A stretch of 64,000 nt of DNA from Streptomyces spiramyceticus (lineage in GTDB: Bacteria > Actinomycetota > Actinomycetes > Streptomycetales > Streptomycetaceae), in the NCBI RefSeq assembly GCF_028807635.1, contig NZ_JARBAX010000001.1, positions 1,563,001 through 1,627,000 on the forward strand, given 5' to 3'. The position numbers and the translations under genes were made by a program. The notes below the pieces were generated by a model. The model made no database searches, was not told the origin of the DNA, and saw nothing but the letters and a program-made list of their open reading frames with translations. This document shows positions 1 to 64,000 of this stretch, in pieces (the first letter of the stretch is position 1; every line of letters starts with the position of its first letter).

Positions 1-173
1 CCTGCATGATCGTGATCAGGGGTCGCTTCGGCACGGCAGCGTCGTAAAAGACAACAACACTGCGGCCGAAGGTCTCGCTGGCGGACTGAAAGGACCGTAG
101 GGCCCGAAATCATGTCCGCCTCCGGGCGCCGGCTGAGGCGTGCTCAGCAGTATGTCGACGGTCCGGCGAAGAG
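1..173. other. Left edge, no recognisable gene
   Basis: I see no credible coding region here. The long plus-strand frame entering this stretch is very arginine-rich and antisense to the permease gene, so it was rejected. The region lies downstream of the leftward permease gene and may hold its terminator or the end of a gene outside the window. Confidence 0.4.
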
Positions 174-995
174 CTACTCCCCTTCTGCTCCGTACAGGGT
201 ACGCGACCGGTACAGCCGCCCCCGCGCCACCAGCTCCAGCACCACAGCGACCGCCACCGCCTGAACCGCGAGCAGCGCGACCAGCACGAACAGCTGCACA
301 ATCCCGGCGAGCATCGGCGACGCCCCGCCCAGCAGCATGCCGACGAACGCGCCCGGCAGGGTGACCAGGCCCACCGTCCTGGTCTGGTCGAGGCCCGGCA
401 GCAGCGCGTCCGACGCGGCGGGGCGGGCGATCTCCAGCCGGGCCTCGCGGTCCAGCAGGCCGATCGCCATCCCCGCCTCCACCTCCCCGTGGCGCGTCGC
501 CAGCTCGTCGAGTGCCCGGCGTCCGCCCAGCACCGTCGCGGTGAGCGCGCCGCCGATGAGGATGCCGGTCACGGGGACGAGCGCGATGCCGTCGGGCGGT
601 ACGAGCCCGGTCAGCAGGAGCGCCGCGACAACGGGGGCGACGCCCGCGCCGATCGGCAGGGCGGCCCACCACCAGGTCGCGTTGTCGGTGATACGGCGCC
701 CTGCGGTGCGTACGGCGACGGCGTACATCAGCGTCAGGAACGCGAGCAGCAGCCACCCGGACCGTACGACCCACCCGATCAGGAGGGCCACGGCGACGAG
801 CTGGACGGCGGCGCGCAGGCCCGCGACTGCAACGGCGCGGGACCGGCTGCCGCGGCTTCCGTCCTCGGAGAGGCGGGCGAACGCGACCACTGTCACGGCG
901 ACGGCGAGCAGCACGGCAAGGACGGCGCCCAGGGTGAAGTTGACGGGCAGTAGAACCTGGTCGGCGGCGAGAGGGCGTACAGGCAGGGCGGGCAC
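174..995 (-). CDS. FetB-like (UPF0014) membrane permease
   Basis: 273 aa, about seven hydrophobic segments, starting at an ATG. It matches the UPF0014/FetB family, permease components of small ABC exporters linked to iron efflux and oxidative-stress tolerance in Escherichia coli. Visible family features are an N-terminal helix with an R-AAVQLVAVA stretch, the cytoplasmic ALDELATRHGEVEAGMAIGL segment, and the late LPGAFVGMLLGGASPMLAG motif before two closing helices. The length is typical. The partner ATPase (FetA) is not next to it on the right; it could lie beyond the left edge or elsewhere. The substrate is inferred from the family only. Confidence 0.85.
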   Translation of the reverse strand: MPALPVRPLAADQVLLPVNFTLGAVLAVLLAVAVTVVAFARLSEDGSRGSRSRAVAVAGLRAAVQLVAVALLIGWVVRSGWLLLAFLTLMYAVAVRTAGRRITDNATWWWAALPIGAGVAPVVAALLLTGLVPPDGIALVPVTGILIGGALTATVLGGRRALDELATRHGEVEAGMAIGLLDREARLEIARPAASDALLPGLDQTRTVGLVTLPGAFVGMLLGGASPMLAGIVQLFVLVALLAVQAVAVAVVLELVARGRLYRSRTLYGAEGE

Positions 996-1171
996 GGCCC
1001 AACTCTAGGGCGGTGGGGGAACCGTGTCGGGACGTCAGAACACTTGATGTGACGTGCTCATGTCGCCACCCTGTTACCTGGCGCCCATCCCCAGGAAACC
1101 TGGCGCCGCCACGATGGCCGGGCCCCAACAGGGGCAGTCCGGCCAAGGCCCCCCACATCAAGGGAGTTCGC

Positions 1172-1816
1172 ATGTCAGGTGTCTACGCGCGTCGAATAGC
1201 CGTGCTCTTCGCGTCCGTCGCCATGACCTTCACCGGCCTTCTGGCCACCGCCCCGGCCGCCCAGGCGGCCCCGCCGACCCCCATCAGCGCCTCCGCCGCC
1301 CGCTCGTACCTGGCCACGGTGACCCCCAAGGCGGAAGGTTCCTCCAGCGGCTACAGCCGTGACCTCTTCCCGCACTGGAGCACGGTGTCCGGCACGTGCA
1401 ACACCCGCGAGACCGTCCTCAAGCGCGACGGCGTGAACGTCGTCCAGGACTCCTCCTGCGCGGCCGTCAGCGGCAGCTGGTACTCCGAGTACGACGGCGC
1501 CACCTGGACCGCCGCCTCCGACCTCGACATCGACCACGTCGTCGCACTCGCCGAGGCCTGGCGCTCCGGCGCCAACTCCTGGACCACCTCCAAGCGCCAG
1601 CAATTCGCCAACGACCTCACCCGCCCGCAGCTCATCGCCGTCACCGACAACGTCAACCAGGCCAAGAGCGACCTCGACCCGGCCGAGTGGCTGCCGCCGC
1701 TGACGTCCTACCGCTGCTACTACGCCCGGATGTGGGTCCACGTGAAGCAGTACTGGGGCCTCAGCATGGACTCCGCCGAGAAGTCCGCCCTGCAGTCCGT
1801 CCTCAACGGCTGCTGA
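1172..1816 (+). CDS. Secreted HNH-family (DUF1524) nuclease
   Basis: 214 aa. The ATG is chosen because AGGGAG lies just upstream and a Sec signal peptide follows at once (basic n-region, hydrophobic core to about residue 30, AQA-A cleavage near residue 32). The mature protein carries the DUF1524-type core with DIDHVVALAEAW near residues 119-130, which includes the DHVV metal and catalytic histidine, followed by VTDNVNQAKSDLDPAEW near 158-173, which supplies the Asn of the HNH motif. Cysteines at about 76, 96, 182 and 214 suggest disulfides, as in exported nucleases. Probable role: extracellular DNA or RNA degradation. No linked immunity gene is visible. Confidence 0.88.
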   Translation: MSGVYARRIAVLFASVAMTFTGLLATAPAAQAAPPTPISASAARSYLATVTPKAEGSSSGYSRDLFPHWSTVSGTCNTRETVLKRDGVNVVQDSSCAAVSGSWYSEYDGATWTAASDLDIDHVVALAEAWRSGANSWTTSKRQQFANDLTRPQLIAVTDNVNQAKSDLDPAEWLPPLTSYRCYYARMWVHVKQYWGLSMDSAEKSALQSVLNGC

Positions 1817-1846
1817 CACCTGGGTGTAGCGGAACCTAGCCGATCT

Positions 1847-1885
1847 CCTCCGTCGTTCCGTACCGTACGTGCGGGACGACGGAGG
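1847..1885 (+). promoter_or_regulatory. Hairpin overlapping the phosphatase ribosome site
   Basis: CCTCCGTCGT at 1847-1856 is perfectly complementary to ACGACGGAGG at 1876-1885, so a stem of at least 10 bp can form between the nuclease and phosphatase genes. The right arm contains the GGAGG ribosome-binding site of the next gene (ATG at 1896). It may end the upstream transcript, hide the ribosome site, or both. No clear T-tract follows. Confidence 0.5.
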
Positions 1886-1895
1886 GGACATTGCA

Positions 1896-3644
1896 ATGGC
1901 AGCAGGGCTGCGCCTGGGACCACTGCTGCGGCACGTCGACCGCGAGGCCGGTGACGCCGCGACCGTATGGGTCGAGGCGGACCGGCCCTGTACGGCGGAG
2001 GTGCGGTGCGAGGAGGGCGGCGCGGGCGGCTCGTCCCGTACGTTCCACATCGAGGGCCACCACTACGCGCTGGTCACGGTGACGGGGCTGCGCCCGGGCT
2101 CCGAGACGGCGTACGAGGTGCTCCTCGACGGGCGCCGGGTGTGGCCGCTCGAAGACTCCCGCTTCCCCCCGAGCACCATCCGTACACCCTCGATACCTGC
2201 GGCGGAGGTGCGTGTCTCCTTCGGCTCCTGCCGGTGGACCGCACCGCCCGCCGGCGAGAGGGACCCCGTCGGCCCCGACGCCCTGGACACGCTCGCCGCA
2301 GGCCTCGCCGCCGACCCGACGGCGGTGCGTCCGGACGTACTGATCCTGCTGGGCGACCAGGTGTACGCCGACGAGACGTCGAAGGCGACGCGGCGCTGGC
2401 TGGCCGCGCGGCGGGATCTGCGGGAGCCTTCCCCAAGCTCTCGGCTTCGCTCGAGCAGGGGAGACCCCATTGGCGCGGAGGTCGCGGACTACGAGGAGTA
2501 CACCCGGCTCTATTACGAGTCGTGGCTCGACCCCGAGGTCCGCTGGCTGCTGTCCACCGTCCCCAGCTGCATGATCTTCGACGACCACGATGTGATCGAC
2601 GACTGGAACACCAGTGCGTCATGGCTGGCCGAGATGCGCGCCACGCCCTGGTGGCGGGAGCGGGTGCTCAGCGGCCTGATGTCGTACTGGGTCTATCAGC
2701 ACCTGGGCAATCTCTCCCCCGCCGAGCTGGCGGCGGACGAGCTGTACGCGGCCGTACGGTCCACCCCCGACGGAACGGACGCCCTCCGCCGCTTCTCGGC
2801 GCAGGCCGACGCCGACCCGGCGTGCGCGCGCTGGAGCTACCGCCGCGACTTCGGCCGGGTACGGCTCCTCATGGTCGACACGCGCGCGGCCCGTGTCCTG
2901 GACGAGGGCAATCGGGCGATGCTCCACGACGCCGAGGCGCAGTGGGTGCACGATCAGGCGCTGGAGGACCCGGGATCGTACGACCACCTCCTCATCGGCA
3001 CCTCCCTGCCGTGGCTGCTGCCGCCGCTCATCCATGACGCGGAGGGGTGGAATGCCGCACTGTGCCGGGGCGAACGCGGCGCGCAGTGGGAACGTTTCGG
3101 CGAGGACCTGCGCCGCAGGTCGGACCTGGAGCACTGGGCGGCTTTTCCGGCGTCCTTCGAGTGGCTCACCGGGCTTATAGAGAAGGCCGGTTCCGGCCCC
3201 GCTGCCCCGGCCACCATCTGCGTGCTTTCGGGCGATGTGCACCATGCGTACGTCGCCGAGCCGACCTGGCTCGACGGCCGCGTGGAGGCGGGACCGGCAG
3301 CGCGGGTGCTCCAACTGACCTGCTCCCCTGTGCACAACAGAATTCCCCGCTCCATACGCCTCGGTTTCCGTTTCGGATGGAGCGGAACGGGACGGCGGCT
3401 GGGCCGCTTTCTTGCCCGGCACGGGAGGGTGGACACGCCGCGGATCGACTGGCGCAAGACGTCCGGGCCGTGGTTCGGCAACCAACTGATGACGCTGACT
3501 CTGCGGGGACGGTCGGCGGCGCTGAGGCTGGACCAGGCGCGGGCCAAGCGGGGCTGGAGCCTGGTCGGGAATGGGGGCAGGAGCCGGGGCGCGGGTGCGC
3601 GGCTCGCGGCCGTACTGGAGCGGGACCTTACAGAGAGACAGTGA
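1896..3644 (+). CDS. PhoD-like metallophosphatase, short repeat inserted
   Basis: 582 aa, cytoplasmic because no signal peptide is seen. The start ATG follows GGAGGGG. It shows the PhoD-like calcineurin metallophosphatase pattern: an N-terminal Ig-like domain (about 1-100), then FGSCRW, the metal-binding LLGDQVYADE, FDDHDVIDDW, and VLSGDVHHAY near the end of the catalytic core. The substrate is a phosphomono- or diester by family and unknown in detail. At residues about 178-192 a foreign-looking SSRLRSSRGDP segment is encoded by a palindromic element that recurs elsewhere in this window; it sits between two conserved blocks and keeps the frame. The stop codon lies in the first unit of a 20-bp tandem repeat. 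Confidence 0.88.
   Translation: MAAGLRLGPLLRHVDREAGDAATVWVEADRPCTAEVRCEEGGAGGSSRTFHIEGHHYALVTVTGLRPGSETAYEVLLDGRRVWPLEDSRFPPSTIRTPSIPAAEVRVSFGSCRWTAPPAGERDPVGPDALDTLAAGLAADPTAVRPDVLILLGDQVYADETSKATRRWLAARRDLREPSPSSRLRSSRGDPIGAEVADYEEYTRLYYESWLDPEVRWLLSTVPSCMIFDDHDVIDDWNTSASWLAEMRATPWWRERVLSGLMSYWVYQHLGNLSPAELAADELYAAVRSTPDGTDALRRFSAQADADPACARWSYRRDFGRVRLLMVDTRAARVLDEGNRAMLHDAEAQWVHDQALEDPGSYDHLLIGTSLPWLLPPLIHDAEGWNAALCRGERGAQWERFGEDLRRRSDLEHWAAFPASFEWLTGLIEKAGSGPAAPATICVLSGDVHHAYVAEPTWLDGRVEAGPAARVLQLTCSPVHNRIPRSIRLGFRFGWSGTGRRLGRFLARHGRVDTPRIDWRKTSGPWFGNQLMTLTLRGRSAALRLDQARAKRGWSLVGNGGRSRGAGARLAAVLERDLTERQ
2428..2472 (+). repeat. Palindromic mini-element copy 1, in phosphatase gene
   Basis: The segment runs from CCTTCCCCAAGCTC to GGGGAGACCCCATTGG and can fold as a hairpin (TCCCC with GGGGA, AGCTC with CGAGC). 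The same sequence in reverse complement makes up the nested copies at 53714-53798, and a variant lies at 37188-37236. It is inserted in frame within a coding region. Confidence 0.8.
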
Positions 3645-3690
3645 CCCTTGACAGAGGGACCGTGATCCTTGCAGAGGGACCGTGATCCTT
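3631..3690 (+). repeat. Tandem 20-bp repeat spanning a stop codon
   Basis: Three consecutive units of about 20 bp share the core CAGAGGGACCGTGATCCTTG. The first (from 3631) is diverged and contains the phosphatase stop codon at 3642-3644; the second and third (3652-3671, 3672-3690) are nearly identical. No terminator-like symmetry was seen. Confidence 0.85.
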
Positions 3691-3747
3691 CCCACAGCGG
3701 ACGAAGATCCTCCGTGACAGGGCTACGACTTCCGGCTCTCCCCCGGC

Positions 3748-5706
3748 ATGATGAGCCGGACCCTCCGCTTCCAGCGCCCCACCGCCCCGGGAGTCACCGT
3801 TTTGTCCGCAGTACGCCATGCCCTCGCTGTCGTGGGCGCCGGTCCCCGAGGCACCAGCGTGCTCGAAAGGCTCTGTGCCTCCGTGCCCGCACTGACCCCG
3901 GACGTCCGGCTGACGGTGCATGTCGTCGACCCGGCGCCGCCGGGTGCGGGCCGGGTCTGGCGGACGGAGCAGCCCGCCGACCTGCTGATGAACACGGTCG
4001 CCTCGCAGGTCACACTCTTCACCGACGAGAGCGTCGACTGCGCGGGTCCGATACGGCCGGGCCCGAGCCTGTACGAATGGGCGACGGCACCCACGCGTAC
4101 CAACGCCACGACAACGGACACGGCGCTCGGCCCCGACGACTACCCCACCCGCGCCTGCTACGGCCGCTATCTGGAGTGGGTGTTCCGCCAAGTGGTGTGC
4201 GGCGCCCCCGAGTCGGTGACGGTTCAGGTGCATTCCGCACGGGCCGTACGCCTCCAGGACGCCCCGGACGGCACGCAGAGCCTCGCGCTCGACAACGGCC
4301 TCACGCTGACCGGCCTGAGCGCGGTCGTACTGGCCCAGGGCCATCTGCCGGTGCACCCGGGCAAGTCGGAGTCGCACCTCACCGCGTACGCCGCCCGCCA
4401 CGGTCTGCGCCACCTGCCACCCGCGAACCCCGCCGACCTCGATCTCTCCGCCCTCGCGCCCGGCGAACCGGTCCTGCTCCGGGGCCTCGGCCTCAACTTC
4501 TTCGATCACATGGCGCTGTTGACATCGGGCCGGGGCGGCACTTTCACGCGCGGCTCCGACGGCACCCTCACCTACCATCCGTCCGGCCGCGAGCCGCGCC
4601 TTTACGCGGGGTCGCGGCGCGGGGTGCCGCACCAGGCGCGCGGCGACAACGCCAAGGGCCCGTACGGCAGGCACACCCCGCTGCTCCTGACCCCCACCAC
4701 GATCGCGGCATTCCGGGCCCGCGCGGACGCGGGTGATCCGCCGGACTTCCTGGCCGAGATATGGCCGCTGGTGGCAAAGGAGGTGGAGACGGTCTACTAC
4801 GAGACGCTGCAAGCCACGCGACTGCGCACGACCGCCACCACGGCCTTCCGCGAACGCTTCCTCGCCACGGCACACCACAGCCCCGAAGAGGCCGCTGTAC
4901 TGGACGCCTTCGGCATCCCGCACCAGGAACGCTGGTGCTGGAACCTGACCGCCCGCCCGTACACCGGCCGCACCTTCCACAACCCGGCCGACCACCGCGC
5001 CTGGCTCCTGCACCACCTCCGCCGGGACGCGGCGCACGCGGCGCTCGGCAATGTCGCGGGCCCGCGCAAGGCCGCCCTCGACGTACTGCGCGACCTGCGC
5101 AACGAACTGCGCCGGATAGTGGACCACGCAGGCCTGCCGGGCGCGTCCCGACGCAACCACCTGGACCGCTGGTACACGCCGCTCAACGCCTTCCTCTCCA
5201 TCGGGCCGCCGCGCCGCAGGATCGAGGAGATGACCGCCCTGATCGAGGCGGGCGTACTGGATGTGGTCGGTCCGCGCATGACGGTAGGGACGGTGGACGG
5301 CGCCTTTGTCGCATCGTCACCCGACGTACCGGGCTCCGAAATCACGGCGACGACACTCGTCGAGGCGCGGCTGCCGGAGCCGGATTTGCGGCGTACGTCC
5401 GACGAACTCCTCGCGAGCCTGCTGAAGACGGGCCAGTGCCGCCCGCACACGGTCGACGGTTACGAGACGGGCGGCCTGGACGTAACTCGCCGCCCGTACC
5501 GCTTGATTGACCACCGGGGCGAGGCACACCCGCACCGCTTCGCCTTCGGGGTGCCGACGGAGGGTGTGCACTGGGTGACGGCGGCGGGCGCCAGGCCGGG
5601 CGTCGACTCGGTGACGCTGACGGATGCGGACGCGGTGGCGCGGGCGGCGCTGCGGGCGACGACGGCAGTACGTACGACCGAACTCCTGACGTCGTCGCGC
5701 CCCTGA
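3748..5706 (+). CDS. FAD/NAD(P)-binding family protein
   Basis: 652 aa. A Rossmann dinucleotide motif VVGAGPRGTSVLERL lies at about residues 28-42, followed by WRTEQPADLLMNTVASQ, as in the FAD-NAD(P)-binding (PF13454) family of large actinobacterial oxidoreductases. The GAGPRG fingerprint and the later LAQGHLPVHPGK segment fit an FAD-dependent enzyme, but the substrate cannot be read from sequence. Start codon choice is uncertain: ATGs at 3748 and 3751 and a TTG at 3801 are possible, and the protein proper seems to begin near residue 24 (HALAVVGAG). It is monocistronic by spacing. Its stop codon lies inside a run of degenerate repeats. Confidence 0.8.
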   Translation: MMSRTLRFQRPTAPGVTVLSAVRHALAVVGAGPRGTSVLERLCASVPALTPDVRLTVHVVDPAPPGAGRVWRTEQPADLLMNTVASQVTLFTDESVDCAGPIRPGPSLYEWATAPTRTNATTTDTALGPDDYPTRACYGRYLEWVFRQVVCGAPESVTVQVHSARAVRLQDAPDGTQSLALDNGLTLTGLSAVVLAQGHLPVHPGKSESHLTAYAARHGLRHLPPANPADLDLSALAPGEPVLLRGLGLNFFDHMALLTSGRGGTFTRGSDGTLTYHPSGREPRLYAGSRRGVPHQARGDNAKGPYGRHTPLLLTPTTIAAFRARADAGDPPDFLAEIWPLVAKEVETVYYETLQATRLRTTATTAFRERFLATAHHSPEEAAVLDAFGIPHQERWCWNLTARPYTGRTFHNPADHRAWLLHHLRRDAAHAALGNVAGPRKAALDVLRDLRNELRRIVDHAGLPGASRRNHLDRWYTPLNAFLSIGPPRRRIEEMTALIEAGVLDVVGPRMTVGTVDGAFVASSPDVPGSEITATTLVEARLPEPDLRRTSDELLASLLKTGQCRPHTVDGYETGGLDVTRRPYRLIDHRGEAHPHRFAFGVPTEGVHWVTAAGARPGVDSVTLTDADAVARAALRATTAVRTTELLTSSRP

Positions 5707-5816
5707 CGGTCCGTCGCGCCCTCTGGCGACTCGCCGCGCCCCTCCCTGACTATTCGTCGCGCCGCTCCCCGACTATTGGTCGCGCCGCTCCCCGGCTATT
5801 CGTCGCGGCCCCTGAC
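5691..5816 (+). repeat. Degenerate tandem repeats after the FAD-protein gene
   Basis: Six units of 17-23 bp share a TCGTCGCGCC core and end in CTGAC, CCGAC or similar; boundaries are near 5708, 5731, 5751, 5774 and 5797. The first unit contains the stop codon of the preceding gene. Units four and five differ at only a few bases. Confidence 0.8.
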
Positions 5817-5916
5817 GATCTCCGCCGATATGACAGGCGTACGCTGTATGGCTGTACAGCCGCCCCTGCCGCTCCCCTGCGACGTCGCGGCGTTCTTCAC
5901 GAACCGGGGAGTCACG

Positions 5917-6552
5917 TTGTTCGAAAGTGTGGGGGCGCTGACCGGCAGCCCGTGGATCTACGCGGTGGTAGCGCTCTCCGTGGTCCTGGACGTCTTCCTC
6001 CCCGTCCTCCCCAGCGGAGTCCTGGTCATCACGGCCGCGACAGCCGCTGCCGCAGGCTCGACCACGGCCGCCGGGGCCACCGGCCAGGTCGCGCACCAGG
6101 TGCCCGACATCCTCGCCCTGATGGTGTGCGCGACGACCGCGTCCGTACTGGGCGACCTGGTGGCGTACCGCCTGGCCTGGCGCGGCGGCGAACGCCTGGA
6201 CCGCGCCATCGCCCGCTCCCGCCGCCTGACCTCGGCGCAGGAACGTCTCGGCACGGCACTCGGCCGGGGCGGCGGCATCCTGGTGGTCATCGCCCGCTTC
6301 GCCCCGGCCGGCCGCTCGGTGGTCTCCCTCGGCGCGGGCGCGGCCCACCGCAAGGTGAAGGAGTTCCTGCCGTGGTCGGCCCTGGCGGGCATGGCCTGGG
6401 CGGGCTACAGCGTGGGCCTCGGCTACTTCGGCGGACAGTGGCTCGGCGCGACGTGGCTGGCGGCGGCGGTGTCGGTACTGGCCCTGTTCGGAGCGGGCTC
6501 ACTGGCGGCCCTTTTGATACGGCGCCCGGCCAGGGTCCCGGTAACCCCGTAA
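5917..6552 (+). CDS. DedA/VTT-domain membrane protein
   Basis: 211 aa from a TTG at 5917 preceded by GGGGAG; in-frame ATGs at 5776, 5830 and 5848 would add an N-terminal extension without membrane character. Hydrophobic segments and the pattern ...LPSGVLVITAATAAAAG..., GDLVAYRLAWRGGERL and IVIARFAPAGRSVVSLGAGAAH-like text match the DedA (SNARE-associated, VTT) family, including the conserved R-F-x-P-x-G-R motif on the second re-entrant region. Members act as lipid scramblases or undecaprenyl-phosphate flippases or in membrane homeostasis. The gene converges on the DUF2277 gene with a 12-bp gap. Confidence 0.82.
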   Translation: MFESVGALTGSPWIYAVVALSVVLDVFLPVLPSGVLVITAATAAAAGSTTAAGATGQVAHQVPDILALMVCATTASVLGDLVAYRLAWRGGERLDRAIARSRRLTSAQERLGTALGRGGGILVVIARFAPAGRSVVSLGAGAAHRKVKEFLPWSALAGMAWAGYSVGLGYFGGQWLGATWLAAAVSVLALFGAGSLAALLIRRPARVPVTP

Positions 6553-6564
6553 CCCTTCAGTCGC

Positions 6565-6792
6565 CTACGCCTTCGCTCTCGCGGCCCCGCGCACCTCAAG
6601 CCCGGCGAGCAGCTTGCTGGTGGCCTCGGCGATGTCGGCGACGGCCTGGTCGAAGACGTCCCGATTGTGGGCGGCGGGGGCCCGGAATCCGGAGACTTTA
6701 CGTACGTACTGGAGGGCAGCGGCGGTGACGTCCTCGTCGGTGGCCTCATGCTCCAGGACGGGCGGTCGGAGAGTCTTGATGCTGCGGCACAT
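6565..6792 (-). CDS. DUF2277 family small protein
   Basis: 75 aa. The ATG start gives the family-typical N-terminus MCRSIKTLRPPVL. The block AALQYVRKVSGFRAPAAHN, then FDQAVADIAEATSKLLAGLEVR, is the recognisable DUF2277 core. Function is unknown; members are short, soluble and widespread in actinobacteria and proteobacteria. It is an isolated gene converging with the DedA gene. Longer upstream starts exist but would add a basic, non-conserved leader. Confidence 0.85.
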   Translation of the reverse strand: MCRSIKTLRPPVLEHEATDEDVTAAALQYVRKVSGFRAPAAHNRDVFDQAVADIAEATSKLLAGLEVRGAARAKA

Positions 6793-7013
6793 ACAACGAC
6801 GGTAACGCCGGACGGCCGGTCGTGGGGCGCTGATTACCACTCGGACTCCACCGCTTCCGGCGTGCGCGCGAGGCCCGCGACCCGGCCGGCCGGGATCGTG
6901 GCCGAACTGTCATCGCCGCAGCTGAAGCGTTATCCACCGTCCTCTTCCGGCGAGACCCGGCGCTGTTACGTTCCTCTCTCAGCAGGACGGGCCCAACCAC
7001 CGAGGAACAAAAA

Positions 7014-7751
7014 ATGCACAGCACGGGCAGGCTCATGGCCGGCGCAGCAGCAGCGCTGTTGCTGGCCAAAGGGACCAGCGCCTGCTCCGAGCCGGGGCCG
7101 AGGAGTCCGGGGTCCCTCGTGAGTGATTCCGCCGCGCCACCGCACTCACCGACGGCGAGCGACAGTACGTCCCCGGGAGCTTCCGCTCCGTCGACGCCGA
7201 GTCCCACGGCGAAGCCCAAGGCCAAGAGCACCCCGCCCGCCTCACCGAGTAGCCGAACTCCGGAGGCCCCTCCTCCCGTACGGACTCTGCTCTCGATGTC
7301 CGCCGCCACCAACGGCGGCAGGCTCGATCTCGTACGCGGCGGAGCCGCCCAGGAGTTCACGGTCACCCTGCGCAACGGCAATACCAGGGCGTACGGACAC
7401 CTGCGCCTGGCTTTCCAGATGGAGAGCCTCCTGTACGAGCCGGGCGACGTGCGCGGTTCCGGTGAGCCCTTCGTACTGGAGCACTGGGACGATGCGGCGG
7501 GCGCCTGGCGCCGCACGGAGTTGCGCATCGCCAATGACGCCATGCCGTACGGGCAGTACGAGGGCGGCGCCCCACTCGCGCGGAACGCCGTACGCACCGA
7601 GCGCTACCGACTGCGCGCCGCTCCCGCCGGGCCGACGGGAAGCACGCCCGTCATGGTGCACCTGATCGACACGGACGCTCCTCGGACGGCATCCCCGGAG
7701 CAGTCCCGTCCGGCGTACGTCTACCTCCCGCACACCACACGAAGGCCCTGA
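7014..7751 (+). CDS. Secreted or lipid-anchored hypothetical protein
   Basis: 245 aa, ATG preceded by GAGGAAC. The N-terminus has a signal sequence (GRLMAGAAAALLLAKG) and a cysteine at residue 24 in TSAC, a poor but possible lipobox. Residues about 30-90 are a Pro/Ser/Thr-rich spacer, typical of a cell-wall-spanning linker. The C-terminal half (about 95-245) looks like one beta-rich domain with FTVTLRNGNTRAYGHLRLAF and ends YVYLPHTTRRP, suggestive of an extracellular Ig-like or DUF fold. I do not recognise the family. The sigma-factor remnant begins 6 bp after its stop codon. Confidence 0.65.
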   Translation: MHSTGRLMAGAAAALLLAKGTSACSEPGPRSPGSLVSDSAAPPHSPTASDSTSPGASAPSTPSPTAKPKAKSTPPASPSSRTPEAPPPVRTLLSMSAATNGGRLDLVRGGAAQEFTVTLRNGNTRAYGHLRLAFQMESLLYEPGDVRGSGEPFVLEHWDDAAGAWRRTELRIANDAMPYGQYEGGAPLARNAVRTERYRLRAAPAGPTGSTPVMVHLIDTDAPRTASPEQSRPAYVYLPHTTRRP

Positions 7752-7756
7752 GATAA

Positions 7757-8572
7757 CGGAACGCGGCCAGGTCGGCCTGGCTGCGCGCGAGCCGCGCCGA
7801 CACCAGCGGCGTAGAGAACCTCACTGGTTGGTTGACCACGGTGGTGTCACGGGTGTGCCTGAACATGCTGCGTACACGCCAGTCGCGGCGCGAGGACCCC
7901 CTCGAAGCTCAGGCGCCCGACCCGGCCGTCGGCCCCGAGGACGGACACGACCCAGAGGAGGAGGCGCTGCTGGCCGACTCGGTCGGGGTGGCGCTGCTGG
8001 TGGTGCTCGACACGCTGACGCCGGCCGAGCGGCTCGCCTTCGTACTGCACGACATGTTCTCCGTGCCCTTCGACGAGATCGGCCCGATGATCGAGCGTTC
8101 CCCGCCCGCCGCCAGGCAACTCGCGAGCCGCGCCCGCCGCCGGGTCAAAGAAGGCGCCGCCGTGCCGGACCCCGACCTGACCTGTCGGCGCCAAGTCGTC
8201 GAGGCGTTCCTGGCCGCCACCCGGGGCGGGGACTTCGAGGCGCTGGTCGCCCTGCTCCACCCGGACGTGGTGCTACGAGCCGACCGCGCGGTCGGCCCCA
8301 CCCTGGAGCCGATCGTGGTGCTCGGCGCCCACAGGGTGGCCACGGGCGCGATGGCCGCCGCGGGACGGGCCCGGTTCACGGGACTGGCGCTGGTCGACGG
8401 AACGGTCGGACTTGCGATGGCTCCCCACGGACGGCTGTTCCTGGTGCTCAGCTTCGCGATCACCGAGGGCAAGATCGCCGAAATCGACGTGATCGCCGAC
8501 CGGGACCACCTCGGCCGACTTGGCTTCGAACCTGGGAACCCCTCAGCCGGATGGCACCGGGCTGACCTCGGA
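7757..8572 (+). pseudogene. 5'-truncated ECF41/SigJ-like sigma factor
   Basis: In-frame translation from 7757 gives SAWLRASRADTSGVENLTGWLTT-type text, the end of sigma region 2 of ECF41/SigJ factors, directly after an in-frame TAA at 7754-7756. Everything upstream (regions 2.1-2.3) is missing. Region 4 (LDTLTPAERLAFVLHDMFSVPFDEI) and the SnoaL-like C-terminal domain (RRQVVEAFLAATRGGDFEALVALLHPDVVL) are intact up to IAEIDVIADRDHLGRLGF near 8530, where family proteins normally end. The original stop seems lost, and the frame runs on to 9067 through unrelated DNA. A TTG at 7832 could in principle start a fragment lacking promoter-recognition region 2. The deletion boundary lies against the preceding gene. 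Confidence 0.8.
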
Positions 8573-8573
8573 G

Positions 8574-8636
8574 GAGCGTGGAACCGGACAGTCTCCGCGT
8601 ACGTACGCGTACGCGGAGCCGTCCGATTCCACGCTC
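8574..8636. terminator. Long imperfect palindrome, probable terminator
   Basis: The left arm, beginning GAGCGTGGAACCGGACAG, and the right arm, ending CCGTCCGATTCCACGCTC, are almost fully complementary over about 29 bp, with a centre of alternating CGTACG. The site follows the sigma-factor remnant and precedes the ribosome site of the small gene remnant at 8667. No T-run is present, so a role as a terminator is inferred from position and stem strength. Confidence 0.6.
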
Positions 8637-8666
8637 GTTCAGCGGGCAGGGCGGAGGGAGGCCGAC

Positions 8667-8760
8667 ATGACGCTCAGGTTCCTCGGCACCACATCCGACG
8701 ACAGCGCGGCCCACCCTCTACGAAGTCGGGGAGACCGGTGGCATCGCCGTCCGCCAGCGA
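8667..8760 (+). pseudogene. Frameshifted small actinobacterial gene
   Basis: An ATG with GGAGGGAG upstream starts MTLRFLGTTSDDS; after that the frame is lost, but a +1 shift near 8710 restores PTLYEVGETGGIAV. The two pieces together match, from memory, the start of a roughly 65-aa Streptomyces protein family that often accompanies XRE-type regulators and DUF6879-like proteins. The rest of the family domain is missing. This is evidence of decay, and no function is claimed. Confidence 0.55.
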
Positions 8761-8827
8761 AGTCCAAAACTGTCCATCCGGCCAGTCCTCGCAGGCATTT
8801 TTTCTGAACTGCCCCGCGATCGAATCG

Positions 8828-9073
8828 TCACGAACTCTCGGTGAAGCGGACAGACCAGGCGTAGCCGCTCAAGCTGTCGTGCGGGACCCGCCGGACTTCT
8901 CTGACCTGGCAACCGTCGTGAGCGTACTTGCGGGCGAACCGGTCGAGGCGCTGCGCGTCGGTGAGATCCTCCATGGACAGCGGTGCTCCGACGACGAGGT
9001 CCTGGTGAACGACTGTGTCCTGCGCGGCACCGTCCGAACAGGCCGAGCAATGATGCATTTCAGGTAGGGCCAT
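8828..9073 (-). CDS. Small hypothetical protein, 81 aa
   Basis: The ATG is preceded on the minus strand by AGGAGG with an 11-nt spacing, which strongly supports translation. The protein begins MALPEMHHCSACSDG, with a CxxC pair near the N-terminus that could bind metal, continues with a DLTDAQRLDRFARKY helix and ends SGYAWSVRFTE. I do not recognise the family. It reads leftward from next to the tRNA-Val gene, in a zone otherwise made of gene remnants, so it may be cargo of a lost integrated element. Confidence 0.6.
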   Translation of the reverse strand: MALPEMHHCSACSDGAAQDTVVHQDLVVGAPLSMEDLTDAQRLDRFARKYAHDGCQVREVRRVPHDSLSGYAWSVRFTESS

Positions 9074-9234
9074 ACCCCCAGTGTCCTCCTTAGCCTGGAT
9101 GCGCCGAACCCTGGCGCGAATGCAGACGTCGGTGGAGCGAGCGGCTTTGGACGGGAGCTGCCATGGCCAGAGAGATCATGGCCCCTTGGTTGGCCGCGAT
9201 TCGTGCAGAACCCCGCCCGTCGGATCTGGATGCC

Positions 9235-9268
9235 AAAGGCCCCCAGCCATGATCGACTGGGGGCCTTT
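9235..9268 (-). terminator. Terminator of the tRNA-Val gene
   Basis: AAAGGCCCCCAG at 9235-9246 and CTGGGGGCCTTT at 9257-9268 form a perfect 12-bp inverted repeat with a 10-nt loop, just past the 3' end of the minus-strand tRNA. The terminal TTT in both directions makes it potentially bidirectional. Confidence 0.85.
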
Positions 9269-9272
9269 GTAC

Positions 9273-9347
9273 TGGTGGGCGCGGACGGTTTCGAACCGCC
9301 GACATCTGCTTTGTAAGAGCAGCGCTCTACCCCTGAGCTACGCACCC
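9273..9347 (-). tRNA. tRNA-Val (anticodon UAC)
   Basis: On the minus strand the 5' end GGGTGCG pairs with CGCGCCC at the 3' end (one G-U pair). The D-arm reads TAGCTCAGGGGTAGAGC, the anticodon arm is CTGCT-CTTACAA-AGCAG with anticodon TAC, and the T-loop is GGTTCGAAACC. The discriminator is A and the CCA end is encoded (9273-9275). The body is 72 nt. It reads GUA valine codons. tRNA genes are common integration sites, relevant to the remnants immediately to the left. Confidence 0.96.
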
Positions 9348-9556
9348 GTGGATGAGGCAACAGCGTACATGGCCCAGGGGGCCGGATCCCAACCCGTTGC
9401 CTGGTCGGGGGTGGGAGGGGCCGTTGGCGGGCGCAGCTCAGGGGGTGGGGTGGGGTTAACCCCCCTGCTGTTCGGTGGGCGGCCGCATCGTCCTGGGGTG
9501 GGTTCCGTTCGTACGGTGGGGGCTCGTCAGTGGGACTACCTGGGGGAACGATCACC

Positions 9557-10315
9557 GTGGCATTTCGCACCCGCACCTTCCTTGCCGTCGGCGGGGCCGT
9601 CGTCGCCGTGGTCGCGTTGAGTGGATGCGGTGGTTCGCAGGCCACGGATGCGCCCGCCGAGGAGAAGGCGTTTGCGTTCAGTGGGGACGCTCTGACCATC
9701 GATGCCGACAATTCCGTGCTTGAGGTCGTGCCTGGTGATGTCAAGGACGTGGAGGTCACTCGGCGGGCCGACGGGTGGGTGTTTCTGGGGGAGGGGCCCG
9801 AGTCCACCTGGGAGATGAGGGACGGGCGGCTGGTGCTCCGGCAGCACTGCACCGCCTTGGCCAGTGACTGCGACTCGTGGCATCGGGTGACCGTGCCGCG
9901 TGGCGTCGCGGTGACCGTTAGGGACGACAACGGAAGCGTGACTGCGGAAGGGTTCGATACTGCGCTCAAGATCCGTTCCGACAACGGTGAAGTGACCGTC
10001 AAGGACTCCAGCGGTGCTCTGGATCTGGAGAGCTCGAACGGGGAGGTCCGCGGTCAGGGGATCTCGTCCAAGCGGGTGAACGTCAGCGCCGACACCGGGA
10101 GTGTCTGGCTGGCATTTGTGGGTGTGCCTGGGCTTGTGGAGGCAAGCAGTGACAACGGTGAGATCAGCATCGACCTGCCCCGAGCCACCTACAACGTGAC
10201 GGCCAAGAGCGACAACGGCGACGTCACGGTGGACGTGCCGCGCGACTCCGGCAGTCCGCATGTGGTGAGGGCACGCAGTGACAACGGCGAAGTCAGGGTG
10301 CAAAGCCCGAACTAA
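9557..10315 (+). CDS. DUF4097 repeat lipoprotein
   Basis: 252 aa from a GTG with GGGGGAA upstream; the signal peptide ends in a good lipobox LSGC with Cys24, so the protein is probably membrane-anchored outside the cell. The C-terminal two thirds carry at least six spaced motifs of the form S-D-N-G-E-V (DDNGSV, SDNGEV, SSNGEV, SDNGEI, SDNGDV, SDNGEV), one per beta-strand pair, the pattern of DUF4097 beta-helix proteins sometimes adjacent to anti-sigma or stress systems. It ends 73 bp before the next co-oriented gene. The function of the family is unknown. Confidence 0.82.
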   Translation: MAFRTRTFLAVGGAVVAVVALSGCGGSQATDAPAEEKAFAFSGDALTIDADNSVLEVVPGDVKDVEVTRRADGWVFLGEGPESTWEMRDGRLVLRQHCTALASDCDSWHRVTVPRGVAVTVRDDNGSVTAEGFDTALKIRSDNGEVTVKDSSGALDLESSNGEVRGQGISSKRVNVSADTGSVWLAFVGVPGLVEASSDNGEISIDLPRATYNVTAKSDNGDVTVDVPRDSGSPHVVRARSDNGEVRVQSPN

Positions 10316-10388
10316 TCGGCCCGTGTGTTCGTCTTTACCTGGTGGGAGAATGTAGCCGGGCAGGGCGGACACAGCACGGGAGAGGGAT

Positions 10389-11771
10389 GTGACGGCGACA
10401 CGCACGCAGCCGTACACGCAGCAAGTACGCCGCCGTACGAAAGCGGGTGCCGTCCGGGATGTCGTCGCGCTCGTGCTTCTGCCGGTGCCGCTGATCGCCG
10501 CGCTTCCCTTCGCCTTCGCGGGCGGCGGGGGCGGTACGAGACGCTGGTTCGGGGGGCGGGGCGAGAGCGTAAGGGCCGACGCGCAGGCCGCCAAGGATGC
10601 GGCCGCCGCGGCTTTTTACGAGCTGGACAGCGCGCAGCGTGACCTGCGAATCTCGATCGAGACGATTACCGCAGTGGACAGTTCGGCCAAGGCACGCAAG
10701 GTCGTTGAGGACTTCGCGGCGCTGGGGCGGCGTATCGACGAGGTCAGTCATGCGTACATCACGGCCGTCGACGCGCACGATCTCGACCGGGACGACTTGG
10801 AGGCCTCGACCGCCGCCCGTGCGCGGGCGGAGCTGACCAAGGCCAAGGACGAGCTGGTACGGGTCAATGGCGAGCTCGACCGCTTCGCGCAGGGGCTCGG
10901 GCCGCTGCTCGACACCGCCGAGACGCAGCTCGCCCGGCTCGCGCCCGCCGTGGAGCGGGCCCGGCAGATGCTCCTCGCGGCCAGCAACGCACTCGATGCC
11001 GTACGGGCCTCGGGGCTCAAGGCAGATGCTCTCGCCGCGCGGCTCGCGGCCCTCGCGCCCGAGCTGACCAAGCTCAATCAGGGCGCCGGGCGGCACGGCG
11101 TATCCGAGACGCTGCAACGCGCCGACCAGGTGTTGCGCGATGCCGAGGCGGTACGGGCCGAGGCCGAGCGGCTGCCGGAGCGGGCCGCCGAGATCGACCG
11201 GCGGCTGGTGTCACTGCGGACCCGGGCGCAGGCGCTGACGACCCGGGCCGAAAAGGTCGAGCCGATCCTGAGCGAGCTGCGGCGCCGGTTCACGGCGGCG
11301 TGCTGGCAGGACCTGCAGGGCGTACCCGCGCAGACGGAGAGCACCGTCCGGCAGGCCGAGGAGAAGATCCGGGAGGCGGCGAAGGCGCGCGACGAGCAGC
11401 GCTGGCCCGACGCCACTTCCCTGCTCAGTACGGTCCGGGCGCTCCTGAACTCCACCGACGAGGCGGTGTCGGCGGCCGGCGACCGCCTGCAGCGGCTCAA
11501 TGCCGTGGCCAAGGACCCGCAGCAGGAAATCCAGCGCACGCGGTTCGCCATCAGGGACGCGCAGCGGCTTGCCATGGCCGGACGCAACACCCCCGATCCC
11601 CGCCATGCCCGCCCGCTGGACGATTCCGTCGCCAGGCTGGACCGGGCTGTCGCGGGCCTTGAGGGCCGCCACCCCGACTACTGGCACTTCCTGACCGAGA
11701 CAGAGGCCGTACGACGGGCCGTGGCCCGGGTCGTGTCGGACATACGCGAGGAGCGGGGCGCGGGCTCCTGA
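10389..11771 (+). CDS. Membrane-anchored coiled-coil protein
   Basis: 460 aa from a GTG preceded by GAGAGGGAT. One hydrophobic segment (about residues 22-46, VVALVLLPVPLIAALPFAFAGG) is followed by a glycine hinge and then about 380 residues of Ala/Glu/Arg/Leu heptads with few prolines, predicted as long coiled coils. No enzyme motif is seen. Similar proteins are conserved in Streptomyces to my recollection, without an assigned role. A structural or cell-envelope scaffold function is possible but not shown. Confidence 0.7.
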   Translation: MTATRTQPYTQQVRRRTKAGAVRDVVALVLLPVPLIAALPFAFAGGGGGTRRWFGGRGESVRADAQAAKDAAAAAFYELDSAQRDLRISIETITAVDSSAKARKVVEDFAALGRRIDEVSHAYITAVDAHDLDRDDLEASTAARARAELTKAKDELVRVNGELDRFAQGLGPLLDTAETQLARLAPAVERARQMLLAASNALDAVRASGLKADALAARLAALAPELTKLNQGAGRHGVSETLQRADQVLRDAEAVRAEAERLPERAAEIDRRLVSLRTRAQALTTRAEKVEPILSELRRRFTAACWQDLQGVPAQTESTVRQAEEKIREAAKARDEQRWPDATSLLSTVRALLNSTDEAVSAAGDRLQRLNAVAKDPQQEIQRTRFAIRDAQRLAMAGRNTPDPRHARPLDDSVARLDRAVAGLEGRHPDYWHFLTETEAVRRAVARVVSDIREERGAGS

Positions 11772-11800
11772 GCCGTTGCGGGACTCAGTAACCTGTGTGC

Positions 11801-12022
11801 ATGCCCCGTTACGAGTACCGCTGCCGCTCCTGCGACACCAGCTTCGAGCTGAACCGGCCCATGGCCGAGTCCTCCGCGCCCGCCACCTGCCCCGACGGGC
11901 ACGAGGACACCGTCAAGCTGCTGTCCGCGGTCGCCGTCGGCGGAACCGCCAAGTCCGCCGGGCCGGCGCCCGCTGCCGGTGGTGGCGGGGGAGGCTGCTG
12001 CGGCGGCGGGTGCTGCGGCTAA
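11801..12022 (+). CDS. FmdB-like zinc ribbon protein
   Basis: 73 aa. MPRYEYRCRSCDTSFE is the hallmark N-terminus of FmdB family zinc ribbons, with Cys8 and Cys11 as the first metal pair. The second pair is unusual: Cys30 is followed by P-D-G-H rather than the usual CPxC, so His34 may replace the fourth cysteine. The C-terminal tail is Gly/Cys-rich (GGGGGGCCGGGCCG). Family proteins are predicted regulators or metal-binding adaptors. It starts 29 bp after the coiled-coil gene. Confidence 0.82.
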   Translation: MPRYEYRCRSCDTSFELNRPMAESSAPATCPDGHEDTVKLLSAVAVGGTAKSAGPAPAAGGGGGGCCGGGCCG

Positions 12023-12041
12023 GGCTGCCGCTCCGTCCTGG

Positions 12042-12701
12042 TCAGCGTTTCCGGGACAGAGTCAGGCCGTCCGCCACCGGGAGCATCACGCTCTCCATGC
12101 GCTCGTCGGCCGTCACCCTGTCGTTGAACTCCTTGATCGCGGCCGCGGACCCCGTCGCGTCCGGGTCGACGACCAGGCCGCCGTAGAGGACGTTGTCCGT
12201 GGCGATCACCCCGCCCCGGCTCATCCTCGGCACCAGCTCCTCCCAGTACGGGACATAGTTGACCTTGTCCGCGTCGATGTAGGCGAAGTCGATGTGCGGC
12301 TCCGCCGGCATGGCGCGCAAGGTGTCCAGTGCAGGGCCGATCCGCAGCTCGACGCGGTCCCCGACGCCCGCCTTATCCCAGGCCTCGCGCCCGTACGCCG
12401 TCCACTCCTCCGAGATGTCGCACGCGATCAGCCGGCCGTCGGCGGGCATCGCCTGCGCCATCGACAGTGCGGAGAAGCCGGTGAAGGTGCCGACCTCGAC
12501 GATGTGCCGGGCGCCGGTCAGCCGTACCAGGAAGGCCAGCAGCGTCCCCTCCTCCTCGGCGGACTGCATGACCGCGTACTCCGGAAAGCGTGTCTGCGTC
12601 GTCTCCACGAGCTCGCGCTGCACTGCGTCCAGCGGCGGGTTGTGCGCCATGACGTACGCATACAGCTCATCGGTGATCTTGAGGCTTTTTCCCTTGCTCA
12701 T
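12042..12701 (-). CDS. Class I SAM-dependent O-methyltransferase
   Basis: 219 aa, ATG with GGGAG upstream. It belongs to the caffeoyl-CoA/catechol O-methyltransferase type: N-terminal helix, PEYAVMQSAEEEGTLLAFL, SAM-binding motif VEVGTFTGFSAL (about 68-79), acidic loop ACDISEEW, metal-binding region FAYIDADKVNY (Asp143, Asp145) and IATDNVLYGGLV. The divalent-metal residues are present, so the protein is probably active on catechol-like or related hydroxylated substrates; the real substrate is unknown. It lies between the FmdB gene (convergent) and the HAD gene, with 67 bp upstream. Confidence 0.88.
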   Translation of the reverse strand: MSKGKSLKITDELYAYVMAHNPPLDAVQRELVETTQTRFPEYAVMQSAEEEGTLLAFLVRLTGARHIVEVGTFTGFSALSMAQAMPADGRLIACDISEEWTAYGREAWDKAGVGDRVELRIGPALDTLRAMPAEPHIDFAYIDADKVNYVPYWEELVPRMSRGGVIATDNVLYGGLVVDPDATGSAAAIKEFNDRVTADERMESVMLPVADGLTLSRKR

Positions 12702-12768
12702 CGCGCTCCCTGTCAGGTTGGACTGGTCAGGTCTCTCCCCAATATCACAGGTCGGCCGGAGCTCGCGC

Positions 12769-13599
12769 TCAGACCTGGAGCCGGGCTGCAGCGCGGATGA
12801 AGGACCGCAGGATCTCCTCGCCCGCCGCGACACCCCGCTCGGGCAGGACCGTGACCTGCGGGGCGGTCCAACCCGTGTCGGCCAGCTCGCCGTGCCCAGG
12901 ACGCCAGCCCCGGTCCGCCGCCAGCAGCAGATCCGCGTCGAGGAGGGAGTCGCCTGCGGCCAGGGTGAGCGTCGCGCCGGTGCGGCGGGCCACCTCGCGC
13001 ATGGCCGCGCTCTTGGTGAGGGGCTTGGGTACGGCGTAGATCTTGCGGCCCTGCAACGAGACCGTCCAGCCCTTGGCCTCGGCCCACTCGCCCAGTTCCT
13101 TCACCCATCCGTCCGGCAGGAGCGCGCGCTCCACGACGAGATATGCGAAGAGGTCCTCGGCGACCCGCTCCTTGAGCAGCCAGGCCGGGTCAGCGGCGCG
13201 GACGAGGTGGGCGCGGACCTCGGACAGGGAGGCGCATTCGTCCGCGAGGGTCTTCGCCACCTGCTCCTGCCAGTCCGGGTCGGACACCCCGTCGACCAGG
13301 AGGTGGCCGCCATTGGCGCAGATTGCGAACCGGGGCGTGGGGATGGGGAGTTGGATGCGGTGGTACTGCTCGCGGGTGCGGGTCGTCGTCGGTACGAAGC
13401 AGGTGTCGGCGGCGAGCTGTGTCATCAGGCCCGCGGCGGTCTCCGTGACGTACGAGAGCGGCTTGCTCTCGTACACCTCGACGCAGAGCAGGCGCGGCGC
13501 CTCCGCGTCGGGCATGCGCAGGCCGAGGGCGGCCGCCGAGTAGATCAGCGTGCGGTCGAGGTCACTCGCCACCAGGACGGGAGGGCGTTCGGCAGTCAC
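12769..13599 (-). CDS. HAD hydrolase of the Ter cluster
   Basis: 276 aa. The GTG start overlaps the stop of the upstream gene in a GTGA arrangement, which implies translational coupling. Motif I is SDLDRTLI near the N-terminus, and the later AGDSLLDADLLLAA supplies the final acidic motif of a HAD-IIB-like phosphatase with a large C2 cap. Similar phosphatases accompany TerD and phosphoribosyltransferase genes in the predicted tellurium-resistance-associated metabolite pathway. Likely role: dephosphorylation of a sugar- or nucleoside-phosphate intermediate made by the upstream enzymes (inference from neighbours). Confidence 0.8.
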   Translation of the reverse strand: MTAERPPVLVASDLDRTLIYSAAALGLRMPDAEAPRLLCVEVYESKPLSYVTETAAGLMTQLAADTCFVPTTTRTREQYHRIQLPIPTPRFAICANGGHLLVDGVSDPDWQEQVAKTLADECASLSEVRAHLVRAADPAWLLKERVAEDLFAYLVVERALLPDGWVKELGEWAEAKGWTVSLQGRKIYAVPKPLTKSAAMREVARRTGATLTLAAGDSLLDADLLLAADRGWRPGHGELADTGWTAPQVTVLPERGVAAGEEILRSFIRAAARLQV

Positions 13600-16172
13600 T
13601 TGGATGCCACCGCCTTGCCGTCCGCGCCCGTCGCGCCGCGCGTGTAGCGGGGGTGGATCAGGCCGACGCAGGTGTACGGGAGCCCGTCGACCTCCTCGAC
13701 CGGTACGCCGCGCTGCTCCGCCAGCAGGCGCACATGGTCGAGGTCGGCGCCGGCGTCGCGCTTGGCGAGGATCTTCCATGGGACGCGGCGCAGCAGGACG
13801 CGGGTCGTCTCGCCCACGCCCGGCTTGACGAGGTTCACGTCGTGGATGCCGTACTCCTCGCTGATCCGCTCGACGGCCGCCCAGCCCTCCCAGGTGGGGG
13901 CCCGGTCCGCCGAGAGGAGTTCCTTCACCTCGGCGTCGACTTCGTCGGCGACCTCGTCGAAGCGGGCGGCGACGGTGTCGATGAAGTGGCCGGAGACGTC
14001 GTCAGCGGCGAGTTCGCGGTAGAACTTCGCGCCGTGGAAGTCGCCCGGGCCGACCAGATCGGAACGCAGGACCGTACGCGAAATCAAGCCGGACACGGTC
14101 GAGTTGAGGCAGGCGGAGGGGACGAGGAAGTCCTCGCGGGTGCCGTAGGTCTTTACGCAGCTGCCGGGGTCGGCGAGGACGGCGATCTCCGGGTTGAAGG
14201 CCGCGGAGCCCTGGGACCCCTCGGAGCCGTCGGAGTCCTCGAAGCCGTCGAAGGCGCTGAGCGCGTCGGCCAGTTCGCGGGTGATCGCGCCCTTGCCCGT
14301 CCAGCCGTCGACGAAGACGACGTCGGCCGGGTCGTGGTTCGCGGCCAGCCAGCGCAGGGCGGTCCGGTCGATGCCCCGGCCCCGGACGATGGAGACGGCG
14401 TAGTGCGGCAGGTCGAGGCCGTGGCGGTACTGGGCCCAGCGGCGCATCAGTACGCCCACGGGCGTGCCGGCGCGGGCGAGTGAGACCAGTACGGGGCGCG
14501 GGGACCGTTCGGCGAGGACGGTCTCGGTCACGACGGCGACCGCGCGGGCGATGCGGGCTGCCGAGGTCTCCAGGGCCGCCTTGAAGAGCTCCTGGTACTG
14601 GGCGCTCGGCTGGTACTCGACGGGCAGCGACTCGGCGTAATGCGCGCCGCCGCTCTGGATCGCCTCCTCGCGCTCCTCCGTCGGGGCTTCGAGCTCGACG
14701 TCCGAGAGGTCCTGGAGCAGCCAGCCGACGTCCTCCGGGGCGTAGGAGGAGAAGGCGGGGCCGCGGAGGGGCTCGGGCATGGGCGGTTCCTGCCGTTCGG
14801 GGACGTGCTGGGTGCGCGGGGCGTTCTCGGGTACGTACGGCTCGGCTACGCGCAGCTCGGGTACGTACGGCTCGGTTACGCACAGCTCGGGTACGTACGA
14901 GGGGACGACCGCCAGCACCACATGCGGGATGTGGGCGGCGAGCCTGGCGAGGAGGCCGTCGGGGGCGTGCAGTTCGGGGGTGTCGGCGGCGGAGTCGACG
15001 ACGGCGACCACGGCGTCGAACCCGGCGCCGGCGACGTTGTAGGCGTAGCGCGCGCCGGGACCGTCGGCGGGGACGTCGTGTGCCGGGAAGACGAGCCGGG
15101 TGCGGATGGCGTAGCCGGGGTCGTCGACGGCGAGTACGGGTGAGCGCGTGGTGGTCGAGTACCGCACTTCGGCGTCGACGCGCTCCTCCAGCGCACCGGC
15201 CAGCCTGAGCGGCGCATACATCAACTCCTCGAAGCCGAGGACGAGTACGCGGCGGGCGCCCTCGGGCAGCGCCCCGGCGATACGTTCCGCCATGCCCGGC
15301 AGCGCGTCCTCAAGGTCGCCGCGGTGGGCGGGCAGGAACCCGTGCCGCCCGCCGTCGGGCACGCCGGCGGGCCAGTCGAGGTCGATGCGGGCGCAGTTGG
15401 CAGCAGCAGGCACAGCGACAGTCGTGGGTGTGGTCGGCAGGGACTCGTGGTGGGCCACCAATGCCCGGCCCTTTTCCAGTACGTCCTCCGGCAGGCGGAC
15501 CGTTCCCGATGCCATCGCGAGCAGGTCGACCCGCGCGCCGATCTCCCGTGCGAAATCGTCCAGCCTGCCCCGGTCCCGCGCCGAGCGCATGTCGACCAGG
15601 GCCACGATCACGTACCAGTCGCGCGGGTAGCGCTCGTGCAGGTCGCGGATGGTGTTGAGCACCGTGTTGCCGGTGGAGAACTCGTCGTCGACCAGGACCA
15701 GAGGCCCCTCGCCCGCCAGCAGCGCCGGGTTCTCCGGCAGCAGCAGGTGCGACGTGGCGTGCGAGTGGGACTCCTCGAAGCCGCCCGCCGTCGCCACGCC
15801 CGCCACCGGGCGGCGCGTCGAGTGGAGGTACGGCGCGACGCCCACGCCGTCCGCCACCGCGTGGCCGAGTCCGGTCGCCGTCTCGGCGTACCCGAGGACC
15901 ACCGCGTCGGTGGCCGCGGCCTCGCCGAGCAGTTTTCGTACGTCCTCGCCCAGCGCGAACCCGGCTCCGTACACCCGCGAGGGCAGCTGCGGCACATGCT
16001 TGCCCAGCACGTTGGAGACGAGCAGATGAGCCCGCTTCGGGTTGCGGCGCAGGGCCAGGCCCAGCAGATCGTTCAGATCGCCCGGTCCGCCCTCGCCGCC
16101 TTCGCCGACGAGTTCGACACCGAGCCGCTCCGCGACCCACGTTCCCGACCACACCACGTCGTCCGTCTCCAT
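13596..16172 (-). CDS. Fused phosphoribosyltransferase-TRSP and StiP-Pelota protein
   Basis: 858 aa from ATG 16172, 14 bp after the lyase stop. The N-terminal half has a PRPP-binding loop LVDDEFSTGNTV (about 160-171) and the C-terminal TRSP signature TTRSPV (341-346). The C-terminal half, from about residue 465, has PRTase_1/StiP features (VSLARAGTPVGVLMRRW, VFVDGWTGKGAI) and ends with a Pelota-like RNA-binding domain (PWKILAKRDAG...GLPYTCVGLIHPRYTRG). As I recall, related genomes usually carry these as two genes. Here no stop separates them; a linker with a 10-residue repeat YVPELRVAEP joins them. An internal ATG at 14780 with AGGAA upstream could still give a separate C-terminal product. 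Confidence 0.82.
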   Translation of the reverse strand: METDDVVWSGTWVAERLGVELVGEGGEGGPGDLNDLLGLALRRNPKRAHLLVSNVLGKHVPQLPSRVYGAGFALGEDVRKLLGEAAATDAVVLGYAETATGLGHAVADGVGVAPYLHSTRRPVAGVATAGGFEESHSHATSHLLLPENPALLAGEGPLVLVDDEFSTGNTVLNTIRDLHERYPRDWYVIVALVDMRSARDRGRLDDFAREIGARVDLLAMASGTVRLPEDVLEKGRALVAHHESLPTTPTTVAVPAAANCARIDLDWPAGVPDGGRHGFLPAHRGDLEDALPGMAERIAGALPEGARRVLVLGFEELMYAPLRLAGALEERVDAEVRYSTTTRSPVLAVDDPGYAIRTRLVFPAHDVPADGPGARYAYNVAGAGFDAVVAVVDSAADTPELHAPDGLLARLAAHIPHVVLAVVPSYVPELCVTEPYVPELRVAEPYVPENAPRTQHVPERQEPPMPEPLRGPAFSSYAPEDVGWLLQDLSDVELEAPTEEREEAIQSGGAHYAESLPVEYQPSAQYQELFKAALETSAARIARAVAVVTETVLAERSPRPVLVSLARAGTPVGVLMRRWAQYRHGLDLPHYAVSIVRGRGIDRTALRWLAANHDPADVVFVDGWTGKGAITRELADALSAFDGFEDSDGSEGSQGSAAFNPEIAVLADPGSCVKTYGTREDFLVPSACLNSTVSGLISRTVLRSDLVGPGDFHGAKFYRELAADDVSGHFIDTVAARFDEVADEVDAEVKELLSADRAPTWEGWAAVERISEEYGIHDVNLVKPGVGETTRVLLRRVPWKILAKRDAGADLDHVRLLAEQRGVPVEEVDGLPYTCVGLIHPRYTRGATGADGKAVASK
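14831..14900 (-). repeat. 30-bp coding repeats in the fusion linker
   Basis: Two full 30-bp units (14831-14860, 14861-14890; three base differences) and one third of a third unit begin GTACGTACGGCTCGG. On the coding (minus) strand each unit encodes ten residues of the type YVPEL-V-EP. The repeats lie where the two enzymes are joined. Confidence 0.9.
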
Positions 16173-16186
16173 CTCAGTCTCGGATC

Positions 16187-17347
16187 TCAGCCGGTTATGC
16201 CGGCGGTCAGCAGCTCCACGAAGCCGACGTCCTCCCGCGCCACGCCGAAGGCCTCGGCGCGCTGCAGCGTGCGTTCGGCCCAGGCGCGGTGCGGCTTCAC
16301 TTCGTTCATCTTGTTCGTGTACGCGGAACGCAGCACTCCGCCGCCGCCCCGCTCGGGCCGCAGGATGTCCTGTGCGTCGCTGAATTCCTCGTGGCTGACC
16401 ACCGACAGCGCGTGCACGGGCAGGACGTGCGAGGGGTGGATGCAGGTCTTGCCGAGCAGCCCGTTGGCGCGGTCGAGGGAGATCTCCCGCAGCAGCCCGT
16501 CCATGTCGTGCTCGATGAGCGCCGCACGCAGCTTCTCCGCCTCCCCCATGAAGGGGCTGCGGCGCAGCTGCGGCTTGAACATCCGCTCCTGGACCCGGAA
16601 GTACTCCCACACGGGTCCGGTGATCGTGAACCCCGTGCCGTCGGAGCGCCCGAGCACATTCACCACGTCGGCGATGACGCCGGCCACGATCTGCACGTCG
16701 TACGCCGTCATGTCGGGCGCCCTGCGCAGTCCGTACGCCGAGCAGAAGTCGGTGACTCCGAGACGCAGCGCGAGCACCCGCTCACGGTACTTGTCGACGG
16801 TGCGGGCGATGCCGCGGAGCGTCTCCGCCCGGGTCTCCAGGTGGAGCAGCTGCGGCGATTCGAGGACCGGCATCGCGAACAGCCGTTGTCCGCTCTCGGC
16901 TTCCGCCGCCGCGAGCGCCTCCAGGAAGCCGACTCCACGATCCTCGGTGAACTTCGGAAGTACGAATCCGGACAACAGCCGCGCCGAGGGCCCGAGCCGG
17001 TGCACGAGGTCCGGGATCTGCTCGGGCTCGCGCACCCGGACGAACAGCAGCGGCGGCTCCTTGCCCCGCGCGTCGAGCTCCGCGAGCTGGCGGACGAGGT
17101 TCTCCTCGGCGTTGCCGACTTCCGCGTCGTCGATGGAATCCTCCAGGCAGAGCACCATGGAGACGACTCCGCGCCCGGCCTGCTTCGCCACGTCGTCGGC
17201 GATCCTCGGCCGCGTGGCCGGGCTGTAGAGCGTGGCTCCCAGGGCGGCCGCAAGCGTCTTCGCCGGGGACTCCGCATTGAACTCGCCCGGCGCCTGATGG
17301 AAGAGGCCGTCCCGGACAGAGCGCGGGATATGCCCGAAATGATGCAT
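16187..17347 (-). CDS. HpcH/HpaI aldolase or citrate-lyase-like protein
   Basis: 386 aa from ATG 17347. MVLCLEDSIDDAEVGNAEENL and the downstream LLFVRVREPEQI, FVLPKF and GKTCIHPSHV blocks match the CitE/HpcH-type lyase superfamily (TIM barrel with an acidic metal site, here ED in CLEDSIDD). It is the first gene of a leftward operon with the phosphoribosyltransferase fusion and the HAD gene (gaps 14 bp, then a 4-bp overlap). In Ter-associated operons such proteins are predicted to take part in making a nucleoside-like metabolite; this is comparative-genomics inference, not proof. Confidence 0.83.
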   Translation of the reverse strand: MHHFGHIPRSVRDGLFHQAPGEFNAESPAKTLAAALGATLYSPATRPRIADDVAKQAGRGVVSMVLCLEDSIDDAEVGNAEENLVRQLAELDARGKEPPLLFVRVREPEQIPDLVHRLGPSARLLSGFVLPKFTEDRGVGFLEALAAAEAESGQRLFAMPVLESPQLLHLETRAETLRGIARTVDKYRERVLALRLGVTDFCSAYGLRRAPDMTAYDVQIVAGVIADVVNVLGRSDGTGFTITGPVWEYFRVQERMFKPQLRRSPFMGEAEKLRAALIEHDMDGLLREISLDRANGLLGKTCIHPSHVLPVHALSVVSHEEFSDAQDILRPERGGGGVLRSAYTNKMNEVKPHRAWAERTLQRAEAFGVAREDVGFVELLTAGITG

Positions 17348-17534
17348 GAAGGTCCCCCCGTGCTGCCGCAATGGCCTGTCGACGTGTGGCCGGTAATAGT
17401 ACGTAGGGGAGGGTGTCAAGAGTTCCCCAGGTGGATGAATTCCAGGTAACTCGGGTGCAAGGTCCACTCCGCCGGAGGTACCGAACAGGCCCCCGCGTTG
17501 TCCGTACCAGCAGCGGGAAGGCAGGATGAAGGGC
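17348..17534. promoter_or_regulatory. Divergent promoter region, lyase operon and TerD
   Basis: This 187-bp gap separates the leftward lyase operon from the rightward TerD gene and must hold both promoters. It contains an AT-richer patch around 17390-17415 (GGTAATAGTACGTAGGGG). I see no clear operator palindrome. Confidence 0.5.
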
Positions 17535-18359
17535 ATGACGCACGCGATGCTGAAGGGCTCGAACGTCCCGCTCGATGCGACGGCCGTACGGGCCGTACTG
17601 CGCTGGACCCCGGGCCCCGACGTCCCAGAAGTGGACGCCTCGGCTCTGCTGCTCGGCGTCGACCGGCGCGTGCGCTCCGACGAGGACTTCGTCTTCTACA
17701 ACCAGCCCCGCCACCCCTCCGGCCTGGTCCGTAGCCTGGGCAAGAAGCGGCTCCCGGACTGTGTCACCGACTCGGTGCAGACGGACCTGGCGACGCTCGA
17801 ACCCGCCGTGGACCGGGTCCTGATAGTCGCCTCCACGGACGACGTCCCGTTCGAGCGCGTACGGGACCTGCGTATCGAGGTGTACGACGCCACGGCGGCC
17901 GGCAGCGGCGAGCCGCTCGCGTACTTCGAGGTCAGACCGGAGACCGGTGCGGAGACCGCGCTGATCTGCGGTGAGCTGTACCGGCGCGGCGAGGGCTGGA
18001 AGTTCCGGGCGCTGGGCGAGGGCTACTCGAACGGTCTGATCGGGCTGGCCACCGACCACGGCATCTCCGTGGACGAGACAGGGAACGAGAGCGAGCCCGA
18101 GGGAACTGCCGCGGCAGCAGAGCCCGCACCGGCCTCCGAGCCCTCGGCGCCTCCCGTCCAGCCCGCCGAGCCCGCGTACGGCTACCCTCAGCCCGCCACG
18201 CCTCCGCCGGCACCCGCACCTGCCCCGGCCTACGGCTACCCCCAGGCAGCGACGACACAGCCCGCCTACGGCTACCCGCAGCCGGCCGCCGCCGCTGCCT
18301 TCGCGCCGGACCCGAACTTCAGGCTGCCGCCGCAGGGCCCCCAGTTCGTCCGCCCCTAG
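17535..18359 (+). CDS. TerD-domain protein with proline-rich tail
   Basis: 274 aa from MTHAMLKGSN (an ATG nine bases upstream is also possible). The TerD domain covers about 1-175: LRWTPGP...VDASALLLG, DEDFVFYNQPRHPSG, VEVYDATAAGSGEPLAYFEV-like text and GEGWKFRALGEGYSNGLIGLA. TerD domains bind calcium through acidic loops and are induced by stress in Streptomyces. The tail (about 185-274) is Ala/Pro-rich, predicted disordered, with three AYGYPQ repeats. It is divergent from the lyase operon and probably works with it. Confidence 0.85.
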   Translation: MTHAMLKGSNVPLDATAVRAVLRWTPGPDVPEVDASALLLGVDRRVRSDEDFVFYNQPRHPSGLVRSLGKKRLPDCVTDSVQTDLATLEPAVDRVLIVASTDDVPFERVRDLRIEVYDATAAGSGEPLAYFEVRPETGAETALICGELYRRGEGWKFRALGEGYSNGLIGLATDHGISVDETGNESEPEGTAAAAEPAPASEPSAPPVQPAEPAYGYPQPATPPPAPAPAPAYGYPQAATTQPAYGYPQPAAAAAFAPDPNFRLPPQGPQFVRP

Positions 18360-18381
18360 GGCGGAGGACAGTGAACCTCTG

Positions 18382-19119
18382 TCAGGTCTTCGCCTTGTAG
18401 CCGCGCCCCCACTGAAGGCCCCACCCGTACAGCCGGTCGAGCTCCGCCTGGAAGCCGTAGACGAACTTCACCTCGCGCCGCACCACCAGATCGCCCTTGA
18501 CGTTCTCGACGGTGAAGACCGCGCACGAACGCGCTTGCGGAGCACGCTCGTCGAGCTCGATCTCGATCCGCGGGCCGTTGCTCGGGAAGAGCGTGACCAC
18601 GGCGTGCGTACGGTCGAAGGCCGGCGTCTGGTCGTAGATGTACACGAAGACCAGTAGTCGCTTTATCGACTCGCGCTGGTCGAGGTTCACATAGATCGTC
18701 TCGCCCGACGGGGCGCCGAACCGGTCGTCGCCGCTGAGCTTGATGTACGGCGGCGCGTTCAGGCTGCCGAAGAAGCTGCCCAGCGGCTGCACCACGCCCT
18801 TCGTGCCGTCCGCCAGCTCGTACAGGCAGCCCAGGTCGAGGTCGACATTGACCACGCCCTGGGTGTGCGCCTGGACCGCTTCCGGCTGGAAGAACTTGAA
18901 CGGCCGCCGCCAGACGCTGCCGCCGCGCCGCTGCCTGCCCCCGATGTCGGAAGTCCGCATCCGCCAGGACAGGTTGACCCGCAGATTGCCGCTGTCGGCG
19001 CCCTGCTTGCTGAGCGAGACCGTCGGGTGCCGCTTGGTCAGTTCGATCGCGTTGGTTGCCGCACTGCCGGACGCGAACTGCTCCGCCCTGTCCCGTCGCA
19101 GGCTGTCCCAGAAAGCCAT
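18382..19119 (-). CDS. TerA-like (TerD superfamily) protein
   Basis: 245 aa, ATG start. MAFWDSLRRDRAEQF leads into TVSLSKQGADSGNLRVNLSW, a TerD-like first strand with a changed calcium loop, then VNVDLDLGCLYELADGTKGVVQPLG and FVYIYDQTPAFDRTHAVV. This resembles TerA/TerD-superfamily proteins that lack the canonical GLGWD-DLDAS calcium site but keep D-L-D-L. It lies between convergent TerD and the DUF475 gene, all of the Ter type. A scaffold or sensor role in the same membrane-associated complex is plausible. Confidence 0.72.
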   Translation of the reverse strand: MAFWDSLRRDRAEQFASGSAATNAIELTKRHPTVSLSKQGADSGNLRVNLSWRMRTSDIGGRQRRGGSVWRRPFKFFQPEAVQAHTQGVVNVDLDLGCLYELADGTKGVVQPLGSFFGSLNAPPYIKLSGDDRFGAPSGETIYVNLDQRESIKRLLVFVYIYDQTPAFDRTHAVVTLFPSNGPRIEIELDERAPQARSCAVFTVENVKGDLVVRREVKFVYGFQAELDRLYGWGLQWGRGYKAKT

Positions 19120-19161
19120 CCCACCCCCAGGTGTCTCGTAAAGCCGCGGGACTCACGCCGC

Positions 19162-19197
19162 GGGGCGGCCGCGAGGCCAATGCCTCGTGACCGCCCC
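19162..19197 (-). terminator. Terminator after the DUF475 gene
   Basis: GGGGCGG at 19162-19168 pairs with CCGCCCC at 19191-19197, and CGAGG with CCTCG inside, giving a two-part stem. It lies 48 bp beyond the stop of the leftward DUF475 gene and upstream of the TerA-like gene. Confidence 0.6.
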
Positions 19198-19244
19198 ACG
19201 TCAGAGCGTTCCTCAATACCTGCCGGGTCACACCATCTGCTGGG

Positions 19245-20390
19245 TCACACCCCGGACGAGATCTCGGCCTTCTCGCCGGGGGTGCCGTCACTTCCCCCGC
19301 CGGCAGCGATCTTTTTGTTGCGGTGCAGTGAGGACCAGAACGACGCGGCGATCAGGAAGACCCCGACAAGACCGGTGATGATCTCGCTGATCTCGTGCTC
19401 GATGGTGACGAGCAGGATGACCGCGAGCGCGCCGATCGCGTAGTGCGCACCGTGCTCCAGGAAGACGTAGTCGTCAAGGGTGCCCTGGCGGACCAGGTAG
19501 ACCGTGAGCGAACGTACGTACATCGCGCCGATGCCGAGGCCGAGCGCCATCCAGAAGATGTGGTTCGTAATCGCGAAGGCGCCGATGACACCGTCGAACG
19601 AGAAGGACGCGTCGAGGACTTCCAGGTAGAGGAAGAGGAAGAACGCGGCCTTGCCCGCGAGGCCGACCACGGAAACGGGCTTGCCCTCCGCCTTGGCCTT
19701 CTCCTCCTCCTCGTGCTCCCGCTCCTCTTCCTCTTCGATCTTGTTCTCGAAGTGGCCGGAGAGGCCGCCGACAATGAGGTACGTGATCAGGCCGGCGACG
19801 CCGGAGAGCAGGACGGTGTCCGACTTGTCCAGGTAGCCCGTGCTGGTGTGCGCGTGCTGGGCGAAGGTCATCGCCGTGACCATCAGGACGATCAGCGCGA
19901 TGCAGACCGACAGCATGTCGATCTTGCCGAGCCTGGCCAGCGGACGCTCCAGCCAGCCCAGCCACTTGATGTCGCGCTCCTGGAAAATGAAGTCCAGGAA
20001 GATCATCAACAGGAACATGCCACCGAAGGCGGCGATCGCCGGGTGGGCGTCCGTGACCAGCGACTCGTACTGATCGGGATTGTCCATCGCCAGCTCGATC
20101 GCTTCGATCGGGCCGACCTTGGCGCTGATGGCGACGATGGCTACGGGGAAGATCAGCCGCATACCGAACACGGCGACCAGGATGCCGATGGTGAGGAAGA
20201 TCTTCTGCCAGAAGGCATTCATCTTCTTCAGGATTCCGGCGTTGACCACCGCGTTGTCGAAGGACAGTGAGATCTCGAGGATCGACAGGATCAGTACGAC
20301 CCCGAACGCCTCCCACCCCCACTGCCAGGCGGCGAATGCCAGTCCGATTGCCGTGACGGCAAAGGACCAGCCGAAGGTTTTGAGAACCAC
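19245..20390 (-). CDS. DUF475/TerC-superfamily membrane protein
   Basis: 381 aa from a GTG with GGGG upstream. About eight to nine membrane helices, with SILEISLSFDNAVVNAGIL (about 35-53) and EVLDASFSFDGVIGAFAIT later; the acidic FDNAV and FDGVI motifs in helices are typical of the TerC superfamily and may bind metal. A charged cytoplasmic loop (EEEEEREHEEEEKAKAEGK) separates the halves. It is likely the membrane partner of the TerD proteins encoded upstream (50-bp gap), in a metal-linked stress system. Confidence 0.9.
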   Translation of the reverse strand: MVLKTFGWSFAVTAIGLAFAAWQWGWEAFGVVLILSILEISLSFDNAVVNAGILKKMNAFWQKIFLTIGILVAVFGMRLIFPVAIVAISAKVGPIEAIELAMDNPDQYESLVTDAHPAIAAFGGMFLLMIFLDFIFQERDIKWLGWLERPLARLGKIDMLSVCIALIVLMVTAMTFAQHAHTSTGYLDKSDTVLLSGVAGLITYLIVGGLSGHFENKIEEEEEREHEEEEKAKAEGKPVSVVGLAGKAAFFLFLYLEVLDASFSFDGVIGAFAITNHIFWMALGLGIGAMYVRSLTVYLVRQGTLDDYVFLEHGAHYAIGALAVILLVTIEHEISEIITGLVGVFLIAASFWSSLHRNKKIAAGGGSDGTPGEKAEISSGV

Positions 20391-20439
20391 TGGTTACCCC
20401 ATCGTGTAAGTACGGGTCTCCCCCGCGCCGTGCGCGGCT

Positions 20440-21015
20440 TTACGAAACGTTGACCCCGAAGTCTAGGGCGATGCCTCGGAGGCCCGACGCGTACCCCTGT
20501 CCTACGGCCCGGAACTTCCACTCGCCGCCATACCGGTACACCTCACCGAAGATCATCGCGGTCTCGCTGGAGGCGTCCTCGGAGAGGTCGTAGCGAGCGA
20601 GTTCCTGACCGTCGGCCTGATTCACCACGCGAATGAAAGCATTGCTGACCTGGCCGAATGTCTGGCCGCGATTGTCTGCGTCATGGATGGAGACCGGAAA
20701 AATGATCTTGTCCACGCGCTCGGGCACCTGGGAGAGGTCGACCAACAGCGACTCGTCGTCGCCCTCACCCTCACCGGTCAGGTTGTCACCAGTGTGCTCG
20801 ACGGAGCCCTCGGGGCTCTTGAGGTTGTTGTAAAAGACGAAGTACTCGTCGCCGAGCACCCGGCCGTTCTCGCACAGCAGTGCGCTGGCATCGAGGTCGA
20901 AGGGGGCTCCGGTGGTGGAGCGCGCATCCCAGCCGAGCCCGATCAGGACCTGAGTGAGGTTCGGTGCGGCCTTGGAAAGGGAGACATTGCCTCCCTTGGC
21001 GAGCGTAACGCCCAT
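20440..21015 (-). CDS. terD: TerD-family stress protein, copy A
   Basis: 191 aa; ATG with GGAAG upstream. [20 protein letters not shown] is the classical TerD start, followed by [46 protein letters not shown] and [15 protein letters not shown]; the acidic clusters form the two calcium sites of TerD. About 70 percent of positions match copy B by eye, so the two are tandem paralogs. It precedes the DUF475 gene in the same direction. Cytoplasmic, probably membrane-associated through TerC-like partners. Confidence 0.93.
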
Positions 21016-21115
21016 GATCTTGCTTCCTCCCCGCGGTACGGATGAGTGGTCAGGCACGTCCGGCGCCGCACATCTCGCGTGCGGCGCCGGACGGGAAGGC
21101 GGTCTGGCTCAGAAC

Positions 21116-21691
21116 TCAGACGTTGACGCCGAAGTCCTGCGCGATGCCGCGCAGGCCCGAGGCGTAACCCTGGCCGATTGCCCGGAACTTCCACTCCGGA
21201 CCGTTGCGGTAGAGCTCACCGAAGACCATCGCGGTCTCGGTCGAGGCGTCCTCACTCAGGTCGTAGCGCGCGAGCTCCGCGTTGTCGGCCTGGTTCACGA
21301 CGCGGATGTACGCGTTGCGGACCTGGCCGAAGCTCTGCTGCCGTGCCTCGGCCTCGTAGATCGAGACGGGGAACACGACCTTGGCGACGTCGGCCGGCAC
21401 ACCGGCCAGGTTCACCTTGATGACCTCGTCGTCGCCCTCGCCCTCACCGGTGAGGTTGTCACCGGTGTGCTCGACGGAACCGTCGGGGCTCTTGAGGTTG
21501 TTGAAAAAGACGAAGTTCGAGTCGTTGGTGACCTTGCCCTCCGTGTTGGTCAGCAGGGCACTGGCGTCGAGGTCGAAGTCACCCCCGGTGGTGGTACGAG
21601 CGTCCCAGCCCAGACCGACGATGACCGCGGTCAGGTTGGGGGCGGCCTTGGTCAGCGAGACGTTGCCGCCCTTGCTGAGGCTGACTCCCAC
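21116..21691 (-). CDS. terD: TerD-family stress protein, copy B
   Basis: 191 aa, beginning at GTG 21691 so that the product starts MGVSLSKGG like other TerD proteins; GGGAGGA lies only about 3 bp upstream. An ATG at 21703 is in frame but has no ribosome site. [16 protein letters not shown] and [25 protein letters not shown] preserve the calcium-binding residues. Together with copy A and DUF475 it forms a leftward group (gaps of 100 and 49 bp) that may be co-transcribed or have internal promoters. Confidence 0.92.
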
Positions 21692-21843
21692 GAGTCCTCC
21701 CATGTGATGTCGAGGGGCCGAGGCCCCCCCGTGTTGCGCTGGTATCGGATCAACGACTCGATCCTAGTGACCGGTTCCCGCCCGCAGCAGCTGCCAAGTC
21801 CCGATTTTTCGGCTGCGGAAGACAGCTCCGGGGCCGGTGGGTC

Positions 21844-22302
21844 TCAGAGGTTGTTGAGCGCCTTGAGGTACTCGTTCAGGTCGCGGGCGTCGGGCAGCGC
21901 GTTCACGACGGTCCAGCGCACCACGCCAGCCTTGTCGATGATGAAGGTGCCGCGCACCGCGCAGCCCTTCTCCTCGTCGAAGACGCCGTACGCGCGCGAG
22001 GCCTCACCGTGCGGCCAGAAGTCCGACAGGAGCGGGTACTCGAAGCCCTCCTTGTCGGCGAAGACGCGGAGCGTGTGGATCGAGTCGTTGGAGACGGCGA
22101 GCAGCTGCACGTCGTCGTTGACGAACTGCGGCAGCTCGTCACGGAGCGCGCACAGCTCGCCCGTGCAGACACCGGTGAAGGCGAACGGGTAGAAGAGCAG
22201 CACCACATTCTTCTCGCCGCGGAAGGCGGAGAGCTTCACGGTCCGGCCGTGGTTGTCCTTGAGCTCGATGTCCGGGGCCTGGGTGCCGACCTCGATCGCC
22301 AT
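21844..22302 (-). CDS. AhpE-type thioredoxin-dependent peroxiredoxin
   Basis: 152 aa. The peroxidatic centre PFAFTGVCTGELC has Pro39, Thr43 and Cys46, with Cys51 close by as a possible resolving cysteine; VLLFYPF and FVNDDVQLLAVSNDS complete the thioredoxin fold. The length and motif fit the one-Cys AhpE/BCP-like actinobacterial peroxiredoxins, which reduce peroxides in the cytosol. Being next to the Ter genes suggests a shared oxidative-stress theme, but nothing in the sequence shows co-regulation. Confidence 0.92.
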   Translation of the reverse strand: MAIEVGTQAPDIELKDNHGRTVKLSAFRGEKNVVLLFYPFAFTGVCTGELCALRDELPQFVNDDVQLLAVSNDSIHTLRVFADKEGFEYPLLSDFWPHGEASRAYGVFDEEKGCAVRGTFIIDKAGVVRWTVVNALPDARDLNEYLKALNNL

Positions 22303-22320
22303 GAAACGCCGTCCCTTCAG

Positions 22321-22378
22321 AGGTGATCTTTGCGGGTCTGTACGGGGTGATCTGTACGGGGTGATCTGTACGGGTGAG
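22321..22378. repeat. Short tandem repeats upstream of peroxiredoxin
   Basis: GGTGATCTGTACGG occurs in two exact consecutive copies and two diverged flanking copies (units of 15-16 bp) directly upstream of the peroxiredoxin start (22302, minus strand). Because it lies where the 5' leader or promoter would be, changes in copy number could alter spacing. Confidence 0.75.
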
Positions 22379-22393
22379 ACAGCCTACGCAAAG

Positions 22394-22423
22394 GGCCCCC
22401 GCCGACTGATGTCGGCGGGGGCC
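22394..22423 (-). terminator. Terminator after DUF3052 gene
   Basis: GGCCCCCGCCGAC at 22394-22406 and GTCGGCGGGGGCC at 22411-22423 form a perfect 13-bp stem with a TGAT loop. On the minus strand TTTGCG follows. Position: 57 bp past the DUF3052 stop. Confidence 0.85.
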
Positions 22424-22480
22424 TTGGTTCGCCTTGGGCGCAGCCTGCTCATGAGGAGTCTGCTCGGACGCGGCGGTGGC

Positions 22481-22909
22481 TCAGCGCTTTGCCTTCGGGG
22501 TCACCAGCCGGCCGGCGCTCCAGTCCTTGCCCGCGCTGACGGTCTTGGTCTGGGAAAGACCAGCCGTCTGGGCGGCCTCGCTGATGTCGCTGGGCTCGAC
22601 GTACCCGTCGCGGCCGGTCTTCGGAGTCAGCAGCAGCACCTGGCCGCCGTCCTCGAGCAGACCAATGGCGTCCACCAGCGCGTCCGTAAGGTCGCCGTCC
22701 TCGTCACGGAACCAGAGAACAACGACGTCAGCGACGTCGTCGTAATCCTCGTCGACGATTTCCTGGCCGGTGATGGCCTCAATACCCTCACGGAGTTCCT
22801 GCTCGACGTCGTCGTCGTAGCCGATCTCCTGGACCACCTGTCCGGGCTCGAACCCCAGGCGTGCTGCCGGGTTGGTCCGCTCCTCCGCGTGGTCCGCGGT
22901 CGCGCTCAC
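22481..22909 (-). CDS. DUF3052 family protein
   Basis: 142 aa from GTG 22909, which has AGGAGG six bases upstream. ARLGFEPGQVVQEIGYDDDVEQELREGIEAITG, then DDVADVVVLWFRDEDGDLTDALVDAIGLLEDGG and LLTPKTGRDGYVEPSDI, match the actinobacterial DUF3052 family: acidic, soluble, and of unknown function. The gene is divergent from aceE across a 470-bp region, an arrangement I recall as conserved in streptomycetes. Confidence 0.88.
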   Translation of the reverse strand: MSATADHAEERTNPAARLGFEPGQVVQEIGYDDDVEQELREGIEAITGQEIVDEDYDDVADVVVLWFRDEDGDLTDALVDAIGLLEDGGQVLLLTPKTGRDGYVEPSDISEAAQTAGLSQTKTVSAGKDWSAGRLVTPKAKR

Positions 22910-23379
22910 GGATTGCCTCCTGATCATGTTTTGGGGAATACCTTCAGTCCACGCGCGTGCGTGGGCGTTGGCCGTAGTCCACACGTGCGGGACCGATCGC
23001 GCAAGTACCCGGCCGTGGAGACAGCCGAAACGGTGACGGATAGGGCGGGTTCACCGCAACTCCAGACCCGGCCACAGGCCGTCCGGTGACTCATCCCACA
23101 CCCCATTCCGACACTTTTGTAAGCCTACGCGGCTTCGGTGGGCCGTTCGAGGGCGAACAGCCTTACGGAACGCGTGAACGTGTTGGGCGTAAGGTTGCGA
23201 TTTGGCCGGACCCATCCTCGGATCCATCCCCGGATCCATCCCCGGACCCGTCCTGGGGCTGACGACGAGCCTTCTCACCGGGCGGGGGTTACCCCTCGGT
23301 AGAGATGACGTTTGCGTTCCCGGGGTACACGATGGAGGCGGCGCGACACCCCTCACGACCCAACCAGCGAAGGAACAGC
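22910..23379. promoter_or_regulatory. Divergent upstream region of DUF3052 and aceE
   Basis: 470 bp without a credible gene. It contains an AT-richer patch CACTTTTGTAAGCC at about 23112-23126 and TACGGAACGCGTGAACGTGT near 23164-23182, candidates for promoter and activator contacts, and four 12-bp tandem units at 23208-23255. No assigned operator can be named from sequence. Confidence 0.5.
23208..23255. repeat. Four 12-bp tandem repeats upstream of aceE
   Basis: Units GGACCCATCCTC, GGATCCATCCCC (twice, identical) and GGACCCGTCCTG lie back to back in the aceE upstream region, about 125 bp before the GTG start. The 12-bp period is close to one DNA turn. Confidence 0.85.
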
Positions 23380-26112
<2,733 letters not shown>

Positions 26113-26127
26113 CCGCGGTTGTCGGTG

Positions 26128-26169
26128 GGAAGGGGCGGCGGGACCTCATGAGGTCCCGCCGCCCCTTCC
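26128..26169 (+). terminator. Perfect 42-bp palindrome terminator after aceE
   Basis: GGAAGGGGCGGCGGGACCTC and its exact reverse complement meet at a CATG centre, giving 21-bp arms without a loop, 15 bp past the aceE stop codon. The strong GC stem makes it a likely factor-independent stop, possibly bidirectional. Confidence 0.85.
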
Positions 26170-26205
26170 GCTCTTCCCTCGTTGCACGTTCCATACGATG
26201 CGGGC

Positions 26206-27000
26206 ATGAAGGTGCAGACGGCGCAGAGCCGGTGGGAGAAGCGCACGCAGGGGGTCCTGCTGTGGCTGGCGGTGGCATTCGCCGTCGCATACGCGGTGCC
26301 GATCGTCGCGCCCGACGCCAACGGCGCGGTGCGCCGGATATGCCTGATCACCGAGTGGGTGGTCTGGGGTGCCTTCGCCCTGGACTACCTCGTACGGCTT
26401 GCTCTGGCGCCCAGCAAGTGGCTGTTCGTGCGCAGTCACCCGCTGGACCTGCTCGCGGTGCTTGTGCCGCTGCTGCGCCCGCTGCAACTGCTGAGGCTCG
26501 TCGCCACCCTGCTGCTGGTCGGCCGACGCGCCATGGTCGCCCCCCAGATACAGCTGACGACGTACGTCGGGGGCGCGGTGCTCGGCCTGCTGATGTTCGG
26601 CTCGCTGGCCGTGCTGGAGGTCGAGCGCGGTGCGCCGGGCGGGAACATCAAGACGCTGGGTGACGCGGTGTGGTGGTCGTTCACGACGATGACCACGGTC
26701 GGGTACGGCGACCACTCCCCGACGACGGGGCTCGGGCGGATGCTCGCGGTGGGCCTGATGCTGTCGGGTATCGCGCTGCTCGGTGTCGTCACCGCGAACA
26801 TCGCGGCCTGGTTCATCTCCCGCTTCGAGCGGGACGACGTCGAGGAGCGCCGTCAGACGGCGCTCCTCGAAGCGTTGACCGCGGAGGTGCGGGAACTGCG
26901 GGCGGAGGTCGGCCGGCTTTCGGGCGGGGCTGCGGCGCAGGTGCCCGCTCAGGGGGCCGACCCGGTTGCGCCCGCCGCGGACCGGCCTGCGGCCCGCTGA
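26206..27000 (+). CDS. Voltage-gated-type potassium channel
   Basis: 264 aa from ATG 26206. Several helices: LLWLAVAFAVAYAVPIVAP, a charged segment like a minimal S4 (LRPLQLLRLVATLLLVGRR), then a pore loop with selectivity filter TVGYGD (164-169) and a final helix MLSGIALLGVVTANIAAWFI. The C-terminus (about 205-264) is a short coiled coil (RRQTALLEALTAEVRELRAEVGRL) likely to tetramerise the channel. Small Kv-like prokaryotic channels of this layout conduct potassium. No ribosome site is obvious, so translation may begin a few codons upstream. Confidence 0.9.
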   Translation: MKVQTAQSRWEKRTQGVLLWLAVAFAVAYAVPIVAPDANGAVRRICLITEWVVWGAFALDYLVRLALAPSKWLFVRSHPLDLLAVLVPLLRPLQLLRLVATLLLVGRRAMVAPQIQLTTYVGGAVLGLLMFGSLAVLEVERGAPGGNIKTLGDAVWWSFTTMTTVGYGDHSPTTGLGRMLAVGLMLSGIALLGVVTANIAAWFISRFERDDVEERRQTALLEALTAEVRELRAEVGRLSGGAAAQVPAQGADPVAPAADRPAAR

Positions 27001-27032
27001 GGGTCTCGGGCCGGTTCGCCGGAACGGCCCGT

Positions 27033-27395
27033 TCAGTTCTCCCACACCTTGAACGCCCTCACCCGGTAGGGAGATTGCGGCACCCACGTCCCCCCTCCCG
27101 GATACGTCTCGAACTCGCCCGTTTCCTCGCACTCCCCCGACTGGTACGTCGTCACCGGCCGCCCCGTCCGGTTGGCCAAGGACTGGGCGTCCGTGCCCGG
27201 TGGCAGTGGGACGCAGCTTTCGATGTCGGTGCCGGCCAGTTCGTGGACCTGACGCCCGCCCTTGAAGTCCGGTTTCGCCCAGAGACAGAGCTCGCCGGTG
27301 GCACAGCTACCGAGGCGCGGTGGTGCCGCGTGGGCGGTCTGCGGCAGGAGTGCCGCGACGGTCAGGATTCCGGCCGCGAGTACGGTCGTACGCAT
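27033..27395 (-). CDS. Secreted peptidase inhibitor (family I36-like)
   Basis: 120 aa from ATG 27395. A clean signal peptide (LAAGILTVAALLPQTAHA-A) is followed by a compact domain with ATGELCLWAKPDFKGGRQVHE, the beta-gamma-crystallin-like pattern of I36 metalloproteinase inhibitors such as SMPI, with paired cysteines near CATGELC and ESC...GECEE. Likely extracellular. The target protease is unknown. It is convergent with the channel gene. Confidence 0.75.
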   Translation of the reverse strand: MRTTVLAAGILTVAALLPQTAHAAPPRLGSCATGELCLWAKPDFKGGRQVHELAGTDIESCVPLPPGTDAQSLANRTGRPVTTYQSGECEETGEFETYPGGGTWVPQSPYRVRAFKVWEN

Positions 27396-27491
27396 CTGGA
27401 TCAACCCCCGTGTCGTGCGGATCAGTTGACTGCACACTGACCTGCGACGACGCGGGGCGGAAGGGGCCGGGGGACGTTCCACCCGGATAGG

Positions 27492-27527
27492 CGACAGCCC
27501 CGCCGGAACCGTCCGGCGGGGCTGTCG
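27492..27527 (-). terminator. Hairpin terminator beyond the transporter remnant
   Basis: CGACAGCCCCGCCGGA at 27492-27507 and TCCGGCGGGGCTGTCG at 27512-27527 form a perfect 16-bp stem with a four-base loop. It is downstream of the leftward transporter remnant and upstream of the inhibitor gene. Confidence 0.85.
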
Positions 27528-27544
27528 TACGCACCGGGTTGACG

Positions 27545-27883
27545 TCAGATGCGGGCTCCGCCCGCACCCTCCCCCAAACTCCGTCCGGTGGGACCCCCAG
27601 CGTTCGCGCCGCGCTTCGTCAGCGTGGCGACCAGCGCCGCGACGACCGCGACCACGCCGGCGACGGTGAAGGCCAGGCCCATGCCCGACACGAACGTGTC
27701 ATGCGCGACCGAGGTGATCGCCTCGTCGACCGGCTGCGGAGCCTTCGGCGGGACCGGGGCGCCGCCCGTCTCGATCACGGTGGAGGCCTGGTCGAGCTGC
27801 GCGGGCGTGAGCGGCGGCAGCTTCGCGTCGGCCCAGTTCGCTGGCAGGTCGTTGTCGACCCTGGTGGCCATTACGGCGCCCAG
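27545..27883 (-). pseudogene. C-terminal remnant of an MFS drug transporter
   Basis: About 113 codons. From LGAVMATRVDN onward the text resembles the last periplasmic loop and final helix (GLAFTVAGVVAVVAALVATLTKR) of 14-helix DHA2 efflux pumps. Homology begins abruptly near 27883, leaving no start or first thirteen helices. The last codons before the stop (GGPTGRSLGEGAGG) come from a short repeat element. The downstream terminator is intact, so this looks like the tail left after a large deletion. Confidence 0.75.
27564..27603 (-). repeat. Variant of the palindromic mini-element
   Basis: CTCCCCCAAACTC through GGTGGGACCCCCAG shares its ends with the copies at 2428 and 37188 (CCCCCAA-CT and ACCCCCA) but has a different, shorter loop (CGTCCGG). 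It forms the 3' end of the transporter remnant coding sequence. Confidence 0.55.
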
Positions 27884-27892
27884 TGGGGGCAG

Positions 27893-28015
27893 AGCGAGGA
27901 TGTCAGCATCGAGTCGATCAGGGCACTGACCGAGCTCTACCGGGACCACCTCGAACCGGCGCTCGCGGCCGACTGGCGCACTCCGGCGCGCGAGCCGGTT
28001 GTACACAAAGCGTGA
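27893..28015 (+). pseudogene. Possible 3' fragment of an unknown gene
   Basis: An open frame from about 27893 encodes ESIRALTELYRDHLEPALA and ends with a TGA at 28013-28015. It reads opposite to the transporter remnant and starts where that homology stops, which would fit the 3' tail of a second gene joined at a deletion point. I do not recognise the family, and chance coding is possible. Confidence 0.25.
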
Positions 28016-28102
28016 ACAGGCCTTCACCACCGCCCGTTTGAAACGTGATCTGAGTCACGGTCTTCGCGGCGAGCCTCCCGCGTCTCCTAGGGTGGCTCGA
28101 TA

Positions 28103-29314
28103 GTGACTTCCTTCGACTCCTCCCCCACCCTCAACGCATGGCGCGCGCTGATCGCTCTCGCCGTGGTGTTCGTCCTGCTGGCGACCTCCGGATGGACGGC
28201 GATACGCCACCACAAGGACGAATCCGATCCGCTCGGGGCATCGCTCGCCGCCTGGGCCCGGGGCGGCATCGACGGCCGCGAGCTGCCGGAGGCCGGGTCG
28301 GCGCCCGACCGGCTCGCCCGCTTCTTCGCCTCCCTCACCGCGACGCAACGGGGCCGGCTCGTCGACCGCTACCCGCTGGTCGTCGGCAACATGAACGGCG
28401 CCCCGCTCACTCTGCGCTACCGCGCCAACCACCGTGCCCTCGGCGAGGCGCGCACAGTCGAGCTGCAGCGCATGCACGACAAACGGCTGACCCCGGAAGG
28501 CCGCATGGCGGCGGACCGCAGGATGCACCGGTTCGCGTCGCTCATGAACGGCGACCGGCAGATCCTGGCCTTCGACCCCGCGGGTTCCGGCCAGGTCGCC
28601 GAGGTCTTCGGCGACCTCGGGCGCGCGCAGCGGGTCTCGGTCGTCGTCCCCGGCGTGGACACCAATGTGGTGAATTTCGAGCGGACACGCCGCAAGTACA
28701 CCGCCCCCGTCGGCATGGCGAAATCGCTGTACGCCGCCGAGCGTGCGGCAGCGCCCCGTACCCGTATCGCCGTCATCGCCTGGGCCGACTACACCTCGCC
28801 CTCCGGTGTCGGCATGGACGCGGCCATCGGCAAGCTCGCCAGGGACGGCTCCAAGCGGCTCACCTCGCTCGTGCGGGCGCTGCCCGGTGACTCGAAGGTG
28901 TCCCTCTTCTGCCACAGCTACGGCTCCGTGGTCTGCGGCGTCGCCGCCCCCGAACTGCCGTCGCGCGTCTCCGACATCGCGGTCGCCGGCAGTCCCGGAA
29001 TGCGGGTCGACAGCGCCAAGCAGCTGCGCACCGGGGCTCGCGTGTGGGCCACCCGGGACGGCGACGACTGGATCCAGGGTGTGCCGTATCTGGCGGTCGG
29101 CGGGCTCGGTCACGGCGCGGACCCGGTGACACCGGAGTTCGGTGCCCGGGTCTTCTCCGCAGCCCGCGCAGTCGGACACACCGGCTATTTCGAGCCGGGC
29201 ACCGAGAGCCTCAGCAACTTCGCCGGGATAGGCGTCGGCTCGTACGGCACGGTGAGCTGTGCGGGCGGCAGCGGGGCCTGCCGGAGTGGAATTTCCGGCG
29301 GGGAAGCGACCTGA
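28103..29314 (+). CDS. DUF1023 alpha/beta hydrolase, paralog 1
   Basis: 403 aa from a GTG, with one N-terminal helix (LIALAVVFVLLATSGW), so the protein is membrane-anchored or exported. LVVGNMNGAPLTLRYRAN and the nucleophile elbow FCHSYGSVVCG (Ser272) match DUF1023 hydrolases; the Asp may be in the RVWATRDGDDWI region and the His in GHTGYFEPGTESL. It is a paralog of the protein at 33227-34246, with the same block order. Substrate unknown. It lies upstream of the DUF4429 and two-component genes in the same direction. Confidence 0.85.
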   Translation: MTSFDSSPTLNAWRALIALAVVFVLLATSGWTAIRHHKDESDPLGASLAAWARGGIDGRELPEAGSAPDRLARFFASLTATQRGRLVDRYPLVVGNMNGAPLTLRYRANHRALGEARTVELQRMHDKRLTPEGRMAADRRMHRFASLMNGDRQILAFDPAGSGQVAEVFGDLGRAQRVSVVVPGVDTNVVNFERTRRKYTAPVGMAKSLYAAERAAAPRTRIAVIAWADYTSPSGVGMDAAIGKLARDGSKRLTSLVRALPGDSKVSLFCHSYGSVVCGVAAPELPSRVSDIAVAGSPGMRVDSAKQLRTGARVWATRDGDDWIQGVPYLAVGGLGHGADPVTPEFGARVFSAARAVGHTGYFEPGTESLSNFAGIGVGSYGTVSCAGGSGACRSGISGGEAT

Positions 29315-29400
29315 CGCGCGTAGATCGTCGCGGCGGCCCTCAGCATCGCGCGGGGCTCCGAGGGGCGACGCGCGGGCGCACGCCGCATACGATGAGCCGC

Positions 29401-30297
29401 ATGGGTGATGTGCTGGCCGGAATTCATGCCACCTGGGAGTTCGAAAGCGACTCCGTGCTCATCCGCTTCGAACGGGGGATCCGCACGCCGAAGCTGTTCC
29501 AGGCGATCGGTGAGCGACGTGTCCCGCACGAGGCGCTGGCGTCGGTGACCCTGACGCCGGGGAAGCGCGGCACAGTCGTTCTGCACGCGACCCCAAGACC
29601 GGGCGCCGACCCGCTGATGGAGGCTGCGGCCGGACAGCTGCGGGACGGCTCCGACCCGTACCGGCTGGTGCTGCCCGCCGAGCGCGAGACGCTCGCCGAG
29701 TACTACGCCGACGAACTGCGTGCCCTCCTCGTGCCCGAGGCGAAGGTGCCCGCCGAGAAGTTCCTGGTGCCCGCGCCCGAGGCGCCGCTGCACTTCAAGG
29801 CGTACGACGGGAAGGCGTCCTTCGACGGGTCGCACGTCTCCTTCCGCTGGTTCTGGACTGGGGCGTCGTCCGCGAAGTGGAAAGCGGGCGACCAGAGCTT
29901 CCCCGTCCAGGACCTGCACGGCGTGGAGTGGCGCTCCCCCGACATCTTCGACGGCTACCTGCGGCTGCTGCGGCGCGCTGACACCGGAAATGGCGGAGTC
30001 AGCGCGCCGCAGCCGGCCCAGGCCGACCAGGACCCGGCTGCCGTCGTCTTCGGCCTCGGATACGGGCCGGTGCACGAATCCCTGCCGTTCGCCGCGGCGG
30101 TCCTCGGCGCCGTGCGGAGCGGGAGCGCGGCCCCCGTGGACGCGGTGCCCGTCGAGGCCGTGCGCGTCGCGCACGGGCGGCGCGACCCCGCGGACATCGC
30201 CGAGCGGATACGGCACCTCGGCGATCTGCACCAGGCCGGTCTCGTCACCGACGAGGAGTTCAGCGCGAAGAAGGCGGAACTGCTCGCGGAGCTGTGA
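29401..30297 (+). CDS. DUF4429 domain protein with SHOCT tail
   Basis: 298 aa from ATG 29401. HATWEFESDSVLIRFERGIRTPKL and the repeated FKAYDGKASFDGSHVSFRW show two DUF4429 beta domains (about 5-110 and 125-215), and the C-terminus IAERIRHLGDLHQAGLVTDEEFSAKKAELLAEL is a SHOCT helix pair, a short oligomerisation or membrane-proximal motif. Function unknown. The stop codon begins a four-unit 15-bp tandem repeat. Confidence 0.85.
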   Translation: MGDVLAGIHATWEFESDSVLIRFERGIRTPKLFQAIGERRVPHEALASVTLTPGKRGTVVLHATPRPGADPLMEAAAGQLRDGSDPYRLVLPAERETLAEYYADELRALLVPEAKVPAEKFLVPAPEAPLHFKAYDGKASFDGSHVSFRWFWTGASSAKWKAGDQSFPVQDLHGVEWRSPDIFDGYLRLLRRADTGNGGVSAPQPAQADQDPAAVVFGLGYGPVHESLPFAAAVLGAVRSGSAAPVDAVPVEAVRVAHGRRDPADIAERIRHLGDLHQAGLVTDEEFSAKKAELLAEL

Positions 30298-30342
30298 CTC
30301 GCGGGACTGCGCCTCGCGGAACTGTGACCCGCGGAGCTGTGA
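30283..30342 (+). repeat. Four 15-bp tandem repeats across a stop codon
   Basis: CTCGCGGAGCTGTGA is repeated four times with few changes (from 30283, 30298, 30313 and 30328). The first copy encodes the last residues and stop of the DUF4429 protein; the other three extend past it. The pattern looks like duplication of the gene end. Confidence 0.9.
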
Positions 30343-30351
30343 GCGGGGCGT

Positions 30352-30394
30352 GTCATACCGGGGTATGAGGTCTGCTTCCGGACCCCGGTATGAC
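30352..30394. promoter_or_regulatory. Inverted-repeat operator before two-component genes
   Basis: GTCATACCGGGGT at 30352-30364 and ACCCCGGTATGAC at 30382-30394 are exact inverted repeats 30 bp apart centre to centre. The left one lies within the palindrome TCATACCGGGGTATGA (30353-30368). The site is 38 bp before the kinase start, so it is a good candidate for binding by the co-encoded NarL-type regulator. A terminator for the preceding gene is the alternative. Confidence 0.6.
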
Positions 30395-30431
30395 GCGCCG
30401 GCGGGGGTCGGCTGCCTACGCTGACCGAGCC

Positions 30432-31751
30432 ATGACCGAACCTTCCGCTCCCCCGCCCCCCTCCGACGGCCTGATCACCGCCGGACGCCGCAACATGCAC
30501 GCCCTCGCCCACGCCGTGAGCCACCCCTCGCACGCGCCGACCCCCCTGTTCGCCGACGCCCCACGCCGCTGGCAGCGGCTCCTGGCGTACGCCGCGGTGC
30601 TCGCGCTCACAGCCACGCTGCTGCCCGTCACCATTTCGGTCCTCGCCAACGACTACGCCGTGCCGGGCGGTCTCGCCGGGGCCATCGCCGCCGCGCAGGC
30701 GCTTCCGCTGCTGATGATCGGCCACCGGCCGCTCCAGGCGTGGTGGATCATCTTTCCCGCCGATGCCGTCGGGAGTCTTTTCCTGCTCGACGGTCTCGGC
30801 AAGGACGACATCTGGCCGTGGAGCCCGCCCGTCATCGTCGGCTACCTCTTCCTGATGCTCGCGCTGGCGCTGCGCGAGACGCGCCGGACGCTGATCGGGG
30901 TCTGGCTCGTCACCTGCCTCGTCGGCCTCCTCCTCGGCACGCTCTTCCCCGCGGAGACCGACGGCACGGACGTGCTGATGATCGTGCTGAGCGCGGTGGT
31001 CCTGGTGATCGGCGGCGCGCTGCGCGAGCGCGGCGACGTACAGCGGCGGCTGGTCGAGCAGGAGACCATCAGCGAGGCGGAGCGCTCCCGGCGCACACTG
31101 CTTGAGGAACGGACACGCATCGCACGCGAGTTGCACGATGTCGTCGCCCATCACATGTCCGTCATCACCGTCCAGGCCGACTCCGCGCCGTACCGGGTCG
31201 GGGGTCTCTCGCCCGAAGTCCAGGACGAGTTCGCCTCGATCGCGACCAGCGCGCGGGAGTCGCTGACCGAGATGCGGCGGCTCCTCGCGGTGCTGCGCAG
31301 CGAGGACGCCACCGGCGAACTGGCCCCGCAGCCGGGCCTCGACCGGCTCCAGCAGCTCGTCGAAGCGACGGTACGGGCCGGGGTGCCGGCCGAACTGTCC
31401 CTCGCCGCGGGCCTCTCCGACCCGGGTCAACTGCCGCAGGCCGTCGACCTGTCGGCGTACCGCATCGTGCAGGAAGCCCTGGCCAACGTGGTGCGGCACG
31501 CGCCGGGGGCCACTACGCGGGTGTCGGTCTCCTCGGACGGCACCGACCTGATCGTCCTCGTCGTCAACGGGCCCGCCGCGGGCCGCACAGCGCCGGTGGA
31601 GGCGAGCGGGGCGGGCGGTCACGGGCTGGTCGGGATGCGTGAGCGCGTACGGTTGACCGGCGGCAAGCTGGACACCGGTCCGCTGCCGGACGGCGGCTTC
31701 CGGGTCGCCGCCCGGCTTCCCATCGGCGCGAAGGAGTCCTCCTCCCCATGA
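30432..31751 (+). CDS. NarL-class sensor histidine kinase
   Basis: 439 aa from ATG 30432. About five N-terminal helices (50-200) form a membrane sensor without a large external loop. The HisKA_3 dimerisation box is EERTRIARELHDVVAHHMS with the phospho-acceptor His235, followed by a HATPase domain (YRIVQEALANVVRHAP, and GHGLVGMRERVRLTGG). The stop overlaps the response regulator start by 4 bp (ATGA). The signal is unknown; autoregulation through the upstream inverted repeat is suggested by position. Confidence 0.93.
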   Translation: MTEPSAPPPPSDGLITAGRRNMHALAHAVSHPSHAPTPLFADAPRRWQRLLAYAAVLALTATLLPVTISVLANDYAVPGGLAGAIAAAQALPLLMIGHRPLQAWWIIFPADAVGSLFLLDGLGKDDIWPWSPPVIVGYLFLMLALALRETRRTLIGVWLVTCLVGLLLGTLFPAETDGTDVLMIVLSAVVLVIGGALRERGDVQRRLVEQETISEAERSRRTLLEERTRIARELHDVVAHHMSVITVQADSAPYRVGGLSPEVQDEFASIATSARESLTEMRRLLAVLRSEDATGELAPQPGLDRLQQLVEATVRAGVPAELSLAAGLSDPGQLPQAVDLSAYRIVQEALANVVRHAPGATTRVSVSSDGTDLIVLVVNGPAAGRTAPVEASGAGGHGLVGMRERVRLTGGKLDTGPLPDGGFRVAARLPIGAKESSSP

Positions 31752-32422
31752 CCATCCGCGTGATCATCGTCGACGACCAGGCCATGGTGCGGGCGGGGTT
31801 CGCCGCGCTGCTCTCGGCGCAGAGCGACATCGACGTGGTGGGCGAGGCGCCGGACGGGCGGCAGGGGGTCGACGTCAGCCGGTCCACGCATCCCGACGTG
31901 GTCCTCATGGACGTCCGGATGCCTGAGATGGACGGGCTGGCCGCGGCGCGCGAGCTGCTGGATCCGCCGGTGGGCGTCGTGCACCGGCCGAAGGTGCTGA
32001 TGCTCACCACCTTCGACGTGGACGATTACGTGTACGAGGCGCTGCGCGCCGGGGCGTCCGGCTTCCTATTGAAGGACGCGCCGCCCGCGGACCTGATCTC
32101 GGCGGTACGGGTGGTGGCGGCCGGGGAAGCGCTGCTGGCGCCGTCGGTGACGCGGCGTCTGATCGCCGACTTCGCCCGCCGGCGACCGGCTCCGCGCCGG
32201 GACCCCTCGCTGCGGCTCAACGGGCTTACGCCGCGCGAGACGGAGGTCCTGGAGCTGATTGCCCGGGGCCTGTCGAACCAGGAGATCGCGGGGCGGTTGG
32301 TGCTGGCAGAGCAGACGGTAAAGACGCACATCGGGCGCGTCCTGGCGAAACTCGACCTGCGGGACCGGGCGCAGGCGGTGGTCTTCGCGTACGAGTCGGG
32401 GTTGGTGTCGCCGGGGTCGTAG
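31748..32422 (+). CDS. NarL/LuxR-family response regulator
   Basis: 224 aa. Receiver domain with IIVDDQAMVRAGF, phospho-accepting Asp55 in VVLMDVRMPEMDG, and Lys in GFLLKDAPP; C-terminal LuxR helix-turn-helix LTPRETEVLELIARGLSNQEIAGRLVLAEQTVKTHIGRVL. It is translationally coupled to the kinase. By family it binds as a dimer to inverted repeats, such as that at 30352-30394. The insertion LDPPVGVVHRPK between the beta4 and alpha4 elements is common in actinobacterial members. Confidence 0.93.
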   Translation: MTIRVIIVDDQAMVRAGFAALLSAQSDIDVVGEAPDGRQGVDVSRSTHPDVVLMDVRMPEMDGLAAARELLDPPVGVVHRPKVLMLTTFDVDDYVYEALRAGASGFLLKDAPPADLISAVRVVAAGEALLAPSVTRRLIADFARRRPAPRRDPSLRLNGLTPRETEVLELIARGLSNQEIAGRLVLAEQTVKTHIGRVLAKLDLRDRAQAVVFAYESGLVSPGS

Positions 32423-32516
32423 CGGGATTCGCGCCGGTGCGCTGCCGGGGGCGCGCTGCCGGGGGCGGGACGCTGCGGGGCCTGTGGTGGTGCCGGGGGC
32501 CGGGGCCTACGGGAGC

Positions 32517-32608
32517 GGCATTCGGGACTGCATGATTTAGCTGCGATCCCGGGTCACCGAAAGCCCTCCCGGCGTCCCGCGCACAAATCACGTTTTACGT
32601 CCCGAACA
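32517..32608 (+). repeat. Left inverted module (92 bp)
   Basis: Two conserved blocks, A at 32517-32545 (starts GGCATTCGGGACTGC) and B at 32579-32608 (starts GCGCACAAATCACG), enclose a 33-bp core at 32546-32578. The whole module recurs in opposite orientation at 32887-32978 with A and B almost unchanged but an unrelated core of identical length. No coding frame is plausible. Confidence 0.9.
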
Positions 32609-32730
32609 CCCCTCCCTACGGCCCCGTCCCCCTCCCGTACGTCGCCAACACCGACCGGCGCCGGTCGACGGCGCCGGTCGACGGCAAGGCTGAACAGGGG
32701 TGGCACCCCCGGCGAGCGGGGCCGGATGGA

Positions 32731-32898
32731 CCACCGGCGCGAGGGGGCGGGACGCGCAGGGGACGCTGTTCGGGACGTGCTGTGCCTGCCCGGGGGACAA
32801 CCCCCGGACCCCCGGCCGAAACCCCGCCAGGCAACCGGCGTCGGCACCACCCACCGGCGCGAGGGGGCGGGACGCGCAGGGGGCGCTGTTCGGGACGT
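32731..32898 (+). repeat. 48-bp direct repeats with 120-bp period
   Basis: The block starting CCACCGGCGCGAGGGGGCGG occurs at 32731-32778 and again at 32851-32898 with one substitution. The spacing is exactly 120 bp. The end of each block (TGTTCGGGACGT) is the beginning of conserved block B of the right module, so the right module and the direct repeats interlock. Confidence 0.9.
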
Positions 32899-32978
32899 AA
32901 AGCGTGATTTGTGCGCCAGTTACTGGCCTCGCACACGCAGCCCCCGCACCGCAGCTAAATCATGCAGTCCCGAATGGC
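32887..32978 (-). repeat. Right inverted module (92 bp)
   Basis: Reverse-complement partner of 32517-32608: block B at 32887-32916 (29 of 30 positions), a 33-bp core at 32917-32949 and block A at 32950-32978 (28 of 29 positions). Its core has its own small palindrome (GCCAGTAACTGGC) and does not resemble the left core. Confidence 0.9.
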
Positions 32979-33008
32979 GCCCCCGGAGCGGCCCGACCCC
33001 GCACGGGG

Positions 33009-33099
33009 CCCACCCGGCGCAAGCCAAGCCCCGCACACCGCCCACCGGCGCCAGCCAACCCCGCAAGGACCCACCCGGCGCAAGCGAAACCCCGCGCGG
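33009..33099. repeat. Three 29-32 bp tandem repeats
   Basis: Units at 33009, 33041 and 33070 share CCCACCCGGCGCAAGC and then AACCCCGC-type endings. The CCACCGGCGC part also occurs in the 48-bp direct repeats to the left. It is noncoding DNA upstream of the second DUF1023 gene. Confidence 0.8.
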
Positions 33100-33226
33100 G
33101 ATCAACTACCCCCACCCCTACCCAAGTAGCACCCCCGACTTGGCTCCCCGGTGTGACGCCCCCGCCCGCGTCGTCTTCCTACCTTCCTCTCCGCCAGCCA
33201 CTGGACGAGAAAAGGGAGACGGAATC

Positions 33227-34246
33227 ATGCGCCGCTACAAGAGGACCCTGGTTGCCGTCGCGCTCGCGACCACCGTCGTTGCGGGCACGGCGGGCTGGGC
33301 CTCCGGGAATGCGCAGGAGGCCGTCACCGGCCCACCCCCCGGCAGCTCCGCCTGGCGCGCAGAAGGGCTGCCCGACCCCGCAGCCAGCACGCCGGAACAA
33401 GTCGCCCACTTCTTCGCCGGGTTGAGCCAGAACCGTCGGCAGGACCTCGCCCGCCGCCACCCGCTCGTCGTCGGCAACCTCGACGGCGCCCCCGTGGAGC
33501 TCCGGTACGAGGCCAACTCCCGCGCCGCGCAGGCCGAGGGCTTCGACCGTCTCGCGAAGCCGGGCCGCCAGATCCTCGCGTTCGACCCGCGCGTCCGTGG
33601 CCAAGTCGCCGAGGTGTACGGCGATTTGGGCGAGGCGGAGCACGTGGCTGTTGTTGTCCCCGGCTCCGACATAGATGCCAGGACCTTCGACCGTACGAAC
33701 GACGTGTACGGCACCCCGGCCGGCATGGCGAAGTCCCTCTACGACTCGACGAAGAGCCACCGCACCGCCGTGATCGCCTGGGCCGGCTACACCACCCCCG
33801 TCGGCGTAGGCATCGACGCCGCCACCGGCGACCTCGCCGAGGCGGGCGCCGAACGCCTGGCACGGCTGACGGACGGCCTCGATGCCACCGGCGCCCCGGA
33901 CCCTGCCGTGTTCTGCCACAGCTACGGCTCGGTGGTCTGCGGCCTCGCCGCGCCCCGCCTGGACGCCGCCGATGTCGTCGCGCTGGGTTCCCCCGGGATG
34001 CGGGTCGCCGACGTCGACGACATGCACACCGACGCGCGGGTGTGGGCGGCGAAGGACCCCTCCGACTGGATCTCCAAGGTCCCGAACGTCGAGTTCGCGG
34101 GCCTGGGGCACGGCACCGACCCCACCGAACCCGCCTTCGGTGCCCGCCGCGTACCGGCCGACAACGCCGAAGGCCACACCGGCTACTTCGTCCCCGGCAC
34201 CGAATCCCTGCGTACCTTCGCCGCCATCACCGTGGGAGAGCTGTGA
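33227..34246 (+). CDS. DUF1023 alpha/beta hydrolase, paralog 2, exported
   Basis: 339 aa, ATG with AAGGGAG upstream. A signal sequence or anchor (RTLVAVALATTVVAGTAGWASG) precedes LVVGNLDGAPVELRYEAN, VVVPGSDID, the nucleophile FCHSYGSVVCG (Ser232) and GHTGYFVPGTESL. Same block order as paralog 1, but a shorter middle. Its last codon shares one base with the start of the acyltransferase (TGATG), so the two are coupled. This suggests an envelope-modifying pair; the substrate is not known. Confidence 0.85.
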   Translation: MRRYKRTLVAVALATTVVAGTAGWASGNAQEAVTGPPPGSSAWRAEGLPDPAASTPEQVAHFFAGLSQNRRQDLARRHPLVVGNLDGAPVELRYEANSRAAQAEGFDRLAKPGRQILAFDPRVRGQVAEVYGDLGEAEHVAVVVPGSDIDARTFDRTNDVYGTPAGMAKSLYDSTKSHRTAVIAWAGYTTPVGVGIDAATGDLAEAGAERLARLTDGLDATGAPDPAVFCHSYGSVVCGLAAPRLDAADVVALGSPGMRVADVDDMHTDARVWAAKDPSDWISKVPNVEFAGLGHGTDPTEPAFGARRVPADNAEGHTGYFVPGTESLRTFAAITVGEL

Positions 34247-35466
34247 TGACTGCCGTCAGCGCTTTGCGGAAGACCGCGACCAGGATCGACGCGCAGACCC
34301 CCGCCCACCGCGACCGCGCCATCGACGGACTGCGCGCGCTCGCCCTCCTCGCCGTCCCGACCGGCCACTGGATGCTCGGCGGCTTCACGCTCGACAGCGA
34401 AAGCGGCAACGCGCTGCGCAACGCCAGCCCGCTCTCGTCGTTCGGCTGCTTCGCACCGCTGAGCTGGGTGCTCCAGATGCTGGGCATCTTCTTCCTGGTC
34501 GGCGGGTACGCGTCGGTCCTCTCGTACCGCCGCCACAAGGGCTCGACCGGCGAGTGGCTGCGCGGTCGCATCGCGCGCCTCGGCCGGCCGGTGCTCGGGG
34601 TGACCGCCGTGTGGGCGGTGATGCTTCCGGTGCTGTACGCGATGGGCGTGCCGGGTACGACCCTGCGGACCGGGTCGACGCTGGTCATCCAGCCGCTGTG
34701 GTTCGTGGGTGTGTATGCGGCGGTGACCGCCCTGACGCCGTACTGCATACGCGCCGGCCGGACGATGGGCGCCTGGGCCGCCGCGCCCCTCATCGGCTCC
34801 GTGGCCGTCGTCGACTTCCTGCGCTACGGGCCGTACGCCGACGCGATGCCGTCCTGGCTGAGCCTGCTCAACCTGCTGCCCGGGTGGCTCTTCGCGTACC
34901 AACTCGGCGTGTGCTGGGGCGACAAGCGCATCGGCAGGCGGGGCGGGGCGATGCTGCTGATCGGCGGCGCGGTGCTGTTCGCGGCGCTGCTGACGGCGTT
35001 CCACTACCCGGCATCCATGGTGGGCGTACCGGGCGAGGCGCGCACCAACTCACACCCGCCGTCCCTGCTGGTCCTGGCCCTCGCGGCGGCGCAGAGCGGC
35101 GCGGCGATCCTGCTCCGCGACCGCATCGGCAAGCTGCTGCGGCGGCCTGCGCTGTGGGCGCCGGTCGTCGTCGTCAACCTGTCCGCGATGACGATCCTGT
35201 GCTGGCACCAGACGGCGATGCTCGCGTCGGCGGTGCCGGGTTCGTTGCTGGTGGGTACGGTCCCGGGGCTGACCAGCGCCCCGGACTCGCTGGGCTGGGT
35301 GCTGGCGAGGGCGGCCTGGCTGCCGGTGTTCGGCGCGTTGCTGGTGCTGATCGGGAAGTACGCGCGCGCATTTGAGGCGCCGTGGACGAAGGCGACGAGG
35401 GTGCGGCGGGCGGCGGCGGGGTTGCTGGCGGCGGGGTTCGCCGTGTTCGCGCTGGGGCTGGCGTGA
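34246..35466 (+). CDS. Acyltransferase-3 family membrane protein
   Basis: 406 aa, about ten helices. RDRAIDGLRALALLAVPTGHWML near the N-terminus holds the conserved R-A-x-DGLRAlA motif with a catalytic His in TGHW (family usually has H in the first helix). The central SSFGCFAPLSWVLQMLGIFFLVGGYAS and RRGRIARLGRP-type text fit the AT-3 family, which transfers acyl groups to sugars, peptidoglycan or lipids. It is translationally coupled to the DUF1023 hydrolase, so the two may act on the same envelope compound. Confidence 0.85.
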   Translation: MTAVSALRKTATRIDAQTPAHRDRAIDGLRALALLAVPTGHWMLGGFTLDSESGNALRNASPLSSFGCFAPLSWVLQMLGIFFLVGGYASVLSYRRHKGSTGEWLRGRIARLGRPVLGVTAVWAVMLPVLYAMGVPGTTLRTGSTLVIQPLWFVGVYAAVTALTPYCIRAGRTMGAWAAAPLIGSVAVVDFLRYGPYADAMPSWLSLLNLLPGWLFAYQLGVCWGDKRIGRRGGAMLLIGGAVLFAALLTAFHYPASMVGVPGEARTNSHPPSLLVLALAAAQSGAAILLRDRIGKLLRRPALWAPVVVVNLSAMTILCWHQTAMLASAVPGSLLVGTVPGLTSAPDSLGWVLARAAWLPVFGALLVLIGKYARAFEAPWTKATRVRRAAAGLLAAGFAVFALGLA

Positions 35467-35535
35467 CGGCGGGGGGAAAGGTGGGGGCTGGGGCTGCTGC
35501 GCGGGGCCTTGTCCCCCCTTTGCGGGGGGCGCGCC

Positions 35536-36552
35536 TTACTCCCGCCCCGCCGACGTAAACGTCATGTCCGCGTACCGGCCCCCCGCCACCTGCCCCGCGA
35601 TCGGTTCAAGCAGCTCCAACTCCGTCTCCGTGAGCAACAGCCGCGTCGCGCCCACGTTCTCCTCCACCCGCACCCGCTTCCGCGTCCCCGGAATCGGCAC
35701 CACCGCCAGGCCGTGCACCTGCGCCTGCTGCTGCACCCACGCCAGCGCGACCTGCCCCAGCGTGGCGCTGCGCCCCTCGGCCAGCTTCCGCACCGGGTCG
35801 AGCAGCGCAGCGTTCGCCGACGCGTTGTCGCCGTTGAAGCGAGGCTGGTGCCGGCGGAAGTCGTCCTCGCTCAGTTCCTTCTCGGCGCTGACGAACGCCC
35901 CGGTCAGGAAGCCGCGCCCGAGCGGCGAGTACGGCACGAGTGCCACGCCGAGTTCCGCAGCCGCCGGCACCACGCCCGCCTCGATGTCGCGGCTGAACAG
36001 CGACCACTCGGACTGCACCGCCGCGATCGGGTGCACGGCCTGCGCCGCCCGCAGTTCGTTGCCGGTCACCTCGCTCAGCCCGAGGTGCTTGACCTTGCCC
36101 TCGCGGACCAGCTCGGCCATGACACCGACGGTCTCCTCGATGGGGACGTTCACATCGCGCCGGTGCATGTAGTAGAGGTCGATCTCGTCGACGCCGAGGC
36201 GCTTGAGGCTGCCCTCGATGCACTGCCTGATGTACGCCGGGTCGTTCCGGATGATCCGCTTCGTGGGGTCGTCCGGGTCCACCGCCAGCGCGAACTTCGT
36301 CGCGATGACGACCTCGTCCCGGTGTGCCTGGACGAACGGTGCGAGGAAGGTCTCGTTCTCCCCCGCCCCGTACGCGTCCGCCGTGTCGTACAGCGTGACG
36401 CCCAGCTCCAGCGCCCGTTCGAGCGTGGCCCGCGCCTCGCCCGCGTCCGTCGGCCCGTAGGCGAAACTCATGCCCATGCAGCCGAGCCCCTGGACGCCGA
36501 CCTCCGGTCCGCCGGTGCCGAGCTGTGCTTTTTCGATCCTGCTGTCGCTCAT
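35536..36552 (-). CDS. Aldo/keto reductase
   Basis: 338 aa. The catalytic tetrad is complete: Asp56 and Tyr61 in LYDTADAYGAGENE, Lys86 in IATKF and His130 in YYMHRRD. The NADPH-binding end (VPIPGTRKRVRVEENVGA) is also present. It belongs to the AKR13-like group of actinobacterial reductases, which act on small aldehydes or ketones. It lies 5 bp after the MerR gene, so both form an operon with a MerR-type operator, which suggests induction by an electrophile. Confidence 0.93.
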   Translation of the reverse strand: MSDSRIEKAQLGTGGPEVGVQGLGCMGMSFAYGPTDAGEARATLERALELGVTLYDTADAYGAGENETFLAPFVQAHRDEVVIATKFALAVDPDDPTKRIIRNDPAYIRQCIEGSLKRLGVDEIDLYYMHRRDVNVPIEETVGVMAELVREGKVKHLGLSEVTGNELRAAQAVHPIAAVQSEWSLFSRDIEAGVVPAAAELGVALVPYSPLGRGFLTGAFVSAEKELSEDDFRRHQPRFNGDNASANAALLDPVRKLAEGRSATLGQVALAWVQQQAQVHGLAVVPIPGTRKRVRVEENVGATRLLLTETELELLEPIAGQVAGGRYADMTFTSAGRE

Positions 36553-36557
36553 GGGGT

Positions 36558-37013
36558 TCAGGCCCTCTCCGACGCCCGCCGGGCGTCCGCGTAAAAGTCG
36601 ATCTTGAAGTCGAGTACGGCGAGCGTGTCGTTCAGCTCGGCGATCCGGGATCGCACATCCCTGCGTGTCGACTCCAGCAGTTCCTGCCGCTCTTCGAAGG
36701 TGTGCTCGCCCTCCCGCATCAGCTCGGCGTAGCGCACCATGTGCGCGACCGGCATCCCGGTCAGCCGGAGCTTGCCGACGAAGGCGAGCCAGTCCAGGTC
36801 GGTGTTGCGGAACCGCCGCTGGCCGGTGTGCGACCGGTCCACGTGCGGCATCAGCCCGATCCGCTCGTACCAGCGCAGGGTGTACGCCGTGAGCCCGGTG
36901 TGCGCGGCGACCTCGCTGATCGTGTAGTGGTCCTGGCCTTCGGGGCGGGGGTGTGCCCGTGGTCCGTCGGCGCAGGAATGGGTGCGTGTGAGGGCGGTCT
37001 CCATCACGGTCAT
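36558..37013 (-). CDS. MerR-family transcriptional regulator
   Basis: 151 aa from ATG 37013 (another ATG lies nine bases downstream). The DNA-binding domain is HYTISEVAAHTGLTAYTLRWYERIGLMPHVDRSHTGQRRF, followed by the long dimerisation helix (RELMREGEHTFEERQELLESTRRDVRSRI type). No conserved metal cysteines are seen, so it is an AdhR/NmlR-like or drug-type member. It overlooks an 18-bp perfect palindrome upstream and is co-transcribed with the aldo/keto reductase, probably its target. Confidence 0.92.
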   Translation of the reverse strand: MTVMETALTRTHSCADGPRAHPRPEGQDHYTISEVAAHTGLTAYTLRWYERIGLMPHVDRSHTGQRRFRNTDLDWLAFVGKLRLTGMPVAHMVRYAELMREGEHTFEERQELLESTRRDVRSRIAELNDTLAVLDFKIDFYADARRASERA

Positions 37014-37030
37014 GGCCACCACGCTAGGAC

Positions 37031-37048
37031 CTTGGAGTGCACTCCAAG
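37031..37048. promoter_or_regulatory. MerR-type operator, perfect palindrome
   Basis: CTTGGAGTGCACTCCAAG is an exact 18-bp palindrome 18 bp upstream of the MerR start. CTTGGAGT-type arms are the usual binding site of MerR regulators that replace the spacer of a 19-bp promoter, consistent with autoregulation and control of the reductase. Confidence 0.85.
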
Positions 37049-37098
37049 CAACCGAAAACGGGAAGAAGTTTCCGTACGTGCTGACTAGCGTCCACGGC

Positions 37099-37449
37099 AT
37101 GTGCCCCGTACGCCGCGCGACCGCCGCCGACGCCGCAGAGGTGATCCGCCTGCGCCAAGTCGTGATCGATTCGGTCTTCTCTGCCGACACTCCCCCAAGC
37201 TCTCGACTTCGCTCGAGCAGGGAGGTACCCCCACCGGACTGGCACGCCGAGTCCCTCCCGACCGTACGGAAGAAACTCGCCGACCCGGACGGGGACTTCG
37301 CCGCCCTGGTCGTCGACCACCCGGACCGGCCCGGGGCTCTGGCCGCGCTCGCCGTCGGCACCGTCGAGTACCGCATCGGCCGCTCCGGCAATCCGCACGG
37401 CTCCGTCGGTTACGTCTGGCCCGACCCCTCGATGCGGCTGACGCTGTAG
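37099..37449 (+). pseudogene. GNAT acetyltransferase, interrupted and truncated
   Basis: The reading frame starts MCPVRRATAADAAEVIRLRQVVIDSVF, a typical GNAT first helix, but then holds the foreign SSRLRSSREVPP segment encoded by the palindromic element, resumes with DWHAESLPTVRKKLADPDGDFAALVVD, and stops after GSVGYVWPDPS. The acetyl-CoA pyrophosphate loop (R/Q-x-x-G-x-G/A) that should follow GSVGYV is missing. So it carries an insertion and has lost the catalytic half; probably inactive. Confidence 0.8.
37188..37236 (+). repeat. Palindromic mini-element copy, in GNAT remnant
   Basis: CTCCCCCAAGCTCTCGACTT followed by CGCTCGAGCAGGGAGGTACC and CCCACCGG. Relative to copy 1 the right end is changed (GGGAGGTACCCCCA instead of GGGGAGACCCCA). 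It is read in the same frame as copy 1, producing SSRLRSSR in both hosts. Confidence 0.8.
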
Positions 37450-37468
37450 AGCCTTTACGCTCGTACGC

Positions 37469-38290
37469 ATGGACAGCGTGCGGATGATCGAGAACTGGCC
37501 GGTACCCACCGCGGCGGCCGCCGTCGTACGGGCGGACGGCACCGTTCTCGGGTCGCACGGCCCGACGGCGCACCGCTTCCCGCTCGCCTCCGTCACCAAG
37601 CCGCTCGCCGCGTACGCCGCACTCGTCGCGTACGAGGAAGGCGCCGTCGAGCTCGACGAGCCGGCCGGGCCCGAGGGCTCCACGGTCCGGCATCTCCTCG
37701 CCCACACCAGCGGCCTCGCCTTCGACGAGCACCGCGTGATGGCGCCGCCCGGCGACCGCAGGCTCTACTCCAACGCGGGCTTCGAGGTCCTCGGCGACCA
37801 CATCGCGAAGGCGACCGACATCCCCTTCGCCGACTATCTGCACCAGGCGGTGCTCGAACCGCTCGGCATGACGTCCACCTCGCTGGACGGCTCCCCGGCC
37901 AAGGACGCCGTGTCGACCGTCGACGACCTGTCCCGTTTCGCCGCCGAGCTCCAGGCGCCGCGTCTGCTCGACGCGCGCACGGTCGCCGACGCGACCTCCG
38001 TCGTGCACCCGGGACTGAAGGGCGTACTGCCGGGGTACGGCCACCAGAACCCGAACGACTGGGGCCTCGGCTTCGAGATCCGCGACTCCAAGTCCCCGCA
38101 CTGGACGGGCAGTTCGTCCTCGCCACGTACGTTCGGACACTTCGGCCAGTCCGGCACGTTCCTGTGGGTGGACCCCGACGCGGGCGTCGCCTGCGTGGCC
38201 CTCACGGACCGCGCCTGGGGGCCCTGGGCGGCCGAGGCCTGGCCGCCCTTCACCGACGCGGTGCTCGCGGAGTCGCGCCGCTCAGCCTGA
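37469..38290 (+). CDS. Serine hydrolase, beta-lactamase (class C) family
   Basis: 273 aa from ATG 37469. The catalytic motifs are S-x-x-K as SVTK (Ser41-Lys44), Y-x-N as YSN (100-102) and an H-x-G as HFGQSG (224-229) in the position of KTG. No signal peptide, so cytoplasmic esterase or peptidase rather than secreted beta-lactamase is expected. The length is short for the family. It overlaps the 3' end of the convergent pirin gene by 9 bp. Confidence 0.88.
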   Translation: MDSVRMIENWPVPTAAAAVVRADGTVLGSHGPTAHRFPLASVTKPLAAYAALVAYEEGAVELDEPAGPEGSTVRHLLAHTSGLAFDEHRVMAPPGDRRLYSNAGFEVLGDHIAKATDIPFADYLHQAVLEPLGMTSTSLDGSPAKDAVSTVDDLSRFAAELQAPRLLDARTVADATSVVHPGLKGVLPGYGHQNPNDWGLGFEIRDSKSPHWTGSSSSPRTFGHFGQSGTFLWVDPDAGVACVALTDRAWGPWAAEAWPPFTDAVLAESRRSA

Positions 38291-38938
38291 CATCTCCCAC
38301 AGCAGCAGCTCGGCCGCCTCGGCGGCGACGATCTCCAGGTCCTTCGACTCCGTGATCCGAACGGCGTCCCCGGGCCCCAAGTCCTCGCCTTCGCAGCGCA
38401 CTTGACCCCGTACGACATGCCCGTACACGTACGCCGCGTCCGGTACGGCCGTACGCTCGCCGGCCGCGAGCCGCCGCACATGCAGCATCGCGCCGGCCGC
38501 CGGAACGGCGTACGGCGTGGAGTCGGCGATGCCGCGCACGATCTCGTACGCCGGGTCGCCGCCGGGCACCAGCGGCGACAGCCACATCTGCACGAAGCGC
38601 AGCGGCTCACCCCCGTCGTTGCGCTCGACGTGCCGCACGCCGTCGGCCGCGCTGAGGTGCTGGACGTCCCCGGGGCGTACGACGGTCGCGTGACCGGCGG
38701 AATCGCGGTGGGTCAGCTCGCCCTCGACGACCCAGGTAACGATCTCGGTGTGACTGTGCGGGTGCTCGTCGAAGCCCGCGCCAGGGGCGAGGCGCTCCTC
38801 GTTGCAGGCGAGGATCGCGCCGAAGCGGAGGTGGTCGGGGTCGTAGAAGTGGGCAAAGGAGAAGGCGTGGAGGGACTCGATGCCGGCGGAGGCATCGCCT
38901 CCGCGAAAGCGGTCTGCGTCACGCCGTACGGAAATCAC
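38282..38938 (-). CDS. Pirin-family bicupin protein
   Basis: 218 aa from GTG 38938. The metal-binding cupin motif GFDEHPHSHTEIVTWVVEGELTHRDS carries the pirin H-P-H-x-x-x-E set, followed by GDVQHLSAADGVRHVERN. The C-terminal cupin (YVYGHVVRGQVRCEGEDLGPGDAVRI) lacks the histidines, which is normal for the family. Pirins of this kind may be quercetinase-like or regulators; the exact role is unknown. Confidence 0.88.
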   Translation of the reverse strand: MISVRRDADRFRGGDASAGIESLHAFSFAHFYDPDHLRFGAILACNEERLAPGAGFDEHPHSHTEIVTWVVEGELTHRDSAGHATVVRPGDVQHLSAADGVRHVERNDGGEPLRFVQMWLSPLVPGGDPAYEIVRGIADSTPYAVPAAGAMLHVRRLAAGERTAVPDAAYVYGHVVRGQVRCEGEDLGPGDAVRITESKDLEIVAAEAAELLLWEMSG

Positions 38939-39020
38939 AGAGCCCACCGTAGACCCGGCCAGGAACAACGCTGGGCACCCGGCCCGCCGCGCACCCGTCC
39001 TGATAAGGCAGTCTTGTCCC

Positions 39021-40220
39021 GTGCCCCAACCCGATCCTGAGCAGCCCGCCGCGAACGCCGCCCACCCGCACGCCGCGACTTTGCGCCGACTGGAGAAGTC
39101 CTCCGGCCGTCTCGCCGCGAACGCGATCGCCCGCATGGACGAGACGCTGCCGTGGTACCGGGCCATGCCACCGGAGAACCGGTCGTGGATCGGCCTGGTC
39201 GCCCAGGCCGGTATCGCCGCGTTCACCGAGTGGTTCCGGCATCCCGAGACCCCGCAGGCCATCTCCACCGACGTCTTCGGCACCGCGCCCCGCGAGCTGA
39301 CCAGAGCGATCACCCTGCGCCAGACCGTCGAGATGGTGCGTACGACGATCGAGGTCATGGAGAGCGCGATCGACGAGGTCGCCGCCCCCGGCGACGAGTC
39401 GATCCTGCGCGAGGCCCTGCTGGTGTACGCCCGCGAGATCGCCTTCGCGACCGCCCAGGTGTACGCGCAGGCCGCGGAGGCGCGCGGTGCCTGGGACGCA
39501 CGTCTCGAATCGCTCGTCGTGAACGCGGTGCTGTCCGGCGAGGCCGACGAGGGTGCGGTGTCGCGGGCCGCCGCGCTCGGCTGGAACTCCCCCGAACATG
39601 TCTGCGTCGTCCTCGGCACCGCGCCCGACGGCGACTCGGAGCTGACGGTCGAGGCCATCCGCCGGGCCGCCCGGCACGCGAAGCTCCAGGTCCTGACCGG
39701 GGTGCTCGGCAGCCGCCTGGTGGTCATCGCGGGCGGCAGCGACAACCCGCTCCAGGTCGCGAAGGCCCTGATCGGCCCGTACGCCGCCGGGCCCGTGGTC
39801 GCCGGGCCCGTGGTCCCCGATCTGCTCGCCGCCACCCGGTCCGCGCAGGCCGCGGCCGCCGGGCTGAAGGCGTGCCAGGCGTGGCAGGACGCGCCGCGCC
39901 CCGTTCTGGCGGACGATCTGCTGCCGGAGCGTGCGATCGCTTCCGACCCTGCGGCGCGGGAGCAGTTGGTGGAGGAGATCTACAGACCGCTGGAAGAAGC
40001 GGGCTCGGCGCTCCTGGAGACATTGAGTGTGTATCTGGAGCAGGCGAGCAGCCTCGAAGGTGCGGCGCGGATGCTCTTCGTACACCCCAACACCGTGCGC
40101 TACCGGCTCCGACGTGTGACAGACGTCACCGGCTGGTCACCCTCCGATGTGCGTTCCGCTTTCACGCTGCGGATCGCACTCATCCTGGGGCGCCTGGCCG
40201 ACGGAGATACGCAGTCCTAG
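39021..40220 (+). CDS. fasR: FasR, PucR-type activator of fatty acid synthesis
   Basis: 399 aa from GTG 39021. The C-terminal PucR-type helix-turn-helix LSVYLEQASSLEGAARMLFVHPNTVRYRLRRVTDVTG lies immediately upstream of fabD in the same direction, as the characterised FasR of Streptomyces coelicolor does. There it activates the fabD-fabH-acpP-fabF operon. The N-terminal part (RLEKSSGRLAANAIARMDETLPWYR) and the GGDEF-like middle domain fit the family. Promoter contacts are probably in the 89-bp gap to fabD. Confidence 0.93.
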   Translation: MPQPDPEQPAANAAHPHAATLRRLEKSSGRLAANAIARMDETLPWYRAMPPENRSWIGLVAQAGIAAFTEWFRHPETPQAISTDVFGTAPRELTRAITLRQTVEMVRTTIEVMESAIDEVAAPGDESILREALLVYAREIAFATAQVYAQAAEARGAWDARLESLVVNAVLSGEADEGAVSRAAALGWNSPEHVCVVLGTAPDGDSELTVEAIRRAARHAKLQVLTGVLGSRLVVIAGGSDNPLQVAKALIGPYAAGPVVAGPVVPDLLAATRSAQAAAAGLKACQAWQDAPRPVLADDLLPERAIASDPAAREQLVEEIYRPLEEAGSALLETLSVYLEQASSLEGAARMLFVHPNTVRYRLRRVTDVTGWSPSDVRSAFTLRIALILGRLADGDTQS

Positions 40221-40309
40221 ACTTTTGTCGAACACCAACAATTCCCCCGACGGTTCTTGGTCCCTGTCCCCACGGGCCTGTTGGGCCGTCCACAAGAGAG
40301 AGTGTGAGG
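40221..40309 (+). promoter_or_regulatory. fabD promoter region, probable FasR target
   Basis: The gap carries CTTTTGTCGAACACCAACAA (40223-40242) with TTGT and ACAA half-sites, and then ATTCCCCCGACGG. FasR is known to bind this promoter in S. coelicolor, so the dyad is the best candidate for its site; the exact contacts are inference. Confidence 0.45.
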
Positions 40310-41230
40310 GTGCTCGTACTCGTCGCTCCCGGCCAAGGCGCCCAGACGCCCGGCTTCCTGACTCCCTGGCTCGACCTCCCCGGCGCCGCAGACCGGCTCG
40401 CCGCCTGGTCCGACGCCATCGGGCTCGACCTTGTCCACTACGGCACGCAGGCCGACGCGGACGCGATCCGCGACACGTCGGTCGCCCAGCCCCTGCTGGT
40501 CGCCGCCGGTCTGCTGTCCGCCGCTGCGCTGAACGTCCGCGCGGATGTCTCCGCGGTCGCGGGTCACAGCGTCGGTGAGATCACCGCCGCCGCGTATGCC
40601 GGTGTGTTCACCGAAGAGGCCGCGCTCGGTTTCGTACGTACGCGTGGCCTCGGCATGGCCCAGGCCGCCGCCGTCACCGAAACCGGCATGTCGGCAATGC
40701 TCGGCGGTGACCCCGAGATCGTCGTCCCGCATCTGGAGAAGCTGGGCCTGACCCCGGCCAACGTGAACGGCTCGGGCCAGATCGTGGCCGCCGGCACGGC
40801 CGAGCAGCTCGCCGCTCTGGAGGCGGACAAGCCCGAGGGCGTACGCCGCGTCGTGCCGCTCAAGGTCGCCGGCGCGTTCCACACGCACCACATGGCCCCG
40901 GCGGTCGCCGAACTGGGCAAGGCCGCCCAGGACCTCGTCGTCTCGGACCCGGCCATCACCTACGTCTCGAACGCCGACGGCAAGACCGTCGCGACCGGGC
41001 CCGAGGTCGTCGCCCGCCTGGTCAGCCAGGTCTCCAATCCGGTCCGTTGGGACCTGTGCATGGAGACCTTCGAGAAGCTGGGCGCCACCGCGCTCATCGA
41101 GGTGTGCCCGGGTGGCACGCTGACCGGCCTCGCCAAGCGCGCACTGCCCGGTGTGAAGACCCTCGCGCTCAAGTCCCCCGACGACCTCGACGCGGCCCGC
41201 GCGCTCATCGCTGAGCACGCGGCCCGATAG
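40310..41230 (+). CDS. fabD: Malonyl-CoA:ACP transacylase
   Basis: 306 aa. GTG 40310 gives the family start MLVLVAPGQGAQTPGF; a GTG six bases upstream is also in frame. The nucleophile elbow GHSVGE has Ser87, and His191 is in GAFHTHHM. It loads malonyl groups onto ACP for elongation. First gene of the fab operon after fasR; fabH starts 14 bp later. Normal length. Confidence 0.97.
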   Translation: MLVLVAPGQGAQTPGFLTPWLDLPGAADRLAAWSDAIGLDLVHYGTQADADAIRDTSVAQPLLVAAGLLSAAALNVRADVSAVAGHSVGEITAAAYAGVFTEEAALGFVRTRGLGMAQAAAVTETGMSAMLGGDPEIVVPHLEKLGLTPANVNGSGQIVAAGTAEQLAALEADKPEGVRRVVPLKVAGAFHTHHMAPAVAELGKAAQDLVVSDPAITYVSNADGKTVATGPEVVARLVSQVSNPVRWDLCMETFEKLGATALIEVCPGGTLTGLAKRALPGVKTLALKSPDDLDAARALIAEHAAR

Positions 41231-41244
41231 GAGCCCGAGAGAGC

Positions 41245-42246
41245 ATGTCGAAGATCAAGCCCAGCAAGGGCGCCCCGTACGCGCGGATCATGGGTGTCGG
41301 CGGCTACCGCCCGACCCGTGTCGTGCCCAACGAGGTGATCCTCGAGACGATCGACTCGTCCGACGAGTGGATCCGCTCCCGCTCCGGCATCGTGACCCGC
41401 CACTGGGCCTCCGACGAGGAGACCGTGGCCATGATGTCCGTCGAGGCCGCGGGGAAGGCGATCGCCGACGCCGGGATCACGCCCGAGCAGGTCGGCGGAG
41501 TCATCGTCTCCACCGTCTCGCACTTCAAGCAGACGCCGGCCGTCGCGACCGAAATCGCGGACAGGATCGGCGCGAACAAGCCCGCTGCCTTCGACATTTC
41601 AGCCGGATGCGCCGGCTTCGGTTACGCCCTGACCCTCGCCAAGGGAATGGTCGTCGAAGGCAGTTCCGAGTACGTCCTCGTCATCGGCGTGGAGCGGCTC
41701 TCGGACCTGACCGACCTGGAGGACCGCGCGACGGCCTTCCTGTTCGGTGACGGTGCGGGCGCCGTCGTCGTCGGCCCCGCCACGGAACCGGCCATCGGCC
41801 CGACCGTGTGGGGTTCCGAGGGCGACAAGTCCGACACGATCAAGCAGACCATTCCGTGGTCGGACTACCGCGACAGCGAGGTCGCGAGGTTCCCGGCCAT
41901 CACGCAGGAGGGCCAGGCGGTCTTCCGCTGGGCCGTCTTCGAGATGGCGAAGGTCGCCCAGCAGGCGCTGGACGCGGCCGGGATCACCGCGGATGATCTG
42001 GACGTCTTCATTCCGCACCAGGCGAACATGCGGATCATCGACTCGATGGTGAAGACGCTGAAGCTGCCGGAGCATGTCACGGTCGCCCGCGACATCGAAA
42101 CCACCGGTAACACCTCGGCCGCCTCGATTCCGCTCGCAATGGAGCGGCTCCTGGCGACCGGGCAGGCGAAGAGTGGCGACACCGCGCTCGTCATCGGCTT
42201 CGGGGCGGGTCTCGTCTACGCCGCGACGGTCGTTACCCTCCCCTAG
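41245..42246 (+). CDS. fabH: Beta-ketoacyl-ACP synthase III
   Basis: 333 aa. The condensing triad is present: Cys122 in DISAGCAGFGYA, His258 in IPHQANMRI and Asn289 in TTGNTSAAS. It condenses acyl-CoA starters with malonyl-ACP to begin fatty acid synthesis; in streptomycetes the enzyme accepts branched starters. It is co-transcribed with fabD and acpP. Confidence 0.97.
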   Translation: MSKIKPSKGAPYARIMGVGGYRPTRVVPNEVILETIDSSDEWIRSRSGIVTRHWASDEETVAMMSVEAAGKAIADAGITPEQVGGVIVSTVSHFKQTPAVATEIADRIGANKPAAFDISAGCAGFGYALTLAKGMVVEGSSEYVLVIGVERLSDLTDLEDRATAFLFGDGAGAVVVGPATEPAIGPTVWGSEGDKSDTIKQTIPWSDYRDSEVARFPAITQEGQAVFRWAVFEMAKVAQQALDAAGITADDLDVFIPHQANMRIIDSMVKTLKLPEHVTVARDIETTGNTSAASIPLAMERLLATGQAKSGDTALVIGFGAGLVYAATVVTLP

Positions 42247-42318
42247 GCGGGTCCGGAACCTTTCGGGCCTGCTGTTTTACCAATTCCCTCTCTGTTCAAA
42301 CACCGAAGGAGCGCCACA

Positions 42319-42567
42319 ATGGCCGCCACTCAGGAAGAGATCGTCACCGGTCTCGCCGAGATCGTCAACGAGATCGCCGGTATCCCCACCGAGGACGTCC
42401 AGCTGGACAAGTCCTTCACCGACGACCTGGACGTCGACTCGCTGTCCATGGTCGAGGTCGTCGTCGCCGCCGAAGAGCGCTTCGACGTCAAGATCCCCGA
42501 CGAGGACGTCAAGAACCTCAAGACGGTCGGCGACGCTGCCGGCTACATCCTCAAGCACCAGGCCTGA
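42319..42567 (+). CDS. acpP: Acyl carrier protein
   Basis: 82 aa. The phosphopantetheine attachment site is Ser41 in DLDVDSLSMVEVV; the charge is strongly acidic and the length is typical. GGAG precedes the ATG. It carries growing acyl chains in the type II synthase encoded around it. Confidence 0.98.
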   Translation: MAATQEEIVTGLAEIVNEIAGIPTEDVQLDKSFTDDLDVDSLSMVEVVVAAEERFDVKIPDEDVKNLKTVGDAAGYILKHQA

Positions 42568-42645
42568 TCCGGCCGATCGTGTGTCGCCACCCGGCGGTGG
42601 CGCCGTAAAAATTCAGCACCCTCTACACGTGGAGAAAGAATTCCT

Positions 42646-43917
42646 GTGAGCCCGACCAATCGCACCGTGGTCGTCACCGGTATCGGCGCAACAACCCCGC
42701 TGGGTGGCGACGCCGCATCGACCTGGGAAGGTCTGATGGCGGGACGATCCGGCGTCAAGCCCCTCGAGGGCGAGCGCTTCGCCGAACTGCCCGTCCGTAT
42801 CGCGGCCCTCGCGGCCGTCGACCCGGGCGACGTACTGCCCCGTCCGCTGGCCCGCAAGCTGGACCGCTCGGCGCAGTTCGCGCTGATCGCGGCCCGCGAG
42901 GCGTGGGCCGACGCCGGTTACATCGACAAGGCCGGCGAGGACGCCAAGATCCAGCCCGAGCGTCTGGGCGCGGTCATCGCATCCGGCATCGGCGGCGTCA
43001 CCACCCTGCTCGACCAGTACGACGTGCTGAAGGAGAAGGGCGTACGCCGCGTCTCCCCGCACACCGTGCCCATGCTCATGCCGAACGGCCCCTCCGCCAA
43101 CGTCGGCCTCGAGGTCAACGCCCAGGCGGGCGTGCACACCCCGGTCAGCGCCTGCGCGTCCGGTGCCGAGGCCATCGGTTACGCCGTCGAGATGATCCGT
43201 ACGGGCCGCGCCGATGTCGTGGTCGCCGGTGGCACGGAAGCGGCGATCCACCCGCTGCCGATCGCGGCCTTCGCCAACATGATGGCGATGTCCAAGAGCA
43301 ACGAAGAGCCGGAGAAGGCGTCGCGTCCGTACGACACCGGCCGTGACGGCTTCGTCCTCGGCGAGGGCGCGGGCGTCGTCGTCCTGGAGTCGGCCGAGCA
43401 CGCCGCCGCGCGTGGTGCGCGGGTGTACTGCGAGGTCGTGGGCCAGGGTCTGTCCGCGGACGCCCACCACATCGCGCAGCCCGAGCCGAGCGGCCGCGGA
43501 ATCGCCGCCGCGATGCAGAACCTGCTCGACGACACCGGGCTCAAGCCGACCGAGATCGTGCACCTCAACGCGCACGCCACGTCGACCCCGCAGGGCGACC
43601 TCGCCGAGGTGAAGGCGCTGCGCAAGGTCCTCGGCGACGACCTCGACCATGTGGCGATCTCGGCCACCAAGTCGATGACCGGTCACCTGCTGGGCGGCGC
43701 CGGCGGCATCGAGACCGTCGCGACGGTCCTGGCGCTGCACCACCGCATGGCCCCGCCGACCATCAACATCGACGAACTGGACGGGTTCATCGGCGAGGAC
43801 GGCGCGGACATCGTGCGCGACAAGCCGCGCAAGCTGCCCGAGGGTTCGATCGCCGCGATCAACAACTCGTTCGGCTTCGGCGGCCACAACGTCGTCCTGG
43901 CGTTCCGTTCCGTCTGA
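42646..43917 (+). CDS. fabF: Beta-ketoacyl-ACP synthase II
   Basis: 423 aa from a GTG. The catalytic residues are Cys170 in VSACASGAEA, His310 in LNAHATSTPQGD and His347 in SMTGHLLGGAG. It elongates acyl-ACP with malonyl-ACP. Last gene of the fab operon, 78 bp after acpP; a terminator follows the stop. Confidence 0.97.
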   Translation: MSPTNRTVVVTGIGATTPLGGDAASTWEGLMAGRSGVKPLEGERFAELPVRIAALAAVDPGDVLPRPLARKLDRSAQFALIAAREAWADAGYIDKAGEDAKIQPERLGAVIASGIGGVTTLLDQYDVLKEKGVRRVSPHTVPMLMPNGPSANVGLEVNAQAGVHTPVSACASGAEAIGYAVEMIRTGRADVVVAGGTEAAIHPLPIAAFANMMAMSKSNEEPEKASRPYDTGRDGFVLGEGAGVVVLESAEHAAARGARVYCEVVGQGLSADAHHIAQPEPSGRGIAAAMQNLLDDTGLKPTEIVHLNAHATSTPQGDLAEVKALRKVLGDDLDHVAISATKSMTGHLLGGAGGIETVATVLALHHRMAPPTINIDELDGFIGEDGADIVRDKPRKLPEGSIAAINNSFGFGGHNVVLAFRSV

Positions 43918-43931
43918 TCCGCATACGCCGA

Positions 43932-43964
43932 AAGGCCCTGCCGGGACACTCCCGGTGGGGCCTT
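43932..43964 (+). terminator. Terminator after fabF
   Basis: AAGGCCC and CCGGG pair with CCCGG and GGGCCTT, separated by a two-base internal loop and an ACACT loop, and the right arm ends in TT. It lies 15 bp beyond the fabF stop and could also serve the convergent DUF3145 gene. Confidence 0.8.
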
Positions 43965-43994
43965 CGTCGTACGTCGCGCTGGGGTGGCGGAGCG

Positions 43995-44489
43995 TCAGAC
44001 GACCTGGTGGAGCCAGCGGACCGGTGCGCCCTCGCCCGCGTACCGGAAGGGTTCGAGTTCGTCGTCCCACGGCTTGCCGAGCAGCTTGGAGATCTCGGCC
44101 TCCAGGTCGGTCTCGTCCCGCACCGAGCGGGCGAGCGCGGCGCGCAGCCGGTCCTCGGGGATCAGGATGTCGCCGTGCATGCCGGTGACGGCGTGGAAGA
44201 TGCCGAGTCCGGGAGTGGAGCTGTAGCGCTCGCCCTCAGCCGTCGGGCACGGCTCTGCCGTGACTTCGAAGCGCAGCAGATGCCAGCCGCGCAGCGCGGA
44301 GGCGAGCTGTGATGCGGTGCCTGGCTGTGCCTGCCAGGAGAACTCGGCTCTCCAGGTTCCGGGCGAGGCCGGCTGCCTGATCCAGTCGAGGTTGACCCGC
44401 ACACCGAGTACGCCCGCTACTGCCCATTCGACGTGCGGACACAGCGCGCGCGGTGCGGAGTGAACGTACAGAACTCCACGTGTCGTCAC
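43995..44489 (-). CDS. DUF3145 family protein
   Basis: 164 aa from GTG 44489 with GGAGG upstream. MTTRGVLYVHSAPRALCPHVEWAVAGVLG and the following SWQAQPGTASQLASALRGWHLLRFEVTAEP match the DUF3145 family; it is often adjacent to the fab locus in Streptomyces to my recollection. Function unknown. Convergent with fabF. Confidence 0.9.
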   Translation of the reverse strand: MTTRGVLYVHSAPRALCPHVEWAVAGVLGVRVNLDWIRQPASPGTWRAEFSWQAQPGTASQLASALRGWHLLRFEVTAEPCPTAEGERYSSTPGLGIFHAVTGMHGDILIPEDRLRAALARSVRDETDLEAEISKLLGKPWDDELEPFRYAGEGAPVRWLHQVV

Positions 44490-44832
44490 CGGGACCTCCA
44501 GTGTGGGACGAGGTTCGCCTTCCCCAGCGGCCTCGCGTCCGTACCGGTCGCGGTGAGGACAGCACCAGACATCCTGCCCCAATGGCCACATTCGGGCCGG
44601 CTCCCGAGGTTGTCAACAGTAAACAGCATCGGGAGTTAATCTCCTGAAAAGGGACAGTATGTGACGTGATGTAATTTACCGGACCGATCGGCGTGGTGCC
44701 TCTGGTTCGACGGGGGAAAAGCTACCGTGCGGCGGCGTCCGACGGGTGACGTACTGTCGGTCCGAGGGGCCTGAAATTCATAGCTTTCACTCGCCAGGAC
44801 GCCATGTAAGACGCCATGGAGGGGAACACGGG
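44490..44832. promoter_or_regulatory. Divergent upstream region of DUF3145 and SGNH gene
   Basis: 343 bp with no gene. The centre (about 44612-44680) is AT-richer than anything nearby, with GGAGTTAATCTCC and GTGATGTAATTTACC, which are promising promoter or operator sequences. GACGCCATG occurs twice at 44797-44820 just before the lipoprotein start. Confidence 0.45.
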
Positions 44833-45747
44833 ATGCGGGACAGCCATCTCAGCCGCCGGTCGCGCGCCGCCGTCGCCACTGCGACGGCGGCGCTTCTTGT
44901 ACCGCTCGGCGTGCTCGCGGGCTGCGACTCGGGGGACCCGTCCGGCAACGGCGGTTCGTCGGCGGATCAGCGGCCGTCCCCGAGGCCGACGCCGCCCTGG
45001 GACCGCAGTCCGGAGTCCATCGCCGCTGTTGGGGACTCCATCACGCGCGGTTTCGACGCGTGCACGGTACTCGCGGACTGCCCCGAGGTGTCCTGGGCGA
45101 CAGGCACCGACAAAGAGGTGCGCAGCGTGGCGTGGCGCCTTCTCGGCGGGACGGCGGCGGCCGGGCGCAGCTGGAACCACGCGAAGTCCGGGGCGCGGAT
45201 CGCCGATCTGCCGGAGCAGATGACGCAGGCCGTTGCACAGAAACCGGAGTTGGTGACCGTCATGGTGGGCGCGAATGACGCCTGCCGGGACAGCGTGTCG
45301 CACATGACATCGGTGGCTGACTTCCGGACATATTTCGAGACGTCGTTGAAGAAGCTGCGCAGCGAGCTGCCGAAGTCGCAGGTGTACGTGTCGAGCGTGC
45401 CGGATCTGAAGCGGCTCTGGTCCGAGGGGCGCGGGAACGCGCTGGGCAAGCAGATCTGGAAGCTGGGGATCTGCCAGTCGATGCTGGGCGACGCGGACGC
45501 CATGGACACGGCGGCGGTGACACGGCGCGACTCGGTGCAGGAGCGGGTCGTCGCGTACAACAAGGTGCTCAAGGACGTGTGTGCCAAGGACGCCCGCTGC
45601 CGGTACGACGGCGGGGCGGTCTTCGACTACCGGTTCTCCGGTGAGCAGTTGAGCCACTGGGACTGGTTCCACCCGAGCAAGAACGGGCAGGAGCGGCTCG
45701 CGGAGATCGCGTACCGGAACATCACGGCGAAAGAGCCTCCGGAATAA
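44833..45747 (+). CDS. SGNH/GDSL-family lipoprotein
   Basis: 304 aa from ATG 44833, preceded by GAGGGGAA. Lipobox LAGC gives Cys31; a short Pro/Ser linker follows. The hydrolase fold starts at AVGDSITRGFD (Ser69), block III is MVGANDA, and the catalytic Asp-His pair is in HWDWFHPSKNG. The length and order fit extracellular SGNH esterases. Substrate unknown, possibly an envelope ester. Convergent with the GH3 gene. Confidence 0.9.
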   Translation: MRDSHLSRRSRAAVATATAALLVPLGVLAGCDSGDPSGNGGSSADQRPSPRPTPPWDRSPESIAAVGDSITRGFDACTVLADCPEVSWATGTDKEVRSVAWRLLGGTAAAGRSWNHAKSGARIADLPEQMTQAVAQKPELVTVMVGANDACRDSVSHMTSVADFRTYFETSLKKLRSELPKSQVYVSSVPDLKRLWSEGRGNALGKQIWKLGICQSMLGDADAMDTAAVTRRDSVQERVVAYNKVLKDVCAKDARCRYDGGAVFDYRFSGEQLSHWDWFHPSKNGQERLAEIAYRNITAKEPPE

Positions 45748-45870
45748 GCACTATTGAAGTGCCTAGCACGGGCCTCGCCATGGCTCAGGTGATGGCCCAG
45801 CCCGGGGGCAGGCCCCTGAGCAGGGACGGACACGCCGAGGGCAGACACTCCGCAGCGACAGACACTCCGG

Positions 45871-45895
45871 GGGCGGGCAGGGAAAATGCCCGCCC
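45871..45895. terminator. Terminator between SGNH and GH3 genes
   Basis: GGGCGGGCA at 45871-45879 pairs with TGCCCGCCC at 45887-45895 around a GGGAAAA loop. It lies in the convergent gap, 15 bp before the stop of the GH3 gene, and can serve both genes. Confidence 0.75.
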
Positions 45896-45909
45896 TCCCT
45901 CGGCCTGTC

Positions 45910-48390
45910 TCAGGCCTGGACGTCCAGGGTGGCGCCCAGGCGGCTGTCGGCGATGGAGCGGCCGGCCCGGACCTCGTACGAACCGGGGACGAGAGACCAG
46001 GAGTTGTCCTGCTCGTCCCAGATCTCAAAGGCGCGACGCGGAATCGTGATCTCCACTTCCGCCGATTCGCCGGGGCCGGCCTCCACGCCGGCGAAGCCCG
46101 CCAGCCACCGCACCGGCCGTTCGGCCGAGTCCGACTGCGGGGCCACGTACACCTGGACGACCTCCCGGCCGGTGCGTGAACCGGTGTTGCGTACGCGGAC
46201 CTTGGCCGCCGCAGGGGTCACCTCCAGGGACTCGTACTCCCAAGTGGTGTAGCCGAGGCCGTGGCCGAAGGCGTACGCAGGGGTTGCGCCCGCCTTGTCC
46301 CAGGCGCGGTAGCCGATGAAGAGCCCCTCGGCGTAGTGCAGTTCGCCGTCTTGCGGCGCTACGTCCGTCACCGGTACGTCGGCGAAGGAGACCGGCCAGG
46401 TGGTCGGCAGCCGGCCCCCCGGCTCCTCGGCGCCGAGCAGCACATCGGCCAGCGCCGCGCCGCCCTCCTGCCCCGGGAACCAGCCGAGCAGCACCGCGGC
46501 CACGTCGTCGCGCCAGGGCATCTCCACCGGGGAGCCGGAGTTGACGATCACGACGGTGTTCGGGTTGACGGCGGCGACCGCGCGGACCAGGTCGTCCTGA
46601 CGGCCGGGGAGGCGCAGGTCGGTGCGGTCGAAGCCCTCGGATTCGACGCTTTCCGTGGTGGCGACCACGACGACGGCGGTGTCGGCGTCGCGGGCGGCCT
46701 CGACGGCTTCGGCGATCAGTTCGTCGGCGTCGCGCTGCGGCGCTCCGTGCAGGAACGAGAACATGACCGCCGGGAGCGGGGCGGCGTCTGCCTTGTCGAC
46801 GGCGTGTACGAGGGAGACCTCGACCGGCTCGCCCTCGGTGAGGCGGGCGCGGCCGCGCTCGGCCGGGGCGCCGAAGAACGCCTCGAAGGGGTCGGACGCG
46901 TCCGACATCGGCTGGACACCGTCGTAGAGAACCTCGCCGCCGACGGTCAGGGTGAACGCGCCGATGCCGCGGGTGCCGAAGGCGTGCTCGCCGCTCTCGC
47001 GCGGGGTGAAGGTGCCCTTGACCTCGACGGTGCGGAGCGTCTCGTGGGTGACGCCGTCGGGCAGGTCGTTGCCGATCCACTGGACCTGGCCGCCGGGGAG
47101 GGAGCGGCTGCCGATGACGTGGCCCGTGGCGTCGCGGCAGACGGCCCGGAGCTCGAAGCCCTTGTCGGCGGGGCCGAGTTCGTCGCTGGGGTCGGCCCCG
47201 ACGGCGTACGTCAGCGTGCCGGCGGGCAGTGCGGCGGCGAGGCCGTCGAGCGGGGCGACGACGCGCTCGGGGAAGACGGTGGCGGAGCCTCCGCCGAGGA
47301 CGCGGGCGTCGCGGGCGGAGGCGCCGACGAGCGCGAGCTTGCGGATCTTCGAGGCGTCGATGGGGAGTACCGGCCGGCCGTCGCGTACCTGGTTGCGTAC
47401 GAGGACGAAGGCGCGGCGGGCCACCTCGCGGGCCAGCGCATGGCCGTCGACGGTCTCCGGCAGCTCGCTCACCACGGCGGGAGCGCCTTCGAGGAGGCCG
47501 ACGCGGGCGGCGAGCCGCAGGACGTTGCGTACGGCTTCGTCGAGCACGGCCTCGTCGACCTCGCCCGCGCGGACGGCCCCGGCGAGCGCCTCGCCGTAGA
47601 CGGTGACGGGGCCGGGCATGGCGACGTCGAGGCCGCCTTCGATGTCGCCCCGGGTGGAGCGGGCGGCCATCCAGTCGGACACGATGTAGCCGTCGAAGCC
47701 CCATTCGCCGCGCAGCACCTCGTTCTGGAGGTAGCGGTGCTCGGTCATGGTGACGCCGTTGACCTGGTTGTACGCCGCCATGATGCCCCAAGGGTGGGCG
47801 TTCTTGACGATGGCTTCGAAGGGGGCGAGGTACAGCTCGCGCAGGGGGCGCGGCGTAATGATGTTGTCGACCGTGAAGCGGTCGGTCTCGGCGTCGTTGG
47901 CGACGAAGTGCTTGACGGTGGTGCCGACTCCGCCGTCCTGGACGCCCCGGACATAACCGGTGCCGATCTCTCCCGTCAGGAACGGGTCCTCGGAGTAGCA
48001 CTCGAAGTGGCGGCCGCCGAGCGGTGAGCGGTGCAGGTTCACGGTCGGGGCGAGGAGGACGTGCACGTCCTTGCGGCGGGCCTCCTGTGCGAGGAGACGA
48101 CCGGCGCGGCGGGCGAGCTCCGGGTCCCAGGTGGCGGCGAGTGCGGTCGGGGACGGGAGTGCGACGGACGGGTCGTCGGCGGTCCAGCGGACGCCGCGGA
48201 CGCCGACCGGGCCGTCGGACATGACGAGGGACTTCAGGCCGATCTCGGGGAGCGCGGGGAGCGACCACATGTCCTGGCCGCCCAGGAGGCGGGCCTTGGC
48301 GTCGAGACCGAGCTTGCCGAGTGCCGCCTCGACTGCCGCGTTACGGGCCTGCTCGCCTTGTGCGTCCTGGGTGGTGGGCTGGACTGCCAC
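45910..48390 (-). CDS. GH3 beta-glucosidase
   Basis: 826 aa, ATG start. The (beta/alpha)8 domain is at about 30-300, with KHFVANDAETDRF and the nucleophile Asp239 in GYIVSDWMA. The beta-sandwich (about 330-680) contains a PA14-like insertion (about 410-540), and a fibronectin-III-like domain closes the protein (RNTGSRTGREVVQVYV). This is the GH3 glucosidase layout of many actinobacteria. No signal peptide, so it probably acts on imported oligosaccharides. Divergent from the TetR gene, which may regulate it. Confidence 0.94.
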   Translation of the reverse strand: MAVQPTTQDAQGEQARNAAVEAALGKLGLDAKARLLGGQDMWSLPALPEIGLKSLVMSDGPVGVRGVRWTADDPSVALPSPTALAATWDPELARRAGRLLAQEARRKDVHVLLAPTVNLHRSPLGGRHFECYSEDPFLTGEIGTGYVRGVQDGGVGTTVKHFVANDAETDRFTVDNIITPRPLRELYLAPFEAIVKNAHPWGIMAAYNQVNGVTMTEHRYLQNEVLRGEWGFDGYIVSDWMAARSTRGDIEGGLDVAMPGPVTVYGEALAGAVRAGEVDEAVLDEAVRNVLRLAARVGLLEGAPAVVSELPETVDGHALAREVARRAFVLVRNQVRDGRPVLPIDASKIRKLALVGASARDARVLGGGSATVFPERVVAPLDGLAAALPAGTLTYAVGADPSDELGPADKGFELRAVCRDATGHVIGSRSLPGGQVQWIGNDLPDGVTHETLRTVEVKGTFTPRESGEHAFGTRGIGAFTLTVGGEVLYDGVQPMSDASDPFEAFFGAPAERGRARLTEGEPVEVSLVHAVDKADAAPLPAVMFSFLHGAPQRDADELIAEAVEAARDADTAVVVVATTESVESEGFDRTDLRLPGRQDDLVRAVAAVNPNTVVIVNSGSPVEMPWRDDVAAVLLGWFPGQEGGAALADVLLGAEEPGGRLPTTWPVSFADVPVTDVAPQDGELHYAEGLFIGYRAWDKAGATPAYAFGHGLGYTTWEYESLEVTPAAAKVRVRNTGSRTGREVVQVYVAPQSDSAERPVRWLAGFAGVEAGPGESAEVEITIPRRAFEIWDEQDNSWSLVPGSYEVRAGRSIADSRLGATLDVQA

Positions 48391-48535
48391 GGGCCGTACC
48401 TCCTCGTTGAGTCGTGCTGGTTCCTTTTCATCGTCACTCGTTTACCTGTAGAACGGTAGGCTTTGTTATCTACTCGTAATTATTGACGATGGCGTACCGT
48501 CCTGCCAGCACGTACGAGGGGAAGGAACCAGGACC
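48391..48535. promoter_or_regulatory. Divergent region between GH3 and TetR genes
   Basis: 145 bp with the AT-rich stretch GTTATCTACTCGTAATTATT (about 48465-48484). Promoters for both genes must lie here, and a TetR operator is expected. ACCTGTAGAACGGTAGG at about 48446-48462 has weak dyad symmetry, but I cannot assign it with confidence. Confidence 0.4.
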
Positions 48536-49111
48536 ATGGCCAGGGCCAGGAGCGAGGAGCGGCGGGCGGAGATTCTGCGCGCGGCCCTCGAAGTGATCGC
48601 CGAACGCGGCTACCGGGGTGCGTCGCTGAGCGCGGTCGCCGAGCGCGTCGGCCTGACCCAGCAGGGGCTGCTTCATTACTTCCCCACCAAGGACGCGTTG
48701 CTCGTCGCCGTCCTGGAGGAGCGCGACCAGTGGGACACGGGGGGCGCGGGGCGCAGCTCCGAGGCCTGGCGGCTGGACCTGCTCGACCCGCTCGTCGAGT
48801 ACAACGCGATGCGGCCCGGTGTCGTACAGACCTTCTCGGCCCTCCTCGGCGAGAGCGTCACCGAGGAACACCCGGCCCGGGAGTTCTTCACCCACCGCTA
48901 TGCGCAGGTGCGCCAGGGCATGGCGGCCGCGCTGCGCGGGGAGTACGGCGAGCGGCTGCCGGGCGGGCTGACGCCGGAACAGGCGGCGCCGCTGGTGGTG
49001 GCGGTCATGGACGGGCTTCAGTACCAGTGGCTGCTCGACCCGGGGTCGGTCGACATGCCGGCTGCCTTCCGTGACTTCCTCTCCCTCCTGCAACGCGAGC
49101 CCGCCCCGTAG
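48536..49111 (+). CDS. TetR-family regulator
   Basis: 191 aa, ATG preceded by AAGGAACC. ERRAEILRAALEVIAERGYRGASLSAVAERVGLTQQGLLHYFPTKDALLVAVL is a standard TetR helix-turn-helix; the ligand domain follows (about 60-190) and matches the group with a HYTQVRQGM-like core. It likely represses the divergent GH3 gene and itself until a sugar is present (context inference). Confidence 0.92.
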   Translation: MARARSEERRAEILRAALEVIAERGYRGASLSAVAERVGLTQQGLLHYFPTKDALLVAVLEERDQWDTGGAGRSSEAWRLDLLDPLVEYNAMRPGVVQTFSALLGESVTEEHPAREFFTHRYAQVRQGMAAALRGEYGERLPGGLTPEQAAPLVVAVMDGLQYQWLLDPGSVDMPAAFRDFLSLLQREPAP

Positions 49112-49164
49112 CGCAAGTCACTGGCGTACCGCGATACTTCCGCCACCCGACGGAAGGATCACCT

Positions 49165-50433
49165 GTGTCCCCGATACGTCCCGGGCGCCGCGCACTTGGC
49201 GTCGCCCTTCTCGCTCTCGTGCCACTTCTCGCGACGTCGCTGCCCGCGACGGCGGCGGAGCCGACGTCTCCCGCAACGGTCGAGGAGCAGCGGCTGGACC
49301 GGGCCGTGCCGCAGGAGATTCTGCGGCGGAGCGGATTCGACGCGGTGGCGCCCGACTTCGGGCAGGCGCTGCGTGGGGCACGGTCGTACGAGGCGGCCGA
49401 GCGGGCCGTCGTGCGACACGGGTCGCGGCTGTGGCAGCGGTCGGTGGACCGGGCGCAGGGGCGGGGCCCGGCGGGCGGTGACCTCAGCAGGGACGACGAC
49501 CGGCCGCTGTACTGGGCACGGCTGGGGATGACGCGGGAACTGCGGCAGTGGCAGGCGTCGTTCGGGCTGCCGGACGCGGAGCGCGCGAAGCTGCTGGACC
49601 GTCTCGAACGGTCGTCGCGCGGCCAGGACGCGATCCGCTTCCCGGCGGGGAAGGGCTTCAAGGGCGTGAAGCGCATCCTGATGACGGGCTTCGACCCGTT
49701 CACGCTCGACCGGGACGTCCGCATCAGCAACCCGTCGGGCGCGACGGCGCTCGCCCTGGACGGCACGGTCATCCGTACCGCCGACGGCCGCCTCGCCCGC
49801 ATCGAGACCGCCGTCTTCCCGGTCCGCTGGCAGGACTTCGCCGACGGTACGGTCGAACGCACGCTGCGGAGCGAGCTTCCGCGCGTCGACGCGTTCACCA
49901 CGGTCAGCCAGGGGCGGGTGGGGCGGATCGACATCGAGCGCACCAACGGGGCGTGGCGCGGCGGCTTCCCGGACAACGAGAACATCTCGCGCACGGAGAC
50001 CGTGCCGGTCGCCGATCCCGCGTCGCAGCCCCAGTGGACGTCGACCACGCTCCCGTACAAGGAGATCGTGGCCGCCGAGACCGGTCGCTTCCCGGTGTAC
50101 GACAACACGTCGGTGACGGAGATCCCGGCGGGCGAAACCACGCCCGTGGTGCGCCCGCAGGGCCCGACCCCCGGCTCGTCGGCACGCGCCGGGGGCGGCG
50201 GCAACTACCTCTCCAACGAGATCGCCTACCGCGCGACGCTGCTGCGGGACCGGCTCGGGCTGGACGAGCTGCCGGGCGGACATGTGCACACACCGGTGCT
50301 GGAGTTCGGTGCGGGGAATACGTCGGAGATCACGGACCCCGCGTTCGTACGGAACCGGCTGGACATCATTGCGCAGGTGCGGGCGATCATCGGCGTGGCG
50401 GCGGGCAAGCTCAGCGGGCGAATCCGAGGGTGA
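49165..50433 (+). CDS. Secreted pyroglutamyl-peptidase-like protein, Cys replaced by Ser
   Basis: 422 aa from GTG 49165 with GGAAGGA upstream. A signal peptide (LGVALLALVPLLATSLPATAA) is followed by about 130 residues without a clear fold, and then the C15-like core: ILMTGFDPFTLDRDVRISNPSG, the glutamate region GRIDIERTNGAW (Glu258) and the histidine region GGHVHTPVLEF (373-375). The position of the catalytic cysteine, normally in a CNxxxY-like motif, is Ser350 (GNYLSNEIAYR). Therefore the activity is uncertain: a serine variant or an inactive binding protein. It overlaps the convergent LysE gene by 23 bp. Confidence 0.8.
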   Translation: MSPIRPGRRALGVALLALVPLLATSLPATAAEPTSPATVEEQRLDRAVPQEILRRSGFDAVAPDFGQALRGARSYEAAERAVVRHGSRLWQRSVDRAQGRGPAGGDLSRDDDRPLYWARLGMTRELRQWQASFGLPDAERAKLLDRLERSSRGQDAIRFPAGKGFKGVKRILMTGFDPFTLDRDVRISNPSGATALALDGTVIRTADGRLARIETAVFPVRWQDFADGTVERTLRSELPRVDAFTTVSQGRVGRIDIERTNGAWRGGFPDNENISRTETVPVADPASQPQWTSTTLPYKEIVAAETGRFPVYDNTSVTEIPAGETTPVVRPQGPTPGSSARAGGGGNYLSNEIAYRATLLRDRLGLDELPGGHVHTPVLEFGAGNTSEITDPAFVRNRLDIIAQVRAIIGVAAGKLSGRIRG

Positions 50434-51019
50434 CGCCGAGCCCGACCAGCACCGAGCCGATGGCACGGTTGAGGGCCTTCTGGCGGCGCAGCATGGCGGC
50501 CCGCAGCCGGGAGTCGGAGAAGAAGAGCGCGATCGCACCGAACCAGCCGAGGTGGGCGGCCGACATGAACAGGCCGTAGCCCGCCTGCTGCCACATAGGG
50601 GTTCCGGGCCCGACCACCTGAGTGAAGGTCGAAACGACGAAGAGGGTCGTCTTCGGATTGAGCACATTGGTGAGGAACCCGGAACGCAGAGCGCCGACCG
50701 GTCCCAGCGCCGGCTTCGACGACAGGTCGACGGTGAGGTCGGCGCGGGCGACGAAGGTCCGGACCCCGATGCAGACGAGATAGGCCGCACCCGCCAGCTT
50801 GATCGCGGTGAAGAGCTCGGTCGACGAGGCGATCAGCAGTCCGACGCCGAGCATCGTGTACGTGACGTGGACGAGGACGCCCGCGGCGACTCCGGCGGCG
50901 GCGAACAGGCCGGTCGTACGCCCGTAGAGGCAGCTGTTACGGACGACCATCGCGAAGTCGGCGCCCGGGCTGATGACTGCGAGGAGGGTGATGACGGCTA
51001 CGGCTATCACTTCGGTCAT
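50411..51019 (-). CDS. LysE/RhtB-family exporter
   Basis: 202 aa from ATG 51019; six helices. Typical features: TLLAVISPGADFAMVVRNSCLYGRTTGL at the N-terminus, VYTMLGVGLLIASS-like text, LAGAAYLVCIGVRTF, and GFLTNVLNPKTTLFVVSTF in the middle. Exports amino acids or homoserine-like compounds by family. Divergent from the nitrilase-like gene. Confidence 0.9.
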   Translation of the reverse strand: MTEVIAVAVITLLAVISPGADFAMVVRNSCLYGRTTGLFAAAGVAAGVLVHVTYTMLGVGLLIASSTELFTAIKLAGAAYLVCIGVRTFVARADLTVDLSSKPALGPVGALRSGFLTNVLNPKTTLFVVSTFTQVVGPGTPMWQQAGYGLFMSAAHLGWFGAIALFFSDSRLRAAMLRRQKALNRAIGSVLVGLGVTLGFAR

Positions 51020-51078
51020 GGCCCCGATGCTCACGCCCCGGCGTCCGGCGATCAACCGCTTTCCGGATACTGGTCCGC

Positions 51079-51807
51079 ATGATCGTCGCAGCGGCACAGT
51101 TCACGTCCGAGCCCGGTTCCGTCGAGGCCAACGCGCGGCGGATGGCGGCGGATGTCCGGGAGGCGGCCGGACGCGGAGCCCGGATCACGGTCTTCCCGGA
51201 ACTGGCGCTGACGGGCTACGAGCTGGAGTTGCTCACGAAGGACCCGTCGCTGCTGGTCACCCCGGAGGACCCGCGCCTGGAACCGATCAGGGCGGCCTGC
51301 CGCGAGACGTCCACGGCGGCGGTGGTGAACTGCGCGGCGCCGACGCACGGTGCCGCGCTCCCCGCCATCACGTCCTTCGTCTTCGGCCAGGACGGCGCAC
51401 TGCTCACGCGCTACGACAAGCAGCACCTGTACGAAGCAGAGAGCGAGGTCTTCTCACCGGGCACGGGCGACGGACGCTTCGAGCTGGACGGCGTACGTTT
51501 CGCCCTCGCGACATGCTTCGACAACCACTTCCCGGAGCTCGCGAAACGGGCGGCGGCCGACAAGTGCGAGATCTACCTGGCGAGTTCGCTCTACTGGAAG
51601 GGCAACGGCGAGCGGGAGCGCACCGCCGTCTACCCCTCGCTGGCGAAGGACCACGGCCTGTACGTCGCCCTGGCCAACCACGTGGGCCGGTCCGGCCCGT
51701 ACGTCGGCTGCGGTCTGAGCGCGGTGTGGGCCCCGGACGGCACGACGACGGCGGAGGCCGCGACGGACCGCCCGGGCCTGGCCCTGGCGGACGTACTTAC
51801 GCGGTAA
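51079..51807 (+). CDS. Carbon-nitrogen hydrolase (nitrilase family)
   Basis: 242 aa. The catalytic triad is complete: Glu41 in FPELALTGYE, Lys114 in RYDKQHLYEAE and Cys146 in ATCFDNHFPE. The alpha-beta-beta-alpha sandwich and the length fit the amidase/omega-amidase branch. Substrate unknown. It overlaps the convergent EI24 gene by 11 bp. Confidence 0.9.
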   Translation: MIVAAAQFTSEPGSVEANARRMAADVREAAGRGARITVFPELALTGYELELLTKDPSLLVTPEDPRLEPIRAACRETSTAAVVNCAAPTHGAALPAITSFVFGQDGALLTRYDKQHLYEAESEVFSPGTGDGRFELDGVRFALATCFDNHFPELAKRAAADKCEIYLASSLYWKGNGERERTAVYPSLAKDHGLYVALANHVGRSGPYVGCGLSAVWAPDGTTTAEAATDRPGLALADVLTR

Positions 51808-52585
51808 CCGGCGGCGCAGCGACACCGTCGGCGTCGGCCGACGGCTCCTCCAGCAGATCCCGCGCCATAAGCGTGGCGCCGGCCACAGCGCCGGGCATCA
51901 GGAAGACGGCAACCAGCGGAACGAGGAAGGCGAGCGTGAGCGGTACGCCGAACCCGAGAGTGAGCAGGCGGCGCCCGCGCAGCAGGGTCAGCCGCTGCTT
52001 CAGCTCGACGCCGCGCCGCTGAAGCGCCACCGCCGTTAGCTCCTCCGCAAGGAAGAACCCGGAGACGCAGAAGCCGATGACGGGTACGACGGTCTGGCCG
52101 ACGACGGGGACGAACCCGCAGGCGAAGAGCAGGACGCCGTACAGCACCACCCGGGCGAGAACGCGCACGCTGTCACGCGCCGAGATCCACAGCTCCCGGA
52201 TCAGCGGCAGGCCCGACTCGGGGGCGGTCCCGTCCGGGGACACGGAGCGGTCGACGCGCTCGGACAGCGACTCGTAGAAGGGCTGCCCGACGAGGAGCGT
52301 CACGGCGGTGAAGGTGATCACCGCGAGGAACAGTGCGAGGGCGAAGACCAGCGCGGTCAGCGCACCGCGGAAGAGGCCGAGCCAGGGGGAGCCCCAGTCG
52401 TCGGCGAAGGGGGTGGCCCAGGCGGTGAGGTCATCGGCCCCGTAGATCAGCCCGAACAGCGCACCGAGGTACAGCAAGAAGGTCACAAGCCCGGGCAAAA
52501 GACCGAAACCGTACGCTTTGCCATGCCGGCCAACCCACCGCTGGCCCTTCATCAAGTAACCGAAACCCACCCCGAGATCACGCAT
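51797..52585 (-). CDS. EI24/CysZ-like membrane protein
   Basis: 262 aa with about five to six helices. FGYLMKGQRWVGRHGKAYGFGLLPGLVTFLLY, LVGQPFYESLSERVDRS and GFVPVVGQTVVPVIGFCVSGFFLAEELTAVALQRRG follow the EI24-domain pattern; CysZ members are sulfate permeases, but the actinobacterial group is uncharacterised. The C-terminus is charged and cytoplasmic. Confidence 0.85.
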   Translation of the reverse strand: MRDLGVGFGYLMKGQRWVGRHGKAYGFGLLPGLVTFLLYLGALFGLIYGADDLTAWATPFADDWGSPWLGLFRGALTALVFALALFLAVITFTAVTLLVGQPFYESLSERVDRSVSPDGTAPESGLPLIRELWISARDSVRVLARVVLYGVLLFACGFVPVVGQTVVPVIGFCVSGFFLAEELTAVALQRRGVELKQRLTLLRGRRLLTLGFGVPLTLAFLVPLVAVFLMPGAVAGATLMARDLLEEPSADADGVAAPPVTA

Positions 52586-52811
52586 GGAACCAGCCTATCG
52601 GCGCGAACGCCTGACGCTCCCCCCTATCCCCTGTCGCTCAGCAGACGCTGCTCACCTGCCCGCCGCCGGATCGCCGTCGCCGAGGGCGATCCACTCGCGG
52701 GAGAAGCGGTCGGCGCGGCTGCGGCAGCCGCCCGGGCGGGCGTTGGGCGACGGCCGCCCGCGCAGCGGGAGTTCGGCCCGCGGCGGGAGTTCCGGCGGCC
52801 GGCGCCTTGGC

Positions 52812-52817
52812 TAATCT
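52812..52817 (+). promoter_or_regulatory. Possible -10 box, leaderless start
   Basis: TAATCT lies 6 bp before the GTG of the AfsR-like gene, and no ribosome-binding site is present. This spacing puts the expected transcription start at or near the GTG itself, the usual layout of leaderless mRNAs in streptomycetes. No clear -35 box is seen. Confidence 0.45.
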
Positions 52818-52823
52818 GCACGG

Positions 52824-55800
52824 GTGACCACCGACCTGACCCTGCTGCCGCGCGTCGCCTATCGCGGGCTGGAGATCACTGCGCCCCGGCTCCGCGACCT
52901 CCTCGCCCTGCTCGCGGGCGACCTGCGCACCGGCTGCAGCACCGAGCGCCTCGTGGCGGGACTGTGGCCGGACGAGTTGCCGGAGCGGCCGGCAAAGGCG
53001 GTGCAGGTCCTCGTGTCCAGGGCTCGGGCGCAGCTGGGCGCCGACGTCGTCGCCAGCACGCCGACCGGATACCGGCTCACCCTCGCCGAGGATCAGGTCG
53101 ACAGCTCCGCCCTGCTGCTGTACGCCGCCACGAGCGCGGACCGGGCCAGGGCCGGGGACCATGCGGGATCGCTGGCCGCGGCCGAGGCCGGGCTCGCGCT
53201 GTGGGAGGGCACCCCGGACGGGGCCGGCGGACCCGGCGAAAGCACAGACCCCGTGGCGGCGCTGCGCACCGAGCGCGTCCCCGTCCGCGGCACGCTCGTA
53301 CGCGCGCAGGCGCTCGCGCTCGCCCGCCTCGGACGGCATGCGGAGGCGGCCGGGCCGCTGGCCGTGGCCGCCTCGGAGCATCCTCGCGACGAGGAGGTGC
53401 TCGCCGCGCTGCTGCGCGGTGAGGCGGCGACGGCGGGCCCGTCCGCCGCGCTGACGCGGTACGAGGCATACCGCCGCGAGCTGCGCGACGAGCTCGGCAC
53501 GGATCCGGGCGCCAGGCTCAAGGCCGTACAGCAGGAGTTGCTGCGCGGCGAGGCGCCCGTGGTCAGGCACGGCGTGCCGCACGAGCCGAATCCGCTCCTC
53601 GGCCGGGACGAGGACATCGCGGCGGTGCAGCGGCTGCTGCGCGCCTCCCGCGCCGTCACCGTGGTCGGCCCCGGCGGCCTCGGCAAGACCCGGCTCGCGC
53701 ACGCCGTCAGCCGCCAATGGGGTCTCCCCTGCTCAATGGGGTCTCCCCTGCTCGAGCGAAGTCGAGAGCTTGGGGAAGAAGCCGAGAGCTTGGGGAACGA
53801 GCAGCGCGTGGTGTATTTCGTGCCGCTCGCCGGCGTCACAGCGGACGAGGACGTGGCCGCGGAGGTGGCCTCCGCGCTCGGCGCGGGCGAGGGGCGGCCC
53901 GGCGCCATGAGCGGCCACGACCCGGCCGACCCGGTGTCCGGCATCCTCGGCGTGCTCGGCTCCGGGCCCGCGCTGCTGGTTCTCGACAACTGCGAGCAGG
54001 TCGTCCGGGGCGCCGCCGGCCTCGTACGGGCCCTGGTCTCGTCCTCGAAGGACCTGCGGGTGCTCGCCACCAGCCGGGCCCCGCTCGGCCTCACATCGGA
54101 GGCGGTGTACGCGCTGCCGGAGCTCGCTCTCGACACCTCCGTCGAGCTGTTCAGGCAGCGGGCAAGGGCCGCCAGGCCCGGCGTGGAGCTGCCGCCGGAC
54201 GCGGTGGCCGAGCTGTGCCGCCACCTCGACGGGCTGCCGCTGGCCGTGGAGTTGGCCGCGGCGCGGGTGCGGGTGCTTTCGGTGCCGGAGATCGCCCGCC
54301 GCCTCGGCGACCGGTTCGCGCTGCTGCGCGGCGGGGCGCGGGACGTGCCGGAGCGCCACCGCACGCTGCACGCGGTCGTGGAGTGGAGCTGGAACCTGCT
54401 TGCGGAGGACGCAAGGGCGGCGCTGCGCACGCTGTCCGTCTTCCCCGGCGGCTTCTCCGGAGAGGCGGCGGAGCAGGTGCTGGGCGAGGATGCGCTGTTC
54501 CTGCTTGAGCAGTTGGCCGATCAGTCGCTGATCACCGTCGTCGACAGCCCGGCCGGCGTGCGGTTCCGGATGCTGGAGACCATACGGGAGTTCAGCGCGG
54601 CCCGGCGCGCGGAGGCGGGCGAGGACGAGGAGGCCATCGGCCGGTTCCTCGCCTGGGCGCGGGACTTCGGGGTCGCGTACCACGACTGGTTCTTCGGCTC
54701 AGAACCGCAGGTTGCCTGGGAGCGGATCAGGGCCGAGCAGGACAACCTCATGCCGGCCCTGCGGCACGCCCTGGCCCGTGCGGACGGCCCCACCACCGCC
54801 GCCCTCACCGCCGTCCTCGCCGCCCTGTGGTCCACCGACTCCAACTACCTCCGCCTCGCCGCCCTCGCCGCGGACACCGGCCCGCCGCTGTCGCACTACT
54901 ACCCCGAGCCCGAATACGTCGAAGTCGCCCGCGCCGCTGCGGTGTTGTGCACGGCGAGCCTGTTCATGGGCTACGGCCCGCACGTCGTACGCCAGCTCGT
55001 CACCCTCCGGCGGCTGCCCCCGGCCCCGCCGGACACGCTGCTGCGCGCCATCGCGGCAGTGCTGAGCGCGGTCCCCGAGATGCTGCCTCCCGACTACGAC
55101 GCGCTGCGGCGGCTCTGCGACAGCGAGCAGCCGCTGCTCGCAGGCATCGCCGAGTGCGTCGCCACCTACGTCTGGGAGTACGAGCACGACATCGACCGCG
55201 CGCTCGCCTCGGCTCGCCGGACCATCGCCGCACTGGCGCCGGTCAACAACCCGTTCCTACAGGTCATGGGCCACTCCCGGCTGGGCCAACTGTGTTTGCA
55301 GATGGAGCAGGGCGAGGCCGCGTACGGGCACTTCAAGGCGGCGCTCGAGGCGCTGCCGCGGCTCGGCGACGAGCACGACTCCATCGGCGTCCGCTGGGGC
55401 CTCGTCCTCGCCTGCCTGCAGCGGGGCGACCCCGACGAGGCCGAGTACTGGCTGCGGCAGGCGGAGGACGTCAACACCCTGCAGAAGGACGACACCGACA
55501 GTGCCGACCTCGGCGGCCGCGCCGAGATCGCGCTCGCCCGCGGACTGACGGAGGTCGGGCTCGGCTTGTGGCGCAGCGCCGTGGAGGGGGTGGCCGAGGC
55601 CGGCTCGATGTACAGCGGCGATCCCTTCCTCGACCGGTGGGCGCTGAAGATCCAGTCGGCGGCGGTGACGGCGCACGCGCACGCCGGCCGTCTCAAGCTG
55701 GTCGCGGAGGTGGTCGACCGGCTGCGGCAGGGGCTGCGGACCCTGCTCTCCGGTCCGTCCGGCTCGCCCATGGAGCTCCCTGTGTTCGGGACGGTGCTGC

Positions 55801-56057
55801 ACGCCCTTGGCATGGCTGGGCTCGCCTCCGGTGACGCCGGTGCCGTACGGATGATCGCGCTGGCCGAACGGCTGCGGGTGCAGCGCGACTACCAGCCGAC
55901 GATGTCGGCGGACCGCGCCCGGCAGGCGGTCGGGGCCGCCGGGAAAGCTGCCAGGGCGGCGTACGCCGACGCGGTGTCGGAGTACGCCGCCCTGGAGCGG
56001 GACGAGCTGCGGGAGGCGGCCCGCGCTGTCATGGCGGTTACTTCGGGTCGCGGTTGA
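52824..56057 (+). CDS. AfsR-like regulator, repeat inserted after Walker A
   Basis: 1077 aa from a GTG. The N-terminal winged-helix (about 10-95, STERLVAGLWPDELPERPAKAVQVLVSRARAQL) and BTAD (about 100-240) domains are followed by an NB-ARC-like ATPase with Walker A GPGGLGKT (282-289), Walker B ALLVLDNCEQV, and TSRAPLGL; the C-terminus is TPR-like. Directly after Walker A (residues about 298-325) the protein contains a foreign segment with SPLLERSRELGE, encoded by two nested copies of the palindromic element. The frame is kept, but the nucleotide-binding fold may suffer. Possibly regulates the convergent ABC genes. Confidence 0.88.
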   Translation: MTTDLTLLPRVAYRGLEITAPRLRDLLALLAGDLRTGCSTERLVAGLWPDELPERPAKAVQVLVSRARAQLGADVVASTPTGYRLTLAEDQVDSSALLLYAATSADRARAGDHAGSLAAAEAGLALWEGTPDGAGGPGESTDPVAALRTERVPVRGTLVRAQALALARLGRHAEAAGPLAVAASEHPRDEEVLAALLRGEAATAGPSAALTRYEAYRRELRDELGTDPGARLKAVQQELLRGEAPVVRHGVPHEPNPLLGRDEDIAAVQRLLRASRAVTVVGPGGLGKTRLAHAVSRQWGLPCSMGSPLLERSRELGEEAESLGNEQRVVYFVPLAGVTADEDVAAEVASALGAGEGRPGAMSGHDPADPVSGILGVLGSGPALLVLDNCEQVVRGAAGLVRALVSSSKDLRVLATSRAPLGLTSEAVYALPELALDTSVELFRQRARAARPGVELPPDAVAELCRHLDGLPLAVELAAARVRVLSVPEIARRLGDRFALLRGGARDVPERHRTLHAVVEWSWNLLAEDARAALRTLSVFPGGFSGEAAEQVLGEDALFLLEQLADQSLITVVDSPAGVRFRMLETIREFSAARRAEAGEDEEAIGRFLAWARDFGVAYHDWFFGSEPQVAWERIRAEQDNLMPALRHALARADGPTTAALTAVLAALWSTDSNYLRLAALAADTGPPLSHYYPEPEYVEVARAAAVLCTASLFMGYGPHVVRQLVTLRRLPPAPPDTLLRAIAAVLSAVPEMLPPDYDALRRLCDSEQPLLAGIAECVATYVWEYEHDIDRALASARRTIAALAPVNNPFLQVMGHSRLGQLCLQMEQGEAAYGHFKAALEALPRLGDEHDSIGVRWGLVLACLQRGDPDEAEYWLRQAEDVNTLQKDDTDSADLGGRAEIALARGLTEVGLGLWRSAVEGVAEAGSMYSGDPFLDRWALKIQSAAVTAHAHAGRLKLVAEVVDRLRQGLRTLLSGPSGSPMELPVFGTVLHALGMAGLASGDAGAVRMIALAERLRVQRDYQPTMSADRARQAVGAAGKAARAAYADAVSEYAALERDELREAARAVMAVTSGRG
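53714..53798 (-). repeat. Nested palindromic mini-elements in the regulator gene
   Basis: The 85-bp segment starts CCAATGGGGTCTCCCCTGCT, then repeats AATGGGGTCTCCCCTGCTCG, followed by AGAGCTTGGGGAA twice. It reads as one element (arms 53714-53734 and 53778-53798) with a second, complete copy (53735-53777) inside its loop. It is the reverse complement of copy 1 at 2428-2472. Confidence 0.85.
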
Positions 56058-56829
56058 ACAACGCCGTCGACCAGCGGTAGCCGAGCGCGGTGAGGCCGAC
56101 GCACCAGGCGATCGCGATCCACCCGTTGTTGCCGATCTCGGTGCCGAGCAGCAGGCCGCGCAGGGTCTCGATGGCGGGCGTGAACGGCTGGTACTCGGCG
56201 ATCGGCTGGAACCAGCCCGGCATGGTGTCGGCCGGGATGAAGGCGCTCGAAATGAGCGGCAGGAGGATCAGCGGCATGGCCATGTTGCTGGCCGCCTCGG
56301 GGTTCGGGCCGGCCATGCCCATCCCGACCGCGATCCAGGTGAGCGCCAGGGCGAACAGCGCGAGCAGCCCGAACGCCGCCAGCCACTCCAGGGCCGTGGC
56401 GTCCGTGGACCGGAAGCCGATGGCCACGGCGACGGCACCGACGAGGACCAGGCTGGCCAGCACCTGCAGCACGCTGCCGACGACGTGTCCGATGAGCACC
56501 GACCCGCGGTAGACCGCCATCGTGCGGAAGCGGGCGATGAGGCCCTCGGTCATGTCCATGGAGACGGAGATCGCGGCCCCGATCACGGTGCTGCCGATGG
56601 TCATCATCAGGAGGCCCGGGACGATATAGGCGATGTAGTCGGAGCGGTCGGCGCCGCCGCCACCGATGCCCGCGCTCATCACGTCTCCGAAGATGTAGAC
56701 GAAGAGGAGTAGCAGCATGATCGGCGTGAGCAGCAGGTTCAGGGTCATGGACGGGTAGCGCCGGGCGTGCAGGAGGTTGCGGCGCAGCATCGTGTTCGAG
56801 TTGCGTACGGCGACGGAGAGGGTGCTCAT
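56038..56829 (-). CDS. DrrB-like ABC transporter permease
   Basis: 263 aa from ATG 56829, which overlaps the ATPase stop by 4 bp. Six helices (LLLTPIMLLLLFVYIFGDVMSAG, YIVPGLLMMTIGSTVIGAAISVSMDMTEGLIARFRTM, and further) match the ABC-2 type DrrB family, including the cytoplasmic MTEGLIARFRTMAVYRGSVL loop. Forms an exporter with the adjacent ATPase. Its 3' end overlaps the AfsR-like gene by 20 bp. Confidence 0.92.
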   Translation of the reverse strand: MSTLSVAVRNSNTMLRRNLLHARRYPSMTLNLLLTPIMLLLLFVYIFGDVMSAGIGGGGADRSDYIAYIVPGLLMMTIGSTVIGAAISVSMDMTEGLIARFRTMAVYRGSVLIGHVVGSVLQVLASLVLVGAVAVAIGFRSTDATALEWLAAFGLLALFALALTWIAVGMGMAGPNPEAASNMAMPLILLPLISSAFIPADTMPGWFQPIAEYQPFTPAIETLRGLLLGTEIGNNGWIAIAWCVGLTALGYRWSTALFNRDPK

Positions 56830-57797
56830 CGGACAGACTCCTTGGGCTGGTTGGGGACCTTGGTTCCGCCGGTCAGGGCGAAGAACACGTCGTCGAGGTC
56901 GGGGGTGTGCACGGTCAGCTCGTCCGCCTCGATGCCGGCCGAGTCCAGCCAGTCGAGGATGGAGCGCAGCTCGCGCTGGCTGCCGTCGCTGGGGATCTGC
57001 AGCGACAGCGCCTCGTCGTCCCTGGTGGCCTCGCGCAGGGCCACGGCGGCGGACTGGTACGCGGCCGGGTCGGCGAACCGAAGCCGCACGTGCCCGCCCG
57101 GGATGAGCCGCTTCAGCTCGTCGGCGCTCCCCTCGGCGGCGATCTTGCCGTCGCTCAGCACCGCGATGCGGTCGGCGAGCTCGTCGGCCTCCTCCAGGTA
57201 CTGGGTGGTGAGGAAGACGGTGACGCCGCCGGAGACCAGCTCGCGGATGATCCCCCACATGGTGTGGCGGCTGCGCGGGTCGAGGCCGGTGGTCGGCTCG
57301 TCGAGGAAGATGATCCGCGGATTGCCGACCAGCGTCATGGCGATGTCGAGGCGGCGCTTCATGCCGCCGGAGTAGGTGGAGACGGGCTTCTTCGCGGCCT
57401 CCACCAGGTCGAAGCGCTCAAGGAGTTCGGCGGCGGTACGGCGGCCCTCGCTGCGGGAGAGTTGGTGCAGGTCCGCCATGAGGAGCATGTTCTCCTGGCC
57501 GGTGATCAGGCCGTCGACAGCGGAGAACTGCCCGGTGACGCCGATCGCGGCGCGCACGGCCTGCGGGTCGGTGGCCAGGTCGTGGCCGCCGACGTTCAGA
57601 TCGCCGGCGTCGGCGGTGATGAGGGTGGAGAGGATCTTGACGGCGGTGGTCTTGCCGGCGCCGTTCGGGCCGAGCAGGGAGAAGACGGTGCCGGCCGGCA
57701 CCGCCAGGTCGATGCCGTCGAGGACCGTCTTGTCCCCGTAGGCCTTGCGCAGCCCCTTGGCCGCGATGGCGGGAGAGTGCGATGTCGTTGTCGTCAT
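56826..57797 (-). CDS. DrrA-like ABC transporter ATPase
   Basis: 323 aa. Walker A GPNGAGKTT (43-51), Q-loop GVTGQFSAVDGLITGQEN, signature STYSGGMKRRLDIA, Walker B IIFLDEPTTGLDP and H-region FLTTQYLEEADELAD are all present; the C-terminal domain is DrrA-type. Powers drug or lipid export through the permease encoded next to it (ATGA overlap). The substrate is not known. Confidence 0.94.
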   Translation of the reverse strand: MTTTTSHSPAIAAKGLRKAYGDKTVLDGIDLAVPAGTVFSLLGPNGAGKTTAVKILSTLITADAGDLNVGGHDLATDPQAVRAAIGVTGQFSAVDGLITGQENMLLMADLHQLSRSEGRRTAAELLERFDLVEAAKKPVSTYSGGMKRRLDIAMTLVGNPRIIFLDEPTTGLDPRSRHTMWGIIRELVSGGVTVFLTTQYLEEADELADRIAVLSDGKIAAEGSADELKRLIPGGHVRLRFADPAAYQSAAVALREATRDDEALSLQIPSDGSQRELRSILDWLDSAGIEADELTVHTPDLDDVFFALTGGTKVPNQPKESVR

Positions 57798-57834
57798 GCC
57801 GCAGAGGTTGCGGCAGGGCGCATTCAGCGCGGTT

Positions 57835-58380
57835 TCACGATGGTTTCAGCGCACTGGAACCGGGCGGCGGAGGCAATGCCTCATCGCCGCCGACGCCCAG
57901 TGTGCGGCTGTAGCGGGTGCCCGGGCGGCCGTCCAGCACGATGTCTTCGACCGGGGCGAAGCCGGCGCGGGTCAGGACGGCCTTCGAGGCCGGGTTGTCG
58001 GTCGTGGTGACTGCGGTGAGTGAGGTGAGGTTGTAGTCGGTTGCGGCGCGTGTGCAGAGGTCTTGTACTGCCGTGGTGGCCAGGCCCTGGCCTGCGGCTC
58101 GTTCGGCTATTCGGTAGCCGAGCTCGGCGGTTCCGGCCGCCGTGATGTCGATCAGGTTGACGCGTCCGAGGATCGCGTCGCCCTGGTCGTCTTGCAGGAC
58201 ATGGAAGTGGTGCAGCCCGGCGGCCTGTTCGGCGAGGATCGCGGCGTGGCGGGCTTCGAAGTGTTTGAAGTAGTCGTCGCCGCGATCGGGTATCGAGCGG
58301 GCGAAGTACGCGCGGTTCTCCCGCTCGAAGGCCAGGAGCGCGGGCGCGTGATCGGCTCGTAGGCGTGTCAGGGTCAGCAC
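57835..58380 (-). CDS. GNAT-family acetyltransferase
   Basis: 181 aa from GTG 58380. The RimJ/RimL-like pattern is clear: N-terminal LTLTRLRADHAPALLAFERENRAYFA, then GRVNLIDITAAGTAELGYRIAERAAGQGLATTAV, with the acetyl-CoA loop ERAAGQGLAT and a final TTDNPASKAVLTRAGF. It lies upstream of the ABC genes in the same direction (37-bp gap), possibly in the same transcript. Substrate unknown. Confidence 0.9.
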   Translation of the reverse strand: MLTLTRLRADHAPALLAFERENRAYFARSIPDRGDDYFKHFEARHAAILAEQAAGLHHFHVLQDDQGDAILGRVNLIDITAAGTAELGYRIAERAAGQGLATTAVQDLCTRAATDYNLTSLTAVTTTDNPASKAVLTRAGFAPVEDIVLDGRPGTRYSRTLGVGGDEALPPPPGSSALKPS

Positions 58381-58701
58381 AAGTGGACGATAGCGCGTTG
58401 ACAGTTGGCCGGCCGGTGGCTGTAATGGGGCGCGTGTCGCGTGACGCCGGCCAAAGAGCAGTGGGCAGGCCGGTAGTTGGGCGAACACCTTTCACCTTGG
58501 GACATGCCATGAGTTCATACTCCGCACCCCCCTTTCGCCTGACGTAAGCGCCTTCGCGCCGTCTCGCGTCCCCTCGTCCTCCGCCGTGTTCAGCACCGGC
58601 GTGTGACGTCCGTACGTCCCGTACGTCCCCGTACGTCGCCGTGCGCCCTCATCCACCCCTCAGCGCCACCCCATGCCCTCATTCAGGAGATTTGACACAG
58701 T
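58381..58701. other. Noncoding gap with GTACGTCC repeats
   Basis: 321 bp between the leftward GNAT gene and the rightward fusion gene. CCGTACGTCC is repeated in tandem three to four times at about 58608-58636. A 12-codon frame at 58508-58546 was considered as a leader peptide and not adopted. Promoters for both genes must be here. Confidence 0.5.
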
Positions 58702-59613
58702 ATGCCCACTTCCTTCAATCAAGCGGTCATCGACGAGTTCCGAGCCAACGGCGGAAAGGTCGGTGGCCCCTTCGAAGGCGGCGACCTCCTTCTGTTGACC
58801 ACCACGGGCGTGAAGTCGGGGAAGCAGCACACCGCTCCCCTCGGCTACGTCCGCGACGGCGACGTGCTGCTGGTCGTCGGGTCCGCCGCCGGTGCGCCCC
58901 GCCATCCCGCCTGGTACCACAACCTGCTCGCCCGGCCCCAGGTGCAGGTGGAGATCGGCACCGAGTCGTTCGAGGCGATTGCCGTCCCGGCCGAGGGTGC
59001 GCGGCGTGACGAGTTGTTCGAGCTCTTTGTGGGTGTGGATCCGGGGTACGGGGATTACCAGGCCCGTACTGAGCGGGTCCTGCCGGTCGTGGTGCTGGAG
59101 CGGGCGGAGCACGAGGGAGCGCCCCGCGAAGTCAGCAATCTCGCCGACAAGCTCATCGAGGTACACACCTGGCTGCGCGGGCAGTTGCGGCATGTGAGCG
59201 ACGAGGTCGACGCGCACTTCGCCGCGCGGGCCGATCGGCAGGGGGCCGGGGAAGCCTCGGTGCCTCCGGGGCTCGGGCTGCAGATACGGCAGCACTGCCT
59301 GGCGTTCTGCCAGACCCTGGAGTTCCATCACACCAGCGAGGACGCGCACCTGTTCAACGCCATTGGGGGCTACCACCCCCACTTGCGCGAGGCCCTCGAC
59401 CGGCTTCGGGCCGAGCACCGGACGGTTGCGCGTATTCAAGGGGAACTCGTTGCCCTGCTGGGCGATGTCAGCAGCGCCGATCCGCTGCGTTTCCGAAGTG
59501 AACTCGATCGGATGTCGGAGGAATTGACCGCCCATCTCGATTACGAGGAGGAAGCGCTGCTGCCCGTGCTGGCCGAGATCCCTTGGCCTCCGGTCGCGCC
59601 CGACACCGCCTGA
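58702..59613 (+). CDS. Nitroreductase-type and hemerythrin fusion protein
   Basis: 303 aa, AGGAG 16 bp upstream of ATG. The N-terminal domain (about 1-130) is a deazaflavin (F420)-dependent nitroreductase/DUF385-like split barrel: LLLLTTTGVKSGKQHTAPLGYVRDGDVLLVVGS and PAWYHNLLARPQVQVEIG. The second part (about 145-300) is a hemerythrin-like four-helix bundle, with His and Glu residues in HTWLRGQLRHVSDEVDAHF, FHHTSEDAHLF, LRAEHRTV and HLDYEEEALL. So it may join F420-linked reduction to a diiron site, as an oxygen, nitric oxide or redox sensor. Confidence 0.88.
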   Translation: MPTSFNQAVIDEFRANGGKVGGPFEGGDLLLLTTTGVKSGKQHTAPLGYVRDGDVLLVVGSAAGAPRHPAWYHNLLARPQVQVEIGTESFEAIAVPAEGARRDELFELFVGVDPGYGDYQARTERVLPVVVLERAEHEGAPREVSNLADKLIEVHTWLRGQLRHVSDEVDAHFAARADRQGAGEASVPPGLGLQIRQHCLAFCQTLEFHHTSEDAHLFNAIGGYHPHLREALDRLRAEHRTVARIQGELVALLGDVSSADPLRFRSELDRMSEELTAHLDYEEEALLPVLAEIPWPPVAPDTA

Positions 59614-59710
59614 GGAGTGCGCCTCTCTGGTCCCTGCCGCCCCAATACCCCCTTGTCGTCACGCGGTTGAAGAGGTAGACCCCTGCGTACCGGTCGATCA
59701 CCATCCCTGA

Positions 59711-59750
59711 TCGCATCCGAACGCATCCGAACGCATCCGAACGCATCCGA
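59711..59750 (+). repeat. Four 10-bp tandem repeats in the M14 leader
   Basis: ACGCATCCGA occurs three times exactly and once as TCGCATCCGA, back to back in phase with the helical turn, ending just before GATCCGGAG, the ribosome site region of the peptidase start (59767). The 10-bp period and identity of units suggest recent slippage. Confidence 0.92.
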
Positions 59751-59766
59751 CGATCCGGAGATACGC

Positions 59767-62349
59767 ATGGGCACAGGCATACCGAGACCTCTCCTCATCA
59801 CCACCGCCGCCATCGCGAGCGCACTCCTCCTCTCCCCCGTCCCAGCCACCGCCCACCCCGGCGACGGCCGGGACGGGGGCCGGGACGGCGGCGTACACCG
59901 GGAGCGGGCCGCCGGTGGGCAAGGGGCGGCCGCGGCCCGGAATCCGGCTTCCGCCGCCGCCAACGCGCTCGATGCGGCGAAGTCCCCCGGGCTCAAGCAC
60001 GACCGTGGTTATCCGCGCCGGACCACCCTCACCCCGCCCGCCCCCAACCCGGCCGACAAGTCCATCAAGCTGGGGCTCACGCCGTACCACTCCATCGCAC
60101 CGAAGCTCAACGCCCTTCAGAAGCTGGGCAATCGGGTCAGTGTCGAGGTCGCCGGACGGTCCGCCGGTGGGCATCAGCTCTATCTCGTCACTGTCACCGC
60201 GCCCGAGAGTTCCCGCGAGGCGCGCGAGCAGGAGCGGATGCGGGAGCTCATTGAGAATTCGCCGGGCGCCGCCGCCAAGGACCGTCGTATCAAGGCGACT
60301 TACAAAGCACCCGTCTTCATCAACAACAACATCCACGGCAATGAATGGGAGGGTACGGACGCCGCCCTGAAGCTCATCGAGAAGCTCGCGAAGGCAAAGG
60401 ACGGCAAGACCGCCGATCTGCTGGCGAAGACCCGTATCTATCTCAATGTGACTGCCAATCCCGACGGGCGGATCGCGGGCACCCGCGCCAACGCCAACGG
60501 CTTCGACCTCAACCGGGACTTCATCACCGCCACCCAGCCCGAGGCCCGCGCGATCCGGCAGATCGCCATCGACAAGCAGCCCGCCGTGATGCTCGACCTG
60601 CACGGGTACGTCAACGGCACGCTCATCGAGCCGACGACGCCGCCGCACGGCGAGAATTACGAGTACGACCTCTTCCTCAAGAATTCGTATGCGAATGCGC
60701 TGGGGATGGAACGGGCTGTGAACGGGCTCGGTTATACGCCCGCCAAGGACGGTGTCGAGCCCGCCGTCATCCCCTTCCGCGACGAGGAAGAGGGCTGGGA
60801 CGACTGGCCGCCGATCTTCACGCCGCAGTACATGCCTTTCCAGGGCGCGGTCGCGGCGCACACCATCGAGTTCCCGATGCAGGTCAACAACAAGTCGTAC
60901 GACACGCTGCCCGTCGATGAGCTGCGCCGCAGGGCCGCCATCAACACGGACATCGCGGGCGCCGCGATGCGCGCCTCCCTCGACTACACGGCGGCCAAGC
61001 GCACTTCCGTCATCGCCGACCAGATCGAGACCTTCCGGCGCGGTGCGGCAGGCGCCGCGCAGGTGCCGGTGTCGGCGGAGACCGTGCCGGGCGTGCCCGG
61101 CATCGGGCCCGAGGACGTCTATACGACCGGCTTTCCGCGGGCGTACGTCGTCCCGGCCGGGCGGACGCAGCGGTCCGCTACCGCCGCGGCGCGGCTCGTC
61201 GACCATCTCGTCGCCAATGACGTGCGGGTGGAGCGTGCCCGGCGGGACTTCAAGCTCGGCGGGCGTGCGTACGAGGCGGGGTCCTACGTCGTCGACATGC
61301 GGCAGCCCAAGCGCGGTCTGGCCAATGTGATCCTGTCCGAGGGGCGCGACATCAGCGCCGATGTGTCGACCATGTATGACATCTCCGGATGGAGTCTCGG
61401 GCTGCTGTGGGGCGCGAGTGTTGAGAAGGTACAGAAGGCTTCTGGTGGGGTGGATGTTCCGGGGCGTCCGGTGCATGCCGCGTCACCCACCGGGTACGTC
61501 GCGCCTCGCGGTGATCTTCAGCTGCGGCTCGACGACCCCAAGGAGCTCACCGCCCTCAACTCCCTTCTGACAGCGGGCGTGAAGGTACGGCGTACCGCCG
61601 ACGGCAGTGCGATCGTGCCCGCATCGGCCCGTAAGAAGGCCGCGGCGCTCGCCGACCGTTACGGCGTCGCCTTCCACGCCACCAAGGCCAAGGGTGTCGC
61701 CCCGCTCGGCCGGACCCGGGTCGCCGCTGCCGTGACGCCGGGCGAGCTGTTCGCGCTGCGCGAGATGGGCTTCGACGTACTGCCGGTGTCCACGGCGACG
61801 CTCAACGCGGGCTTCGACTGGTCGAAGGCGGACGTGCTGTTCGTGTCGTCCGGGCTGGAGTACGGGAAGCTCGAACCGGCCGCGCGCGGCGCACTCGACG
61901 CTTTCCTCGCGGGCGGTGGAGGGCTGGTCGGCCGTGGCGCGGCGGGTGCGGCGCTCAATGCCGATGCCGGTCTGCTGGCGGCCGAGCCCGTCGAGGGCAA
62001 CGGTGACGCGAACGGTGTCGTACGGGTCGTCAACGCAGGCGGTCCCGTGACCGGCGGCGCCCCCGCCCACACCTTCGTCTACTCGCCGGTGTGGTTCACC
62101 GACCTCGGTCCCGGCGTCCGCGTCGACCAGTCGTACGGCGCCGGCAACCCGCTCGTCTCCGGCCACTGGCGCGCGGCCGAGGACGGCAGCGGCGGCCCGA
62201 AGGACGCGGCCGGCAAGGCTGCGGTCGTCAGCGGTACGGCGGCCAAGGGCGCGAGCGTGGTGCTGTTCGGTACGGAGCCGCTGTTCCGTGCGCACCCGAA
62301 GGGCATCTACGCGCAGGTCGGACGGGCGTTGATCAACTCGGCGGGCTGA
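59767..62349 (+). CDS. Secreted M14-family zinc carboxypeptidase
   Basis: 860 aa with a signal peptide (LLITTAAIASALLLSPVPATA). The M14 domain spans about 90-400: zinc ligands His190 and Glu193 in NIHGNEWEG, third ligand His279 in LDLHGYVNG, catalytic Glu368 in HTIEFPMQ; GFDLNRDF is the substrate-binding part. The remaining 450 residues form beta-rich domains of unknown role, which is long for the family but common in streptomycete homologues. Extracellular peptide trimming is the likely role. Confidence 0.92.
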   Translation: MGTGIPRPLLITTAAIASALLLSPVPATAHPGDGRDGGRDGGVHRERAAGGQGAAAARNPASAAANALDAAKSPGLKHDRGYPRRTTLTPPAPNPADKSIKLGLTPYHSIAPKLNALQKLGNRVSVEVAGRSAGGHQLYLVTVTAPESSREAREQERMRELIENSPGAAAKDRRIKATYKAPVFINNNIHGNEWEGTDAALKLIEKLAKAKDGKTADLLAKTRIYLNVTANPDGRIAGTRANANGFDLNRDFITATQPEARAIRQIAIDKQPAVMLDLHGYVNGTLIEPTTPPHGENYEYDLFLKNSYANALGMERAVNGLGYTPAKDGVEPAVIPFRDEEEGWDDWPPIFTPQYMPFQGAVAAHTIEFPMQVNNKSYDTLPVDELRRRAAINTDIAGAAMRASLDYTAAKRTSVIADQIETFRRGAAGAAQVPVSAETVPGVPGIGPEDVYTTGFPRAYVVPAGRTQRSATAAARLVDHLVANDVRVERARRDFKLGGRAYEAGSYVVDMRQPKRGLANVILSEGRDISADVSTMYDISGWSLGLLWGASVEKVQKASGGVDVPGRPVHAASPTGYVAPRGDLQLRLDDPKELTALNSLLTAGVKVRRTADGSAIVPASARKKAAALADRYGVAFHATKAKGVAPLGRTRVAAAVTPGELFALREMGFDVLPVSTATLNAGFDWSKADVLFVSSGLEYGKLEPAARGALDAFLAGGGGLVGRGAAGAALNADAGLLAAEPVEGNGDANGVVRVVNAGGPVTGGAPAHTFVYSPVWFTDLGPGVRVDQSYGAGNPLVSGHWRAAEDGSGGPKDAAGKAAVVSGTAAKGASVVLFGTEPLFRAHPKGIYAQVGRALINSAG

Positions 62350-62372
62350 GCGACTCGGAAGGCCGTATTACG

Positions 62373-62416
62373 AGGTGAAGGGCCGCACCCCCTGGACGGG
62401 GTGCGGCCCTTCACCT
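62373..62416. terminator. Bidirectional terminator, M14 and Ohr genes
   Basis: AGGTGAAGGGCCGCACCCC at 62373-62391 is an exact inverted repeat of 62398-62416 with a six-base loop CTGGAC. It lies between the stop codons of the convergent M14 and Ohr genes. Confidence 0.9.
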
Positions 62417-62433
62417 TGTGCGGTGCGCCGGAA

Positions 62434-62862
62434 TCAGACGACGGACAGCTCAACCTTGATGTTGCCGCGGGTGGCGTTGGAGTACGGGCACACCTGGTGC
62501 GCCTTCTCCAGCAGGTCCTTCGCGGTGGCCGCATCCACGTTCGGGATGTGGGCGCTGAGCGCGACCTCAAGACCGAAGCCACCGTCGCCGTTCGAGCCGA
62601 TGCCGACCTTCGCCGTCACGACGGAGCCCGAAATGTCGGCCTTCTCCTTGCGGGCGACGACGCCGAGCGCGCCCTGGAAGCAGGCGCTGTAGCCGGCCGC
62701 GAAGAGCTGCTCCGGGTTGGTTCCGGCGCCGCTGCCGCCCATCTCCTTCGGCGGGTTCACGACGACGTCGAGGTTGCCGTCGTCCGAGGCGACACGGCCG
62801 TCACGGCCGTTCTCCGCGGTGGCGACAGCGGTGTACTTCACGTCAATGGCCTGGATGGTCAT
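62434..62862 (-). CDS. ohr: Organic hydroperoxide resistance protein (Ohr)
   Basis: 142 aa. The two redox cysteines are Cys61 in AACFQGAL-like context (SACFQGAL) and Cys125 in HQVCPYSNA, and the catalytic Glu51 is in NPEQLFAAGYS. This is the Ohr branch of the OsmC superfamily. It reduces organic hydroperoxides with thiols. No OhrR gene is visible nearby, although Ohr genes commonly have one. Confidence 0.94.
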   Translation of the reverse strand: MTIQAIDVKYTAVATAENGRDGRVASDDGNLDVVVNPPKEMGGSGAGTNPEQLFAAGYSACFQGALGVVARKEKADISGSVVTAKVGIGSNGDGGFGLEVALSAHIPNVDAATAKDLLEKAHQVCPYSNATRGNIKVELSVV

Positions 62863-62928
62863 GCTGAGGAATCCTCCTGCTTGGTACGCCGCGACTCGCG
62901 CCCACGACCGCGGCGGCTGTGGGTGAGC

Positions 62929-63948
62929 CTATCGGGTAAGAGAAACGATCATCTTTCCGGTGTTCTCACCGCGGAGCAGGCCGACGAATGCGTCGTAGCC
63001 GTTCTCGATGCCCTCGACGACGGTCTCGTTGTACTTGAGCTCGCCGGAGCGGATCCAGCCCGAGACGTCCTTGACGAACTGCGGCTGGAGCGCGGCATGG
63101 TCGCCGACCAGCACGCCCTGCAGCCGGAGCCGCTTGCCGATGATCAGCGCCATGTTGCGCGGACCGGGCGTGGCCTCGGTGTTGTTGTACTGCGCGATCA
63201 TTCCGCAGATCGTGGCGCGGCCGTGCACGTTCAGCGAGCCGATGGCCGCTTCGAGGTGTTCGCCGCCGACGTTGTCGAAGTAGACCTCGATGCCGTCGGG
63301 AGCGGCCTCGCGCAGCTGCTCCGCGACGGGGCCGTCCTTGTAGTTGAACGCCGCGTCGAAACCGTACTCCTCGGTGAGGAGCTTGACCTTCTCGGCCGAG
63401 CCGGCCGAGCCGATGACCCGCGACGCGCCCTTGAGCTTCGCCATCTGGCCGACCTGACTGCCGACCGCACCGGCCGCGCCGGAGACGAAGACGGCGTCGC
63501 CCTCCTTGAAGGAGGCGACCTCGAAGAGGCCCGCGTAGGCGGTGAGGCCGGTCATGCCCAGTACGCCGAGGTAGGCGGAGAGCGGGGCGAGTGAGGCGTC
63601 GACCTTGGTGGCGTGCTTGGCGTTGACGTCGGCGTACTCGCGCCAGCCGAGGCCGTGCAGGACGTGGTCGCCGACGGCGAAGCGCTCGTCGCCGGAGGCG
63701 ATGACCTCGCCGACCGCGCCGCCGTCCATCGGCTCGTCGAGCTGGAAGGGCGGGACGTACGACTTCACGTCGTTCATGCGGCCGCGCATGTAGGGATCGA
63801 CCGAGAAGTGGAGGTTGCGGACCAGAATGCGACCCTCGGCCGGCGCGGACACCGGGGCCTCGCGCAGGGCGAAGTCCTCGGCCTTGGGCCAGCCGTGCGG
63901 GCGGGCGACGAGGTGCCAGGAACGGCCGGTCGTGGGCAGTGCGGTCAT
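62929..63948 (-). CDS. NADP-dependent MDR oxidoreductase
   Basis: 339 aa from ATG 63948 with AGGAGG 10 bp upstream. It belongs to the PTGR/CurA/YncB-like branch of MDR proteins: LVARPHGWPKAEDFALRE, DPYMRGRMNDVKSYVPPFQ, the cofactor motif FVSGAAGAVGSQVGQMAK and YFDNVGGEHLEAAI. It reduces activated double bonds of alkenals or ketones with NADPH. A symmetrical TTCAG-CTGAA sequence upstream may be an operator. Confidence 0.94.
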   Translation of the reverse strand: MTALPTTGRSWHLVARPHGWPKAEDFALREAPVSAPAEGRILVRNLHFSVDPYMRGRMNDVKSYVPPFQLDEPMDGGAVGEVIASGDERFAVGDHVLHGLGWREYADVNAKHATKVDASLAPLSAYLGVLGMTGLTAYAGLFEVASFKEGDAVFVSGAAGAVGSQVGQMAKLKGASRVIGSAGSAEKVKLLTEEYGFDAAFNYKDGPVAEQLREAAPDGIEVYFDNVGGEHLEAAIGSLNVHGRATICGMIAQYNNTEATPGPRNMALIIGKRLRLQGVLVGDHAALQPQFVKDVSGWIRSGELKYNETVVEGIENGYDAFVGLLRGENTGKMIVSLTR

Positions 63949-63972
63949 GCGGTGCGACCTCCTAAGAAAAGC

Positions 63973-63985
63973 TTCAGGTACTGAA
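63973..63985. promoter_or_regulatory. TTCAG-CTGAA dyad upstream of the oxidoreductase
   Basis: TTCAGGTACTGAA is a short dyad (5-bp arms) 25 bp from the oxidoreductase start, in a gap that continues beyond the right edge. A MarR-type regulator gene often lies divergent from such oxidoreductases, and the site could be shared; the window ends before it can be seen. Confidence 0.4.
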
Positions 63986-64000
63986 ACAACCATGCTCCTG

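Follow-up and report, generated by a model that had tools for sequence, protein, structure and literature searches.

ERIC-type and other palindromic MITE-like repeats are intergenic, imperfect palindromes of 100-200 bp. REP, BIME and REPIN sequences (GTAG and CGTC families) are dispersed, extragenic, imperfect palindromes as well, with inverted pairs and irregularities in the middle of the stem. In the parts of the published accounts available to us, REPs are 20-40 bp long and are preferentially arranged as heterodimers in most families, a preference left unexplained (PMC3733652), and they usually exceed 100 copies per genome (PMC2817692). Other hairpins have been described at the telomeres of Streptomyces, where they are bound by Tap as single-stranded DNA (ssDNA) and some are closed by sheared G:A pairs (PMC4513846, available part), and near gene ends in GC-rich bacteria, where GC-rich hairpins act as I-shaped (U-poor) terminators (PMC8269248, available part).

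The window analysed here, a stretch of 64,000 nucleotides from Streptomyces spiramyceticus, contains two inverted modules which represent a single copy, made up of an L and an R hairpin, of a dispersed, structured non-coding repeat family in Streptomycetaceae. With the general description of ERIC-type repeats, the modules share length, intergenic location and imperfect palindromy, but differ in showing strand-specific covariation and inverted heterodimers. With REP/BIME/REPIN they have in common that they are dispersed extragenic palindromes, imperfect and hairpin-forming, with mid-stem irregularities and oppositely oriented neighbours. However, the modules measure 70-130 bp or more, against the 20-40 bp given for REPs in the available part of PMC3733652, and their copy number (at most 24 per genome by a strict motif; at least 16 in this genome by a structure model) falls short of the >100 stated in that of PMC2817692. 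They also differ from REPs in their AT-rich conserved inner motif and in lacking a universal counterpart of the GTAG/CGTC end tag. G[GT]GAG, considered as a universal foot tag, marks only a subset, being present in 21 of 77 non-redundant modules, compared with 5 of 77 for the opposite foot and 2 of 72 for positions further out.

Two unlike hairpins in one intergenic region

A previous sequence-only reading had described two inverted 92-bp modules at positions 32517-32608 and 32887-32978, with outer blocks matching at 28 of 29 positions and inner blocks at 29 of 30, and this description was reproduced exactly. The cores between the blocks are indeed of equal length (33 bp), but the claim that they lack similarity was too strong: 14 of 33 positions match, a faint residual likeness (shuffled mean 8.6; 14 matches were reached in 2.1% of 10,000 shuffles). 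Moreover, the inverted match extends further than had been reported, with 77% identity over 128 bp (E 9.6e-19), and a repeat search returned arms of 59-60 nt. What had been missed is that each module folds into a single hairpin, in which the outer block pairs with the inner one and the core forms the loop. RNA and DNA folds place the L hairpin at 32495-32640, with the minus strand as the folding strand, and the R hairpin at 32858-33001, with the plus strand as the folding strand. The variable loop is enclosed by a conserved motif pair, CATGATTTA ... AAATCACG, which lies at 32531-32592 on the plus strand in L (core 32546-32578) and at 32903-32964 on the minus strand in R.

The L hairpin, spacer and R hairpin together form a repeated unit (32457-33067) that is 96.6% identical over 612 bp to a copy at C1:3921361-3921835 (locus L009), the likeness ending beyond the 612 bp. 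The modules are not due to chance, because the same genome holds further full-length copies of the unit with 98% and 94% identity, in addition to partial ones; since further copies break off at different points, the ends of the unit are fuzzy. The spacer (32638-32850), which is shorter or different in other copies, holds a palindrome with 12-bp arms (32652-32680) and a plus-strand half-module (32731-32778) that has neither loop nor outer arm and matches the R inner arm (32851-32898) at 47 of 48 bases. A GC-rich stretch of the spacer, at 32776-32821, matches places in many other Streptomyces genomes at 83-100% and is a separate, commoner intergenic repeat outside the hairpin family. Directly outside the R module, at 33006-33095, lie near-tandem repeats of 29 bp (CCCACCCGGCGCAAGCC...).

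The region is flanked by two plus-strand genes, one for a LuxR-type response regulator (31748-32422; PF00072, PF00196) and one for an alpha/beta hydrolase (33227-34246; PF06259 Abhydrolase_8, E 1.8e-43), previously labelled DUF1023. The latter gene and that at 28103-29314 appear by eye to be paralogues flanking two-component system genes on both sides; the resemblance consists of similar motifs in the translations, with the Pfam match (Abhydrolase_8) coming from 33227-34246 only.

Copies, loop types and distribution

With structure model R2, we obtained 22 matches in this genome, which after removal of 6 opposite-strand shadows correspond to at least 16 modules, arranged as six inverted pairs and four singles. 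Alignment divides them into two types, L (8 modules) and R (8 modules), and all six pairs consist of one L and one R. Among the matches listed, 16 modules are on C1 (5.15 Mb) and none on C2 (~1.93 Mb); the modules may avoid the chromosome arms.

To a set of 177 modules, typed by hand after removal of opposite-strand shadows and without the partial matches L178:7891 and L240:1, belong 28 pairs of close neighbours (≤700 nt), with starts 161-400 nt apart. All 28 are oppositely oriented, 27 as '+-' and one as '-+', with none on the same strand; L126 and L202 are the same locus, leaving 26 distinct '+-' pairs. The partners of the 22 pairs found by motif expressions, in seven genomes, are 0.67-0.81 identical and of unlike type in 21 cases at a type threshold of 80% identity, although these counts are not independent, because pairs within one genome are partly mutual copies. 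An autonomous element between the modules of genome G060 that lie 3.3-3.7 kb apart was considered and rejected, as the open reading frames there resemble, by eye, ordinary chromosomal genes.

The loops themselves do not behave as the exchangeable cores of fixed length that the sequence-only reading had proposed. Apart from small changes, the 8 L copies of this genome share one core and the 8 R copies another. L cores of this genome (G000) and of two relatives (G471 and G085) are 0.71-0.87 alike, whereas L and R within a pair are only 0.53-0.58 alike, so that L loops are clearly inherited by type across the three species. For R, likeness is 0.80 between the cores of G471 and G085, but the core of G000 scores 0.62-0.64 against these, barely above its 0.53-0.61 against L cores, which weakly suggests inheritance by type for the R loop of this genome. 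Core length also varies, with 41-53 nt between the motifs in 168 distinct modules and a core that is almost missing in genome G064. The same reading fared better where it invoked a mini-element with conserved stems, an idea that proved largely right given the fold, the covariation, the dispersed copies and the present/absent and single/pair states among relatives described below; its interpretation as a whole was partly supported.

The strict motif was found in 36 of 392 Streptomyces genomes, with no match to the reversed control. An order-wide draw of 293 genomes, overlapping with the first, contained the motif in 28 and in none of the 20 outside the genus. Structure model R1 detected modules in 27 of 150 genomes (at most 22 candidates scored in each), and model R2 found variants in G527, with an inverted pair, and in G570, two of the five genomes searched from other genera of the family. 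Among 13 genomes from other families it gave a single borderline match, which lacks the motif pair. Some genomes appear under both handle and name. Genome titles among the matches listed include S. lavendulae, S. avidinii, S. exfoliatus, S. narbonensis and S. scopuliridis. The two non-Streptomyces titles (L169 and L238) among the 80 listed of 103 rows had no model R1 match and were dropped, as were L256, L258 and L266, considered AT-rich chance matches.

Phages yielded no match to the repeat, and plasmids a single record (85% over 10% of the query). In viral contigs, 101 stretches contain the motif; these are likely chance matches because the motif is so AT-rich, and they entered no count. Searches of Rfam 15 with window positions 32300-33250 (sub-threshold matches only) and with 14 loci gave no match at the gathering score, and we found no title or abstract in the open-access literature that describes such Streptomyces repeats. 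Modules are also present at contig ends of draft assemblies (G085:C63, G042:C53 and C59, G119:C92) and may break assemblies.

Hairpin structure and the folding strand

Reading inwards, the hairpin begins with an outer stem that is long and GC-rich, followed by an internal loop that is asymmetric, with ~5 bases (for example, GTAAA) on the 5' side of the folding strand and ~1 on the other. Next come an AT-rich conserved helix 2 (GCGTGATTTG / TAAATCATGC), helix 3, which is frequently GGCGC / GCGCC, and the variable loop. The outermost arms vary, and the inner motif is conserved. Modules are 115-130 bp or longer, except in G064, where a short form of ~70 bp has the core GTAAAGCGAAGCA and the centre GCGAAGC on the folding strand. 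The GCGAAGC hairpin is unusually stable in DNA. This centre, together with the ssDNA hairpin proposed below, is what the modules share with the Tap-bound telomere hairpins, from which they differ in lying at internal chromosomal sites, in having another sequence and in occurring in just part of the genus. The short core on the folding strand also resembles a Citrobacter (enterobacterial) REP core in the available part of PMC2817692. The short hairpins of G064 (L093-L096) form inverted pairs flanked by an additional outer inverted repeat.

The structure is supported by covariation, which includes helix 3. Across 51 modules and 51 base pairs, 82.0% of the cells are paired, compared with 71.8% in shuffles and 40-47% with slid partners, and both sides have changed in 283 cells compared with 120 in shuffles, a number reached by none of 500. 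Note that the invariant helix-2 pairs were partly imposed by the search motif, and that the 51 modules were aligned from 53 non-redundant ones by omitting L072:1637, with an unpaired outer stem, and L250, beside a run of N, which favours the structure. A smaller alignment of 16 modules (from 18 non-redundant ones, L018 being cut short and L021 omitted) shows double changes in 10 of 23 pairs.

The fold of each module is biased to one strand. For L, the RNA fold of the minus strand has an energy of -93.0 kcal/mol (z -6.7) versus -75.4 (z -5.8) for the plus strand, both strong against shuffles, and the DNA folds -48.6 versus -36.2. For R, the DNA fold (32858-33001) likewise favours one strand, here the plus strand (-49.7, z -5.7, versus -41.8, z -2.4), and the RNA fold (32851-32990) gives -71.9 (z -2.4) for plus and -68.0 (z -1.4) for minus, both weak against shuffles. 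Since L folds on the minus strand and R on the plus strand, the two hairpins in the window point away from each other. Of 163 distinct modules in the family, 158 have an RNA fold that is more stable on the folding strand, as do 50 of 53 non-redundant ones, both sets still including the later dropped chance matches L256, L258 and L266.

The mismatches tell the same strands apart. In outer stems read with CATGATTTA first and with arms aligned without energy rules, A.C mismatches occupy 43 distinct sites and G.T mismatches 4, and A.C exceeds G.T in 17 of 19 groups, the other two having neither; G089 is absent from this count because its motif is one base off the pattern used. Given the A.C excess on the CATGATTTA-first strand, the wobble-bearing strand is the opposite one. 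Helix 3 shows the bias less strongly (19 A.C versus 9 G.T cells). RNA and DNA are inseparable by energy, and the wobble and energy data suit an RNA as well as an ssDNA hairpin.

Placement, turnover and possible origin

To describe the genomic placement, we compared 123 single modules with 507 gaps of 100-800 nt at the same loci, module-bearing gaps included, using gene calls from a custom GC-frame script. Single modules occupy convergent gaps in 56 cases (background 96 of 507), divergent gaps in 10 (background 163 of 507) and tandem gaps in 57 (background 248 of 507), with one module inside a called gene. In tandem gaps the two orientations are not significantly different (33 versus 24, p 0.29), whereas for modules in convergent gaps it is the CATGATTTA side that lies closer to its adjacent stop codon in 43 of 56, an orientation that may be explained by extra repeated sequence on the other side. 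No consistent bias with respect to replication was apparent by eye, and no common promoter was seen at the closest loci read, because the sequence immediately outside the stem is unconserved. In G173 and G074 (L129-L145), another widespread intergenic repeat, with CCGGCGTTTGAGG, lies downstream of modules.

Comparison of the same sites across related genomes revealed gain and loss. In G000, 685-696 bp separate the matched flanks of the window site; the corresponding distances are 53 bp in G471, 127 bp in G085, 65 bp in G119 and 120 bp in G114. By eye, one half of an R module persists in G085 and an outer-arm stub in G119; these remnants in two of the four relatives imply that the site was formerly occupied and has decayed in some of them, and rule out a clean empty site at this locus. 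A second site spans 769 bp in G000, which has a pair there, and 216 bp in G085, which has a single module; G471 has no module in its 103 bp, G114 retains outer arms only in 77 bp, and a contig end interrupts the site in G119. A third carries a pair in G000 and one R-type module in G471. The G074 module sits between genes that resemble, by eye, those of an ABC-transporter operon, a gap of ~155 bp in G004 and G001. Neither target-site duplications nor unit ends could be fixed from the fuzzy ends and remnant-bearing sites.

We give an even chance to the possibility that the modules are non-autonomous REP/BIME-like repeats, the folding strand of which acts as ssDNA. Hairpins of this kind are suggested by the one-strand fold, the inverted pairs, the limited orientation relative to genes and the fit with gain and loss; dispersed near-identical copies, covariation, the A.C:G.T asymmetry, the single pair arrangement and the intergenic placing point the same way. 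The folding strand would be recognised as ssDNA by a candidate trans-acting enzyme, possibly since lost, and hairpins, single or paired, would be copied as non-autonomous elements into intergenic gaps. The persistence of unlike types in pairs would reflect the instability of the long palindrome that identical inverted modules of 130 bp would create. The main gap in this reading is the missing enzyme. A Y1 transposase (Y1_Tnp, PF01797) was absent from 10 of 12 carrier genomes in a search whose control was positive in 5 of 14 known genomes; with PF01797 in only 2 of 12 carriers, a RAYT partner is unsupported, and in the Y2_Tnp search the control matched nowhere. The Streptomyces repeat is thus not a REP, being too long, devoid of a universal tag and without a Y1 transposase in 10 of 12 genomes. 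Also counting against the reading are the orientation bias in convergent gaps, which an insertion model alone does not predict, the energy and wobble data that suit RNA equally well, the remnants at the window site in place of a clean empty site, the weak RNA stability of the window R module, the weaker bias in helix 3 and the dependence among pair counts.

The chief rival is an RNA function, which we consider rather unlikely: the folding strand would be transcribed, the hairpin would act in RNA, and copies would have spread by recombination. Proposed roles include protection of 3' ends, service as an I-shaped terminator or as a barrier to antisense transcription between convergent genes, an RNase III site and a small RNA. 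Covariation with wobble pairs, the preference for convergent gaps and the constant stop-codon-proximal side fit such a family, and S. clavuligerus has U-poor hairpin 3' ends according to the available part of PMC8269248. The modules share with the I-shaped terminators of the same partial account a GC-rich hairpin near gene ends, but differ in having a conserved inner motif; unlike inverted pairs are unexpected for a terminator, and the missing Rfam match, the non-significant tandem-gap orientation and the unconserved upstream sequence argue further against an RNA family, as may the lack of a U-tract by eye in the flanks read.

It is improbable that the repeat is a MITE mobilised through recognition of its inverted arms by an ordinary DDE transposase. 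Short, dispersed, non-coding units with inverted arms would suit it, but the conserved part is the inner motif while the outermost arms vary, strand-specific mismatches are unnecessary for double-stranded ends, and the unit ends are not fixed. We attach an equally small probability to a history without transposition, in which old hairpins were spread and homogenised by homologous recombination and gene conversion between intergenic repeats; this accounts for fuzzy unit ends, low-complexity repeats in the flanks and changes between single and pair at the same site, and leaves the strand bias, the covariation and the single pair arrangement unexplained. Far less credible still is a unit with an exchangeable core, altered by site-specific recombination, for which we found no support, or by cassette swapping. 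The pair in the window, with unlike cores in a constant frame, is what such a unit would produce, but cores follow type among the copies of this genome and also across species, where the case is clear for L, and they vary in length.

Within the REP/BIME-like reading, we tentatively propose, as a doubtful extension, a new class of ssDNA hairpin repeats of Streptomycetaceae that would be mobilised or maintained by a non-Y1 (non-RAYT) enzyme and in which selection for palindrome avoidance would keep the heterodimers obligate. Because two loop types pair in several genomes, the heterodimer preference is testable here. Either REP/BIME-like repeats or a novel family of covarying RNAs would be extended to the main antibiotic-producing genus.
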